A stretch of DNA of 51,891 bases from assembly GCA_022321325.1 (NCBI GenBank), contig JAKOEO010000016.1, positions 1 through 51,891 of the forward strand, in the 5' to 3' direction. The translations under genes were made by a program, and so were the position numbers. Below, piece by piece: positions 1 to 51,891 of the stretch. Numbering within the stretch: position 1 is the stretch's first letter; every line of letters begins with the position of its first letter. The notes beneath the pieces are model-generated. The model saw only the letters and a program-made list of their open reading frames with translations. It made no database searches and was not told the DNA's origin. This DNA is from Candidatus Magnetominusculus sp. LBB02 (GTDB taxonomy: Bacteria; Nitrospirota; Thermodesulfovibrionia; Thermodesulfovibrionales; Magnetobacteriaceae).

Positions 1-55
1 GGTGTTGACCGCATTGTCAATAAACGCCAACTCCCCCTGTCTTATGTCTTTAGAG
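1..55. repeat. 55-base exact copy of 4153-4207 at the window edge
   Basis: Bases 1-55 are identical to 4153-4207, which lies inside the efflux adaptor gene; the match stops at base 56 (t here, g at 4208). The open frame of the phosphoesterase fragment that follows starts just past the junction (a stop lies at 51-53). A 55-base overlap equals a common de Bruijn k-mer length, so this is more likely a contig end or graph junction than a biological duplication. The repeat may extend to the left of the window. Confidence 0.9.
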
Positions 56-56
56 T

Positions 57-662
57 ATCAGACATGCCGATAAGTTCTTCGATTCATTAATTAATAGATC
101 AAAAACGCCGGTAGATGTTTTCGACGCAGTTGTTGATGAGGCGCAGTTAAAGAATACAGATTATATAGAAATGAAAAACCGACCACGGATAACGATAGGC
201 GAGGTGCGGGATAAATACGCCGCTTTATATGACAATTGGCTCAAACATACTTCGCCGCATGAGACATACTTGTCAGTTATCGCGGAGACCAGCATATCGC
301 GCGGTTTAGGCGAAAGCGCAGAGTACATTGCAGAAAAAGAAGGCAGGCAAACGGTTATATTCGGGCATTCGCACATCCCGGAGCTAAGCCGCATCAACCT
401 CAACAAGTCTGTCTATGCTAATACCGGCACTTGGTGCAAGAAGACCTTCAGCGAGGATTACTACATTGCCTACCCGTATAATCTTGTCATCACCGAGGAG
501 ACAGAAGATAAATATATCGTCAAACTGTGCTGCTGGAAATCGAAAGAGGAAAAAGATGACAATAAAATCTTTGTAGAGCAATGCCTGCAATTCGATGCCA
601 GCCGCTCAATCTTTGTCGAATGCAAGGATGATCACATGGCTCAATCTACAATGCCTAAGTAA
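57..662 (+). CDS. Metallophosphoesterase, C-terminal part (5' truncated)
   Basis: The frame is open from base 54 and contains no convincing start; the ATG at 171 is probably internal because the codons before it (57-170) also read as ordinary protein. The segment VIFGHSHIPEL followed by VYANTGTW matches the C-terminal metal-binding GHTH-type motif and the following strand of calcineurin-like phosphoesterases (families such as UDP-2,3-diacylglucosamine hydrolase relatives). The N-terminal DxH and GNHD metal motifs are missing, so what is visible could not be an active enzyme alone. The truncation falls exactly at the end of the 55-base repeat, which points to an assembly break rather than a natural pseudogene. 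It converges on the RND gene, 8 bases away. The substrate cannot be told. Confidence 0.7.
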   Translation: MRHADKFFDSLINRSKTPVDVFDAVVDEAQLKNTDYIEMKNRPRITIGEVRDKYAALYDNWLKHTSPHETYLSVIAETSISRGLGESAEYIAEKEGRQTVIFGHSHIPELSRINLNKSVYANTGTWCKKTFSEDYYIAYPYNLVITEETEDKYIVKLCCWKSKEEKDDNKIFVEQCLQFDASRSIFVECKDDHMAQSTMPK

Positions 663-670
663 ACAGATGA

Positions 671-3600
671 TTAGATTAGCTCTGTACTGGACTTGCCGCC
701 AGTCAGCCATTTGTTGAGCTTGTCCATGTAGATATAAAACACGGGCGTTACGTAGAGAGTCATCATCTGCGAAAATACCAGGCCGCCCACTACCGCTATC
801 CCAAGGGGCTGCCGGGCGTCCCCACCCGCGCCGTAGCCTAGCGCTATTGGAATCGTCCCAAACAGCGCCGCCATTGTCGTCATCATTATTGGGCGAAACC
901 GTACAATACTGGCGTTGTATATGGACTCTTCCGTGTCCATCCCCTTATCACGCTCAAGCTCAAGGGCAAAGTCCACCATCATTATGCCGTTTTTCTTCAC
1001 TATCCCTATCAACATAATAACGCCGACAAACGAGTACATGTTCAACTCCATATGAAACAACATCAGCGTTATCATAGCCCCAAACCCCGCCAGTGGCAGC
1101 GACGTAAGTATGGTTATCGGATGTATAAAACTTTCATACAATATGGCAAGCACCATGTAGATTATCAGTATCGTTATGACCATCAAAGGCAGCATACTGG
1201 ACATTGAGTCCTGAAATGCCTGCGCAGCGCCCTGAAACGTGCCGGAAAGGGTTACTGGAAGCTCTTCACGGGCGATTTCATCTATCGCAGAGACGGCGTC
1301 GCCTATTGAGACACCCTCCATCAAATTAAACGATACCGTGGTTGATGGCATCATCCCCGTGTGATTAACCGTCAGCGCCCCGGATGTCTCGCTAATTTTG
1401 GCCACCGTACTTAGAGGCACAAGCCTGCCGTCTTTGTCAGAGCGTATGTATAACTTGGACAGTAGATCAGGCTGCGACCGAAACTGCGGCTCAACCTGAA
1501 GGATTACATAGTACTGCTCTATTGTCGAAAATATCGTCGAGGCATACTGGCCGCCGTACGCAGTGCCAAGCGCTGTCTGTATCTGGCTTACCGTGAGGCC
1601 AAGCGCCGCGGCCTTGTCCCTGTCTATCTCTACGTTTACCCACGGGGCGTTTGTCTGTAAATCGTTATTGACGCCTACGAGGCCGGGAATTTTGCTCATC
1701 TTTGCCGTCATTATCGGGCCGTATTTATAGAGGTCCTGTGTGTTGGTTGACCGCAGCGTATATTGGTACATGGCGTTGGTACGCGCCGCGCCGATTTGTA
1801 TAGGCGGCGGGTTTTGCATAAACGTAAATATGCCCGGCACCGAGTTAATCTTTGGCCACAGGGACATTACCATGCCGTCTGCAGAGAGCATTCGTTTTGA
1901 CTTTTCCTCAAGCATTACAAACATTATCCCCTTGTTTGAAACGCCGAATATTCCAACGGCAGACATCAGGGCAACTACCCCCGGTTCTTTCTCCACAACT
2001 GCGGCTACCTTCCTTTGGTTGCTTAACATCTCCTCAAATGAATAACTCTCTGGCCCGACCGTTATTCCCATTAGTATGTTGGAGTCCTGATTCGGTAGAA
2101 ATCCCTTGTGAATCTTCACAAATAAATAACCGGTTACAGCCAATACCGCCGCCATAATAATAAGCATCAGATACTTATGCCGCAGGACAACCTTCAATGT
2201 CCTCTTATAGAAGCCGAGCATCGCGTTAAACACCCACTCAGAGACCGCCAGAAACCCCCTTCCTCCAGCTTCCGTTTTGGAATGAGAAAGAATACGGCTG
2301 CACATCATCGGCGAAAGCGTCAGCGATATAAAGCCAGATATCAATATCGCAACCGCAATGGTAACAGAAAACTCCCTGAAAAGCCTGCCTATCAGCCCGG
2401 ACATAAACAGCAGCGGTATGAATACCACCACCAGAGACAGCGTCATAGAAAGAATCGTAAAATTAATCTCTCCTGAGCCTTTGAACGATGCCTCGCGCGC
2501 AGACATACCCATCTCCATATGCCTGTATATGTTTTCGAGCATTACAACGGCGTCATCAACAACAAAGCCAACCGCCAGCACCAGGGCCATCATAGAGAGG
2601 TTGTCAAGGCTGTAGCCCAGTATATACATCACCGCAAATGTCCCTATCAGCGAAAGCGGTATCGCTATGGCCGGTATTACGGTTGACGTCCACGAACGGA
2701 GGAATACGAATATTATGAAGATTACCAGTAAGATTGTCACAATCAGCGTGTTTCTCACGTCGTCAATGCACTTGTGTATGTAGTCGGCGTCGGCATGGAG
2801 CAGATAGATACTCAACGCCTGAGGAAGCTGCGGCCTTAGCGCCGCCATCAGGCGTATCACATTTTCCGAGATCTGAACCGTATTAGAGCCGGGTACCCTG
2901 CGCACCGCTATTACGACGGATTCTATGGTCTGCCCGCCAATGTGCGCGTTAATGGCGATTTTGTCGTTCACCACGCTGTCATAGGTACTTCCTATGTCTT
3001 TTATTCTCACGGGATAGCCGTTTTGATAGGCGACGATAAGCGGCTCGTAGTCCTTTGCCTTGTAGAGCTGCCCTTCGCTTCTTATTGTGTATTGCTTGTG
3101 CTTGTTGGCGTCTAATATGCCTGTTGGTTTAATGGTGTTGCCCTGGCTTATGGCCGTGGCAACCTGGTCAATGCCTATGCCCTTAGAGGCGAGGGAGTCG
3201 GGGTTTACCATTATTCTGACCGCGTACTTTGTGCCATAGACCTCGACCTTGGCAACATCGCTGAGCATGGAGATCTGCTGGCCGATGATTGTATTGGCGT
3301 AGTCGTAGAGCTGTGCCTCTGTCATTGTGGCTGAGTATATGGCGTAGTACATGATGGGGTTGTCTGACGGGTTATACTTACTGTAAGTGGGTGGTGTGGG
3401 CATCTGCGGCAGCAGCCCCTGCACCGCGTTTATCTGCGTGTTAACGTCCTGTGCGGCAGCGTCTATGTTTCTGTTGAGATCAAACTGGATAGTGATAGTG
3501 GTTGAGCCTGCGTTTGATGTGGAGGTCATAGAGTTTATGCCCTGAATCTGGGAAAACGACTTCTCAAGCGGAGTTGCCACAGTTGCCGCCATAGTGTCGG

Positions 3601-3787
3601 CGGTTGCCCCCGGGTAGTTGGCCGTAATGTTAATTGTTGGATAGGCAACGCTTGGCAAATTGCTGATGGGCAGCTTATCATAGCTGACAAGACCAAAGAG
3701 CAATAACCCCGCCATGACAATCGTCGTCATGACTGGACGCCTTATCCAGATGGCTGAAAGATTGGAGGCGCTTGCAGGCGTGGTCAT
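671..3787 (-). CDS. RND-family multidrug efflux permease (AcrB/MdtB-like)
   Basis: The 1038-residue protein has the usual length for the inner-membrane proton-driven pump of tripartite efflux systems. It starts with a typical cytoplasmic lead-in and TM1 (IWIRRPVMTTIVMAGLLLFG) followed by the periplasmic porter segment with the family motif LPSVAYPTINITANYPGA. TM4 carries the paired acidic residues of the proton relay (GFVVDDAVVMLENI). Two repeated halves of TM bundle plus porter domain can be followed to the C-terminal end. Its ATG overlaps the end of the adaptor gene by 4 bases, and the TolC-like gene lies just before that, so all three parts of an envelope-spanning pump are co-transcribed. 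It resembles the MdtB/MdtC/MuxB subgroup, but only one pump gene is present, so a homotrimer is likely. Substrate unknown. Confidence 0.95.
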   Translation of the reverse strand: MTTPASASNLSAIWIRRPVMTTIVMAGLLLFGLVSYDKLPISNLPSVAYPTINITANYPGATADTMAATVATPLEKSFSQIQGINSMTSTSNAGSTTITIQFDLNRNIDAAAQDVNTQINAVQGLLPQMPTPPTYSKYNPSDNPIMYYAIYSATMTEAQLYDYANTIIGQQISMLSDVAKVEVYGTKYAVRIMVNPDSLASKGIGIDQVATAISQGNTIKPTGILDANKHKQYTIRSEGQLYKAKDYEPLIVAYQNGYPVRIKDIGSTYDSVVNDKIAINAHIGGQTIESVVIAVRRVPGSNTVQISENVIRLMAALRPQLPQALSIYLLHADADYIHKCIDDVRNTLIVTILLVIFIIFVFLRSWTSTVIPAIAIPLSLIGTFAVMYILGYSLDNLSMMALVLAVGFVVDDAVVMLENIYRHMEMGMSAREASFKGSGEINFTILSMTLSLVVVFIPLLFMSGLIGRLFREFSVTIAVAILISGFISLTLSPMMCSRILSHSKTEAGGRGFLAVSEWVFNAMLGFYKRTLKVVLRHKYLMLIIMAAVLAVTGYLFVKIHKGFLPNQDSNILMGITVGPESYSFEEMLSNQRKVAAVVEKEPGVVALMSAVGIFGVSNKGIMFVMLEEKSKRMLSADGMVMSLWPKINSVPGIFTFMQNPPPIQIGAARTNAMYQYTLRSTNTQDLYKYGPIMTAKMSKIPGLVGVNNDLQTNAPWVNVEIDRDKAAALGLTVSQIQTALGTAYGGQYASTIFSTIEQYYVILQVEPQFRSQPDLLSKLYIRSDKDGRLVPLSTVAKISETSGALTVNHTGMMPSTTVSFNLMEGVSIGDAVSAIDEIAREELPVTLSGTFQGAAQAFQDSMSSMLPLMVITILIIYMVLAILYESFIHPITILTSLPLAGFGAMITLMLFHMELNMYSFVGVIMLIGIVKKNGIMMVDFALELERDKGMDTEESIYNASIVRFRPIMMTTMAALFGTIPIALGYGAGGDARQPLGIAVVGGLVFSQMMTLYVTPVFYIYMDKLNKWLTGGKSSTELI

Positions 3788-4914
3788 TTCTTTTCTTGCG
3801 GCATGGCCTTTGGCGCTGTGGCGTTATCAGAACTCTTTGCCATAACCTTAAAGCCCGGCTTGAGCTTCAACTGCCCGTCAGTAACCACTGTCTCACCGGC
3901 GCTTACGCCGCTTTCTATAACCAGGTCATCACCCGCTTCTCGTGAGACTTTAACAACGCGGGTCTCCACGGTCTGATCATTTTTGACAACAAAGACATAC
4001 TGCCCCTGCTGGCTCACCTGTACGGCGCTTGACGGCACTACAACGGCATCCTGGTCCTGTGAGAGCGTCATCACTGTATTGACAAACTGACCTGGCCACA
4101 GGTACTTGTCCTTATTGTCAAAGACCGCCTTTAGCTTAATCATGCCCGTCTGGGTGTTGACCGCATTGTCAATAAACGCCAACTCCCCCTGTCTTATGTC
4201 TTTAGAGGAGCCTGGCGGATAGGCCGATACCTTTAACTTTTCATGTTCACTGTATTTTTTGATATTTGGCAGGTCTTTCTCCGGCACTGAAAATGTCACA
4301 TATACCGGGGCAATCTGATTGAGGACGACGAGTTTTGTGTCATTTGTCTTCAGAGACGTACCCGCATTTGTCAGGAATGTGCCGGCCCTGCCGTCAATCT
4401 CTGCGTGTATTGAGCAGTATTGGAGTTTCAGCTTTGCGCTTTGGAGCTGCGCCGCATCATTTTTCACCTTTTCGGCCTGAGTGGATGCGAGGGTTTGATT
4501 TTGCTCTGCGGTGTTTTTATCTACCGCACCCTTTTCCACAAGAAAGTTATATCTTTTGGCCTGTGCCTCGTAAAACTCCAACTGCTTCTTATCCTGCAGG
4601 ACTGCGGCCTCGGCCTGTCTGACAGTCTCGGCAAAGGGGCGCGGGTCTATGGTAAAGAGCAGCTGGCCTTTCTTAACGTCCTCGCCCTCTTTGAAATGTA
4701 CGCCTTGAAGTACGCCGTCAATCTGCGAAAGCACCGTAACTGTAAGATATGGCTCGACATTGCCAACTGCCTTTATCTCGATGGGGACGGTCTTTTTCTC
4801 GACGACCGCCGTCAGTACCGGCACCACAGGGGCCTTAAACTCAGGGGGTTTCCCGCCGCATCCAGCCAAGGCTGCCATGATTATAAATGCGACTGCGTGC
4901 AATTGTCTTTTCAT
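3784..4914 (-). CDS. Efflux periplasmic adaptor lipoprotein (HlyD/AcrA family)
   Basis: A 376-residue membrane fusion protein that would link the RND pump to the outer-membrane channel. The N-terminus is a lipoprotein signal with lipobox LAGC (Cys19), so the mature protein should be anchored in a membrane by lipid. The order of parts is barrel-sandwich lipoyl strand (residues about 60-95), a long alpha-helical coiled-coil hairpin rich in K, E, Q and A (about 100-165), the second lipoyl half (SIHAEIDGRAGT), and beta-barrel and membrane-proximal domains to the C-terminus. An AGGAG sequence precedes the ATG. It overlaps the pump gene by 4 bases and follows the tolC-like gene by 21 bases. Bases 4153-4207 of this gene reappear at the left edge of the window. 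Confidence 0.93.
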   Translation of the reverse strand: MKRQLHAVAFIIMAALAGCGGKPPEFKAPVVPVLTAVVEKKTVPIEIKAVGNVEPYLTVTVLSQIDGVLQGVHFKEGEDVKKGQLLFTIDPRPFAETVRQAEAAVLQDKKQLEFYEAQAKRYNFLVEKGAVDKNTAEQNQTLASTQAEKVKNDAAQLQSAKLKLQYCSIHAEIDGRAGTFLTNAGTSLKTNDTKLVVLNQIAPVYVTFSVPEKDLPNIKKYSEHEKLKVSAYPPGSSKDIRQGELAFIDNAVNTQTGMIKLKAVFDNKDKYLWPGQFVNTVMTLSQDQDAVVVPSSAVQVSQQGQYVFVVKNDQTVETRVVKVSREAGDDLVIESGVSAGETVVTDGQLKLKPGFKVMAKSSDNATAPKAMPQEKK

Positions 4915-4935
4915 TATCTGCTCCTCGATGTTGAT

Positions 4936-6258
4936 TTATCTCTTGCCCATTGCCCACAATATCGCGGACTGGGCAATCTTATAATTATAGAGCGCGTTTA
5001 TATGCGAGAGTTTTGCGGCCTTATACTGCACGATGGCGTCCGTATAGTCAACAGGGCTGGCAAGGCCGGACTCGTACTTCAATGTTACGATGTCCAGGTT
5101 CTCTTTTGCGAGTTTCACCTGAAGCTCCGATGCAGGGATGACTTCCTCGGCGAGTTTCAGGTTGAGATAGGACTGCTTAACGCCGCTAAATATGGACAGC
5201 CTCAGGGACTGAATCTTCGACTCGGCTGCGTCCTTATTGGCACGCGCCTCGGCAGTCTTGTATTTTGTGTTATAGCCGGAGAAAATATTCCACTTCATTA
5301 CCACGCCCGCCACCCAGCCGTTATTAAGAGGAAAGCGCCCGTCGTCAAAGTTATACGAGGCCGTGCCGCTGATAACCGGCAGGTAGTCCTTCTTAGCGTA
5401 GTCAATGCTGGCCTCTGCCGCGTCCTTTGCCGCCACTGCCGCCATCAGATCCGGCCTGTTGTCGTAGGCGCTTTGCAGCGCTTCTTCAAATTTAACTCCC
5501 AGCGGCTCTGCTGTCATGTTTTCGTCAATTTTAAATGAGGCGGTATCAATAATTCCCATCGAGGCGGTAAGATTGTCCCATGCCACGGCAAGGGCGTTTT
5601 CAGAGGTCATAAGGGAAATCCTTGCGCCGCTAAGGTTGACCTCGGCCTGAGTTACGTCGTAGCGGGCCTTTGTGCCTGCCTTGAAGAAATCCTTTGCCCG
5701 TTCAAGTTGCAGCTCATATTTTGTGACCGTCTCGTTGTCAACATCACGCGCCCTCATGGCCTTAATGACGCCGTAGTAGGCGCTTTTGACGTTCAGGGCG
5801 GTGGTGTTCGCCTGCCCCTCATAATCCTTTTTAGAGGCAATGAGGTAGAAGTTTCTCATCTTTACGTTTGTCAGGGTCTTGCCAAAGTCAAAGAGCGTCT
5901 GCGTAAGTTGGGCGCTGCTGTTGAAATCATCCTTGTTGATAATTGTCGAATAAGCATTCGCGTGGTATCTATTGACAACCTGATAACGGCCAAAGCCGCC
6001 CTGTAAATCAATGGATGGATAGAGAGCGGATTTCGCCTGGCCTTCCTGTGCCTCGCTTACGTGAGTTTGATAGAGATAATACATCAGATTTGGCTGCTGC
6101 TTTAAGGCGATATCAATGCAGTTATCCAGCGTAAGATACTCGCCCTCTGTGACTACCCTATCCTCGGCTGACACGACAGAAGCGCTTAGTAAAACCAACA
6201 CTAATACTGCAACTGCCGCTATGTTATACTTTTTGATGATTGTCCAAACCCTGCTCAT
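4936..6258 (-). CDS. TolC-family outer-membrane efflux channel
   Basis: A 440-residue outer-membrane factor forming the exit duct of the pump encoded downstream. I place the start at the ATG at 6258 (MSRVWTIIKKYNIAAVAVLV) because it has an AGGGGG ribosome site and gives a normal signal peptide ending near VVSAED; the frame is open 33 codons further upstream but without these signals and across the promoter. The mature part shows the two-fold TolC repeat: LTLDNCIDIALKQQPNL, then long amphipathic helices with A, Q, K and E, and a second copy starting near FEEALQSAYDNRPDL. The length is usual for the family. First gene of the three-gene efflux operon. Confidence 0.93.
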   Translation of the reverse strand: MSRVWTIIKKYNIAAVAVLVLVLLSASVVSAEDRVVTEGEYLTLDNCIDIALKQQPNLMYYLYQTHVSEAQEGQAKSALYPSIDLQGGFGRYQVVNRYHANAYSTIINKDDFNSSAQLTQTLFDFGKTLTNVKMRNFYLIASKKDYEGQANTTALNVKSAYYGVIKAMRARDVDNETVTKYELQLERAKDFFKAGTKARYDVTQAEVNLSGARISLMTSENALAVAWDNLTASMGIIDTASFKIDENMTAEPLGVKFEEALQSAYDNRPDLMAAVAAKDAAEASIDYAKKDYLPVISGTASYNFDDGRFPLNNGWVAGVVMKWNIFSGYNTKYKTAEARANKDAAESKIQSLRLSIFSGVKQSYLNLKLAEEVIPASELQVKLAKENLDIVTLKYESGLASPVDYTDAIVQYKAAKLSHINALYNYKIAQSAILWAMGKR

Positions 6259-6287
6259 GCTGCCCCCTGAGTTATGCTCAAAGGAAT

Positions 6288-6315
6288 GATATATTAGTTT
6301 GCGTATAAATGTCAA
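6288..6315 (-). promoter_or_regulatory. Sigma70-like promoter of the tolC-adaptor-RND operon
   Basis: On the minus strand a perfect TTGACA (6315-6310) is followed after 16 bases by TATATC (6293-6288), 29 bases before the ATG at 6258. It lies in the gap between the DsbC-like gene and the TolC gene, so the efflux genes can be transcribed separately from the genes upstream. Confidence 0.5.
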
Positions 6316-6346
6316 TTGTCGGGGGGCGGCCGCTGCGTTGCAGCTG

Positions 6347-7138
6347 TCACTTATCAATGAGGCGGATGAGTTCTTCGGCAGGCATAGCGCCTCTTATCAA
6401 TACGCCGTCAGGGAAGACTACTGCCGGAGTTCCGGTAAGGCCAAGCCCTTCAGCTATTTTGATATTATCCTCGACGGCCTTAGAGGGACAGGAAGGCTCA
6501 GGCAGCGGTTTTTTGTCAAACGCATCGTCAAGGCTCTGGAGCGACTTTGTGCACATTATGGACTTAGACTTTTTAGTGGCGTCGGGATGCAGCTTCGCAA
6601 TAGGAAACAGGATGATATTGAAGGCGATGTCTTTTCTCTGGGAAACCACCTTCTTTATTTCTTCGTGAAATTTTTTACAGAATGGGCAGTCAGGGTCTGT
6701 AAAGACAATCAGCTTGTATTTGGCCGTTTTCTCGCCAAGATAAAGGGCGTCTTTAGTGGAAATGGATGAATAATCTACCTTGTTTAGTTCCATGTTTCGC
6801 TTTGTGGTCAGGTCTTCTTTTGTCTTCAGCTTGACCAGCTTTCCTATGAGGACATTGCCCTTGGAGAAATCCATATAGAGAATCCCTCTTTCCCCTTTTG
6901 GTTCGTTTTTTGGCCTGACGACAATCTCCCACAGGCCTTTAGAGGCGGAGACATCAACGCTCTCAACGGCAAGATTGGAGTTAAGCTCACTGAGAATTGT
7001 AGCGGCTTCCTGTTTGTCGAGTTTATGGCAGGATGCGCAGTTAGTGTCGCAGCCATTCATAGCGGCAGCGTTATGAGGGGCAAGCAACACCGCCATTGCG
7101 GCAGCGATTACCAAGCTGACAGCCGTTAACTTCCTCAT
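6347..7138 (-). CDS. DsbC-like periplasmic thiol-disulfide protein with an N-terminal CxxCH motif
   Basis: A 263-residue protein with a cleavable signal peptide (residues about 1-26). The C-terminal half is a thioredoxin fold: strand YKLIVFTDPD, active site CPFC (151-154), and the cis-proline loop GLTGTPAVVFPDG. The N-terminal half resembles the DsbC/DsbG dimerisation region. Just after the signal peptide there is a cluster CDTNCASCH (30-38) in which CASCH fits a c-type haem attachment motif; I recall similar Cys clusters in DsbC relatives of anaerobic delta-group bacteria, so it may be a redox site rather than haem. Likely role: disulfide isomerase or reductase for periplasmic proteins, perhaps for cytochrome maturation. 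It sits between the NtrC-type regulator and the efflux operon on the same strand. Confidence 0.85.
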   Translation of the reverse strand: MRKLTAVSLVIAAAMAVLLAPHNAAAMNGCDTNCASCHKLDKQEAATILSELNSNLAVESVDVSASKGLWEIVVRPKNEPKGERGILYMDFSKGNVLIGKLVKLKTKEDLTTKRNMELNKVDYSSISTKDALYLGEKTAKYKLIVFTDPDCPFCKKFHEEIKKVVSQRKDIAFNIILFPIAKLHPDATKKSKSIMCTKSLQSLDDAFDKKPLPEPSCPSKAVEDNIKIAEGLGLTGTPAVVFPDGVLIRGAMPAEELIRLIDK

Positions 7139-7182
7139 ATATATAATAATATCACAAAAGCCGACGTGCCGTCAATCATTAT

Positions 7183-8583
7183 TTATAAATCGCCATGTGC
7201 GGCGTCTTTCGGCGGGCGCGTGCCGGTGGGGATGTTTATTCCGAATTTCTCAAGCCTGTACCAGAAGGTCTTATAGCTCATGCCAAGCAGGCGGGCTGCC
7301 TTTGCCGCTACGTTATTGGCCTTTTGCATGGCCTGCTTCAGAAGCTGTTTCTCAAGTTCTTCAAAGACAATGCCCTCGTCGGGGATTTCTATGTCCATAA
7401 TGCCGCATGAGACGGGCTGCTTCAATTCGCTCTTAATATCGTCAAGGCTTATGACTGTCGTGTCTGCCATCAGCACTGCCCTCTCTATTACCGCCCCAAG
7501 CTGGCGAATGTTTCCCGGCCAATGGAAGTCTGACAATAATTTCAGCGCCCTGCCGTCTATGCCGGAGATTTGTTTTTCAAACTCCGCGTTATACTTAGAG
7601 ATGAAGAAATTTACAAGCAGCGCGATGTCCTCCCGCCTTTCTGTCAATGGCGGCAGCGTTACCGTTACCACCTTCAGCCGGTAGTATAGGTCTTCTCTGA
7701 ATTTTCCCTTTTCGATTTCCTTCTCAAGGTCTTTGTTTGTGGCGGCTATTAGTCTGACATTAATCTTTATTGTGTCCTTGCCGCCAAGTCTGCGGACTTC
7801 TTTGTCCTGAAGGACGCGCAAGAGCTTTGCCTGGGTCAGCAGCGGCAGGTCGCCGATCTCATCGAGAAAAAGCGTGCCGCCCTCGGAAGATTCAATCAGC
7901 CCCGCTTTTCTCTGAGACGCCCCCGTAAACGCCCCCGCCTCATATCCAAAGAGTTCGCTCTCGATGAGATTGTCAGGAATGGCGGCGCAGTTAATTGGCG
8001 TAAAGGGCGCGTTTTTGCGAGGGCTGTTATAGTGGACGGCGCGGGCGATGAGTTCCTTGCCGGTGCCGCTTTCGCCGTATATTAACACAGTGACGGGTGT
8101 GGCGGTTATCTTTCTTACAACATCAATTACCTCGGTCATCTTTTTTGACCGGCCAATTATGCCGTCCATGTTGAATTTACTAAACAGTTCGTTATGAAGC
8201 CGGATGTTTTCCTTCAGAAGCGCCATTCTTTCAGCGGCCTTGGCAACCACATGTATGATAACGTCCTTTTCGAGCGGCTTTATGAGATAGTCAAAGGCGC
8301 CCTTTTTCATTGCCTCAACAGCGCTGTTAATTGTCCCATAGGCGGTAATGACAACAACGGCGGGACGCGACGGCACATCCGGCAGATGCTCAAGCATCTG
8401 AATGCCCGTCATGCCGGCCATGTTAAGATCAGTGAGGACCACGTCGGCGTCTTGTTCGCCGATTATCTTTAACCCTTCCTCGGCGCTCTCTGCCGTGTAT
8501 ACCTCATAACCCTCGTCCATAAGTATGGCCTTTAAGATTCCACGCTGCAACGGTTCGTCGTCTATTACAATAACTACTGCCAT
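7183..8583 (-). CDS. NtrC-family sigma54-dependent response regulator
   Basis: A 466-residue activator with three parts. The receiver (about 1-120) has the acidic pair VIDDE and phospho-acceptor Asp52 (VLTDLNM). The AAA+ sigma54-interaction domain (about 140-370) shows Walker A GESGTGKE (170-177), the GAFTGA loop that touches sigma54 (217-222), and Walker B FLDEIGD (239-245). A Fis-type HTH is near the C-terminus (NVAAKAARLLGMSYKTFWYRL). The gene overlaps the upstream kinase gene by 10 bases, so the two form a cognate pair. It should activate -24/-12 promoters; I did not find a convincing one in the window, so its targets are unknown. The efflux operon and the divergent binding-protein gene are natural candidates. 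Confidence 0.95.
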   Translation of the reverse strand: MAVVIVIDDEPLQRGILKAILMDEGYEVYTAESAEEGLKIIGEQDADVVLTDLNMAGMTGIQMLEHLPDVPSRPAVVVITAYGTINSAVEAMKKGAFDYLIKPLEKDVIIHVVAKAAERMALLKENIRLHNELFSKFNMDGIIGRSKKMTEVIDVVRKITATPVTVLIYGESGTGKELIARAVHYNSPRKNAPFTPINCAAIPDNLIESELFGYEAGAFTGASQRKAGLIESSEGGTLFLDEIGDLPLLTQAKLLRVLQDKEVRRLGGKDTIKINVRLIAATNKDLEKEIEKGKFREDLYYRLKVVTVTLPPLTERREDIALLVNFFISKYNAEFEKQISGIDGRALKLLSDFHWPGNIRQLGAVIERAVLMADTTVISLDDIKSELKQPVSCGIMDIEIPDEGIVFEELEKQLLKQAMQKANNVAAKAARLLGMSYKTFWYRLEKFGINIPTGTRPPKDAAHGDL

Positions 8584-10073
8584 GCGGCCTCCAATTCAGG
8601 ATGGGGTTCATTGTCGATTACAACGTCTTGCTGCGGCAGTGCCGCCATTTCGCATGGACATGGCAGGAATAATTTCACCTCTGAACCTTCCCCCTGTTCG
8701 CTGTAAAACTCTACCCGCCCGCCATGTTCTTCCATAACCCTGAAGGTCATCGGCAGACCGAGGCCGGGGTGGTTTTGCTTTGTGGAGAAAAATGGCTCGA
8801 ACAATTTGGGCAGGTTCTCAGGCGGCACGCCCGGCCCGTTATCTTCTATAGTAAGAACGAATTCGTTTTCCTTGACCTCTGTGGTTATTTTCAGCAGGCC
8901 GCCCGTGGATTTAAACCCGTTTATAGCCTGAAAGGCGTTTGTTATTACATTCAGCACACAGGACTTAAACAAATCAGGGTCAACATTGAGAGTCATGTCG
9001 CTGCAGTAGTCTTTCATAATAACAATGCCGTCGGCCTCGGCCTTTGCCCATACGAGGGCTACGACATCCTCGAGGATGTCGTTTATCTGCGCCGTTTGAA
9101 GATTTAACTTCAACGTCCTGCTGTACTCGAGGAAATCGTTGACAAGTTTATTAAGCCTGTGGATTTCGTGTTTTATTCCGACGACTAGGGTGTTGAAATT
9201 CTCCAGTTTATCAGCGTCTTCCGGGGGATACTTGCCGCGTATATAGTCAATGGAAAGGCTGATAAAATTAAGCGGGTTTTTGATCTCATGCGCCATGTCG
9301 CGCGACAGTTTGCCAAGGCCGGATAGATGTTCGGCCTCTCTCAGGCGTTCCTCGAGGTTTCTGCTCTCGCCTAGTTTTTTAACCATGTAGTTGAAACTCT
9401 CTGAAAGCTGCCCTATCTCGTCATTTGACTTAACCGGTATTTGCTGGGTTAAATCCCCCGCCGACACACGCAGCGAGGCATCGGCAAGCCTTTTAATAGG
9501 CAGTGTATATCTGCGCGAGAACACAAGGGCAATAATCAAGCCGGTGGCAAACACCAGGATAATTGTCATAGTGCGTTTTACCGTATTGACTTTAATCAGG
9601 TCTGAAAAGTCATCTTTGTTTATCATTAAGTGGATGTAACCGTACTGCTGACCGTCGGCTACGACGGGGACGATGACATTATATGCCTTGCCTTCGTCAG
9701 AGACATGTTCGCCAAGCTCTGCCTTTATGACCATCTCCTTTCTTTTGTGCGAGATGGGTCTGCCGATTTTAGATTGATTGGTGCTGGCCACAATCTCGCT
9801 GTTATTGCTTATGATAGAGATTTCTTTGATGCCGCGTTTGTTTAACTCCGTAAGATACTGGGAGAGACGCGACTCATTTGTCTTTCCCGTAACCTCCTCA
9901 ACCCCGACCTGTATGGCCTTGGTAAGTTCTCCGGTCTGCCTTTCAACCTGCTGAAGGAGTTTGTGCTCTAATTGCAGATTAAATAGCACAAGCATGGATA
10001 TGATGGTGCATGTCAGGACGAGCATCATTGCAATCAGCTTTTTATTAAGCGACAGTGCAAAGGGATTTTTCAT
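8574..10073 (-). CDS. Membrane sensor histidine kinase, partner of the NtrC-type regulator
   Basis: A 499-residue kinase starting at the ATG at 10073; the frame also offers a TTG at 10082, and neither has a clear ribosome site. TM1 (about 13-32) and TM2 (about 167-187) enclose a periplasmic sensor domain of about 130 residues. A HAMP linker (188-240), an H-box with His262 (MAHEIKNPLNF), and a HATPase domain with DNGPGVP and GLGLPMTFRVMEEHGG follow. This layout is that of NtrB/ZraS-like kinases that pair with sigma54 activators, and the overlap with the activator gene supports this. The ligand is unknown. The gene is divergent from the periplasmic binding-protein gene at 10162, which might be a target or a co-sensor. 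Confidence 0.93.
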   Translation of the reverse strand: MKNPFALSLNKKLIAMMLVLTCTIISMLVLFNLQLEHKLLQQVERQTGELTKAIQVGVEEVTGKTNESRLSQYLTELNKRGIKEISIISNNSEIVASTNQSKIGRPISHKRKEMVIKAELGEHVSDEGKAYNVIVPVVADGQQYGYIHLMINKDDFSDLIKVNTVKRTMTIILVFATGLIIALVFSRRYTLPIKRLADASLRVSAGDLTQQIPVKSNDEIGQLSESFNYMVKKLGESRNLEERLREAEHLSGLGKLSRDMAHEIKNPLNFISLSIDYIRGKYPPEDADKLENFNTLVVGIKHEIHRLNKLVNDFLEYSRTLKLNLQTAQINDILEDVVALVWAKAEADGIVIMKDYCSDMTLNVDPDLFKSCVLNVITNAFQAINGFKSTGGLLKITTEVKENEFVLTIEDNGPGVPPENLPKLFEPFFSTKQNHPGLGLPMTFRVMEEHGGRVEFYSEQGEGSEVKLFLPCPCEMAALPQQDVVIDNEPHPELEAAWQ

Positions 10074-10161
10074 AACCAGCAATAATTATAACATATTATT
10101 GACCATAAAAATGTTATACTTGCATGACTATAATAAATTAAGGATCAGCAAGGAGGATAAA

Positions 10162-11346
10162 TTGAAACTGGCAAGGGCTGCGATTTTCGCATTGATATTG
10201 ACGGCGTTAGCGGTTGGAAACGCTTACTCAGAACAGAAAGGGAAAGAACAGCAAGGGCAGACGATAAAAGCAGCCCTTTTGTATAACGGCACCGGGCTTA
10301 TGGCCTCGATAGACGAACCTGCATACAGGGGCGCAATGCTGGCGGCAAAACTAATCAACGCCAAAGGCGGCATTTCAATAGGAGATAAGCTCATACCGTT
10401 TGAGCTTATACCTACAGATACAGCCTCCGACATCACAAGGGCGACGTCTGCCGCCCTTGACGAAAGAAATAAAGATGTCGCCGCGGTTATTGGCTATAGC
10501 GACGGCGCCTTCGTTATGTCTGCCGCATCTCCTTTTGTAGACAAAGGGATTCCTTATATATCTCCGGGGGCAACACTCCCATCGCTGCCCCAAACTCTTG
10601 GCGATAGGTTCTATATGACTGCCTACGGCGACGACGCCCAGGGCAGGGCGATGGCTGACTATACGTATAATAATCTAAACATAAAAAAGGTTGTGGTATG
10701 GACAGATACATCAATGGCATTCACTTTAGCCCTAAGCAACTCATTTAAACAGTGGTTCAGGGAATTGGGCGGGGTAGTCCTCTATGAGGATATTTTTAAA
10801 AGCGGCCAGCCAACGCCGCCGGGGATACCGGCAATGGTTGAACAGTTAAAGACGCACGAACTGCAGCCAGATGCCCTTTTTATTGCGGCAATTGACGAGC
10901 AGGCTGCCCTTGCGGTTAAACTACTGACAAATGCCGGCGTTACCATACCTATCCTAAGCGGAGATGGTTTTGACACGCCGCTTGTTGAAAAGGCTGAGAC
11001 CTCTAAGCCCATTAACGGCTTATACTTTAGCACACACTCTTTCAGGGAAGACAAGCGAAAAGAGGTAACAGACTTCATTGAGGCATACAAAAAGGAGTAT
11101 GGAAGTCCGCCGGCCAACGCCTATGCCGCCTTGGGCTTTGACGCCGTTAATCTGCTTGCAGACGCCGTAGGGCGCGCCGACCTTGCAGATAAGGACGCCA
11201 TATCAAAGGCGCTTTCCGAGACGAAAGGGTTTAAGGCCGTAACCGGAGCAATCACAATGAAACCATTTGCGCCGCCTGAAAAATCTATCGCTATTGCAGA
11301 GATAAAAGATGGGAAATTCACGGTTGTGCACACATGGAATCCTTAG
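10162..11346 (+). CDS. ABC-type periplasmic binding protein (Leu/Ile/Val-binding family)
   Basis: A 394-residue secreted protein of the type I periplasmic binding fold. The TTG at 10162 is chosen as start because AGGAGG (10151-10156) lies 5 bases before it and the protein then opens with a standard signal peptide ([20 protein letters not shown]). The mature part has the family signature near its start ([27 protein letters not shown]) and the later strand pattern [21 protein letters not shown] and [12 protein letters not shown]. No permease or ATPase gene is adjacent, so it either serves a transporter encoded elsewhere or acts as a ligand sensor. It is divergent from the kinase gene. A TATAAT at 10129-10134 may be its -10 box, without a good -35. 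Confidence 0.88.
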
Positions 11347-11363
11347 ATAACGGAGGCAATAAT

Positions 11364-11897
11364 TTGTTTCACTCTACGACAATACTCTGCGTAAGGCGGG
11401 GCGGTGATGTTGCCATTGCCGGCGACGGGCAGGTTACCTTTGGGGCTACAGTTCTCAAACACAATGCAAAGAAGCTCAGAAGAATGTACAACGATAAGGT
11501 AGTGGCGGGATTTGCCGGGGCGACGGCGGACGCCTTTACGTTGTTTGAGAAATTCGAAGGGAAACTTGAGTCATACAGGGGAAATCTGGCGCGCGCCGCC
11601 GTTGAATTGGCAAAGGAATGGAGGACGGACAAGATTCTCAGGCGGCTTGAGGCCCTGCTTATCATAGCCGACAAGGACGTAACGCTGATAGTCTCTGGAA
11701 ACGGGGATGTTATTGAACCTGAGAGAGGCGTCTCATCTATAGGCTCAGGCGGGCCATATGCCCAGGCAGCGGCAAGGGCGCTATATGACAATACCGACCT
11801 GTCGGCAAAGGAAATCACCATGAAGGCAATGGAGATAGCTGCCGAGATTTGCATATATACGAATAAAAATATTATAGTCGAGGAACTCAATGGATAA
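11364..11897 (+). CDS. hslV: HslV (ClpQ), proteasome-like peptidase of the HslUV protease
   Basis: A 177-residue threonine peptidase. I use the TTG at 11364 because a GGAGG (11352-11356) precedes it and the product then begins MFHSTTI, matching the short FHxTTI propeptide seen in many bacterial HslV proteins; the first Thr of TTI is the expected nucleophile after processing. Family segments follow: [36 protein letters not shown], and [12 protein letters not shown]. It would form a double hexamer capped by HslU, cleaving unfolded cytoplasmic proteins. It overlaps hslU by 8 bases, the usual paired arrangement. Confidence 0.97.
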
Positions 11898-13230
11898 TCT
11901 TACACCAAGAAAGATAGTAGAAGAGCTGGATAAATATATAGTAGGCCAGAATAAGGCTAAGCGCGCAGTATCCATAGCGCTTAGAAACCGCTGGCGGCGT
12001 CAGAAACTCTCTGCCGACCTCAGGGACGAAGTCCTGCCGAAAAACATTATTATGATAGGACCTACGGGCGTTGGTAAGACAGAGATAGCCCGAAGGCTTG
12101 CAAAGCTCTCAGCCGCTCCATTTATCAAGGTAGAGGCATCGAAATTTACTGAGGTAGGCTATGTCGGCAGAGATGTGGAATCTATGATCAGAGACCTTAT
12201 GGAACTTGCCATAAATATGGTCAAAGAGGAGCATTTTGAAAAGATTCAGGAAAAGGCCAGGCTGCTGGCAGAGGAAAGGCTTCTTGACACGCTGCTTCCA
12301 CCGATGCGGCAGTCAAAGACTAATCCTGCCACTGCCGAGGACAAACAGAAGCAGTCTGAGACCAGGGAAAAGCTAAGGGAGAAACTCAAGGACGGCAAGT
12401 TTGAAAATAAATACGTTGACATTGACGTAAAAGAGAAGGTGATGCCGTTTGGGGTTATCTCCAATATGGGCATGGACGACCTTGAGATGAATATAAAGGA
12501 GATACTTGGGAATTTCCTGCCTGAAAAACAGAAGAAAAAGAAGATGAAAGTCCCTGATGCCTATACGCAGTTCACAAAAGAAGAGGCGGGCAAGCTGATA
12601 GATATGGAGAAGGTTACCAAAGAGGCCATCCAGAGGACAGAGCAGTCCGGCATAGTGTTTATTGACGAGATAGACAAGATAGCAAGCAAGGGGCAGTCGC
12701 ACGGCCCGGACGTATCGAGAGAGGGCGTTCAGCGCGATATGCTGCCCATTGTCGAGGGCACTACTGTAACGACAAAGCACGGCCCTGTCAAGACTGACCA
12801 TGTGCTTTTCATAGCGGCGGGGGCATTTCATGTATCTAAACCCTCTGACCTTATCCCTGAGCTTCAGGGGCGTTTCCCTATAAGGGTGGAACTTGAGGCG
12901 CTGGGCAAGGACGAGTTCATACGCATATTGACCGAACCCAGCAACGCGCTGATAAAACAGTACGTGGCACTTCTGAACACAGAGGCGATTGAGCTTGAAT
13001 TCCTGCATGAAAGCATCGTGGAGATTGCGGAGATAGCCGCATCGGTAAATGAAAGGACAGAAAATATAGGCGCCAGACGCCTTCACACGGTGCTGGAAAA
13101 GCTGCTTGAGGACATCTCTTTCGACGCCCCTGAATTGTCGCCTGCAAAGATAGTGGTAGACTGTAAGATGGTGCGGGATAAACTCTCGGAAATAGTAAAG
13201 AACGAGGATTTAAGCAGATATATTTTATAA
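11890..13230 (+). CDS. hslU: HslU (ClpY), AAA+ unfoldase of the HslUV protease
   Basis: A 446-residue AAA+ ATPase, the usual length. Walker A is GPTGVGKT (57-64), the pore loop GYVGRDVES follows, an intermediate I domain rich in Lys and Glu occupies about 110-240, and Walker [10 protein letters not shown] comes next, then sensor and C-domain segments ([20 protein letters not shown]). The protein ends in EDLSRYIL, the conserved tail that docks into HslV. It overlaps hslV by 8 bases, so the two are translated together. ATP-driven unfolding and feeding of substrates into HslV is the known family role. Confidence 0.97.
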
Positions 13231-13244
13231 CGCGAGATAACCTT

Positions 13245-13925
13245 TTGCGTAGAACAGCAGTACTTATTATATTGGCGGCGCTTATAATCGTCAGTGGCTG
13301 TACGTCCGCGGTAAGGCCGCCTCGAAGGGCAGTGCGCGTCCCTGAAACCCCGGCTGTGGATAAGACAATGATGGTCGCCTCATGGTATGGTCCTGATTTT
13401 CACGGCAAATGCACCGCATCAGGGGAAGTATATGACATGTATGCCATGACGGCTGCTCATAAGACACTGCCGTTTGGCACTATTTTGCGGCTGACAAATC
13501 CTGATACCGGCGCCACGACAACAGTAACAATAAATGACAGGGGGCCGTTTGTATCAGGAAGGGACCTGGATTTATCGTATCGGGCGGCAAAAGAAGTAGG
13601 CGTCATTGGCCCGGGCGTTGCTGCTATTTCTGTACAGTACATTGGCCGCGATATGAAATATGCCAAATACATCAGGGTCTCCGAGACCCGCGCAGCCTCT
13701 TATACGATACAGATAGCTTCCTATGAATACAGGCCGAGCGCCGAGAAACTAAAGACCGCTGTTGAACAGTCATACCCAGGGGCGTTTATCAAGCAAGTTG
13801 CCGTAAACGGCAAGACGTACTACAAGGTCAGAGTAGGCCGCTATACCAGCAAGGAAAAGGCAATGTCCGAGGCTAAACACTTCGCCAATGAAGGATATGA
13901 TACCTACGTAACGCCAAACGACTAA
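13245..13925 (+). CDS. rlpA: RlpA-like septal lipoprotein with DPBB and SPOR domains
   Basis: A 226-residue lipoprotein starting at a TTG, with lipobox VSGC. The double-psi beta-barrel domain (about 45-130) begins ASWYGPDFHGK and has the segment GEVYDMYAMTAAH, in which Glu, Asp (+3) and His (+8 further) match the spacing of the catalytic residues known from the Pseudomonas aeruginosa lytic transglycosylase RlpA; INDRGPF and RDLDLSYRAA follow. The C-terminal SPOR domain (about 150-225, starting YTIQIASYE) binds denuded glycan at the division site. It therefore probably trims peptidoglycan at septa. It lies 14 bases after hslU and 15 before argB. Confidence 0.9.
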   Translation: MRRTAVLIILAALIIVSGCTSAVRPPRRAVRVPETPAVDKTMMVASWYGPDFHGKCTASGEVYDMYAMTAAHKTLPFGTILRLTNPDTGATTTVTINDRGPFVSGRDLDLSYRAAKEVGVIGPGVAAISVQYIGRDMKYAKYIRVSETRAASYTIQIASYEYRPSAEKLKTAVEQSYPGAFIKQVAVNGKTYYKVRVGRYTSKEKAMSEAKHFANEGYDTYVTPND

Positions 13926-13940
13926 ACAATGGAGGCAGCA

Positions 13941-14804
13941 ATGAACTCTCTCATAGAAAAGGCCGGGGTACTGATAGAGGCCCTGCCGTATATTCGTAAA
14001 TTCTACAAAAAGACCTTCGTGATAAAATATGGCGGGGCAGCCCAAACAGACGGGGCGCTTAAAGCGGCATTTTCTCAAAACATCGTACTATTTAACCACA
14101 TAGGGATAAACACGGTAATTGTCCACGGCGGCGGGCCGGCAATTTCAACGACAATGGCTCGGATGGGGAAATCCCCGGAGTTCATACAAGGCCACCGGGT
14201 TACTGACAAGGATACGATGGACATTGTGGAGATGGTGCTTGGCGGCCTGATAAACAAGGAAATCGTATCTCTTATCAACCGAGCCGGCGGCAGAGCCGCA
14301 GGAATAACGGGAAAGGACGGCGGCCTGATTACCGCAAAGAAGAAGTTCTTACAGTCCGGCCTCGCCCCGATTGACATAGGGCAGGTAGGCAAGGTAGTTG
14401 AAATAAACCCGGCAATTCTTCATAGCCTCGGCTCCGATGGATTTATCCCCGTCATCGCCCCGATAGGCGAATCCGCAGAGGGCGAAACACTCAATATCAA
14501 TGCCGACTTTGCGGCATCGGCAATTGCGGGCGCTCTAAAGGCCGAAAAATTGATACTTCTGACTGACACCCCCGGCATTTTGGACAAAAACGGCAACACC
14601 ATCTCTACAATACGAAAAGCAGATTCCATGACTTATACCGAAGACGGCACAATTAGCGGCGGGATGCTGCCTAAGATAAATGCCTGCATTGAGGCCCTTG
14701 ACGCCGGAGTCGGCAAAATTCATATCATAGACGGGCGAATCCCCAACAGCCTCCTGCTGGAGATATTTACACAAGAGGGGATTGGCACAGAAATTGTGTT
14801 GTAA
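13941..14804 (+). CDS. argB: Acetylglutamate kinase
   Basis: A 287-residue enzyme phosphorylating N-acetyl-L-glutamate, the second step of arginine synthesis. The ATG at 13941 is preferred over the one at 13929 because GGAGG (13931-13935) lies between them with correct spacing. Family motifs: FVIKYGGAAQ at the nucleotide site, VIVHGGGPAIS, and the substrate site NINADFAASAIAGALKAEKLILLTDTPG. The N-terminal helix before the first strand (ALPYIRKFYKKT) is the extension found in hexameric, arginine-inhibited enzymes, so feedback inhibition is likely. No other arg gene is in the window. Confidence 0.96.
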   Translation: MNSLIEKAGVLIEALPYIRKFYKKTFVIKYGGAAQTDGALKAAFSQNIVLFNHIGINTVIVHGGGPAISTTMARMGKSPEFIQGHRVTDKDTMDIVEMVLGGLINKEIVSLINRAGGRAAGITGKDGGLITAKKKFLQSGLAPIDIGQVGKVVEINPAILHSLGSDGFIPVIAPIGESAEGETLNINADFAASAIAGALKAEKLILLTDTPGILDKNGNTISTIRKADSMTYTEDGTISGGMLPKINACIEALDAGVGKIHIIDGRIPNSLLLEIFTQEGIGTEIVL

Positions 14805-14818
14805 ATCTACCGTACAAT

Positions 14819-14840
14819 TACCGGGCCGACAATGGCCGGT
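14819..14840. terminator. Hairpin between convergent argB and the DUF3786 gene
   Basis: The arms ACCGGgCC and GGCCGGT pair with one bulged G around a 6-base loop. It lies between two convergent genes and is followed by an AT-rich stretch but no real T-run, so it may serve both strands weakly. Confidence 0.35.
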
Positions 14841-14843
14841 GCA

Positions 14844-15614
14844 TTATTTCGGGCAGAGGCTGTCGCCTAATGTTATTGACAGCTCCCTTAGCAGAAACAC
14901 GAGGGATTCTATGTCGAGGTATTTCTCCGCCGTGCTGTCAAACAGCACCTTTATCTCCGGCTGGAACTCTTCGTCGGACTGCCAGTACAGGATTAGAATT
15001 GGAATCTTAGGCAGGAGATATAGCTTCCATGCAGCGTTGGACGGCTGCCCCTCCACCTCTTCGGCGCCGAGCGCCCTAAGCGCCGCAACCGATGCCGCAT
15101 AGTCCTTTATAAACATCTCGGTAAGCGGACTTTCGCACTCTTTCTTAAATGCCCCAATTTTTACTATCCCCATTCTCAGGCGGTCAAACGAGACCCAGTC
15201 GTTTGATAGCTCAGAGTGCTCTGCGGTTTTGATATAAATAAGAAGAAGGATTTTTATCCACAGGCTGACAGCCGCACCAGAGTCTACGCTGCCGTCGTAT
15301 CTGACAATATAATCCCTGCCGAGACATTTAATAGTTATGCCATCGCCGCCCTCTAAAGCCCCTGTGGCCGCGGCAGCCTTTCTGAGGTCGAGCCTGCCAG
15401 TCTCTTCTTTGAGCTTGTCGAACATTGCCTCTGTAACGTCAAGTTTTGTGACGCTGCCCTCTAATCTGCCAAGCGTATCCTCGTTTAAATGCGGGCAGGC
15501 CGCAAGCAGAGCGCTTCCCTTGACAACCGCAATGGCAAAGGCCATGCAGGTCTTCTGGCCACAGGCAGCACAGTTTGTCTTTGGCAGTTCTTTATATAGC
15601 TCTATAGTGTTCAT
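14844..15614 (-). CDS. DUF3786 protein with an N-terminal four-Cys iron-sulfur motif
   Basis: A 256-residue protein. I start at the ATG at 15614 (MNTIELYKELPKTNCAACGQ) because this N-terminus matches related proteins; an ATG 8 codons upstream (15638) is possible but sits against a terminator. Cys15, Cys18, Cys23 and Cys40 have the Cx2Cx4Cx16C spacing of the [4Fe-4S] motif of corrinoid iron-sulfur protein (AcsC/CdhE) subunits. The rest resembles DUF3786, a domain found mostly in anaerobes next to C1 or corrinoid metabolism genes. There is no methyltransferase or corrinoid gene nearby, so the function is open. A strong hairpin lies just upstream and no promoter is evident. Confidence 0.75.
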   Translation of the reverse strand: MNTIELYKELPKTNCAACGQKTCMAFAIAVVKGSALLAACPHLNEDTLGRLEGSVTKLDVTEAMFDKLKEETGRLDLRKAAAATGALEGGDGITIKCLGRDYIVRYDGSVDSGAAVSLWIKILLLIYIKTAEHSELSNDWVSFDRLRMGIVKIGAFKKECESPLTEMFIKDYAASVAALRALGAEEVEGQPSNAAWKLYLLPKIPILILYWQSDEEFQPEIKVLFDSTAEKYLDIESLVFLLRELSITLGDSLCPK

Positions 15615-15641
15615 CTTGTGACTTAACGACAATGCCATAAT

Positions 15642-15676
15642 AAAAATCCGGCACTTGTACTAAATGCCGGATTTTT
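15642..15676 (-). terminator. Intrinsic terminator after the FabG-like gene
   Basis: A perfect 12-base stem (AAAAATCCGGCA with its complement) around an 11-base loop. On the minus strand the stem ends in five T residues, 25 bases after the end of the reductase gene. The A-rich outer arms make it usable on both strands. Confidence 0.8.
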
Positions 15677-15700
15677 AGATACCTCTGTATGGCTATCGGC

Positions 15701-16444
15701 TTATATTCTCATGCCGCCGTCAACTTCGATTACCCTGCCGGTGAAGAAATCGTTCTCTACGATAAACTTTACCGCCTTTGAGATCTCTTCCATCTCGCCA
15801 AGCCTGCCTGCCGGTATTTTTTCGATTATTTTATCAAGCACATCCTGACGGATTTTTGCCACCATCTCCGTGTTGATGTAGCCGGGGGCGATTGCGCCAA
15901 CTCTGATACCGTATCTGGAGAGTTCCTTGCCCCATGTGACGGTCATTGAGTCAACGGCTGATTTGGTTGCCGAGTAGTTGGTCTGGCCGAGGTTTCCCGC
16001 ACGGCTGATTGAAGAGATATTTACGATAACGCCCTTTTTACCGCTTTTTACCATATGATACGCGGCCTCGCGAGCGCAGAGAAACACGCCGGTAAGGTTT
16101 ACGTTAATGACCTTTTCCCAGTTTGCAAAAGGAAACTTGGTTATCTCCTCGCCCTTCTGCCTGATAAAAAGCGCGTCGGCGGTTATGCCGGCATTATTGA
16201 TAAGTACGTCTGCCGCGCCGTGGTCTGCCGAGTATGAGTTAAAAAATGCCTCAACTTCCGATTCCTTTGTAACGTCAAGAATCTTACCGTCTATGCCGGT
16301 CTCCGCCTTCAGAGTGTCAAGATTTTCCTGAATTACGTCCACTACGAAGGGATTGGCCCCCGCGTTTTTCATATCCACCGCAAACTTCCTGCCCATGCCT
16401 CTGCCGCCGCCCGTGATCAGTACATTCTTTCCAGCTAAATCCAT
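15701..16444 (-). CDS. fabG: Short-chain dehydrogenase, FabG/PhaB-like 3-oxoacyl reductase
   Basis: A 247-residue NAD(P)H-dependent reductase. The cofactor loop is TGGGRGMGR, followed by NNAG, the catalytic Ser in VNISSISRAG, and YSATK with the catalytic Tyr and Lys; the C-terminus IEVDGGMRI is typical. It probably reduces 3-oxoacyl-ACP or acetoacetyl-CoA, but the short-chain family is broad and the gene stands alone rather than in a fatty-acid cluster, so the substrate is an inference. GGAGGAG precedes the ATG and a near-consensus promoter lies upstream. Confidence 0.88.
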   Translation of the reverse strand: MDLAGKNVLITGGGRGMGRKFAVDMKNAGANPFVVDVIQENLDTLKAETGIDGKILDVTKESEVEAFFNSYSADHGAADVLINNAGITADALFIRQKGEEITKFPFANWEKVINVNLTGVFLCAREAAYHMVKSGKKGVIVNISSISRAGNLGQTNYSATKSAVDSMTVTWGKELSRYGIRVGAIAPGYINTEMVAKIRQDVLDKIIEKIPAGRLGEMEEISKAVKFIVENDFFTGRVIEVDGGMRI

Positions 16445-16506
16445 TAAGTGTCTCCTCCTTTGATTTTATTTATTGTTGTAATATACCCACAAAAAGTAGC
16501 GCACTT

Positions 16507-16535
16507 AGTATATAACGAGGCAATGATTTTGTCAA
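16507..16535 (-). promoter_or_regulatory. Strong sigma70-like promoter of the FabG-like gene
   Basis: On the minus strand TTGACA (16535-16530), a 17-base spacer, and TATACT (16512-16507), giving a leader of about 55 bases before the ATG at 16444. Confidence 0.65.
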
Positions 16536-16589
16536 GGATTCGATTGCCTGATAAAAAACAGGGAAAAAATATTTAAAGCTGTTGAGTGC

Positions 16590-16692
16590 GGCATAGCGGT
16601 CAGGATTTCGTAGGACGATGTCCCCTGCGTACCGCCAACCGGTCTGCCACGAGTAAAATTGAGGTACTGTGCCTTGCAAGCGTTGGCCGGTT
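16590..16692. other. Structured intergenic stretch, possible leader or small RNA
   Basis: The 328-base gap between the reductase gene and the DUF350 gene has no credible coding region. Bases 16596-16635 can fold as GCGGT/ACCGC closing an inner hairpin (CGTAGGAC, loop GAT, GTCC and TGCG with a two-base bulge). A second pair of arms, AACCGG (16637-16642) and CCGGTT (16687-16692), encloses the next 44 bases. It matches no riboswitch class I know. It precedes the plus-strand cassette and may be its leader. Confidence 0.3.
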
Positions 16693-16772
16693 TGACGAAA
16701 ACGGTTTAAATGTGATAGCGTAGGTGCAAATTCTGAATTTGCCGGATTGTGATTTTACAGAGGGGATAGCGC

Positions 16773-17591
16773 ATGGAAAGGTATCTGTATGACCTTGTGG
16801 ATATTCTTATAGTTGTGTTTTTTCTTTTTGTATCGAAAAAGACGGCTGATTTTCTAACGAAATTTAATGACGACGATGCGGTGGAAAAGGGCGGCAATGC
16901 TGCCGTTGCCCTGTGGCGTTTTGGGCAATATTTCGGAATAGCGGTTGCAATGGCCGGCCTTCTGGGCAGCGAATCATCCCTGACCGGCGTGCTGTCATTC
17001 TTTTTAAGCGGGGCGCTTGTTACCTTGCTCTTTTTCCTCTCACACTATATTAACAGGTACCTGTTTCTTTTGGGCATAGACCAGAATAAGCGCATTGCAG
17101 ATGGCAACGCCGCAGTCGGTATGGTTGAGTGTGGGATATATCTGGCGTCTGGTCTGGTTTTAAATGGGGCGCTCTCTGGCGGCGGCGGGGGATTTATATC
17201 CACTATAGTATTTTTTGCGCTTGCCGATTTTGTCATGGCGCTTGCTTTTTTAGCTGCGCAAAAGATATTTCATATTGGAATAAAAAGTGAGATTGAAGGC
17301 GGCAATTTTAGCGCCGGCATTGTCCTTGCCGGGGTTATCATATCCTATGCGCTGATTCTTCGGTCAAGCGTTACCGGGGATTTTATTGGATGGGGACGCG
17401 GCGTAATGTCGTTTTCTGCAAGCGCCTTCATTGGGCTGGCCTTTCTGATTATAGTTCAGAAGGCAGCCACCTATATATTTCTTCCCGGCACTACGCTCTC
17501 TGAACAGATAAAAAACCGCAACGCCGCCGCTGTTATCGTTGTAGAGGCAATTTCTCTTTCGGTTGCCATTGTCATAGGTCAGATTATGTGA
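16773..17591 (+). CDS. DUF350 integral membrane protein (YjfL-like, duplicated domain)
   Basis: A 272-residue membrane protein with about eight hydrophobic helices. It is made of two DUF350 units in tandem; equivalents are the loops VEKGGNAAVALWRFGQYFGIA, IADGNAAVGMVECGIYLASG, EGGNFSAGIVLAGVIISYA and IKNRNAAAVIVVEAISLS, i.e. the recurring G/R-N-x-A-x-x-x-x pattern at the start of helices. Function of DUF350 is unknown. AGAGGGG precedes the ATG. It heads a three-gene run with a lipoprotein and a glutathionylspermidine-synthase-like enzyme, the same combination as yjfL, yjfM and yjfC of enterobacteria, so the three products probably act together at the inner membrane. Confidence 0.85.
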   Translation: MERYLYDLVDILIVVFFLFVSKKTADFLTKFNDDDAVEKGGNAAVALWRFGQYFGIAVAMAGLLGSESSLTGVLSFFLSGALVTLLFFLSHYINRYLFLLGIDQNKRIADGNAAVGMVECGIYLASGLVLNGALSGGGGGFISTIVFFALADFVMALAFLAAQKIFHIGIKSEIEGGNFSAGIVLAGVIISYALILRSSVTGDFIGWGRGVMSFSASAFIGLAFLIIVQKAATYIFLPGTTLSEQIKNRNAAAVIVVEAISLSVAIVIGQIM

Positions 17592-17605
17592 CATGATGGT
17601 GTGCC

Positions 17606-18214
17606 ATGAATAAGAAAATTAAGTCCGCCTCGACCGGTGGTATATTCTTCCTCGCCGCTAATGCGTTGTTAGCCGCCTCAGGCTGTTCGCCGCAGCTGAA
17701 GGACTGCCCTGCGGAGTTTGCAAATGCCCCGGCGCCGCTTCAAAAATACGGCGTCATCACAGAGGTTCAGGAAATTGAGAAAGGGCAGTTTAAGGTTATC
17801 AGCGAAGTCCCCAGCAAATGCAGCGGCGTCATATTAACCCACATGGACGGCTCATCTGAGATAATCCCGCAGCAAAAGGCTGAGCTGATAGCCAGATACG
17901 CTGACCCCGGCGGCATTGGGCTTGACCTCGGTACCGTGCTTGCCTCAGGGCTGTTTGGATACATGCTTGGCAGGACGCCGTTTATCTCGTCGCATATCTA
18001 CGCAAATGAAGGCATTTACAGGCAGACCCTCGCAAGGAAAGACGTTATTACAGAGAAAACAGGACGTACCGATCAGCCGAATATCTCATTTGACGCCAGT
18101 CTGCCGTCAGGCCGACAGAGTAGTGGACGCTATGGCGGCAGGCAAAGCTACGGCACGGCAGGCGCAAAACGCGGCGGCTTCTTCTCAAATTTTTTTGGCC
18201 GCTTCTCAAGTTAA
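17606..18214 (+). CDS. Putative lipoprotein of the DUF350 cassette (YjfM/DUF1190-like position)
   Basis: A 202-residue protein with a signal sequence and lipobox-like ASGC near residue 27. The middle part (about 35-100) looks like a small beta domain with two Cys (DCPAEF and PSKCSG) that could form a disulfide. A short Gly-rich hydrophobic stretch (GTVLASGLFGYMLG) and a C-terminal low-complexity tail rich in G, S, R, Q and F follow. Sequence identity to DUF1190 proteins is not obvious to me, but the position, size and Gly/Ser/Arg tail match that family (YjfM/YgiB), which also sits between DUF350 and the ATP-grasp enzyme. Function unknown. Confidence 0.7.
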   Translation: MNKKIKSASTGGIFFLAANALLAASGCSPQLKDCPAEFANAPAPLQKYGVITEVQEIEKGQFKVISEVPSKCSGVILTHMDGSSEIIPQQKAELIARYADPGGIGLDLGTVLASGLFGYMLGRTPFISSHIYANEGIYRQTLARKDVITEKTGRTDQPNISFDASLPSGRQSSGRYGGRQSYGTAGAKRGGFFSNFFGRFSS

Positions 18215-18222
18215 TAACGCCT

Positions 18223-19407
18223 GTGAAAACCTTAAAGGTCAATCCTATCCCTGAAGATATTTACCGCGAAATTGGCTGCACATGGTACAAAACGCCGGGC
18301 GATGCTCCCTCGATAGCAGACGAACTTGTCCTGATAACAGAGGCCGAGGGCGACAGCTACTATAAGGCCGCCGAAGAACTCTATGACATGTTTATTCACG
18401 CGGCAGACCATGTCATAGAAAACCGCCTCTATCGCCTGCTTGACATTGACGAGGCACTCATCCCAATGATTGAGCACACATGGAACTCTGACCGGCACTT
18501 TCACCTCATGGGGCGCTTTGACTTTGCCGGAGGCATTGACGGCCTTCCCATTAAGCTGATTGAGTTCAATGCAGATACGCCCTCTTTGATATATGAGACG
18601 GCTGTTATCCAGTGGATGCAGCTCAGGCATAACAAGCTCGATGAGACGCGGCAGTTTAACGCGCTCTATGAGACCTTAAAAGAATCGTTCATAAGGCTGC
18701 GTGGCTTAAATCCTTGTTTTGCAGCAAGTCCGCGGGAAATTCCCCGCGCCCTGTTCTGCTCGCTCAGTCAATTTCCAGAGGACGAAAACACCGCCCGCCT
18801 GATAGAGGAGGCGGCGTATGAGGCCGGTTTCATTACTGATTTTGAATTCATTGATAATGTCTTTTTCTCAAGCGGCGAGGGCATATTCCTTAAAGACGCG
18901 GAGCGTTACTACAGGTACGATTACTGGTTTAAGAACCTGCCCTATGAGTTTATAAGCCTCTATGAACCAGAGCTTGCGGCGATTCTTACCGATGTGCTGA
19001 TTAACGAAAGGGCGGTGGTGCTCAACCCTCCATACGCGCTATTGTTTCAGTCAAAGGGGCTGCTGAAGATACTCTGGGATATGTACGGCGGCCACCCGCT
19101 CCTGCTTGAGAGCGCGTTTGAGCCGATGGCGGGGAAGGCATATGTGGAGAAAAAGACCCTTGGCCGCGAAGGGCAAAATGTTTCGATTGTAGATAAAACG
19201 GGAAGGACTGTCATGTCTAACGACGGCGAATATGGCGCGTTTAAAAGTGTATATCAGGAATATGCCAGATTCCCTGAGGACGAACAGGGCAGATTATATC
19301 AGGCCGGTGTATTTTTCTCATATGAGCCATGCGGTCTTGGTTTCAGGCGTGAAAGGGGGATAATCCATAACAATTCCCAGTTCGTGGGGCATTTTGTTGA
19401 AGGCTGA
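18223..19407 (+). CDS. Glutathionylspermidine-synthase-like ATP-grasp enzyme (YjfC/YgiC family)
   Basis: A 394-residue protein with a GTG start 8 bases after the lipoprotein gene. Family segments are GRFDFAGGIDGLPIKLIEFNADTPS, split here as FDFAGG and IEFNADTPS, the KNLPYEF and VVLNPPYALLFQSKG stretches of the ATP-grasp core, and C-terminal GVFFSYEPCGLGFRRE. The synthetase domain of E. coli GspS joins glutathione and spermidine; the stand-alone YjfC/YgiC relatives bind nucleotide but have no proven amide product, so the peptide or polyamine substrate here is unknown. Co-occurrence with DUF350 membrane protein suggests the target is at the membrane. A terminator follows 13 bases after the stop. 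Confidence 0.88.
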   Translation: MKTLKVNPIPEDIYREIGCTWYKTPGDAPSIADELVLITEAEGDSYYKAAEELYDMFIHAADHVIENRLYRLLDIDEALIPMIEHTWNSDRHFHLMGRFDFAGGIDGLPIKLIEFNADTPSLIYETAVIQWMQLRHNKLDETRQFNALYETLKESFIRLRGLNPCFAASPREIPRALFCSLSQFPEDENTARLIEEAAYEAGFITDFEFIDNVFFSSGEGIFLKDAERYYRYDYWFKNLPYEFISLYEPELAAILTDVLINERAVVLNPPYALLFQSKGLLKILWDMYGGHPLLLESAFEPMAGKAYVEKKTLGREGQNVSIVDKTGRTVMSNDGEYGAFKSVYQEYARFPEDEQGRLYQAGVFFSYEPCGLGFRRERGIIHNNSQFVGHFVEG

Positions 19408-19420
19408 CAGCGAATTACAC

Positions 19421-19455
19421 AAAACTAGACAGAAGAATCATAATTGTCTAGTTTT
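19421..19455 (+). terminator. Intrinsic terminator ending the DUF350 cassette
   Basis: A perfect 11-base stem, AAAACTAGACA with TGTCTAGTTTT, around a 13-base loop; the 3' arm itself ends in TTTT. It separates the cassette from the restriction-modification genes. Confidence 0.75.
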
Positions 19456-19486
19456 CAGATTTTCCTAATATGCAATTTTACCAAGT

Positions 19487-19516
19487 TTGAAAAAGTGATG
19501 CGATAAATGATAACAT
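19487..19516 (+). promoter_or_regulatory. Possible promoter of the endonuclease gene
   Basis: TTGAAA (19487-19492), 18 bases, TAACAT (19511-19516), about 48 bases before the ATG. The match is moderate, and an alternative AT-rich -10 (TATATA) lies nearer the gene near 19541. Confidence 0.3.
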
Positions 19517-19563
19517 GAAACAACACAAGCGAGTAGCGGTTCTATATATAAAAGAATGACTGC

Positions 19564-20238
19564 ATGATTACTCCCAATATCAGTGAGAGAGAAGGCAAAG
19601 CCTGTCGGCCCGTGCCGTTGAATCCGTTAGGATTCAACCCAAACACGCAAATTCCGTTTGGGTTGCAGATTGATCACATCAGAGCATCAATGCAGGAGTT
19701 CATAGACTTTCTCGGTTTTATAAACACTGCCCTACACTCAAAGCAAATCCCGCGCCTTGAATCCTTCCTCATGCCAGCTAATTTCAGTAGCATGGTGGGA
19801 GAGTTTATGAACGTAGCAATACCGAAATACTGCCCTACTGTGGTCAAGAATAATTATCACAACGGGCATCCCGACCTACTTCCAGCAGGCATGTACCCAA
19901 ACGATGCCCTTCAGCATGGCACAATCGGAATCGAAATTAAAGGATCACGACACCGAAGCGCCTGGCAAGGTCACAACGCTGAGGAATGCTGGCTGATGGT
20001 TTTTGTTTTTGACTCGAACACTGCCCGCGACAGCTTGAACAACATCTCTCCGCGCCCTTTTAGTTTTGTTGCAGTGTATGGAGCTCAATTGGTCAAGGAA
20101 GATTGGAACTTTTCTGGTCGCTCCGAGACGAGCCGTCGCACAATCACGGCCAGCGTGACCCGAAGCGGTTTTAACAAGATGGTTTCAAACTGGATTTATC
20201 GAGGTGTGGACGTCGACATCTCTCCAGTTTCCAAATAG
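19564..20238 (+). CDS. Putative type II restriction endonuclease (PD-(D/E)XK)
   Basis: A 224-residue protein whose neighbour is a DNA methylase. It has a candidate PD-(D/E)XK nuclease centre: PD at 103-104 (GHPDLLPAG), then about 20 residues, then GIEIKGSR with Glu124 and Lys126 on a beta strand, followed by WQGHNAEECWLMVFVFD, a helix-strand pair expected for the core. The N-terminal third is helical. No ribosome site is clear before the ATG. Its 3' end overlaps that of the methylase gene by 54 bases, head-on, so expression of the two may interfere. Recognition site unknown; the assignment rests on the motif and context. Confidence 0.72.
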   Translation: MITPNISEREGKACRPVPLNPLGFNPNTQIPFGLQIDHIRASMQEFIDFLGFINTALHSKQIPRLESFLMPANFSSMVGEFMNVAIPKYCPTVVKNNYHNGHPDLLPAGMYPNDALQHGTIGIEIKGSRHRSAWQGHNAEECWLMVFVFDSNTARDSLNNISPRPFSFVAVYGAQLVKEDWNFSGRSETSRRTITASVTRSGFNKMVSNWIYRGVDVDISPVSK

Positions 20239-21201
20239 GGGTAGCGTTTTTGGCACGTCCATAACTCGCCGAGCCGTCGGCTTCTTGCCAAGTGCGGTCA
20301 ATTCAGGAATCGCCTTTGTTGCCATGGTGAAGTATTCTATACACCTGTCTACGCCGATAGCGTGCAGCTCCATTGCTTCAGCTGCGGCAATTGTAGAGCC
20401 TGAACCCATGAAGGGATCAGCAATGATGCCATATCCAAGGGGCAAGGCTGCATAGACGACTTGTCGCATGAAGGATTGCGGTTTTAGGCTGGGATGGTTA
20501 GCTATGTCCCGCTCCATTCGCGGTGTGCGTTCACTTGAGATCATATCCTCGAAAGGGTTGCCGTTTGGCAGACGGCGCAGGCCGCCAGTATGAAATTGGC
20601 GTAGACATTCGCTTACGGTCATTTTTGGAGGCAGCGGCTTACGGAATAGTCCCCATGGCTCATAGCAACCGCGTGGCAACGACGACACGTCATGGAACTC
20701 ATCTTCTGCATTCTTTGGCCGGTCGCCGCCTCGCAATGTGCGGACTTGTCGGATCAACTGACCGCGAAATTCTAAGCCGCCTTGTACTAGTGCTTCATAC
20801 AACATCGCAGCAATGAAGGCATTCGTGGCAATTACGACATGCCCACCGGGCTTGAGAGCCCGAACAGCCATGCGTGCCCACTTTGTAAAAAAGAGACATA
20901 GCCTCCTCCGGTCTTTAGTATCAAGCGCTGTAAAGCGTGGAAGTGGGGCACGCACAGAGCCGTCAAAGGCCGGGGGTAAACGCCAAATGCCACCCTTTCC
21001 TTTTGCCCGTTTCTCTAATTCATGATCGTCATATTCTCTCACCCCATAAGGTGGATCAGTGACAACGGCATGAATTGAGTTTTCAGACAGACGTGACAAC
21101 CATTCAAAACAGTCAGCATGAATAATGCGCCCATACGTAAAGGCTTTGGTAGTGTAATCGAAAGCAAGCTCTTTCGTTATGTCCATTGAGTGTGACATCA
21201 T
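20185..21201 (-). CDS. DNA methyltransferase, beta-class N4/N6 type
   Basis: A 338-residue amino-methyltransferase. Motif order is that of the beta class: catalytic TDPPYG (48-53) near the N-terminus, then a variable target-recognition stretch, then HPSLKP (motif X-like) and the AdoMet-binding motif I DPFMGSGSTIAAAEAM near residue 270. DPPY fits adenine-N6 or cytosine-N4 methylation; I cannot decide. It would protect the host from the neighbouring endonuclease. The ATG overlaps the stop of the upstream HTH gene as ATGA, so both are translated from one message. The 3' end overlaps the endonuclease gene. Confidence 0.92.
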   Translation of the reverse strand: MMSHSMDITKELAFDYTTKAFTYGRIIHADCFEWLSRLSENSIHAVVTDPPYGVREYDDHELEKRAKGKGGIWRLPPAFDGSVRAPLPRFTALDTKDRRRLCLFFTKWARMAVRALKPGGHVVIATNAFIAAMLYEALVQGGLEFRGQLIRQVRTLRGGDRPKNAEDEFHDVSSLPRGCYEPWGLFRKPLPPKMTVSECLRQFHTGGLRRLPNGNPFEDMISSERTPRMERDIANHPSLKPQSFMRQVVYAALPLGYGIIADPFMGSGSTIAAAEAMELHAIGVDRCIEYFTMATKAIPELTALGKKPTARRVMDVPKTLPLFGNWRDVDVHTSINPV

Positions 21202-21380
21202 TTCTCCTGTACTTCCTGCAAAATAACCTCTAATTCCTGTCTGCTGTAAAGGCGGTAGCCGTTGACTGGATGACGGTAAGGCAGAAGTTTGCCAGCTTTA
21301 TCCCAATTGCGCAGAGTTGACTGAGACACACCTATCATGGCAGCAGCCTTGCTTATGGTCAGATAATCCTTTAAGTTCAT
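21198..21380 (-). CDS. Small MerR-like HTH protein upstream of the methylase
   Basis: A 60-residue protein that is little more than a winged HTH: LTISKAAAMIGVSQSTLRNW is the HTH and KLLPYRHPVNGYRLYSRQEL is the wing typical of MerR and excisionase-type domains. It overlaps the methylase start by 4 bases (ATGA). Controllers of restriction-modification systems are usually Xre-type, so a MerR-type one is less common. It may set the timing of methylase and endonuclease expression, or form part of target recognition by the methylase; the first is more likely. Confidence 0.8.
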   Translation of the reverse strand: MNLKDYLTISKAAAMIGVSQSTLRNWDKAGKLLPYRHPVNGYRLYSRQELEVILQEVQEK

Positions 21381-21408
21381 CGTCGTGGCATCCTATCTAC
21401 ACACTACT

Positions 21409-21430
21409 AAACCTTGTTAAACTTTGTCAA
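21409..21430 (-). promoter_or_regulatory. Promoter/operator candidate of the HTH-methylase operon
   Basis: Two adjacent 10-base direct repeats, AAACCTTGTT and AAACTTTGTC (21409-21428), overlap a minus-strand TTGACA (21430-21425). A good -10 at the right distance is not seen. The pair could be the binding site of the HTH protein encoded just downstream. Confidence 0.3.
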
Positions 21431-21474
21431 TAGTCATTGGCCACTACTGCCCTCCGCAGTAAAGCTATCACGAA

Positions 21475-21500
21475 TTTGGGGGGACACAGTACTTAATTCC
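21475..21500. repeat. Possible REP/IS200-like end remnant
   Basis: The stretch around GGGGGGACACAGTACTTAAT resembles palindrome-associated sequences I recall flanking REP-type (IS200-like) transposase genes. No transposase is nearby. It lies in the 168-base gap between the HTH gene and the next gene; the assignment is weak. Confidence 0.2.
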
Positions 21501-21548
21501 GGCAGTGAGCTTTGGTAAGCTGTCTACGAACATCCCCCGGCTTAGAGA

Positions 21549-22751
21549 TTATCTCCTTGCCTTCTTGTGAGCGTCCTTTATTGTTGCCAATAGTTTATTT
21601 ATATCAACCGGTTTCTCAAAATATGCGTATGCGCCAAGCGACTTAGCCATCTCTTTATCATCATCCGTACCGTGCCCTGTGAGGATTATTACCTCCACCT
21701 TGGGGTTCTTTCGTTTTATCTCCTTCAGTACGTCAAGGCCGCTAATCCCATCCATCTTTAAATCCAGGACAAGTACCTCTGGCATTTCCTCATCAATGAA
21801 GCTAAGAGCCTCCTCCCCGCTAAACACAGCGGCAGTCCCTATATCGCGCAGCTGCAATCTGTTAGACAGGGTCAGCGCAAAATCCCTCTCATCATCTACG
21901 ACAAGCACCTTTGACGGCAGCTCAAAGTCGTATTTCCTGTATATCTCATCATTAAAATCAGGCCCCTGCACAACGCTGACCCTGCTTACACCCTTGACGG
22001 TTACCGCGATATTAGTTAGTTCTGCCTCAAGTTTTTTCAGCCGCAGCGTGTGTTTATTTACAGTGATAGTTATCTCGCCGCTCTTAGAAGTCACCATTAC
22101 GTCGTGGCCATTTTCCACAAGACGCAGCCTCACCAGCGAGGCAAGTTTAAAGTCAGCCATATCGTGGGATTGTTCAGCGTCGTTTTCCATGGTGATTTTT
22201 CCGGCGTTTTCCATTATGATTGATAACGCCTCATCCTCTGAGACCTTATCCGTAGGGATTAAAATATCGTAGAGCGTTTTTTCCCACAGGGATTTTTTAA
22301 AGAGGTACTGAGTAAGGCAGTTGAGTTCATTATCGAGGGTTTGAAGCCTTAACGAGGCATCGCGCCCAGATAAATTATCAGCCCTTGACGCCTCAATTTT
22401 TCTGGTCTGTATATCCGATATAGTGCATACACGCAGGACGTGATAGACGCTGACAGGAATCAGATGCGCCGAAAACCCCTCGTATATGGCCTTATCGTCA
22501 GGCAGCGCTTCTGACAGCTCCATCTGGATATATGTCAGGAGCCTTTGTTTTTCAAGCGTAAAGTTATTAAACACCGAGGGTTTGTGATAAAGCGCCTTAA
22601 TAAGTTTTCCTGCAGGAACGTTAAATCTCTCAGACGTACGCCTCACAACGTCAGCCTCGCTCAAATAGGCATAACCGCTCCTTTGGGCGAGTTTCCTCTG
22701 AAAATCCCCGCCTAAAGAATACGCCCCTTTAAATAACGCTATAATTGCCAT
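21549..22751 (-). CDS. Cytidylate-kinase-like / BON / receiver fusion protein
   Basis: A 400-residue three-part protein. Residues 1 to about 190 resemble the cytidylate-kinase-like family (PF13189 type): IIALFKGAYSLGGDFQRKLA is a degenerate P-loop (GxxSxGG, no Lys at the usual place) followed by GYAYLSEADVVRRTSERFNV. About 200-262 looks like a BON domain ending GVSRVSVVQGP. Residues 281-400 are a receiver with VVDDE, phospho-acceptor Asp330 (VLVLDLKM), ILTGH and EKPVD. No DNA-binding part is present. GGAG lies before the ATG. It is divergent from the sensor kinase gene, so it is likely a phosphorylation target of that kinase; what the kinase-like part does is unknown. Confidence 0.8.
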   Translation of the reverse strand: MAIIALFKGAYSLGGDFQRKLAQRSGYAYLSEADVVRRTSERFNVPAGKLIKALYHKPSVFNNFTLEKQRLLTYIQMELSEALPDDKAIYEGFSAHLIPVSVYHVLRVCTISDIQTRKIEASRADNLSGRDASLRLQTLDNELNCLTQYLFKKSLWEKTLYDILIPTDKVSEDEALSIIMENAGKITMENDAEQSHDMADFKLASLVRLRLVENGHDVMVTSKSGEITITVNKHTLRLKKLEAELTNIAVTVKGVSRVSVVQGPDFNDEIYRKYDFELPSKVLVVDDERDFALTLSNRLQLRDIGTAAVFSGEEALSFIDEEMPEVLVLDLKMDGISGLDVLKEIKRKNPKVEVIILTGHGTDDDKEMAKSLGAYAYFEKPVDINKLLATIKDAHKKARR

Positions 22752-22844
22752 ATACAGTTTATCTCCACATCGGCAATGCCTTCACCTGTGCATTATACTA
22801 CTTTATAGGGGATTTTAATGTCAACATGGCTGCTGGGTTAGTGT

Positions 22845-22874
22845 TTGTTATTTAAATCAGGATTATTCTATAAT
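22845..22874 (+). promoter_or_regulatory. Promoter of the sensor kinase operon
   Basis: TTGTTA (22845-22850), 18 bases, TATAAT (22869-22874), with a leader of about 65 bases before the kinase start. On the other strand a TATAAT (22797-22792) could serve the divergent fusion gene, but its nearest TTGACA is 21 bases away. Confidence 0.55.
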
Positions 22875-22925
22875 GCCGGATATTATTGGAGAGTTCGCTA
22901 CGGCGGCATAGGGAGAGTTATCGCA

Positions 22926-22949
22926 ATGGATACGGTTGATAAAACATGA
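22926..22949 (+). CDS. Seven-codon upstream ORF overlapping the kinase start
   Basis: ATG to TGA encodes MDTVDKT. A GGGAGAG sequence lies 8 bases before its ATG, while the kinase ATG at 22946 has no ribosome site of its own; the small ORF's stop overlaps the kinase start as ATGA. It probably delivers ribosomes to the kinase start by coupling. Confidence 0.4.
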   Translation: MDTVDKT

Positions 22950-24724
22950 AAACCACAAGGAATATTGAAGCGGCAAGGATGCTTACCCATCTTGCCCCCT
23001 CATCCATAGCAGCCGGGCCGTCAAGATACTTGCGCCTGAAGATAAGCATTGTCGTTATCCTTGTTACGATTTCCATTGTGTTTCTTTTAATCGTTTTTTT
23101 TGTGAGCCATTTTTGGCTCCAACGATTTCTCAATGAAGAGACACAGAATCAGACTCGATGGCAGATGGAAAACACAAAAAACTCAATAGAGTTTTTTATC
23201 AATCTGAAGGTCTCAGCCCTGCGTTTTCTTGCCTCAGGGTACACATTCGAACAACTCCTTGACCAAAAAACCCTGCACTATCTGTTCAGTAATTTCAAGA
23301 AAGACTTCGGTGACACAGTTGACCTTGGCGTCATAGACTCCATGGGCATAATGCGCTCCTACGCCGGCCCGTATAACTTAAAGGACAAGAACTACTCAGA
23401 CCAAAACTGGTTTAAGCAGGTTGAGGTGCAAGACTCATGCGTAAGCGAGGTATTCATGGGCTACAGGGGAAATCCACATTTTGCCGTTGCTGTCAAAACC
23501 ACCATACCAGAGACCAACGGGTTTTGGATACTGCGCGCTACCGTGGATATCAAGACCCTGCAGTGGCTTATATCCACAATAAATCTCAAGGTCAATGACG
23601 ACGCCTTTATCGTCACCCCAAAGGGAGTTCTGCAAACACCGTCACGATTTCACGGCGATGTGCTAAAATTTTCCGATATAAAAATGCCGTATCTTCAGCA
23701 TGGCGTCAACGTTTCAGAACAAGAGCTTCACGACGGTACGCCTTTTATCTACGCCTATACTTATATCAAGGATTCCCCGTGGATACTGTCAGCCGTCATA
23801 AGGTCTAAGGCGCAGACGCCCACCGCTAAGTCTTTTCTTAATCAACTAATTGCAATATTTGTTATAAGCATCCTGATTATCATCGTGATAACCGTTAAAA
23901 TGGCGCATTCTATGGTGAACTGGATAAGGGAGGCCGACGAAAAAAGACAGGAGGCCCTTTCAGAGATTGAACACTCGGGGAAGCTGGCCTCCATAGGGCG
24001 GCTTGCCGCCGGAGTTGCCCATGAGATAAACAATCCTCTGTCAATAATCGGGCAGCGCGCCGGCCTGATAAAAGATATTTTGGAAATGGCCGAAAGCGGC
24101 GAAGATGGATTTAATGCCATGATAGACGAAATGAAAAACAAAGAAAAGTTCATCGGCCTGACAAACGGCATTCTCGACGCGGTAAACCGCTGCCGCACAA
24201 TTACGCACAGGCTGCTGGGATTTGCCCGCCGTATGGACGCCACATATGAACTGATAGACCTGAATGAGACACTCTTAGAGGTGCTTAGCTTTCTGGACAA
24301 AGAGATACTCTTCAGAGACATAAAACTAGTGCGCAACCTTGCCTCTGACCTGCCTAAGATAAAGACCGACAAAGGACAGGTTCAGCAGGTCTTTCTAAAC
24401 ATAATAAACAATGCCGTTGACGCCGTCTCAAGAGAAGGCGTCATAGAGCTGTCATCAGAGCAAAAGGACCCACAAACTGTCACAGTCTTTATCAGCGACA
24501 ACGGGCAGGGCATTCCAAAGTCCCGCATTAAACATATATTTGAACCATTCTATACTACAAAGGAAAAGGACAAGGGCACAGGATTAGGTCTTTTCATCTC
24601 ATATGGAATTATCAAAAAACTGGGCGGCGCCATTTCCGTAGAGAGCGAACCAGGCAAGGGGACGACATTCATTATAGAACTGCCATTATTTTCACATGGG
24701 GAGGAGGCCAATGCCGCCGGTTAA
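22946..24724 (+). CDS. Cache-type sensor histidine kinase
   Basis: A 592-residue kinase. TM1 is about residues 33-52; a large periplasmic double-Cache-like sensor (about 55-300) has the segments DLGVIDSMGIMRSYAGPY and NYSDQNWFKQV typical of dCache ligand domains; TM2 is about 293-315. The H-box is LAAGVAHEINNPLSIIG, the N-box NIINNAVDAV, then DNGQGIP, EPFYTTKEKDKGTGLGL and GTTFIIELP. There is no HAMP, and the family resembles ZraS/NtrB-like kinases. It overlaps the next receiver gene by 14 bases. The likely ligand is a small anion or carboxylate given the transporters downstream, but this is inference. Confidence 0.92.
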   Translation: MKTTRNIEAARMLTHLAPSSIAAGPSRYLRLKISIVVILVTISIVFLLIVFFVSHFWLQRFLNEETQNQTRWQMENTKNSIEFFINLKVSALRFLASGYTFEQLLDQKTLHYLFSNFKKDFGDTVDLGVIDSMGIMRSYAGPYNLKDKNYSDQNWFKQVEVQDSCVSEVFMGYRGNPHFAVAVKTTIPETNGFWILRATVDIKTLQWLISTINLKVNDDAFIVTPKGVLQTPSRFHGDVLKFSDIKMPYLQHGVNVSEQELHDGTPFIYAYTYIKDSPWILSAVIRSKAQTPTAKSFLNQLIAIFVISILIIIVITVKMAHSMVNWIREADEKRQEALSEIEHSGKLASIGRLAAGVAHEINNPLSIIGQRAGLIKDILEMAESGEDGFNAMIDEMKNKEKFIGLTNGILDAVNRCRTITHRLLGFARRMDATYELIDLNETLLEVLSFLDKEILFRDIKLVRNLASDLPKIKTDKGQVQQVFLNIINNAVDAVSREGVIELSSEQKDPQTVTVFISDNGQGIPKSRIKHIFEPFYTTKEKDKGTGLGLFISYGIIKKLGGAISVESEPGKGTTFIIELPLFSHGEEANAAG

Positions 24725-25082
24725 GCTCTTAATCATTGACGACGAGGAGGACTACGCATCGGCCCTTGTCGAGCGCCTGAATTTGAGAAGGTTTGACGCC
24801 GCCGCCGTATATAACGCAAAAGACGCACTGGCCGCTGTAGAGACCCACCGTCCCGGCGTTATCCTGCTTGATCTTTTTATGCCCGGCATGGAGGCCAAAG
24901 ACATGATAAAGACCTTAAAAGACGCCATACCCGATGTTGAGATTATCATTGTCTCAGGGCATGCCGACCCCGCTTTGGACATCATAAAGTCGGCCTTTGA
25001 TTACATAATTAAACCGATTGAAATTAATGATTTAATTGAAAAGGTCAACATGGCCGTTTCAAAACAAAAAGGAGCCGTATGA
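24711..25082 (+). CDS. Stand-alone receiver protein
   Basis: A 123-residue single receiver domain: LLIIDDEEDY, phospho-acceptor Asp54 (VILLDLFMPGM), IIVSGH and IIKPIE with the conserved Lys. The start at 24711 follows GGAGG closely; an in-frame GTG/ATG further upstream lacks support. It overlaps the kinase gene by 14 bases and the following gene by 4 (ATGA), so the three are translationally coupled. Having no output domain, it probably relays phosphate or binds a partner. Confidence 0.9.
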   Translation: MPPVKLLIIDDEEDYASALVERLNLRRFDAAAVYNAKDALAAVETHRPGVILLDLFMPGMEAKDMIKTLKDAIPDVEIIIVSGHADPALDIIKSAFDYIIKPIEINDLIEKVNMAVSKQKGAV

Positions 25083-25687
25083 TGACCAATTGCAGCCAGC
25101 AAGACCATCTGGCCTTTATCGGAAAAATACTTTCTCTCTACACACACGAACAGAAAAACCACCTCGCAATCATCAACGAACAAGCCGGTTTTCTCGGTGA
25201 TATGATTGAGTTTTCTGAAACTCTCAGCGCTCTGCCTGAGGCCGGTCAACTGCTCAGTATTATTAAGTCCATAGACGCTCAGATAAAGAAATCATCGGAC
25301 ATGGCAAAATCCCTGAACTCCTTCGGCCACAGAATGGATACAGCGCTATGTTCGTTCAGTGTCAATGACTGCGTCAAAGAGACGCTTGCCCTCTTGCACA
25401 GGTTTACGGCCCAGAAGAGGATAACGATTGAGGGCGGCTATGCCCCAGACATAACCCATGTAACCGGCAGCCCGTCAACCCTTCAGTTGCTCCTCTTTAG
25501 AGCCGTCATGGCTGTGGCAGAGGAAAACGCGCCCATCCATATAAAGACATTCAACGCAGACAACTCAATAATCATCGGCATAACCTCAGGCAGCCCTGTT
25601 GACTTCATGGAAGACTCCGACTATTTCAAGCCAATGCGCGCGATAACGATAAACGGCAGGGAGATAAATATCATAATACCGGCATAG
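25079..25687 (+). CDS. Orphan histidine-kinase-like protein (DHp domain, degenerate ATPase)
   Basis: A 202-residue protein starting ATGATG after GGAG. Residues about 10-100 look like a dimerisation and phosphotransfer helix pair: LYTHEQKNHLAIINEQAG carries a candidate phospho-His in an H-box-like setting (H-E-x-K-N). The rest resembles a HATPase fold (SVNDCVKETLALL, GSPSTLQLLLFRAVMAVAEENA) in which the N-box is altered and the G1 and G2 glycine boxes are absent, so it should not bind ATP normally. It may be a phosphotransfer or scaffold protein between the kinase and the receivers beside it. Confidence 0.65.
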   Translation: MMTNCSQQDHLAFIGKILSLYTHEQKNHLAIINEQAGFLGDMIEFSETLSALPEAGQLLSIIKSIDAQIKKSSDMAKSLNSFGHRMDTALCSFSVNDCVKETLALLHRFTAQKRITIEGGYAPDITHVTGSPSTLQLLLFRAVMAVAEENAPIHIKTFNADNSIIIGITSGSPVDFMEDSDYFKPMRAITINGREINIIIPA

Positions 25688-25693
25688 TGTCTG

Positions 25694-26134
25694 CTACCAA
25701 CCCTTGGTATCCATTATGCCCTGTATCTTCTGTCTTAACTTCTCATCAACGATTACGGCTTTTTTATTCTTGGCGCCGCCTATTTTTTCAAGCAGGACAT
25801 TCATGTCAACGGGTTTTTCCATGAAATCCACAGCCCCTCCCTTCATTGCCTCAACGCCTTTTTCCAATGTCGCATGTCCGGTCAGGATGATTACCTGAAG
25901 GTCGGGATTGTCCTGCTTAATATGATGAAGGACCTCAATTCCGTCCATCCCCGGCATTGAAAGGTCAAGCACAATGGCGTCGAAGTCCTTTTCGTTGATA
26001 ATTTTCAGGGCATCGGCGCCACGCGTCGTGCTGTCTATTCGCAGCCCCCTTGCCTGGAGCCTTTTTGACAGCATTTCAAGAAACTGCTCCTCGTCGTCCA
26101 CTATCAGTACGCTTGCGTTTAGCTCCTCTGCCAT
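25694..26134 (-). CDS. Stand-alone receiver protein with C-terminal helix
   Basis: A 146-residue receiver: VLIVDDEEQF, Asp57 (AIVLDLSMPGMDG), VIILTGHAT, MEKPVD. The ATG at 26134 is chosen because AGGAGG lies before it; the frame extends to a TTG at 26140. A short basic C-terminal tail (KAVIVDEKLRQKIQGIMD) follows the domain. It points towards the orphan kinase-like gene (6-base gap, convergent) and is divergent from the next receiver gene. Confidence 0.9.
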   Translation of the reverse strand: MAEELNASVLIVDDEEQFLEMLSKRLQARGLRIDSTTRGADALKIINEKDFDAIVLDLSMPGMDGIEVLHHIKQDNPDLQVIILTGHATLEKGVEAMKGGAVDFMEKPVDMNVLLEKIGGAKNKKAVIVDEKLRQKIQGIMDTKGW

Positions 26135-26172
26135 CACCAAACCTCCTTAGACGCCGTACACCTCGTCGCTAT

Positions 26173-26202
26173 AGTATACTGCTATGGCAGATTCTTTGAC
26201 AA
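26173..26202 (-). promoter_or_regulatory. Promoter of the minus-strand receiver gene
   Basis: On the minus strand TTGTCA (26202-26197), 18 bases, TATACT (26178-26173), about 40 bases before the ATG at 26134. Confidence 0.55.
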
Positions 26203-26220
26203 CTGTCACCAGAGCCGCAA

Positions 26221-26248
26221 AAAAAATATTTGTAAAAAAATATTTGTA
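26221..26248. repeat. Perfect tandem 14-base repeats in a divergent promoter region
   Basis: AAAAAATATTTGTA occurs twice in direct succession between two divergent promoters; the second copy overlaps the likely -35 of the plus-strand receiver gene. It could be an operator or a bent AT-rich UP-like element. Confidence 0.5.
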
Positions 26249-26274
26249 CAATTTTTTTCGATTACTAGTATAAT
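26244..26274 (+). promoter_or_regulatory. Promoter of the plus-strand receiver/TauE operon
   Basis: TTGTAC (26244-26249), 19 bases, TATAAT (26269-26274). It would give a leader of about 165 bases before the ATG at 26446. Confidence 0.45.
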
Positions 26275-26282
26275 AGCCGAAA

Positions 26283-26319
26283 GGCAGGTCGGTGGGCTTT
26301 TCCAAAAAGTCCCCCTGTC
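26283..26319 (+). other. Hairpin at the 5' end of a long leader
   Basis: GGCAGG pairs with CCTGTC (one G-T pair), enclosing a second stem of GGGCTTTT with AAAAG-T-CCC. It lies at the start of the roughly 165-base untranslated leader of the receiver gene. I compared it by eye with c-di-GMP, fluoride and guanidine riboswitches and none fits. Confidence 0.35.
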
Positions 26320-26445
26320 TAAGTTGATGACTCTGCAGTGACGCGCTTCCGGACGGTTGGGGAAATGGCTTGATAGTAGTCAGGCATTCTTTAACATGTT
26401 AAATAAATAATAAAGCTGCAATTTTGATTTTTTTGGAGCAGACAT

Positions 26446-26820
26446 ATGAAACAACTGAACATACTGCTGGCAGACGACGAAAAGGACTTCGTGGAAGTGT
26501 TGTCAGAACGAATGAAAATGAGAGGGTTCAATGTTGCAATTGCCTTTGACGGGCAAGAGGCCGTTGACAGCCTCAAACAACAGATACCTGATGTGCTGGT
26601 GCTCGATATGAAAATGCCGCGCAAAAACGGCATAGATGTTATGAGATGGTTAAATATTCAAAAAATTGAGCTGCCTGTACTGATACTAACCGGCTATAGC
26701 TCTGAGACGGAAGAGGATGAGGCATGGAAACTGGGAGTTTTCGACATACTGCGAAAACCACCTGAAATAGATGTACTTTCTAAGGCAATAAAAGAGGCAT
26801 ACTTAAAGAAGGCCCTGTAG
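26446..26820 (+). CDS. Stand-alone receiver protein heading the TauE operon
   Basis: A 124-residue receiver: ILLADDEKDF, Asp54 (VLVLDMKMPRKNG), LILTGYSSE, and RKPPE with the conserved Lys. GGAG precedes the ATG. It lies 34 bases before the TauE/SafE gene on the same strand, so it is likely co-transcribed and may act on the transporter, as it has no DNA-binding part. Confidence 0.9.
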   Translation: MKQLNILLADDEKDFVEVLSERMKMRGFNVAIAFDGQEAVDSLKQQIPDVLVLDMKMPRKNGIDVMRWLNIQKIELPVLILTGYSSETEEDEAWKLGVFDILRKPPEIDVLSKAIKEAYLKKAL

Positions 26821-26854
26821 ACAGGGCAATATCATACTCAGTTGGGAGGTATTA

Positions 26855-28102
26855 ATGCATTTTTTCAAAGGGTTGTACGAGTTTTTTAAAAGCGCCTCCA
26901 TAGCCCATGCCCAATGGGATTACGAGGTATCTATGAGCATTCTTAGAAACAGGAAGAAGATGCTCTGGATTATCATCGCCATACTGCCCATATTGCTTGT
27001 GGCTATGGCGGAGGCCGGCAACATGTTAGGGGCAAAGACGGCATATGCCCCAGCCTTTTATTCCACAAAGATTTTTGTAGTTTCAATCGCCATCGGCCTT
27101 GCTGCCGGGCTGATTACGGGCTGCATTGGGGCTGGTGGAGGATTTATCATTACCCCTGCGCTGATGGCCGCAGGAGTTAAGGGAATACTTGCCGTAGGGA
27201 CTGATCTTTTTCACATCTTTGCTAAGGCGATTATGGGTACCACTGTGCACAAAAAACTTGGAAATGTCTCTGTAAAACTGGCCGTTGCGTTTCTTGTAGG
27301 GTCAACCGGCGGCGCACTCATCGGTGGATTTATCAACAAGGGGCTGTACGACTATGACCCGCTTTTAAGCGAGGCGTTTATAAGCCTGATATATGCCGCG
27401 CTGCTTGGGTTTCTGGGGTTTTATTCACTTATTGACTTTCTCAGGTCAAGAAAGGGTGCAGACACAGGCGACGCACATGGCGGGACAGCCGCGGCACCGG
27501 CTGTTACGATAAAAGTTCAGGCTGTGAACATTCCTCCTATGATAACCTTTGACGAGGACTATGTGCCCGGCGGAAGGAAAATATCAGGCGTCATAGTTGC
27601 GGCAGGCGGCGTCATCGTAGGCATAATGGCCGCTATAATGGGCGTTGGCGGCGGGTTTATCACGTTTCCAATGTTTGTTTACATCTTTGGCGTTTCTTCG
27701 ATGACCACAGTCGGCACTGACATCTTACAGATAATATTTACCGCCGGCTTTGCGGCGATTACACAGTATGCAATCTATGGATATGTGTTTTACACGCTTG
27801 CAATGGGGATGCTGCTTGGCTCGCTGATAGGCATTCAGGTCGGGGCCATGACCACGAAGGTCGTCAAGGGGATTCATATCAGGGGATTTTATGCTATATC
27901 CATACTTGCTGGGTTTATTAACAGGGTTGCGACACTGCCGAAAAAGTTGACCGAACTTGAAGTGGTAAACATACCCAAGGGGGTAAGCAACGGCATAGAA
28001 ACCTCCGGAAATGTAATCTTCTGGGTCGTGGTGGGCTTTTTTGCCATATGGATATTCAGCAAGTTCTTTGGAAATATGAAGAAATTAAAAGAGGGGGCAT
28101 AA
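26855..28102 (+). CDS. TauE/SafE-family anion permease
   Basis: A 415-residue permease with about nine hydrophobic helices, longer than the usual 250-300 because of an N-terminal extension with one helix and a cytoplasmic insert (about 195-245). Both halves carry the family repeat: AAGLITGCIGAGGGFIITPALMAAG and MAAIMGVGGGFITFPMFVYIFG, seen here as GCIGAGGGF and AIMGVGGGF. Members of this family export sulfite, sulfoacetate or related sulfur anions, or take up thiosulfate-type compounds. GGGAGG precedes the ATG. The next gene starts 3 bases after the stop, and the second half of the operon is that small membrane protein. Substrate not determined. Confidence 0.9.
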   Translation: MHFFKGLYEFFKSASIAHAQWDYEVSMSILRNRKKMLWIIIAILPILLVAMAEAGNMLGAKTAYAPAFYSTKIFVVSIAIGLAAGLITGCIGAGGGFIITPALMAAGVKGILAVGTDLFHIFAKAIMGTTVHKKLGNVSVKLAVAFLVGSTGGALIGGFINKGLYDYDPLLSEAFISLIYAALLGFLGFYSLIDFLRSRKGADTGDAHGGTAAAPAVTIKVQAVNIPPMITFDEDYVPGGRKISGVIVAAGGVIVGIMAAIMGVGGGFITFPMFVYIFGVSSMTTVGTDILQIIFTAGFAAITQYAIYGYVFYTLAMGMLLGSLIGIQVGAMTTKVVKGIHIRGFYAISILAGFINRVATLPKKLTELEVVNIPKGVSNGIETSGNVIFWVVVGFFAIWIFSKFFGNMKKLKEGA

Positions 28103-28105
28103 GAT

Positions 28106-28819
28106 ATGTTGATAGAGAATAAAAAGACTTTTTCATTAGGCCTTTTATATGGCGTATCGTTTTTTGCGGTATTGGCATTGATATTTTCGCCAATATTTGG
28201 CGACGGCAGAAATGGGCTTGTATTTTCTGACGATATGTTTAATAAACTTTCCAAGGGGTCTTCATATTTTATCCCTAAGATAATGAAAGGCAACGAGAAA
28301 AACATGGGCAAACAGTTCTCTGTCACCATATCGCTTGACAAGCCGGAGGTTGCCGAGAAAGCCGCAGCTCAGTTTAAAAAGGCGGGGAGCGAGGTAGTGT
28401 TGGACTCACAAACCCTAAAGATAACCGGAGACCTCGGCAAGACCCTTGCGGTTATACTACAAGACTCTGACGCGATGTTTAACAATAACTCCGGCAAATT
28501 AAAGACCAACTACGGCTATGACGGCAAAGAGGCGCTTAACTACTGGTGGCAGGCGCTTTCCAAGATGGACAAGGCGCTAAAAAAAGACGGCAAAATAAAG
28601 GAATCTAACGAGGTTGGCACAGTAATGAAAAAGGCCGTCGAACCGGCGTATAACTTTTACGGGATAGAAGCCCAGCAGGTCTCAGACAAGATAGGCGTCA
28701 TGTCCGGGCTGCTGGTATTTTACGTAGCCTATACGATGTGGTGGGGGTTTGCGATATATTTCATGTTTGAGGGGCTTGGGCTTTCGATGAAAAAGGCCAA
28801 GGTAAAGAAAGAGGTATAG
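28106..28819 (+). CDS. Membrane protein of unknown function coupled to the TauE gene
   Basis: A 237-residue protein with one TM near the N-terminus (about 9-28) and one near the C-terminus (about 197-222), leaving about 165 residues on one face, probably periplasmic. The region KQFSVTISLDKPEVAEKAAAQFKKAGSEV looks like a small alpha/beta domain. It starts 3 bases after tauE. I recall proteins of this type beside TauE genes in sulfate reducers but know of no function; an accessory subunit is plausible. Confidence 0.8.
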   Translation: MLIENKKTFSLGLLYGVSFFAVLALIFSPIFGDGRNGLVFSDDMFNKLSKGSSYFIPKIMKGNEKNMGKQFSVTISLDKPEVAEKAAAQFKKAGSEVVLDSQTLKITGDLGKTLAVILQDSDAMFNNNSGKLKTNYGYDGKEALNYWWQALSKMDKALKKDGKIKESNEVGTVMKKAVEPAYNFYGIEAQQVSDKIGVMSGLLVFYVAYTMWWGFAIYFMFEGLGLSMKKAKVKKEV

Positions 28820-28827
28820 AAATGCAA

Positions 28828-28871
28828 GGCCGGCGCTGTCTAATTAGTTATACGCATTCCCAGCGCCGGCC
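28828..28871. terminator. Hairpin between convergent genes
   Basis: A perfect 11-base GC-rich stem, GGCCGGCGCTG with its complement, around a 22-base loop; the right arm lies inside the last codons of the SLC13 gene. There is no T-run. It likely ends transcription in both directions. Confidence 0.45.
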
Positions 28872-30354
28872 ATATAAACCAGACAGCCGCCGCTAAAATA
28901 AATAATAAAACGACGCTCAACACCGCACCCTTAACAAAGAATTCACGGGCGGTAAACTGCTTCGATTCGAAGGCGATTGCGTTTGCGGCAGAGCTTCTGA
29001 TAAGTAAAAACGGCATCGCCGAAGAAACGGAAATGGTAAAGAAAACGGCCTCAGGCGTAACGCCGAAGTATTTAGACATAAGCAGCCCCACTGGCATGAT
29101 AAGCGCCACAGCGGCAGCGTTTGTCAGCACATTGGAACAAATAAACGCCACAACGCCAAGCAGCATGACAAAGGTAAACCAATGGAGTTTTACTGCCATC
29201 GCGGCACATCCTGCGGCAATCCACGCAGATGCCCCCGTATCCCACAGGCAATAGCCTATGCTGATTGCCCCGCCAAAAAACAATATAATATTCCACGGCA
29301 CATCCTCAAGGTGTTTAATCTCCATCAGCTTGAAAATAAAAATAAGCGCAGGGCATATCATCAACAGGGCTGCCTTGTCTAATCTTTCCAGCGTTGGAAT
29401 GAGTGAACAGAGCAGCAGCAGTATAATGATAACCGCCAATATGAAAATTGTCAGAACCTCCTTCTGTGACAATGGCCCAAGCTCGGCATAAAGTTCTTTA
29501 AACTTATTGCTCAATCCGCTTAGAGATTTCCTGTTCGGCCTGAAAAAAACCGCCATAAAAATCCAAATAGACAGTATCGTTACCCAGCCAATCACAAACA
29601 TATATTTCGAATAACAGGCAAATGAAATATCCCTCTGAACAACCTCTTTGAAAATCGCAATAGATAAGACCGCCCGTGGGGCGCTAAACAGTGTGAAGAT
29701 ACTTCCTGCACCGGCTGAAAATGCCATGCCCATAAACAGGCCCTTTCCAAACCTCGTCGGCACATCCTCGCGTCTGTAAAATGAATAAATCGCCCATATC
29801 AATGGGAATATTGCCGCAGCGGACGACGTATTTGACATAAAGTGAGATAAAAAGGCCATAACAAAAAATGTCCCGCCGTATATCATTAATGTATTTTCGC
29901 CAATAATGGACAGGATTTTATAGGCAGCCCGCCTTGTCAGCCCCGTCCCGGCAAAGACCATCCCCATGAGTATCGAGGCAAAGATAAACACCACAGCAGG
30001 GTCCATGTAATCATTAAAAACCCTTTTAGCGTCCCGTATACTGAATAGCGCCTGAAGCGACCCCATGATAAGGGCCGTAATGCCCGCTGGCAGCGCCTCA
30101 AAAAACCACCATATCGAGGCCAACAAAAACACAGCCAGAGCGCCCTTGCCCTCCCTGGTTAAGGGAAACCTCACCCCTGCCGGGTCAACCATATCGGGCA
30201 GCCCCGGCATATAATAGACCACGAAAAAGGCTGCCATGCCTAATATGATATAGGCTGCCCTTTTATAGTCAGTCCTTGCCTTTGGCCGGGAAAACCCCAG
30301 TGTCTGCGCTGATTTTGAATACCCTGTAGGGGCGCCTGATATCTTTTGTGGCAT
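28840..30354 (-). CDS. SLC13/DASS-type sodium-coupled anion transporter
   Basis: A 504-residue membrane protein with about a dozen helices. Two copies of the Na+ and substrate SNT-type motif are visible: SHFMSNTSSAAAIFPLI and CSNVLTNAAAVALIMPVG, in inverted-repeat halves as in VcINDY. The substrates of the family are sulfate or dicarboxylates. The start of the protein (about 1-35) is cytoplasmic and rich in basic residues. It follows the CBS-pair gene by 6 bases on the same strand, so that protein may gate it. It lies convergent to the TauE operon, which suggests one membrane pathway for import and export of related anions. Confidence 0.9.
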   Translation of the reverse strand: MPQKISGAPTGYSKSAQTLGFSRPKARTDYKRAAYIILGMAAFFVVYYMPGLPDMVDPAGVRFPLTREGKGALAVFLLASIWWFFEALPAGITALIMGSLQALFSIRDAKRVFNDYMDPAVVFIFASILMGMVFAGTGLTRRAAYKILSIIGENTLMIYGGTFFVMAFLSHFMSNTSSAAAIFPLIWAIYSFYRREDVPTRFGKGLFMGMAFSAGAGSIFTLFSAPRAVLSIAIFKEVVQRDISFACYSKYMFVIGWVTILSIWIFMAVFFRPNRKSLSGLSNKFKELYAELGPLSQKEVLTIFILAVIIILLLLCSLIPTLERLDKAALLMICPALIFIFKLMEIKHLEDVPWNIILFFGGAISIGYCLWDTGASAWIAAGCAAMAVKLHWFTFVMLLGVVAFICSNVLTNAAAVALIMPVGLLMSKYFGVTPEAVFFTISVSSAMPFLLIRSSAANAIAFESKQFTAREFFVKGAVLSVVLLFILAAAVWFIWPALGMRITN

Positions 30355-30360
30355 AGTCCT

Positions 30361-30864
30361 TTACGCAATACCCCCTGAAAACTCATTAAATATATCTGAC
30401 AGCATTATTAGCCCTACTAACTTTCTTTTGTCTTCCAGCACGGGCAGCAAAAACAGGTCGTTTTGCAGCATTGTATAAGCGGCCTTTGCCAGATGGTCGT
30501 CAGTACCGGCGAAATGCTCTATGGGATAGAGAATATCGCTTACCGGTTTTTGTACCAGTTCTTTATTGGACATGTCAAACATCGTGTCCCAAACAAGGGA
30601 CAGGGCAATGTCTCCTTCGTGGCCGGGCTGTGAAGACATTTTAAGAAACACCGGCTCTAATCCCTTGAGTATCTCTTTTATCCCAAGCGTGCCTATAAGA
30701 TGATATTTCTCCTCCAATACCAGAACAACAATCTGATGCGGCGCCTTCTCAAGACCGGCGCTTTTTATTATCCCTATGGCCTGCCGTATTGTAAACCAAT
30801 AGGGAATGTGCGGGAACTCAGATATATCTGTCATCAGGTCTTTGACTTTTCTTTCGCTGGACAT
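30361..30864 (-). CDS. CBS-domain pair protein
   Basis: A 167-residue protein starting at the ATG at 30864 (GGAGG before it); an in-frame TTG at 30885 lacks one. Two CBS units can be seen: VKDLMTDISEFPHIPYWFTI to YHLIGTLGIKEIL, and VSDILYPIEHFAGTDDHLAK to KLVGLIMLSDIF. CBS pairs bind adenine nucleotides and sense energy state. It is the first gene of a two-gene operon with the anion transporter and is divergent from the PEP-synthase-like gene. Confidence 0.88.
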   Translation of the reverse strand: MSSERKVKDLMTDISEFPHIPYWFTIRQAIGIIKSAGLEKAPHQIVVLVLEEKYHLIGTLGIKEILKGLEPVFLKMSSQPGHEGDIALSLVWDTMFDMSNKELVQKPVSDILYPIEHFAGTDDHLAKAAYTMLQNDLFLLPVLEDKRKLVGLIMLSDIFNEFSGGIA

Positions 30865-30916
30865 TCGGCCTCCACATATTGCCAAAGTTGGCTATAAATA
30901 TTATCATACAATATAG

Positions 30917-30922
30917 TATAAT
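30917..30922 (+). promoter_or_regulatory. -10 box very close to a GTG start
   Basis: TATAAT ends only 7 bases before the GTG at 30930, with no ribosome site between, which fits a leaderless message. A -35 at normal spacing is not seen. Confidence 0.3.
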
Positions 30923-30929
30923 TAAAACC

Positions 30930-33506
30930 GTGGGATTCTTTCAAAAAATATTAGATAAATTCTCCGGCGCCCCGGCAGATACCGGCAACGCCGCCGAAAA
31001 AGAGATGTTTACACAGAAATACTCCGCATTTCAGGCGCTTCTCGGCGCTAACAACGCCATACTTATGACAATGGCCGATATGGAGGACAAACTCTCAGGC
31101 GAATACCTTATTGACAGGCAGTATATTGTCCAAAACGCCGCAGCCATATCAGCCAGCGTAAAAGACGTTATTGACAGATTAAATGAGATTGCAGACGGCA
31201 GATACGCAGAGCTTTACGAACGATACCGGCAGATAAGCACTGGCGTAGAAGAGGCGTTTATCAGGAGGCGCCCTGTTTCTGACGGCAGCCTTACTGTCTC
31301 ATTTGACGCCTTAAACAGGACAATGGCCGACTTGGCAGGAGGTAAAAACGCCAATCTTGGGCAGATGAGAAATGTCGTTTCCGTCCCTGTTCCCAGAGGC
31401 TTTGCCATCACCTCAACGGCTTATATACGCTTTATGCAGCATAACGGGTTTCTCGATAAGATAAACCAGCGTCTAAGCGGCTTGTCGGTAGATAATATGG
31501 AGGCGCTAAGGACGGCAAGCAAAGAGATAAAGGAACTGATACTTAATGCGGAAATCCCGCCCGATATGCAGACAGCCATCACAGAGACTTATGATGGCGT
31601 TTTCAATGGGCACGACATACGCGTATCAATCAGAAGCAGCGCTGTGGAAGAGGATGACGAGTTCAGCTTCGCCGGCCAGTATTCCACATATCTGAACGTC
31701 AGCAAAGACGACATCCCTGTAAAATATAAGGCCGTCATAGCAAGCCTGTTTTCAGACAATGCGATCTTCTATTATAAGACAAAAGGATTCAAAGAAAGCG
31801 ACATGGCTATGGCCGTAGGCGTAGTGGAGATGATCAATGCAAGGGCGGGCGGCGTCATGTATTCAAACGACCCTAACGACCCCGCCATCCACAACATAAT
31901 AATAAACGCCGCATGGGGGCTTGGCACAACTATCGTTGACGGCACTGCCTCAGCACAGACATATACGCTGGCCAAAGAACCGCAACTGCAGATCATCTCA
32001 AGAAATATACCTCACCAGTCAGCCATGGCTGTCTGTAATGACTCTGGCAGCATAGACGACGTTCAAACGCCGCAGGCTATGCACGAGGCGGCCTCACTTT
32101 CTGACGCAGAGATAATGGAGCTGTCCAAATACGCACAAATACTTGAGCGGCATTTCGGGCTGCCACAGGATATTGAGTGGGCAGTTGACCAAAGTGGACA
32201 ATTATTCTTCCTGCAAACAAGACCGCTGCACATTTATACACATGAACCCTCGCCCCATGTGCCTACGGACATAAAAGGACATAAACGGCTTATAGAAAAG
32301 GGAGTTGTCACCTGTAAAGGCGTAGGACACGGCAAGGCATTTATCATAAGAAGAGAAGATGATTTGTTTGATTTCCCTGAAGGAGGCGTCCTCATAGCCA
32401 GAACTACCTCGCCCCGCTATGTAACCGTAATGAACAAGGCGGCGGCGATAGTAACAAACATTGGCGGGGCAACAGGGCACATGGCCTCACTGGCAAGGGA
32501 ATATCGGCTGCCTACGCTGCTCGATACAGAAATTGCCACCTCGGTAATCAGCCACGGGCAGGAGATAACTGTTGACGCGGTAAACGGCTATGTCTATGAC
32601 GGCTATGTGAGAGAGCTGATAGACAATTATGAAAACAAACCAAATCCGTTTAAAGATACACTGCTCTTCAGGATATTGTCTCAGGCGCTAAAATGGATAG
32701 TGCCGCTAAACCTCATCCACCCTGAGACAGAAGAGTTCTGCCCTAAAAACTGTGCCACCTATCACGACATCACCAGGTTTGCCCATGAGAAGGCCATGCA
32801 GCACATGTTTTCAATAACCGACATTGCGGCGGTACACTCAGGGTATGGCGCTGTCAGGATGGTTACCGGCCTTCCCATAGACTTATATGTTATTGACCTT
32901 GGGGGCGGCATTGACGGCATCCCTAAAAGGATAAACCCCGAACATATAACCTCAATGCCGTTTAACGCATTTTTCAGCGGACTTAACGCCATGCCGTGGC
33001 CGCAGGGCAGACCGCTCGATGTTGGCGGTTTTATGGGCATGGTAGCTAATTCGGCCACAATGAGCGAGGCACAGATGGTGGAGATGGCAAAGTGCAGCTT
33101 TACGTTTCTTTCAAAAAACTACATGAATTTCTCGATAAGACTTGGCTATCACCTGTCACTGGTCGAGGCATATGTCAGCGATAATTTGAATGACAATTAT
33201 ATTAAATTTCATTTTAACGGCGGCGGGGCGCAGTTGGACAGGCGCATACGCCGGGTCAGCCTTATTGCCGAGATACTCAGAGAGATGGATTTTGACTCTA
33301 TTATTGTTACGGGCGACGTAATTGACGCGCGCCTCTCAAAATACAAGAGGCAGTTTATTGAACAGAAGCTCACCATTATGGGCAAACTAACGGTTTACAC
33401 CAAGCAGCTGGACATGGTCATGTACAACGACTCAGTAACTGACCACTATAAGGCTGAATTCATAAAAGACCATATTGCAGGGTCTGTCAGGCAGCAGCAG
33501 GGGTAA
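30930..33506 (+). CDS. PEP-synthase-like ATP-grasp/phospho-His protein with novel C-terminal domain
   Basis: An 858-residue protein from the GTG at 30930; a TTG at 30879 would extend it through a promoter-like AT-rich stretch and is rejected. Residues about 10-110 are a helical lead-in. An ATP-grasp domain follows (LAGGKNANLGQM, VSIRSSAVEEDDEFSFAGQY, EWAVDQSGQLFFLQTRPL), as in PEP synthase and pyruvate phosphate dikinase. Then comes the swivelling phospho-His domain with TNIGGATGHMASLARE. The PEP/pyruvate TIM barrel is missing; instead there are about 250 residues (from IHPETEEFCPKNCATYHD to the end) that I do not recognise. It may therefore phosphorylate an unusual acceptor. It overlaps the J-protein gene by one base. 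Confidence 0.82.
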   Translation: MGFFQKILDKFSGAPADTGNAAEKEMFTQKYSAFQALLGANNAILMTMADMEDKLSGEYLIDRQYIVQNAAAISASVKDVIDRLNEIADGRYAELYERYRQISTGVEEAFIRRRPVSDGSLTVSFDALNRTMADLAGGKNANLGQMRNVVSVPVPRGFAITSTAYIRFMQHNGFLDKINQRLSGLSVDNMEALRTASKEIKELILNAEIPPDMQTAITETYDGVFNGHDIRVSIRSSAVEEDDEFSFAGQYSTYLNVSKDDIPVKYKAVIASLFSDNAIFYYKTKGFKESDMAMAVGVVEMINARAGGVMYSNDPNDPAIHNIIINAAWGLGTTIVDGTASAQTYTLAKEPQLQIISRNIPHQSAMAVCNDSGSIDDVQTPQAMHEAASLSDAEIMELSKYAQILERHFGLPQDIEWAVDQSGQLFFLQTRPLHIYTHEPSPHVPTDIKGHKRLIEKGVVTCKGVGHGKAFIIRREDDLFDFPEGGVLIARTTSPRYVTVMNKAAAIVTNIGGATGHMASLAREYRLPTLLDTEIATSVISHGQEITVDAVNGYVYDGYVRELIDNYENKPNPFKDTLLFRILSQALKWIVPLNLIHPETEEFCPKNCATYHDITRFAHEKAMQHMFSITDIAAVHSGYGAVRMVTGLPIDLYVIDLGGGIDGIPKRINPEHITSMPFNAFFSGLNAMPWPQGRPLDVGGFMGMVANSATMSEAQMVEMAKCSFTFLSKNYMNFSIRLGYHLSLVEAYVSDNLNDNYIKFHFNGGGAQLDRRIRRVSLIAEILREMDFDSIIVTGDVIDARLSKYKRQFIEQKLTIMGKLTVYTKQLDMVMYNDSVTDHYKAEFIKDHIAGSVRQQQG

Positions 33507-33982
33507 TGGCAATAATTCTAAGCGGCATATTCGCGGCCTTGCTAATCGGCAGGCTGGTCAGGCTTGCGCTGGTTAGGTTAAAGATTATCAAAGGCGGCGC
33601 CAATAGCGTTAACGATATTGTACTGACCTATGTTATCACGTTTGTAGTGATATCGTTAATCGCCAGATGGCAGGCGCGGCTGTTTATGCCTGGTGTGGCC
33701 GCCATGATTTTATATGACATAGCAATGCTTAAACTGTCCTCTTCGATGAGGGCCGGCACGCAGTACCGCGCTGAGGCGTCAGATGACCCTTATGCTGTGC
33801 TGGGCGTTCATGAGAACGACTCCACTGAAAAGATCAGGAAGGTATATCGAACACTCCAGCAGACATACCATCCCGACAAACACTCCGCCGATTCCACGCA
33901 GGCGTCCATAGAGCAAAAGACCGAAAAAATTAAACAAATCAACGCGGCCTTCGACTGGATAATGAAACACCGCGGCATGTGA
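33506..33982 (+). CDS. Membrane-anchored DnaJ-domain protein
   Basis: A 158-residue protein with an N-terminal membrane region (two or three helices within about 1-78) and a C-terminal J domain (about 93-155). The J domain has DPYAVLGVHENDSTEKIRKV, TYHPDKH with the HPD tripeptide that stimulates DnaK ATPase, and IKQINAAFDWIM. The start overlaps the stop of the PEP-synthase-like gene by one base (TAATG), so the two are coupled; the J protein may bring DnaK to a membrane complex that includes that enzyme. Confidence 0.88.
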   Translation: MAIILSGIFAALLIGRLVRLALVRLKIIKGGANSVNDIVLTYVITFVVISLIARWQARLFMPGVAAMILYDIAMLKLSSSMRAGTQYRAEASDDPYAVLGVHENDSTEKIRKVYRTLQQTYHPDKHSADSTQASIEQKTEKIKQINAAFDWIMKHRGM

Positions 33983-34000
33983 CTTTGTCACACAAAAGTA

Positions 34001-34030
34001 TTGAAATATACTCATAATTAATTTTATGAT
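34001..34030 (+). promoter_or_regulatory. Promoter of acsA
   Basis: TTGAAA (34001-34006), 18 bases, TATGAT (34025-34030), about 42 bases before the ATG at 34073, which is preceded by AGGGGG. Confidence 0.5.
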
Positions 34031-34072
34031 ACTGCCAGAATGTGCACATTGATTTTACAATAGGGGGTATAT

Positions 34073-36061
34073 ATGTCGGGAACCGGGAACATAGATGTAT
34101 TAATGGAAGAGAACAGGCTGTTTCCGCCGCCTAAAGAGTTTGCCGACCATGCCCATATCAAAAGCATGGAGGAGTACACAAAGATTTATGAAAACTCTGT
34201 GAAAGACCCTGAGGGGTTCTGGGCGGGCATGGCGGAGAAAAATCTCCATTGGTATAAGAAATGGGATAAAGTCCTTGAGTATGATTTCAACAAACCGTTT
34301 GTCAAATGGTTTGAGGGCGGCAAGCTAAACGCCTCATATAACTGCCTTGACAGATTCATACATACGGCGGCAAGGAACAAGGCGGCCATTATATGGGAGT
34401 CCAACTTTGGAATCAATAACAAGACATATACCTACCAGCAGCTCTACTATGAGGTCAACCGGTTTGCCAATGTGCTGAAAAAGCATGGGATAAAAAAGGG
34501 CGACAGGGTGACAATATACCTGCCGATGCTGCCTGAGACCGTGATATCGCTGCTTGCCTGCGCCAGAGTCGGGGCAATTCACAGCGTTGTCTTTGGCGGC
34601 TTCAGCTCCCAGGCCCTAAAAGACAGGATACAGGACTGCCAATCCAAGATGGTGATAACGGCAGATTACGGCGCAAGAGGAAGCAAGCTTGTCCCCCTGA
34701 AAACAAACGCCGATGAGGCGGTGGAGCACTGCCCATCGGTTGAAACGATAATAGTTGTCAAGGAACACTCGGCCACGTCAGACGGGATTGTCAATATGCC
34801 GGGGCGCGATTTCTGGTGGCACGATGAGATAAACGCCCCTGATATTAAATCCTACTGCGAGCCGGAGTGGATGGACGCCGAGGACCCTCTGTTTATACTC
34901 TATACGTCAGGCTCAACAGGGAAGCCCAAGGGGGTGCTGCATACAACCGGCGGCTATATGCTTTATACAAACACGACTTTTAAGTGGATATTTGACTACA
35001 AAGACGAAGATGTTTATTTTTGCACGGCTGATGTAGGCTGGATAACGGGGCATAGTTATATCGTTTACGGCCCTCTTAGTAACGGCGCCACGGCAATTGT
35101 CTTTGAAGGAATTCCCACATACCCTGACCCCGGGCGTCTATGGAATATTGTAGAAAAGCATGGAGTTAACATATTTTACACAGCCCCTACCGCTATCAGG
35201 GCGCTGATGAAAGAGGGAGACCACTGGGTAAAGAGGCATGACCTTTCGTCGCTCAGGCTTATAGCCTCAGTGGGAGAGCCGATTAATCCTGAGGCATGGA
35301 TGTGGTACCACGAAGTAGTAGGCGGCGGCAGGCTGCCAATTGCCGACACATGGTGGCAGACAGAGACAGGGGGGATACTGATAACCCCTCTGTGCGGGGC
35401 TATGACGCTAAAGCCAGGGTCGGCGTGCAGGCCGTTTCCCGGTATAGTGCCCGCCGTGTTAAAAGAAGACGGCACACCGGCTAAGGTAAACGAAGGCGGC
35501 TATCTGACAATAACAAAACCCTGGCCGGGAATGCTCAGGGGGACATACGGTGACCCTGAAAACAAGCGTATCAAAGAGGTCTATTTCTCACGCTTTCCCG
35601 GCGTGTATTTCAGCGGCGACGGTGCCAGATGCGACGATGACGGCGACTACTGGCTCATGGGGAGAATAGACGACGTAATAAACATCTCCGGCCACAGACT
35701 TGGCACCGCCGAGGTGGAATCTGCGCTGGTAAGCCATGAATCTGTTGCCGAGGCGGCGGTTGTGGGATTTCCACATGACATTAAGGGCGAGGGCCTATAC
35801 GTCTATGTTACGTTAAAAGAAGGCTATACGCCCTCGGATGAGTTAAAACGCACACTTGTCGCCCATGTCAGGGCGGTAATCGGCGGCATTGCAACGCCTG
35901 ATAAATTACAGTTTTCCCCGGCGCTGCCAAAGACCAGAAGCGGTAAAATAATGAGAAGGATACTTAGATATATCGCCAAAGGAGACGTTACAAACCTTGG
36001 CGACACGAGTACCCTTGCCGACCCGCTTGTAGTGGACGACCTTGTAAACGGCAGACAATAG
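34073..36061 (+). CDS. acsA: Acetyl-coenzyme A synthetase
   Basis: A 662-residue AMP-forming ligase that turns acetate, ATP and CoA into acetyl-CoA; length is normal. Seen: the N-terminal family segment ([20 protein letters not shown]), P-loop [12 protein letters not shown], the acetate-pocket region WWQTETGGI, the hinge and ribose-binding [21 protein letters not shown] ([15 protein letters not shown]), and near the C-terminus [11 protein letters not shown] with the catalytic Lys that is usually controlled by acetylation. It has its own promoter. Together with the PEP-synthase-like neighbour it may feed acetate carbon into anabolism, but that link is inference. Confidence 0.96.
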
Positions 36062-36063
36062 TA

Positions 36064-38082
36064 GTGGACGGGCATGACGGCATGTTTCGCTCATCGGCGG
36101 CTGTTAGTTCGATAAGAGTTGAAACAGCCGTCAAGGCTATATCTTACTTAGTTGCCCTCACGGGTTTTATAAGTGTGGCTGCCTATGTGAGCTATGTCTA
36201 CAGTGCTTTGTTTGTCGTAGTCTCTGCAATTGCGGTATTTCTTGACTATAAGCAAAGCAAACATGCCTCCGCCGCCCCCTATATGCCGCGCTGGGTTATC
36301 AACACGGTATCGGTTATTGTGATAATCTTGTCAGTAGTGCGGATGTACAATGAGGACATTGTGGAGGCCGCCGTTGAGGCGCTGTTAGTGCTTCTTTCTG
36401 TTAAGTTTCTTGAGCACAGGCGCTTCAGGGATTACATGCAGATTTATCTTATCGCGTTATTTCTGCTTGCCGGGGCTGCGCTTTTGTCTGTGGATCTCTC
36501 GTTTTTTCTGTACTTTATAGTATTTTTCTTTCTTATTTCGTCTGCAATAGTGCTTCTGACTTATTATTCAGAGGCGCCGCAGCTCTGCCTTAGCCGTGAG
36601 GTATTTGCAAAGATTGCATTAAAGACAATGGCGGTTCCGCTTTTTTCAATACCGCTTGCCGCGTTTATTTTCTTAGTGCTGCCGAGGACTGATTATCCTT
36701 TTTTTAGTTTCTTAAACCGTTCAGGCGTTGGGCGTTCCGGCTTTGCCGACAGCGTTACGCTTGGAGGCGTATCCTCGATTCAAGAAGACAAAAGCATTAT
36801 ATTCAGGGCAAATATGGAAAAAATAGACGACGCAGACCTCTATTGGCGCGGGATTTTGTTTGATGTCTTTGACGGTACGTCATGGAAGTCCTCTCAGGCA
36901 GAAGGACACACCGACAACGCGGGCCTACCAAGAGGCAGACGTATTGCGCAGAGCATATACCTTGAGCCATATGGAAATAAATACCTCTTTGCGCTGGATA
37001 AACCTGTATCCATATTCCTGAAAAACTCTCATTCCACGGACGGCTTCATATATGTCGCAAAAAAAGAGATAAAGACTAAGCTGCGTTATGACGCCGTCTC
37101 AGTAATAGAAAACGGCGCACGTCAGGCCGCCGCCAAGACGCCTGACAAACCTCCAGACATGGATAAATACCTGAAACTGCCGGAGTCCCTTCCCCCTGAG
37201 ATTGCCGCCCTGGCAGTAAGACTCTCCAGAGGCAAGACAGGGCGAAGCGCCATCGAGGCCATATTGACATATCTCAGAGACGGCGGCTACTCCTATTCAC
37301 TGACAAACCTGCCCAAGTCGGAAACACCCCTTAGTGAATTCCTGTTTAAGACAAAGTCAGGAAACTGCGAGTACTTTGCCTCGTCAATGGCCGTGATGCT
37401 TCGTGCCTCAGGCATAGCGGCTAACGTCCTTGGCGGCTACAAGGGCGGGCAATATAACACAATAGGCGGCTACTACATGGTAAGCCAGAAAGATGCCCAC
37501 GTATGGGTAGAGGCATATATAGAGGGCGAGGGATGGCGGCGCTTTGACCCAACGCCGGGGAACTCTTTCTCATTCAATATGGAGAAAAAAGGCGGCTTAA
37601 TTAGATCATTTAAAATCACATTTGACACGCTCAATTATTATTGGGGCGTATTTGTGATAAACTATAACCTTGACAGGCAGTTGACTATTCTGCAAAAGTT
37701 AAGGACAAACATCAGGATGCCCGTGCTGAAGGGCTCAGCGGCGGCTCTTGCGGCCAGATTAAAGAAATGGGGTTGGGCTATGGCTGCCGCCCTGGCAGTC
37801 ATGTTATCGGCAGCCGCCATAAGGTGGATATTCTTTAATAAAACACCGAAAGAGACAAGGCTTCTCAGAGATTTTCTCGGCAAGCTCAGGAAATTCGGCT
37901 TTGTGAAACGACCTTCTGACGGCTTGGATGAGTTTGTATCATCCATCTCCGACGACGGACTGAGGGCTCAGGCAGGCGAGTTTGCCGTAGAGTTTGAGAA
38001 GATTTACTACAGAGACGAAAGGTTCACAAAAGAGCGGTTAAAACGCCTCAGGGCGATGCTCAAAGCTATGCGCCCGCCATAA
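36064..38082 (+). CDS. TgpA-type membrane transglutaminase-like protein
   Basis: A 672-residue protein of the DUF3488/transglutaminase family. N-terminal TM helices (about 20-215, six or seven) precede a periplasmic part with the transglutaminase core: Cys in SGNCEYFASSMAVMLRASG, His in DAHVWVEAYI, Asp in RFDPTPG, giving the Cys-His-Asp triad. A further TM lies near 570 and a cytoplasmic DUF4129-like tail follows. The start is the GTG at 36064, 2 bases after acsA; an ATG at 36082 is equally possible. The usual partners (MoxR ATPase, DUF58) are not here. Its substrate is unknown; the Pseudomonas relative is essential. Confidence 0.88.
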   Translation: MDGHDGMFRSSAAVSSIRVETAVKAISYLVALTGFISVAAYVSYVYSALFVVVSAIAVFLDYKQSKHASAAPYMPRWVINTVSVIVIILSVVRMYNEDIVEAAVEALLVLLSVKFLEHRRFRDYMQIYLIALFLLAGAALLSVDLSFFLYFIVFFFLISSAIVLLTYYSEAPQLCLSREVFAKIALKTMAVPLFSIPLAAFIFLVLPRTDYPFFSFLNRSGVGRSGFADSVTLGGVSSIQEDKSIIFRANMEKIDDADLYWRGILFDVFDGTSWKSSQAEGHTDNAGLPRGRRIAQSIYLEPYGNKYLFALDKPVSIFLKNSHSTDGFIYVAKKEIKTKLRYDAVSVIENGARQAAAKTPDKPPDMDKYLKLPESLPPEIAALAVRLSRGKTGRSAIEAILTYLRDGGYSYSLTNLPKSETPLSEFLFKTKSGNCEYFASSMAVMLRASGIAANVLGGYKGGQYNTIGGYYMVSQKDAHVWVEAYIEGEGWRRFDPTPGNSFSFNMEKKGGLIRSFKITFDTLNYYWGVFVINYNLDRQLTILQKLRTNIRMPVLKGSAAALAARLKKWGWAMAAALAVMLSAAAIRWIFFNKTPKETRLLRDFLGKLRKFGFVKRPSDGLDEFVSSISDDGLRAQAGEFAVEFEKIYYRDERFTKERLKRLRAMLKAMRPP

Positions 38083-38085
38083 GGC

Positions 38086-38511
38086 TTAAAAACCTTCGGT
38101 CTCGATAAATTGTCTTACTTGCCGCAGCAGATGTTTCCCCTCTCTGAAGGTAAGCGTAGCGTCTGCCTCAGCAAACTCTGCCCACTTATATGCCTTTATC
38201 TCTTCTTGCTGGATAGTTACGGCCTTATTTGATACGCGCCCAATGAAGTACTGGACGGTCTTATGGATACGCTTATTATCTCTGGTAAATGAATATTTTT
38301 CAATCAACGACTTGTCTTGCCGGATGTGCGCGCCATGTATGCCGGTCTCTTCGTTGAACTCGCGGCATGCTGCCTGATAGGGGGTCTCATCACCCTCGGC
38401 ATGGCCTTTTGGAAATGCCCAGTGCCCGCCGATGTGTTGAATCAACAGATAATATACCCTGCTGCCCTCTTCGCAGACAGCGGCAACCCCATATGACTTG
38501 TCCTCTAACAT
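38086..38511 (-). CDS. NUDIX hydrolase, diadenosine-tetraphosphatase-like
   Basis: A 141-residue NUDIX enzyme. The ATG at 38511 ([16 protein letters not shown]) is chosen because longer starts would run into the promoter of the next gene and add residues not found in this family. The NUDIX box is complete: GHAEGDE, seven residues, REFNEETGI. The sequence HWAFPKGH before it is typical of bis(5'-nucleosyl)-tetraphosphatases, which remove Ap4A; substrate specificity is a family inference. The gene converges with the transglutaminase gene with a 3-base gap. Confidence 0.87.
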
Positions 38512-38606
38512 AGCCGTCGTAATAGTACCAAAAAGGAGGCAATAATTGAAATACGCAGCGCTGACAGGACATTTCTGCCTTGCTGAGACAAAAGTCAATT
38601 TAAAAC

Positions 38607-38634
38607 TTGACAAAAATGAGGCGGCTCCTATATC
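38607..38634 (+). promoter_or_regulatory. Promoter of the broken propeller copy
   Basis: TTGACA (38607-38612), 16 bases, TATATC (38629-38634). It lies in a 23-base block (38604-38626) that recurs exactly at 39090-39112, before the intact copy. Confidence 0.5.
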
Positions 38635-38749
38635 TCAGGCACTGAGACGTTTCAGAAGCAACGGAATATGAGACGCTCTTATTAAGAAATCTCATCAGGG
38701 TTATCCACATCACGTCAGACAAAGACATGCCTTGTTTAAGGAGGGAGAT

Positions 38750-39018
38750 ATGTTGAAAATTCGTAAAATGTTAGGCTTTGTGCTTGTTGTTGTCAGTTTT
38801 TTTCTATGGTATCAGTGGTAAATGCACATTCATGGACTCAACAAACTGCTCCAGGCGGCCAACGTTGGAAGACAGCAGCATTCTCGGCAGATGGGACAAA
38901 GCTTATTGCTGGTACTTATAGTGGATATATATATACCTCAAGCGACTCAGGCGCTACATGGACTGCACAAGGCGCAGGAGCTGGAAATAACGATAAACCA
39001 ATAATACTGTTGATGTGA
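38750..39018 (+). pseudogene. Collapsed and frameshifted copy of the beta-propeller gene
   Basis: It starts ATG after GGAGGG and encodes MLKIRKMLGFVLVVVSFF, nearly the same as the intact gene. One base is missing at the T7CT run (38797-38805), which puts the frame into a stop at TGGTAA; the second half continues in another frame from 38806 (MVSVVNAHSWTQQTAPGG). Only one propeller blade remains (SADGTKLIAGTYSG, TSSDSGATW), then the sequence jumps to the segment that surrounds the stop codon of the intact gene. It is thus an internal-deletion derivative. The deletion probably arose between the repeats that encode blades. Confidence 0.8.
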
Positions 39019-39020
39019 TC

Positions 39021-39050
39021 GCCAATAGCGGCCTGATGGCCGCCATTGGC
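39021..39050 (+). terminator. Hairpin after the broken propeller copy
   Basis: GCCAAT, one mismatch, GCGGCC, loop TGAT, GGCCGC and ATTGGC form a 12-pair stem followed by TTTAAT. The same hairpin core ends the intact copy. Confidence 0.6.
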
Positions 39051-39092
39051 TTTAATATCATATCAATAAGTGGGGAAGTTGCAGTAATCAAC

Positions 39093-39121
39093 TTGACAAA
39101 AATGAGGCGGCTACACATACT
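39093..39121 (+). promoter_or_regulatory. Promoter of the intact propeller gene
   Basis: TTGACA (39093-39098), 17 bases, CATACT (39116-39121), within the 23-base block shared with the upstream copy. The leader is about 105 bases. Confidence 0.45.
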
Positions 39122-39234
39122 AAGGTTAGTAGAGATGATCCTTATGCAACGGAATTCGGGACGATCTCCATCTAAGATTATAGCCGGGGCTATCCACTGT
39201 ATATTAAACATTGTTGATCTTTACGGAGGGAGAT

Positions 39235-40641
39235 ATGTTGAGATTTCGGAAAATGTTAGGTTTTGTATTTGTCGTTGTCAGTTTCTTTTTTATGGTATCA
39301 ATGGTAAATGCATATACATGGACTCAACAAACTGGTCCAGGCCAGGCATATTGGTCATCAGTAACGTCCTCATCAGATGGAACAAAACTTGCTGCTTCAG
39401 TTTCTTATGCTTATATATATACCTCAAGCGATTCAGGTACCACATGGACCCAGCGCACTGGCACTGGCGTCATTGAAATGGGCACGGTAGCGTCCTCATC
39501 AGACGGTACTAAGCTCATTGCTGCAGGTTATGGTTATATATATACCTCAAGCGATTCGGGCGCTACATGGACTCAGAGAACAAGTGTCGGCTACAATTTT
39601 TGGCAATCTGTGGCGTCCTCATCAGATGGCACTAAGCTTGTTGCCGCTGCTTTGAATGACAGGTTGTCTGACTATATATATACCTCAAGCGATTCAGGCG
39701 CTACATGGACTCAGAGAACGAGTGCCGGCAGCAATTATTGGTCGTCAGTGGCGTCCTCATCAGATGGGACTAAGCTTATTGCTGTAGATTATTATTATGG
39801 AGATATATATACCTCAAGCGATTCAGGCGCAACATGGACTAAACGAACGCGTATTGGCACTAACTCATCCACAAATATGGGATACAAAGTGGCGTCCTCA
39901 TCAGACGGCACTAAGCTTATTGCTGCCGACTATTATGGTTACATCTACACCTCAAGCGATTCTGGCGTAACGTGGACTAAGCAAACGAGTGCTGGCAGCC
40001 ATAATTGGTACTCAGTAGCATCCTCATCAGACGGGACATATCTCATTGCGGCAGGTTACGGCGACTATATCTATATCTCTAACGATTCAGGCGCTACATG
40101 GGGGGCGCAAACAGGTTTAGGCGTCCAAAACTGGCTCTCAGTAGCATCCTCATCAGACGCTTCTAAGGTAGTTGCAGTAGTATCTAATGGTTATATTTAT
40201 ACAGGAGTAGATTACTCACCGACTGCCTCCTCGGCATTTAACGCAATCTATAGCCAATATGCCTCGTGGTTTGGCTCAACAAACGGCAGCATTCAGACTG
40301 GAACATCATGGATATCCTATTACCAGTTATATACCAACGGCGCATACATTATAGCCGGAACAGACGGCAGTATGTATGTTTACTATGGCGGCCAGTTGTA
40401 CAGTTTAGGGATGAACTGGCAGTCGTTAGGCAAGGCAGCCACAGCTATTTCCACAATCTATAGCCAATATGCCTCATTCTTTGGGACAAAAAGCGGAGGC
40501 GTAGGCACGGCAACATCAGGCGGCAGCACTTACTATTACCAATGGTTTACCAACGGCTCTGCCATAGTGGCATGGACAGATGGAAAGTTGTACTCGTATG
40601 TTAACGGTACAACGTATTCTTTAGGGGTAAGCTGGCAATAA
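39235..40641 (+). CDS. Secreted seven-bladed beta-propeller protein with C-terminal repeats
   Basis: A 468-residue protein starting at the ATG at 39235 after GGAGGG, with a signal peptide ending near VNAYTW. Seven blades can be counted from the strand VASSSDGTKLIAA and the Asp-box YTSSDSGATW (BNR/sialidase type); the Asp-box of blade 7 is degenerate (YTGVDYSPT), and the N-terminal WTQQTGPG may complete it by a velcro closure. After about residue 335 there are two copies of a 60-residue unit: IYSQYASWFGSTNG to YSLGMNWQ and IYSQYASFFGTKSG to YSLGVSWQ, rich in Tyr and Thr. No catalytic residues of sialidases are seen, so binding or surface structure is likelier than enzymatic action. The gene is more AT-rich than its neighbours. 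Confidence 0.85.
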   Translation: MLRFRKMLGFVFVVVSFFFMVSMVNAYTWTQQTGPGQAYWSSVTSSSDGTKLAASVSYAYIYTSSDSGTTWTQRTGTGVIEMGTVASSSDGTKLIAAGYGYIYTSSDSGATWTQRTSVGYNFWQSVASSSDGTKLVAAALNDRLSDYIYTSSDSGATWTQRTSAGSNYWSSVASSSDGTKLIAVDYYYGDIYTSSDSGATWTKRTRIGTNSSTNMGYKVASSSDGTKLIAADYYGYIYTSSDSGVTWTKQTSAGSHNWYSVASSSDGTYLIAAGYGDYIYISNDSGATWGAQTGLGVQNWLSVASSSDASKVVAVVSNGYIYTGVDYSPTASSAFNAIYSQYASWFGSTNGSIQTGTSWISYYQLYTNGAYIIAGTDGSMYVYYGGQLYSLGMNWQSLGKAATAISTIYSQYASFFGTKSGGVGTATSGGSTYYYQWFTNGSAIVAWTDGKLYSYVNGTTYSLGVSWQ

Positions 40642-40674
40642 CCATAACCCAATAATATTGTTGACGTGATTACA

Positions 40675-40698
40675 AATGGCGGCCTGATGGCCGCCATT
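40675..40698 (+). terminator. Hairpin after the intact propeller gene
   Basis: A perfect 10-base stem, AATGGCGGCC with its complement, around TGAT, 34 bases after the stop. No T-run follows, so it could be a Rho-assisted or mRNA-stabilising hairpin. Confidence 0.5.
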
Positions 40699-40802
40699 GT
40701 CATCAACAGGGGGAGGTTCTATGGTCAGCGCTTGACAGCGCCTGCGCTCATAATATAACCTATTGTCTGGTTACTACTAACAGTTATTAAGGGCAAATTG
40801 AT

Positions 40803-41225
40803 ATGGACTGGAAATTTTCGCCTCTTCAGGTAATAAATGGCGAGGTGAGCTATTCGATAGATGACTATAGAAAGGACCTGCAGGAGGAGGTTCTGACGAC
40901 CCTTGCCAACTTCGGCATGGATGAGCATTCAAAGAAATTCTATGTGGACTACGTTTACACGCTGTTTTACTGGCTTGCCACAAATCAGACCGTCCTGACA
41001 TACAGCAGATATATTCATGAGCGCCTTCCAGATGATTTAGAACTGAAAAAAACGCTTACAAATACTGAATTCCTCTATTCCCTCGAAGTAGATAACGTCA
41101 GCTTTGTTGATATGCTGCGAGCAATACTTATTACCCTGACCTTGGGGTTTCTGAAAGACGGCATGTCTTATGAAGAGGCAAGGACGGCCTTGAAAAACGC
41201 CGCCGGTTTCTCAAGAGAAGTGTGA
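40803..41225 (+). CDS. Protein of unknown function upstream of murJ
   Basis: A 140-residue, probably cytoplasmic, mostly helical protein with no signal peptide. I recognise no domain. It has a hydrophobic stretch MLRAILITLTLGF in the second half, which could be a buried helix or a weak membrane contact. The stop overlaps the GTG start of murJ (GTGA), so the two are translated together and a link to lipid II export or its control is possible. The start is the ATG at 40803; no strong ribosome site precedes it. Confidence 0.75.
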   Translation: MDWKFSPLQVINGEVSYSIDDYRKDLQEEVLTTLANFGMDEHSKKFYVDYVYTLFYWLATNQTVLTYSRYIHERLPDDLELKKTLTNTEFLYSLEVDNVSFVDMLRAILITLTLGFLKDGMSYEEARTALKNAAGFSREV

Positions 41226-42793
41226 CCGAAAAGGGCAACATAGCAAGGTCGGCGCTGTCTATGACCGCCGCTACGTCAATAAGCCGCATACTTGGGTTTA
41301 TCAGGGATATGCTTGTGGCGAAATTTCTTGGCGCGGGCGGGTTGTCGGACTCTTTTTTCGTAGCCTTCAGGGTGCCGAATCTGTTGAGGGAACTGTTTGC
41401 CGAGGGTTCGATGTCCTCAGGGGTAATTCCCGTCCTCTCCGAATATAATGCCACCAAAGGCCATGAAGCCGCCTCGGCTCTGGTCAGAGCTGCCTTTACA
41501 TTTATCGTTATTGTATCGGGGCTGGTATGTATAGCCGGAATATTCTTTGCCCCTCAAATCATTAATCTCATAGCGCCCGGGTTTTCTTCAAACCCGGAGA
41601 AATTCACTCACACCGTCTTTTTAACGCGCATAATGGTTCCATTTTTATTTTTTGTAAGTATCTCGGCCATCGTCATGGGCGCTCTGAATTCGCGCAAGGT
41701 ATTTTTTGTACCGGCTATGGCAAGCGCGTGGTTTAATGTTGGCATAATCTCTACGATTGCTGCACTTTATCTTGGTCTGGCCAACCGCTCAGTTGCCGTT
41801 GCCATAGGGGTGACGATTGGCGGGTTTTTTCAGTTTGCATCTCAGGTGCCCTCATTTTATAAGAACGGCTTCACGCTAAGGCCAAGTTTCACATTCAGCC
41901 ACCCCGGCCTAAAAAAAATCGGCTGGCTTATTCTGCCCGCCACAGTTGGCACTGCCGTGTCGCAGTTTAACGTATTTATCAGCACCATATTGGCGTCCTA
42001 TCTACCGGCGGGCAGCATAACATATCTTTACTACGCCATGCGCCTGATTCAATTTCCAGTAGGAGTATTTGGAGTTGCTATGGGTATGGCCGTCCTGCCA
42101 TCGCTATCAGAACACGCGGCCAAGGGGGATTTTGACAGCCTCACCAATGATTTTACATTCTCTCTGAAACTCCTGTTTTCAATTACGATACCCTCGATGA
42201 TTGGGCTTGCTTCATTAAGCGAACCCATTATAAACGTCCTGTTTCAACATGGACACTTTGATTATCAGGCTGTGCGCGGTACGGCAACGGCGTTGTTGTG
42301 CTATAGTGCGGGGATTTGGGCGATGGTCGGAGTGCGCGTTTTGGCCTCGACGTTTTATTCTATGCAGGATACGAGGACGCCGGTCAGGACTGCCGTCTTC
42401 ACGCTTATCATAAATATCTCTATGAGTATCATTCTGATGGAGCGGCTGTCGTATGCCGGTCTTGCGCTGGCAAATGCGCTGGCTGCCTCTGCGAACTTTC
42501 TTGCCTTATTTTATTTTTTGAACAAGAGACTAAGACACATAGAGGTTAGAGGCATCGTCTGGTCATTTATGAAGACGCTCTTGGCCTCGGTTGTGATGGG
42601 CGGGGCGGGGTGGTATCTGGTTCATTTCAGGAAGTGGGACGGCACGGGGCATTTTCTTGTAAAATCCCTGTATCTTGTCTTTATAATCGGTGTATGTACT
42701 GCAATATATTTTGCCGCAGCGCATGTGCTGAAAAGCGAAGAGGTTGACTATATTACTAAGATGTTCAAAAGAAAGATAACGGGGAGAACATGA
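41222..42793 (+). CDS. murJ: Lipid II flippase MurJ
   Basis: A 523-residue MOP-family flippase that moves the lipid-linked peptidoglycan unit across the inner membrane. It opens with the MurJ signature ARSALSMTAATSISRILGFIRD, LGAGGLSDSFFVAFRVPNLLRELFAEGS (seen as DSFFVAFRVPN and RELFAEGS), and has about 14 helices. Length is typical. It begins with GTG overlapping the preceding stop and ends by overlapping the M20 gene (ATGA), so three genes are coupled. Confidence 0.96.
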   Translation: MTEKGNIARSALSMTAATSISRILGFIRDMLVAKFLGAGGLSDSFFVAFRVPNLLRELFAEGSMSSGVIPVLSEYNATKGHEAASALVRAAFTFIVIVSGLVCIAGIFFAPQIINLIAPGFSSNPEKFTHTVFLTRIMVPFLFFVSISAIVMGALNSRKVFFVPAMASAWFNVGIISTIAALYLGLANRSVAVAIGVTIGGFFQFASQVPSFYKNGFTLRPSFTFSHPGLKKIGWLILPATVGTAVSQFNVFISTILASYLPAGSITYLYYAMRLIQFPVGVFGVAMGMAVLPSLSEHAAKGDFDSLTNDFTFSLKLLFSITIPSMIGLASLSEPIINVLFQHGHFDYQAVRGTATALLCYSAGIWAMVGVRVLASTFYSMQDTRTPVRTAVFTLIINISMSIILMERLSYAGLALANALAASANFLALFYFLNKRLRHIEVRGIVWSFMKTLLASVVMGGAGWYLVHFRKWDGTGHFLVKSLYLVFIIGVCTAIYFAAAHVLKSEEVDYITKMFKRKITGRT

Positions 42794-43947
42794 TGGCAGC
42801 ACTTTTAGATTGGATGAGGGAGATTCGAAGGGAAATTCACAGGCAGCCGGAGCTTGGGTTTAACGAACACAAGACGGCGGCGTTGATAGCCGCCAAACTT
42901 CAAGGTCTTGGCATTGACTTCAAAACCGGAGTAGCCCAAACGGGAGTTGTGGGATATCTTGGAACAGAGGGGCCGACAGTGGCGCTGCGTGCCGATATGG
43001 ATGCGCTGCCGCTGACGGAGTGTACGGGGCTGCCGTTTGCTTCTGAGACGCCGGGGGTGATGCACGCCTGCGGGCATGACGGGCATGTGGCCATAGCGCT
43101 TGGGGCGGCGCGTATACTTAAAGAAGACCCGCCCAAAGGCAGCGTGGTTTTCATATTTCAACCTAACGAAGAGGGCTCAGGCGGGGCAAAGCCAATGATA
43201 GAGGAGGGGGTCATAAACGGCATAGACGCCATATTCGCCGGCCACATAGACCCGCGCTACGACGCGGGAAAGATTGTCCTGACCCCCGGCGTTAACAACG
43301 CCTATACCGACGGCTTTCACATAGAGATAACTGGCCGAGGCGGCCACGCCGCCCGACCACATGAGGCCATAGACGCGGTAGTCATAGCCTGTTCGATGGT
43401 AATGCAAATTCAGGCGATTATCTCTCGCAACGTTGACCCGCTCAAGCCTGCCGTTATCACAATAGGGCAGATTACAGGCGGCACGGTTAATAACATCATT
43501 GCCGAACATGCCCTGCTATGGGGTACAATAAGGACGCTTGACGATGGGACGAGGCAGCGGATATTTGAAAGGCTGAGGGCGGTGGCCTCTGCATTTGCGG
43601 CAATGTACGGGGCCTTGATTGAGGTGAAATTCCATGACGGCTACCCGCCCCTGATAAACCACGCAAGACAGTATGAGACGGCAGAGGCGGCGGCGCAGGC
43701 CACAGTAGGCCGTGATAACGTGATAATACATCCAACGCCAAGCATGGGCGGGGAGGACTTCGCCTTCTTTCTGGAGAAAATACCGGGGTGTTTCATACGC
43801 TTTGGGGGGCGAAAGGCGGGGGTTGAGCAATTTCCTCTACACAACCCGCACTTTGACTTTGATGAGGCGGCGCTGATAACGGCGGCAGAGTTTATGGCCA
43901 AAGTTGTACGCATGGAGATTGAGAAATTAGCGGCAGAGGCCGTCTAA
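42790..43947 (+). CDS. M20-family amidohydrolase (N-acyl amino acid or hippurate type)
   Basis: A 385-residue metallo-amidohydrolase. Family segments: EIRREIHRQPELGFNE at the start, ALRADMDALPL with the metal-binding Asp, HACGHDGHVA with His ligands, FQPNEEGSGGAKPMIEEG with the catalytic Glu pair, the dimerisation lid GRGGHAARPHEAIDAV, and SMGGEDFAFF near the C-terminus. Enzymes of this kind remove acyl groups from amino acids or cleave gamma-glutamyl or dipeptide substrates; the exact substrate cannot be read. Its start overlaps the murJ stop (ATGA). Confidence 0.93.
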   Translation: MMAALLDWMREIRREIHRQPELGFNEHKTAALIAAKLQGLGIDFKTGVAQTGVVGYLGTEGPTVALRADMDALPLTECTGLPFASETPGVMHACGHDGHVAIALGAARILKEDPPKGSVVFIFQPNEEGSGGAKPMIEEGVINGIDAIFAGHIDPRYDAGKIVLTPGVNNAYTDGFHIEITGRGGHAARPHEAIDAVVIACSMVMQIQAIISRNVDPLKPAVITIGQITGGTVNNIIAEHALLWGTIRTLDDGTRQRIFERLRAVASAFAAMYGALIEVKFHDGYPPLINHARQYETAEAAAQATVGRDNVIIHPTPSMGGEDFAFFLEKIPGCFIRFGGRKAGVEQFPLHNPHFDFDEAALITAAEFMAKVVRMEIEKLAAEAV

Positions 43948-44213
43948 GCCCTGAAAATCATGGCATTTGATGGCTTTACTGAAAGATGGAATTAATAGTA
44001 GAATTAAGTATATCGTGGGAGGTGAGATATGAAAATTAAGGCGGTATTCGTTAAAGACGGCGATTGGTGGGCAGCGTGGACAGACGATGTGCCGGGGGCA
44101 TGTACGCAGGGAAGAACAATAGAAGAGGCAAGAGAAAATCTTCTTGATGCTATAAATGAAATACGAAAACCGTTTGATTTATAGCGAGTGACAAAAATAT
44201 GTTCGCATTGTCA

Positions 44214-44260
44214 TAGATGTAAGAAAGTAAGAAAGTAAGAATTCTTACATCTAGATTTTT
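44214..44260 (+). terminator. Intrinsic terminator inside the left end of the insertion sequence
   Basis: A perfect 12-base stem (TAGATGTAAGAA with its complement, 44214-44225 and 44242-44253) around a 16-base loop that contains GTAAGAAA-type direct repeats, followed by GATTTTTT. It stands before the transposase start and would stop read-through from the host promoter. Confidence 0.7.
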
Positions 44261-44288
44261 TAGAAGAGTATGTGCATAATAAGTATTG

Positions 44289-45314
44289 ATGCCAGTATCA
44301 TTATTAGAGCCGAATCCAGAAAATGCGTCAATACATGAGCTTAAGACAACTGCTCGTTTAGGGACATATGAAACGTCTCTAAGGTGTACCGCGATTCAGA
44401 TGCTGATAACAGGCATACCACGAGAACAGATTTACGAAGCGCTTTCAGTCACACCCAGAAGTATACAAAAGTGGATAAATGCATTCAATAAAAGGGGAGT
44501 AGACGGGTTAATAGCACGTAAACGTCCTGGCAGACCGAAAAAGATAAAAAAAGAACAGGCTCAAGAATTGGTAAAATTAATAGAAGAGCCTGAGCAGACT
44601 GGGCGTACCTTTTGGACTGCCAAGGCTTTTCATGGGTACATTACCGAAGCATACCAACTTGAATGTTCTTATAAGACAGTCTTACGTTTTTTTCATGAGG
44701 AAGGTTTCGCATTAAAGGTGCCGCAACCGTGGCCAGATCGTCAAAACGAGGAGCAAAGAGACAAGTTCCGGCTGAAGCTCAAACAGCTTTGTGAAGATAC
44801 TGATGTTGACATATGGTACGCAGACGAATCGGGTTTTGAAGGTGAGTCGAAACCTCGTAGACGTTGGGATAAGAAAGGCTCGAAAAGCAGAGTTGTTCAT
44901 AATGGCGACCATATCCGTATGAACCTTATTGGCACGGTGTGCCCACGTATAGGTGAGTTTTTTGCGATAGAGGCATCAAACGTTGATTCTGATATGTTTC
45001 AATTGTTCCTTGACGAAGCAGACAAGTGTATTACACCTCAGCGAAAACGCAATGTGATTATTGTTGATAATGCCACATGGCATAAAAAGAAGTCTTTGAA
45101 TTGGCACTTCTTTGAACCTGTATATCTTCCGCCTTACTCGCCTGACTTTAACCCGATCGAAAATATCTGGTTACTAATGAAACAACGTTGGTTTAAGAAC
45201 CTCCATTGCCGTAATGTTGAAACGCTCATTGCACGCCTTGATGAGGCGATTCTTGACCTCACAAACAATCCCGCTCAAGTCATAAAAACAACCTCTTTCG
45301 GAATTCTATTTTGA
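44289..45314 (+). CDS. IS630-family transposase
   Basis: A 341-residue DDE transposase starting at the ATG at 44289. The N-terminal half has HTH segments for end binding (YEALSVTPRSIQKWINAFN, then the basic linker RKRPGRPKKIKK). The catalytic triad is intact: Asp in WYADESGFEGE, Asp in IIVDNATWH, Glu in NPIENIWLLMKQRW. The stop lies inside the right inverted repeat. The protein cuts and pastes the element at TA sites. No frameshift is seen, so it may still be active. Confidence 0.95.
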   Translation: MPVSLLEPNPENASIHELKTTARLGTYETSLRCTAIQMLITGIPREQIYEALSVTPRSIQKWINAFNKRGVDGLIARKRPGRPKKIKKEQAQELVKLIEEPEQTGRTFWTAKAFHGYITEAYQLECSYKTVLRFFHEEGFALKVPQPWPDRQNEEQRDKFRLKLKQLCEDTDVDIWYADESGFEGESKPRRRWDKKGSKSRVVHNGDHIRMNLIGTVCPRIGEFFAIEASNVDSDMFQLFLDEADKCITPQRKRNVIIVDNATWHKKKSLNWHFFEPVYLPPYSPDFNPIENIWLLMKQRWFKNLHCRNVETLIARLDEAILDLTNNPAQVIKTTSFGILF

Positions 45315-45369
45315 CACTCGCTATAGAATCATTGCCAAAGCGAGAGATAATGTTAGAAGAAATTGAGGT

Positions 45370-45554
45370 ATGAAGCGAAAAGAGTTGATACGACATGGCA
45401 TGGATGTGCGTTATCGCGGGAAGGTGCTAAGCATAGCAGATATATTAATCTATGGGATTTAGAGAAATTTGCAACTATTCCAAGACATGCAGAGATTGCC
45501 GACATGCTTGCCAGAACAATTTGTAAGCAGCTCGGTATTCCATATTCAAAATAA
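45370..45554 (+). pseudogene. hicA: hicA toxin gene with a frameshift
   Basis: It begins ATG with MKRKELIRH, the usual HicA start, but then leaves the frame. From 45399 another frame continues as HGCALSREGAKHSRYIN and IPRHAEIADMLARTICKQLG, i.e. the rest of HicA with the conserved G-x-K-H-x-x-Y active-site strand. About 7 bases appear to be missing near 45396-45398, where three codons are expected between the two His codons. The toxin cannot be made in one frame. Confidence 0.8.
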
Positions 45555-45560
45555 ATTAGT

Positions 45561-45701
45561 ATGAGTGAAGAAAAGCTAACTTTATACCGGTATCGTCACT
45601 TAGAGGGTGAGCATTTCGAGCGAACGAAGAAAATCATCACTGATTCAGTATTGTACTTTGCAAGCGCGTCATTCTCGCTTGATATAAACACTATAGGGTG
45701 A
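45561..45701 (+). pseudogene. Fragment of a DUF2971-like gene
   Basis: A 46-codon frame, MSEEKLTLYRYRHLEGEHFE to DSVLYFASASFS, matches the first strand-helix-strand of DUF2971 proteins (LYKYR ... LYFASPSSFNDPFD). The NDPFD part and the remaining 200 or so residues are gone; the sequence runs into the next module. It starts 7 bases after the hicA remnant. Confidence 0.55.
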
Positions 45702-45711
45702 TTAGCGGCCA

Positions 45712-46083
45712 TTATTTCAGGTAAAGTTGCGCCCGTTCAGCAAGTTCTATTGCTTTTAACTTGATTTCTGACTTTTCCTTCGGCCAGCCCACAATGTTTG
45801 CATGGCGGGGAGGGTCGTCATTTGCGTCAATTTCAAGACCTACATCATTTACTTGTACTGCAATGATATCCGCACGCGCCAATAACGGTAGTTTACGCAG
45901 AACTCCTACTTTGTCGCCAAGCGCCCATATGTCATTATTGTCGAGATCGAAAATACGAAACACAGACAAGAGCCTGTTTTGTGGCGGCATAAAAGCAGAG
46001 TATCTTACACTTTTATCAGAACCTCTGAAATTATTTGTCGAAAATATAAATCGCGTTAATTTTTCAGAGGGGCTGCATATCAC
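45712..46083 (-). CDS. Unknown protein, second gene of a coupled two-gene module
   Basis: A 123-residue protein without signal or membrane segments. Segments that look conserved from what I recall of similar hypothetical proteins: RFIFSTNNF at the start, SAFMPPQNRLLSVFRIFDL, IWALGDKVGV, ARADIIAVQV, and DANDDPPRHANIVGWPKEKSE near the end. I know no function. It begins with ATGA overlapping the upstream gene, the arrangement of toxin-antitoxin and other two-part modules. It abuts the hicBA/DUF2971 remnants, so it belongs to an accessory pocket. Confidence 0.75.
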   Translation of the reverse strand: MICSPSEKLTRFIFSTNNFRGSDKSVRYSAFMPPQNRLLSVFRIFDLDNNDIWALGDKVGVLRKLPLLARADIIAVQVNDVGLEIDANDDPPRHANIVGWPKEKSEIKLKAIELAERAQLYLK

Positions 46084-46478
46084 AACGAATATAATCTCAT
46101 TATATTTTGTATAACCGCCATTGGCAATGTGCTATCAAAATGCTCTTCGCCATGCACCTTATTTCCGACAACCAGACCGGCATATGTAATACGGCGGTCG
46201 CCGCTGACGCTAATAACAAACACCTGCCCCTTTCCCCTATACCACTCAAACCCTATGTCGCCGGTTGGCTCGGCAACCATCACAGGCGTTGGAATTGAAG
46301 ATGGCAGTGCGTCAATTACCATTTGCGCCTCTTTAAATGCACTATTGGTAATGGCTTGGGCGCCCTGACCGTCCCAGTTCTCAATTGAACACTCCTTGTA
46401 CATGTCCTGCAAGGCAGCGCACATTTGATCCGTTCCTTCAATATTCTCTATAATGCCTGAAACCATAGCCTTATTCAT
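46080..46478 (-). CDS. Unknown protein, first gene of a coupled two-gene module
   Basis: A 132-residue soluble protein. Recognisable segments are MYKECSIENWDGQGAQAI, ALPSSIPTPVMVAEPTGDIG followed by FEWYRGKGQVFVISVSGD, and ITYAGLVVGNKVHGEEHF; proteins of this pattern recur beside the partner family above in other bacteria, as far as I recall. No catalytic motif is evident; the middle looks like a small beta sheet (EW, VFVISV, ITYAGL). AGAGG precedes the ATG and a TATAAT (46503-46498, minus strand) lies about 20 bases upstream. Confidence 0.75.
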   Translation of the reverse strand: MNKAMVSGIIENIEGTDQMCAALQDMYKECSIENWDGQGAQAITNSAFKEAQMVIDALPSSIPTPVMVAEPTGDIGFEWYRGKGQVFVISVSGDRRITYAGLVVGNKVHGEEHFDSTLPMAVIQNIMRLYSL

Positions 46479-46605
46479 AACCTTGCCTCTATTTGTTATT
46501 ATAACATATCAAATATATTTAAATTTACAAAACGTCTCAGGCTAACTTGGTAAACCATGTTTTCATGCGGCGTCAGCCTCAGCTGCAAAATTCAGCGGCA
46601 AGAGT

Positions 46606-46634
46606 TTGCATATGCCGCCGGTATTTGATATAAT
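46606..46634 (+). promoter_or_regulatory. Promoter of the yebC-glmS run
   Basis: TTGCAT (46606-46611), 17 bases, TATAAT (46629-46634), about 34 bases before the ATG of the YebC gene, which has GGGGGC as its ribosome site. Confidence 0.65.
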
Positions 46635-46668
46635 ATAGAATGAGTAAATACGATAACGGGGGCAATTA

Positions 46669-47412
46669 ATGTCAGGCCATTCAAAATGGGCACAAATTAA
46701 ACGAAAAAAGGCGGTTACAGATTCGCGCAGAGGGAAGGTCTTCTCCAGAATCGTCAAAGAGGTCTCCGTGGCGGCAAGAATGGGCGGGTCTGACCCCGAG
46801 GGTAACCCTCGCCTTCGTACCGCCATAGACAAGGCAAAAGAGGTCAACATGCCCCTCGATAACATCAAAAGGGCTATTCAAAAGGGCGCAGGAGAACTCG
46901 GCGGCGCCATGTACGAGGAAATCATCTACGAGGGCTATGGGCCGGGCGGCGTTGCCATCCTTATAGAGGCCATGACAGACAACAAAAATAGAACCGTTGC
47001 CGAGATAAGATACGCCCTCACAAAACATGGCGGTACGCTTGGAGAGTCGGGCTGCGTTGCCTGGATGTTTTCTAAAAAGGGCTGTATTCTGATAGATAAA
47101 AAGGCCGCCACAGAGGACGCCCTCATGTCAGAGGCCCTTGAGGCCGGCGTGGATGACCTGAAAAACGACCCCGGTGACGACATGTACGAACTCATCACCT
47201 CAGCCGAGGACATGTCTGCCGTGAAGGCGCATCTGGAAAAGGCGGGCATTGCCGTTTCGTCTTCTGAAATCACCATGATTCCCGGCAACTATATCGAGGT
47301 TGACGCCTCCACAAGCAATAAGATGATGCGCATTATAGACGCCCTTGACGAACTTGAAGACGTCCAAAACGTCCACGCAAATTTTGAACTGCCCGATGAG
47401 GAGCTGTCATAG
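46669..47412 (+). CDS. yebC: YebC/PmpR-family protein
   Basis: A 247-residue protein of normal length with the family start [20 protein letters not shown] and the segments [29 protein letters not shown], and [13 protein letters not shown]. Members bind DNA as regulators and, in the YebC2 branch, help ribosomes through proline runs; which role applies here cannot be told. It leads a closely spaced run with the protease, glmU and glmS genes. Confidence 0.95.
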
Positions 47413-47417
47413 GCAAA

Positions 47418-48527
47418 ATGGCTGCAAAATCCGCCCGCCATACAGCAGCGCCTTATAGGGGCTGCTGTGTGCTGGTTCTTGCGCTGTTATTGTCAGTTGC
47501 CATAGCCCCAGCCGCTCACGCCCAGTCTGCCGTTAAGATGTCTCCAGAGGAGGAGACATCAATCTCCATATACAAACAGGCCAGTCCATCAGTAGTCAAC
47601 ATCACCACCACGACTATGGTTCAGGACTTCTTCTCCATCTACCCTCAAAAAGGCTCCGGCTCTGGTACGATTATCACCCCGGACGGCTATGTCCTGACAA
47701 ATTACCACGTCGTTGAGGACGCCTCTGAAATTGGCGTTACCATGATTGACGGCAAGAAATACCCTGCAAAATTCATTGGCGCAGACCAGGACAACGACAT
47801 CGCCGTCATTAAGATTATCCCTGAAAAGAATATCGCCTTTAAGGCAATAGAGATGGGCATCTCAGATTCCTTACAGGTAGGCCAGCATGTCTACGCAATA
47901 GGAAACCCGTTTGGACTGAACTCCACTATGACCAGGGGGATTGTAAGCGCCCTGGGACGCCCCCTTACTACAAGTTCAGGCAAAGTAATTGACAACGTAA
48001 TTCAAACAGACGCCGCCATTAATCCGGGCAACTCCGGCGGCCCGCTAATTGAGTCAAGCGGCAGGATGATAGGCATTACCACCGCCATATTCACGCCCAC
48101 CGGCGGCAGCGTCGGCATTGGCTTTGCTATTCCCATAAGCGTTGCCAGGGCGCTGATTCCCGATTTGATTAACCATGGAAAGGTCAGAAGGCCGTGGATT
48201 GGCATCGTAGGCGTTCCGCTATGGGAGAAACTCTCCAAGGCGCTTGGCCTTCCCGTTGGGGCAGGCGTGCTGGTATCTCAAGTCGTCCAGGACAGCCCCG
48301 CCCACAAGGCCGGCATAAAGGGCGGCAACAGACCGGTGGAAATAAGCGGTACGGTTATCTACCTTGGCGGCGACATAATTGTCGAGGCTGGCGGGATAAA
48401 GGTAAACTCGCTGCAGGATTTGGCTAAAGCGCTTAAAGATAAAAAACCAAAGGACATAATCGCAATTAAGCTCATCAGAGGTTCGCAATCTATCGTCGTA
48501 AACTGTGTCGTGGAGCTGAAATCATAG
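47418..48527 (+). CDS. HtrA/Deg-type serine protease with one PDZ domain
   Basis: A 369-residue periplasmic protease. A signal peptide (to about residue 36, AAHAQS) is followed by the trypsin-like domain with His in TNYHVVED, Asp in DNDIAVIKI, and Ser in NPGNSGGPL. One PDZ domain (about 265-365) has the carboxylate-binding region and GDIIVEAGG. One PDZ and a cleaved or uncleaved N-terminal helix make it closest to DegS or to DegQ-like proteins with a single PDZ. It would degrade or sense misfolded envelope proteins. It starts 5 bases after the YebC stop and ends 2 before glmU. Confidence 0.93.
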   Translation: MAAKSARHTAAPYRGCCVLVLALLLSVAIAPAAHAQSAVKMSPEEETSISIYKQASPSVVNITTTTMVQDFFSIYPQKGSGSGTIITPDGYVLTNYHVVEDASEIGVTMIDGKKYPAKFIGADQDNDIAVIKIIPEKNIAFKAIEMGISDSLQVGQHVYAIGNPFGLNSTMTRGIVSALGRPLTTSSGKVIDNVIQTDAAINPGNSGGPLIESSGRMIGITTAIFTPTGGSVGIGFAIPISVARALIPDLINHGKVRRPWIGIVGVPLWEKLSKALGLPVGAGVLVSQVVQDSPAHKAGIKGGNRPVEISGTVIYLGGDIIVEAGGIKVNSLQDLAKALKDKKPKDIIAIKLIRGSQSIVVNCVVELKS

Positions 48528-48529
48528 CC

Positions 48530-49924
48530 ATGAGAACCTGTGCTGTTGTCCTTGCCGCCGGACTTGGCAAGCGCATGAAGTCCGCCACGCCTAAGGTAAT
48601 TCACAATTTAATGGGCAAGCCCATTGTCACATACGCGGTGGAGGCAGTTAAGGCCGTCGAAGGGGTATCGAAGGTCGTCCTTGTCATTGGCAGACACTCA
48701 GAGGATAAACTCACCAGCATATTTAAAGATGACCCAATGGTGTCATTTGCCTGGCAGGAAAAACTGCTCGGCACGGCTGACGCGGTTAAGTCCGGCCTTA
48801 ACGCCCTTAACGGTGAACAATTTGACTATACGCTTGTAATGACGGCAGATGCACCGCTGATAAGGGCTGAAACTCTGCAGGGCCTAATTGACAGGCACAT
48901 ATCGGGCGGCAATGATGTCACTGTGCTTAGTTTTGTCACCTTAAACCCATCGGCATATGGGCGGATTAAGCGAAATCCCAACGGCACTGTCAAATGTATC
49001 ATTGAAAACCCGGACGCCACAGAAGAGGAAAGGCTGATTGACGAGGTAAACAGCGGCATTTATGTCCTCAGCAAAGACGCCCTGCCGCTTTTGGATAAGA
49101 TTCAGATAAATGCAAAAAAGGGGGAGTATTATCTTACAGACATCGTATCAATCGCTAATGATAATGGCCTCAAAGTCGAGGCTGTAAGGCAGATGGACGA
49201 GGACGAGTTCTTAGGGATAAACTCGCGGCAGGAGCTTCTTTACGCATTAACCGCTCTAAAGCTGAGGATTAACCGGCACTGGATGGACGAGGGTGTTACA
49301 CTGATGGACGAAAACACAACGCTCATCGCTCCAAGTATCACTGCGATTGGGCGCGATACGATTATATATCCAAACGTAATCATTGAGGGCAATACCACTA
49401 TAGGCGAGGGCTGCACTATCTATCCAAACGTAAGAATCGTAAACTCCAGCATTGAGCGCAACGTTGTAATAAAGGACTCAACGCTGATAGAGGACTCAAC
49501 GATACAGGAGGGGGCTGCGGTCGGGCCGTTTGCCCATCTTAGGCCGGGTTCTGTGATAGGCAAAAAGGCAAAGGTCGGCAATTTCGTAGAGATTAAGAAA
49601 TCCACGCTTGGCTTTAACACAAAGGCGTCGCATCTATCCTACATTGGGGATGCCGAGGTCGGCGATAACGTCAACATTGGCGCAGGGACGATAACATGCA
49701 ACTACGACGGTGTAAATAAGTTTAAGACGGTGATAGAAGACGGCGTGTTCATAGGGAGCGATTCACAGCTTGTCGCCCCGGTAAAAATAGGCAAGGGCGC
49801 CTTTATAGGGGCAGGGTCAACCATAACGCAGGACGTACAGGAAGGCTCACTTGCGATAAGCCGCGTAAGGCAGCGCACAATATTAGACTGGGTCAAGTCA
49901 AAGTTCACCTTGAATAAACAGTGA
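48530..49924 (+). CDS. glmU: Bifunctional GlmU (GlcN-1-P acetyltransferase / GlcNAc-1-P uridylyltransferase)
   Basis: A 464-residue enzyme making UDP-GlcNAc for peptidoglycan and lipopolysaccharide. The N-terminal pyrophosphorylase has AAGLGKRMKS and the loop LGTADAVKSG; the C-terminal left-handed beta helix has hexapeptide repeats (TTIGEGCTIYPNVRI) and the acetyltransferase segments HLRPGSVIGKKAKVGNF, KASHLSYIGD and NIGAGTITCNYDG. Length and both halves are complete. It is 13 bases before glmS, so both ends of the hexosamine pathway are co-transcribed. Confidence 0.97.
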   Translation: MRTCAVVLAAGLGKRMKSATPKVIHNLMGKPIVTYAVEAVKAVEGVSKVVLVIGRHSEDKLTSIFKDDPMVSFAWQEKLLGTADAVKSGLNALNGEQFDYTLVMTADAPLIRAETLQGLIDRHISGGNDVTVLSFVTLNPSAYGRIKRNPNGTVKCIIENPDATEEERLIDEVNSGIYVLSKDALPLLDKIQINAKKGEYYLTDIVSIANDNGLKVEAVRQMDEDEFLGINSRQELLYALTALKLRINRHWMDEGVTLMDENTTLIAPSITAIGRDTIIYPNVIIEGNTTIGEGCTIYPNVRIVNSSIERNVVIKDSTLIEDSTIQEGAAVGPFAHLRPGSVIGKKAKVGNFVEIKKSTLGFNTKASHLSYIGDAEVGDNVNIGAGTITCNYDGVNKFKTVIEDGVFIGSDSQLVAPVKIGKGAFIGAGSTITQDVQEGSLAISRVRQRTILDWVKSKFTLNKQ

Positions 49925-49937
49925 CAGCGGAGGGGCT

Positions 49938-51788
49938 ATGTGTGGAATAATAGGTTACGCGGGGAAGAATAACTCAATAGGGATAGCCCTTGAGGGACTG
50001 AAAAAACTTGAATACAGGGGCTATGACTCTGCCGGCGTGGCATTTATCAGAGAGGACTCCGGCCTGATGGAGATAGTTCGCTGTAAGGGCAAGATAAATG
50101 AACTGATGAGCAAACCCGCCCTAAAAGGCGTCAAGAGCAGCGTGGCCATAGGGCATACCAGATGGGCAACCCACGGCGGCCCATCAGAAATCAACGCCCA
50201 CCCGCACAGAGTAGACGACATCGCCATCGTCCATAACGGCATAATAGAAAATTATATCGAGCTCAAGAGCTGGTTAAGCCGCGAAGGGGCAGTGTTTAAG
50301 TCCGAGACAGACACAGAGGTAATGTGCCACTTGATTGCGTCGCTCTATCGTGAATACGGCTCAATAGAAGAGGCGGTACTACGCGCTATCAAACTCCTGC
50401 GAGGTTCCTATGCGGTGAACGTGTTATGCGAAAAAGAACCTGACAAGATAATCTGCGCCAAAAAGGACAGTCCGCTTGTCATTGGTCTGGGTGACGGGGA
50501 ATTTTTCTGCGCATCCGACGTGCCGGCCTTTTTGAGTTATACGCGGGATGTCATCTTCATGGAAGACGGCGAGACGGCGGTAATCTCGAAGGATGGAGTA
50601 ATAATCCGGGACGCTGCGGGGACATTGGTGCACAGAGAGCCGGCAAAGATAACCTGGAGCCCGTCAATGGCAGAGAAGGGCGGCTACAGGCATTTTATGT
50701 TGAAGGAGATATTCGAACAACCCCGCGCCGTTTCTGATACGATAACAGGCCGCACCAACCTTGATACCGGGGCGGTTAATTTGTATGAGTTTGGGCTTGA
50801 TGAGCAGACGATTAAAAAGACGAAGAAGATATTCATAGTCGCCTGCGGCACATCGTGGCACGCGGCGCTGTGCGGCAAATATATGATAGAAGAGCTGGCC
50901 GGGATATCGGTTGAGGCTGACATAGCGTCTGAGTTTCGCTACAGGAGGCCGATAATAGGGAAAGACGATTTATTTATCGCCATTACGCAGTCGGGCGAGA
51001 CGGCAGACACGCTTGCTGCCCTCAAAGAGGCAAAAAAATGCGGCGCAAGGACTATGGCCATCTGTAACGTGGTGGGAAGCACCGCCTCGAGGGAATCCGA
51101 CTATGTGTTTTACACGCATTCCGGGCCGGAGATAGGCGTGGCCTCAACAAAGGCGTTTGTCACGCAGCTTGTGTCGCTTTATTTATTGTCTATAGCGCTG
51201 GGAATTAAGAAACCCAATAAAAAGCAGCAGTTATCCAAACAAGAAGAGCCTTCCGCATTGATTAACACGCTGCTTCATCTGCCCGCCCTTCTTGAGACCG
51301 TCCTGATGACAGACGCCGAGATAGAGAAACTGGCTCGGCAATTATCAAAGGCCAATGGTTTTTTATTTTTAGGCAGGGGGATACTGTTTCCAATTGCCCT
51401 TGAGGGGGCGTTAAAACTAAAGGAAATCTCATACATTCATGCCGAGGGCTATCCTGCCGGAGAGATGAAGCATGGCCCGATTGCCCTGATAGACGAGGGG
51501 CTGCCCGTTGTTATTCTCCTTTCAAAGGAGACCCTGTATGAGAAGGTCATCTCCAATATTCAGGAGGTAAAATCAAGGGGCGGCAAGACAGTGGTGATCT
51601 CAAACGAGGACGACGACGCTGTGAGGGATTTGTCTGACCATTTTGTACTGGTGCCGCGCTCAAATAAATTCCTCGATGCGGTTGTGATGGCTCTGCCGCT
51701 TCAGTTATTGGCCTATCACATTGCGCTAATCAGAGGCTGCGATGTTGACCAGCCCAGAAATCTTGCTAAGAGCGTAACAGTGGAATAA
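49938..51788 (+). CDS. glmS: Glutamine--fructose-6-phosphate aminotransferase GlmS
   Basis: A 616-residue enzyme that makes glucosamine-6-phosphate from fructose-6-phosphate and glutamine, the first step towards UDP-GlcNAc. The N-terminal glutaminase starts MCGIIGYAG with the catalytic Cys2 and has HTRWATHGG; two SIS sugar-isomerase domains follow (ACGTSWHAAL, TQSGETADT, and GRGILFPIALEGALKLKEIS). The C-terminus NLAKSVTVE is the conserved end. GGAGG precedes the ATG. I see no glmS ribozyme in the 13-base gap upstream. Confidence 0.97.
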   Translation: MCGIIGYAGKNNSIGIALEGLKKLEYRGYDSAGVAFIREDSGLMEIVRCKGKINELMSKPALKGVKSSVAIGHTRWATHGGPSEINAHPHRVDDIAIVHNGIIENYIELKSWLSREGAVFKSETDTEVMCHLIASLYREYGSIEEAVLRAIKLLRGSYAVNVLCEKEPDKIICAKKDSPLVIGLGDGEFFCASDVPAFLSYTRDVIFMEDGETAVISKDGVIIRDAAGTLVHREPAKITWSPSMAEKGGYRHFMLKEIFEQPRAVSDTITGRTNLDTGAVNLYEFGLDEQTIKKTKKIFIVACGTSWHAALCGKYMIEELAGISVEADIASEFRYRRPIIGKDDLFIAITQSGETADTLAALKEAKKCGARTMAICNVVGSTASRESDYVFYTHSGPEIGVASTKAFVTQLVSLYLLSIALGIKKPNKKQQLSKQEEPSALINTLLHLPALLETVLMTDAEIEKLARQLSKANGFLFLGRGILFPIALEGALKLKEISYIHAEGYPAGEMKHGPIALIDEGLPVVILLSKETLYEKVISNIQEVKSRGGKTVVISNEDDDAVRDLSDHFVLVPRSNKFLDAVVMALPLQLLAYHIALIRGCDVDQPRNLAKSVTVE

Positions 51789-51837
51789 AAATATAACTAA
51801 AATACGGCGGAATTTGTTATTATAGAGGTTAGAGGCA

Positions 51838-51891
51838 ATGGCAGAGAATTTATCGTTAGACAGGTTGAGCGAGGAGCAAGAGGCCGCCATA
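51838..51891 (+). CDS. Start of a probable UvrD/PcrA-type helicase (cut by the window end)
   Basis: Eighteen codons are visible, MAENLSLDRLSEEQEAAI. The segment LSxEQxxAI fits the Q-motif that opens superfamily 1 helicases such as UvrD, PcrA and Rep. AGAGG precedes the ATG. The identification rests on a very short stretch. Confidence 0.5.
   Translation, partial: MAENLSLDRLSEEQEAAI

Follow-up and report, generated by a model that had tools for sequence, protein, structure and literature searches.

A PEP-synthase-like, putative phosphohistidine protein with an unrecognised C-terminal domain and a possible link to anion transport

Genes and domains at the locus

The window (the whole stretch of DNA analysed here, 51,891 nucleotides from Candidatus Magnetominusculus sp. 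LBB02) encodes a protein that resembles pyruvate, phosphate dikinase (PPDK) and PEP synthase, among genes for two-component proteins, anion transporters and a membrane J-domain protein (Table 1). A TTG start further upstream, at 30879, is possible for the PPDK-like gene, and no obvious ribosome-binding site was seen upstream of its start. The GTG at 30930 is the likelier start because two family members, L004 and L007, begin with ATG at that position (MGFFQKI...). The window's own receiver genes lie 4-6 kb from the PPDK-like gene.

Table 1. Features of the window around the PPDK/PEP-synthase-like gene, with the basis of each assignment.
Feature	Positions	Strand	Basis and remarks
Sensor histidine kinase	22946..24724	+	Pfam HATPase_c and HisKA; dCache under its cut-off
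Receiver-only response regulator	24696..25082	+	PF00072, E 2.9e-19
Receiver-only response regulator	25694..26140	-	PF00072, E 9.9e-32
Receiver-only response regulator	26446..26820	+	PF00072, E 2.5e-24
TauE/SafE (TSUP) transporter	26855..28102	+	PF01925, E 1.5e-37; enriched near family genes
237-aa membrane protein 'mem8', adjoining TauE	28106..28819	+	No Pfam match; cluster found in 22 loci
DASS/SLC13-type anion symporter	28840..30354	-	PF00939
CBS-domain protein, divergent neighbour	30361..30885	-	PF00571; recurrent neighbour of the family
PPDK/PEP-synthase-like gene	30930..33506	+	GTG start, 858 aa; translation; start matches close relatives
N-terminal helical domain, residues 1-118	30930..31283	+	No Pfam match; helices 18-56, 63-87 and 95-110 in the model
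ATP-grasp domain, residues 119-446	31284..32267	+	PF01326 and alignment of the model with PEP synthase 2ols
Swivelling phospho-His domain, residues 449-565	32274..32624	+	PF00391 and structural matches
His517 codon, putative phospho-acceptor (GGATGH)	32478..32480	+	Conserved His; phmmer alignment with 2ols
Unrecognised C-terminal domain, residues 572-858	32643..33503	+	No family match; conservation; models
Membrane J-domain protein	33506..33982	+	PF00226, E 5.4e-12; one-base overlap with the PPDK-like gene

Pfam places PPDK_N (PF01326) at residues 134-446 (E 2e-94) and the PEP-utilizers mobile domain (PF00391) at 482-553 (E 2.4e-19), with no other match in the protein at E up to 1. The two best-scoring NCBIfam PEP synthase models span positions within residues 121-577 and score far under their cut-offs; PEP_synth reaches 378.5 bits over residues 124-577 against a cut-off of 739.75, and RIF_Ptrans_rph 242.6 bits against 999. 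A full-length AlphaFold2 model (mean pLDDT 82.5) aligns with PEP synthase 2ols over model residues 120-559 (Z 38.1, rmsd 11.5, 392 aligned), and its swivel domain matches the pyruvate kinase extra domain and enzyme I in structure comparisons. His517 aligns with the 'TCH' of 2ols in phmmer. Together with the Pfam matches, the presence of K139, R235, E416, Q429, R431 and H517 bears out an earlier note on this DNA, which had described the ATP-grasp and swivelling phospho-His domains as intact. Putative phosphotransfer by the window protein to a partner other than PEP is plausible.

The same note had reported a one-base overlap between the PPDK-like and J-protein genes, which is present (TAATG), and had read it as a hint of a chaperone-associated complex that would include the membrane J-protein. 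Apart from this overlap, the comparison across loci points elsewhere. A tblastn search with the J-protein over the loci through L141 matched only the genome of the window itself (its two loci), although 94 of the 98 other family genes or fragments in the earlier set of loci are followed by 600 bp or more of sequence; these include six close relatives with 3.9 kb or more. The recurrent partners of the family are instead two-component proteins and anion transporters. The J-protein is thus probably not part of the family's gene module, and a chaperone complex is hardly credible as an account of it.

The C-terminal domain

The 287 residues that follow the swivel domain (572-858) match no Pfam family at a limit of E 10, in a search whose filters drop most weak matches. 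No two of 55 diverse C-terminal domains, scanned singly with a limit of E 0.1, shared a match to a Pfam or NCBIfam family, and the PF02896 barrel was absent from the families matched by any. PDB sequences searched with a profile of 32 C-terminal domains gave nothing better than E 0.2, and a profile of all 55 gave only matches at E 0.2 or worse.

In the full-length model, the order of elements past residue 720 is four strands, a helix, two strands and two helices, the last two helices being long; the domain as modelled is not a TIM barrel. Additionally, when the C-terminal domain was compared by hhalign with the barrel of the PPDK from the same genome, the probabilities were 1.3% and 3.4%. These results agree with the earlier claim that unfamiliar residues replace the PEP barrel, and the plain PEP-utilising barrel that the note had named as evidence to the contrary appears neither in the model nor in the profile comparison. 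The hhalign comparison aligned 'CRTEH' of the PPDK with 'CATYHD' of the C-terminal domain, and a barrel remnant was rejected at such probabilities.

Modelled alone, the C-terminal domain has a mean pLDDT of 71, and Foldseek found no match to the PDB better than E 0.14. Four candidate folds were considered with VIA-align and rejected: the MotA DNA-binding domain (Z 6.2, rmsd 3.9, 99 aligned), coproporphyrinogen oxidase (Z 6.0, rmsd 4.0, 132 aligned), red chlorophyll catabolite reductase (Z 6.0, rmsd 3.5, 133 aligned) and PcyA (Z 5.2, rmsd 5.3, 141 aligned). Because all of these scores lie in the range of a common arrangement, and the pLDDT is 71, we neither assign a fold to the domain nor claim a new one. 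The structure-comparison rows of the full-length model were taken up by the catalytic domains.

No C-terminal domain of this kind was found in plasmid records. The excerpts of open-licence literature searched held no description of the domain or of its link to receivers and anion transporters; those of a D. vulgaris RB-TnSeq study (PMC10102598) do not deal with DVU0246, a gene discussed below, and those of PMC9723548 merely cite putative thiosulfate transporters. Within this literature, what is new is the domain together with that link, the catalytic half being already well known.

Distribution and copy number

The window's C-terminal domain is matched in 85 of 295 Nitrospirota genomes, representing 53 of 135 genera. 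The 32-sequence C-terminal profile also matches 78 of 198 genomes in a second phylum (that of the L038 genome), with up to 12 matches in one genome. Over the C-terminal domain, the nearest relatives are those of Nitrospirota metagenome-assembled genomes, at 84-85%, and of Candidatus Magnetominusculus xianensis, at 79%. The window's own genome (91.6% complete) has one family copy and encodes a separate PPDK, with a PF02896 barrel, elsewhere.

These data bear on whether the protein could be a genuine pyruvate, water dikinase with a PEP domain too diverged to be recognised. The C-terminal domain directly follows the swivel domain, as in PEP synthase, and the alignment of 'CRTEH' with 'CATYHD', at its 1.3% and 3.4%, would point the same way. 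Against this stand the predicted fold, which is not a barrel, the barrel-bearing PPDK of the same genome, and the occurrence in many genomes of several matches each, often beside signalling genes. We therefore regard such an enzyme as very unlikely. PEP synthase and PPDK-like genes of sulfate reducers and Nitrospirota are easily taken for central carbon metabolism, to which a family with up to 12 matches per genome probably does not belong.

Residue conservation and degenerate copies

Conservation was assessed in an alignment of 95 family members, the window's included, to which 51 were added later to give 146. Among the 95, the catalytic residues are kept in 93 (K139), 92 (R235), 93 (E416), 92 (Q429), 92 (R431) and 94 (H517) members, and the full set occurs in 138 of the 146, the window's protein among them. 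Conservation is similarly high in parts of the C-terminal domain, where the near-invariant set comprises H612, D613, G764 and D828 (95/95 rows), R616, H619, N756 and R775 (94/95), H741 (93/95) and G765. The 'Cys pair' remarked on in the earlier note is not shared across the family: 90 of 95 members have C608, but at position 604 most have K, T, S or R.

Eight of the 146 members have an incomplete catalytic set. L080 and L081 have no ATP-grasp domain, and L081 also has Tyr in place of the phospho-His; L065, in the ORF as called, consists of the swivel and C-terminal domains only. In the other five (L102, L103, L104, L105 and L139) all four of the Lys, Glu, Gln and His are gone, and each belongs to a run made up of a dead copy, a histidine kinase, a receiver and an intact copy. 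All nine C-terminal residues tested are kept in these five, as well as in L065 and L080, and two of the nine (R616 and H619) are lost in L081. A further three degenerate copies, L142-144, counted outside the 146 members, adjoin a TauE gene; they have no swivel domain and have lost at least five of the nine residues.

Intact C-terminal residues in the five dead copies are what an independent role of the domain would predict, and the losses in L081 and L142-144 fit residues that work with the phosphate. The evidence from dead copies is thus divided: without catalysis the domain can persist, yet it has partly decayed in two kinds of copy that have no phospho-His.

This double pattern also divides the evidence for the main rival to a signalling role, a small-molecule dikinase like rifampin phosphotransferase (RPH) or HpeHI, in which the C-terminal domain would bind an imported anion or metabolite and the swivel His would phosphorylate the bound molecule. 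The strongly conserved polar residues of the C-terminal domain resemble a small-molecule site, and they are partly lost in the copies with no phospho-His, as such an enzyme might predict. The retention of all nine residues in five dead copies argues against it.

Recurrent neighbours across the family

Neighbours were counted in 116 loci with 146 family genes, each at least 400 aa long. Because the loci were picked to span copies that are divergent, in tandem or linked to transporters, the fractions given here do not reflect natural frequencies; nor are related genomes, or tandem copies, independent of one another. For 70 of the 146 genes, a receiver gene lies no more than 300 bp away. It is on the same strand in 47 of the 70 and on the opposite strand only in 23, which include all 13 opposite-strand-only cases of the first locus set, the set that holds the window's closest relatives; these 23 receivers are thus neighbours rather than operon members. 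Nearly all counted receiver ORFs (69 of 73) are 120-190 aa long, and therefore too short for an added output domain.

Within 5 kb of the 146 genes, response regulators were found for 111, histidine kinases for 109, TauE for 59 and DASS transporters for 36. As a control, we used 168 ORFs from the same loci, each 4 kb or more distant and called mechanically so that some may not be genes; a receiver lies within 300 bp of 1 of them and a kinase of 9, compared with 70 and 30 of the 146 family genes. TauE genes lie within 10 kb of 16 of 37 family places in 17 genomes, against 1.66 expected under random placement and a maximum of 8 in 3000 draws, with each genome treated as one contig and five genome sizes rounded. 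The 37 places are 44 rows less the fragmented G000 row and six second halves of split matches, which were removed from the TauE rows too, and they include three degenerate places.

The arrangement differs between groups. Facing the gene in many Nitrospirota relatives are GntR, CBS, DASS, an LCIB-type carbonic anhydrase and a CitMHS/NhaD-like transporter. The other flank carries, on the opposite strand, genes for a response regulator, a histidine kinase, Usp, the 237-aa membrane protein and TauE. The receiver, kinase and TauE partners recur beside other paralogues and in the second phylum, where most of them share the strand of the family gene.

Since phosphohistidine is the usual phosphate donor to receivers, the adjacency of receivers could mean that the family acts as an alternative protein kinase, passing phosphate from ATP through His517 to receivers and so feeding a two-component system. 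However, histidine kinases occur near 109 of the 146 genes, and therefore the receivers already have likely donors. Additionally, no receiver domain is fused to the family protein among labelled members. We consider this direction of signalling improbable.

Correspondence with a nitrate-resistance cluster of Desulfovibrio

Excerpts of Korte et al. 2014 (PMC4001038) describe a gene cluster of D. vulgaris and D. alaskensis whose mutants are nitrate-resistant. It comprises TauE (DVU0251), a hypothetical protein (DVU0250), PtxB (DVU0249), a histidine kinase (DVU0248, called a pseudogene in D. vulgaris), a receiver of 360 bp (DVU0247), a protein with PPDK_N and mobile domains (DVU0246) and a phosphatase (DVU0245). 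According to these excerpts, isolated D. vulgaris insertion mutants in DVU0246, DVU0247, DVU0250 and DVU0251 grew equally with or without 100 mM nitrate, and the DVU0245 mutant was inhibited by 100 mM nitrate. The pooled result for DVU0250 was opposite to that of the isolated mutant, and the D. alaskensis phosphatase mutant (Dde_0605) had positive fitness, unlike DVU0245. The authors suggested a leaky thiosulfate transporter (PMC4001038).

Among our loci, L125 carries on one strand genes for TauE, a PF12974 (PtxB-like) protein, a histidine kinase, a receiver, a family member and a DSP phosphatase, which is the published order; the kinase was called by a cluster HMM and the other five genes by Pfam. 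Judged from labels, lengths and the starts of its sequences, L129 has the same order as L125; L131 and L133 have no TauE within the stretch examined, and L137 has TauE, kinase, receiver and family member; among these four loci, Pfam covered two L131 genes only (the PF12974 protein and the phosphatase). The window itself has the TauE, histidine kinase and response regulator of the nitrate-cluster set, and neither PtxB nor the phosphatase was seen among the scanned part of its flanking ORFs.

On gene order alone, DVU0246 is probably a family member. DVU0246 and Dde_0604 share with the family the PPDK_N and mobile domains and the L125-like gene order. DVU0246 differs in its published length of 2235 bp, about 119 codons shorter than the L125 protein, and the excerpted published description names no C-terminal domain (PMC4001038). 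In the L125 run only the phosphatase gene lies downstream of the family gene, and polarity therefore hardly explains the effect of the DVU0246 mutation, if the direction is equal in D. vulgaris.

A possible role in the control of anion uptake

We suggest that the family comprises signal-linked, ATP-driven phosphohistidine proteins that may control anion transporters by way of the C-terminal domain. We put the probability of this reading at roughly 0.4, the step of control being inferred. According to the published mutants, the transporter, the receiver and the PPDK-like protein behave like parts of one pathway, and the 360-bp receiver is too short for a DNA-binding domain; thus, post-translational control of the transporter is the simplest reading. 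Under such a scheme, a sensor kinase would signal through a free receiver to the PPDK-like protein, which would phosphorylate its own His517 from ATP. The swivel domain might then bring the phosphate to the C-terminal domain or alter its shape, and the C-terminal domain, holding a ligand or partner, would set the activity of the adjacent transporter. As a more specific and tentative proposal, this could be a signalling design of its own in bacteria: sensor kinases and free receivers would act on a phosphohistidine switch derived from PEP synthase, paired in some gene runs with a dead copy, and the new C-terminal domain of the switch would open and close TSUP or DASS transporters after translation.

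Several observations weigh against control of transporters by the family. No receiver lies within 300 bp of 76 of the 146 genes, and no TauE within 5 kb of 87. The window's receivers are similarly removed from its PPDK-like gene, DVU0248 is called a pseudogene, and the fitness results for DVU0250 and for DVU0245 and Dde_0605 conflict. The 23 receivers found on the opposite strand only, the shorter published length of DVU0246 and the C-terminal losses in L081 and L142-144 count against it as well.

The same neighbours and mutants bear on the small-molecule dikinase introduced above. The linked transporters could provide its substrate, its ATP-grasp and swivel machinery is that of the RPH/HpeHI group, and exchange of the third domain is known in that group, according to excerpts of two reports (PMC12167813, PMC4844700). 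Conversely, the strongest link observed is to free receivers, and protection from nitrate by loss of the enzyme equals that by loss of the transporter (excerpts of PMC4001038), which is more easily understood as control of uptake. We consider a small-molecule dikinase rather unlikely, albeit the leading competitor of transporter control.

If the family does control anion uptake, this would supply a mechanism for an unexplained nitrate-resistance cluster of Desulfovibrio and would bear on souring control. It would also add a way for two-component receivers that have no DNA-binding domain to act. Such control of anion uptake is directly testable with the dead copies and the published mutants.

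Comparison with known systems

PEP synthase (PpsA, 2ols) shares with the window protein the order of ATP-grasp and swivel His domains, and the active-site residues align. The window protein differs in having no PEP-utilizers_C match and no barrel in the model, and in adding an N-terminal helical domain; additionally, the family often lies near two-component and transport genes. PPDK (1dik) has related ATP-grasp and swivel domains, followed by a C-terminal barrel (PF02896) that the window protein does not have. In PTS enzyme I, a PEP barrel provides the source of phosphate and there is no ATP-grasp domain, whereas the window protein has an ATP-grasp domain and no barrel.

The phenolic kinases PpsAB, together with RPH and HpeHI, combine an ATP-grasp domain and a swivel His with a substrate other than PEP, as described in excerpts of PMC4844700 and PMC12167813. 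These proteins carry the swivel at the C-terminal end, and in RPH the His motif lies at most 50 residues from the C-terminus (excerpts of the two reports). The window protein departs from the RPH order, with the His at position 517 of 858 and the new 287-residue domain after the swivel.

Transporter neighbours and variant family members

A 237-aa membrane protein encoded in the window, for which a Pfam search returned no matches, belongs to a protein cluster found at 22 loci, usually with a TauE/SafE transporter (TauE) nearby, and may be a transporter subunit. The DUF4881 gene at another locus lies inside a related transporter cluster. Degenerate family copies at three loci retain the ATP-grasp only as a remnant; their C-terminal domain has decayed and the swivel domain is absent.

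Three family members are extended at the C-terminus; the extension in L038 weakly resembles a lectin-like/3-keto-disaccharide hydrolase domain (E 3.7e-5, under the curated cut-off). On a contig of the fragmented assembly G000, a gene lying roughly 11 kb away from the one for PPDK encodes a product whose sole Pfam domain at E 0.01 is a PPDK_N in mid-protein.

The divergent cluster of SLC13-type symporter (DASS) and CBS-domain genes repeatedly contains two further genes, which hint at bicarbonate or sodium coupling: one for a CitMHS/NhaD-like transporter, the other for an LCIB-type beta carbonic anhydrase, checked against Pfam in L014 alone and assigned by shared cluster at 12 further loci.

Coordinates of the features, within each locus or the window
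Feature	Position	Remark
Membrane protein	window 28106-28819	no Pfam match
DUF4881 protein	L119:2530-3123	flanked by TauE and unknown membrane protein
Degenerate family copy	L142:8324-10024	adjoins TauE gene
Degenerate family copy	L143:8550-10250	adjoins TauE gene
Degenerate family copy	L144:8899-10746	adjoins TauE gene
LCIB-type carbonic anhydrase	L014:2629-3387	Pfam
Longer family member	L038:2615-5803	1062-1065 aa
Longer family member	L074:7239-10427	1062-1065 aa
Longer family member	L076:9257-12454	1062-1065 aa
PPDK_N protein, 1262 aa	L002:340-4125 (G000 contig C80)	Pfam
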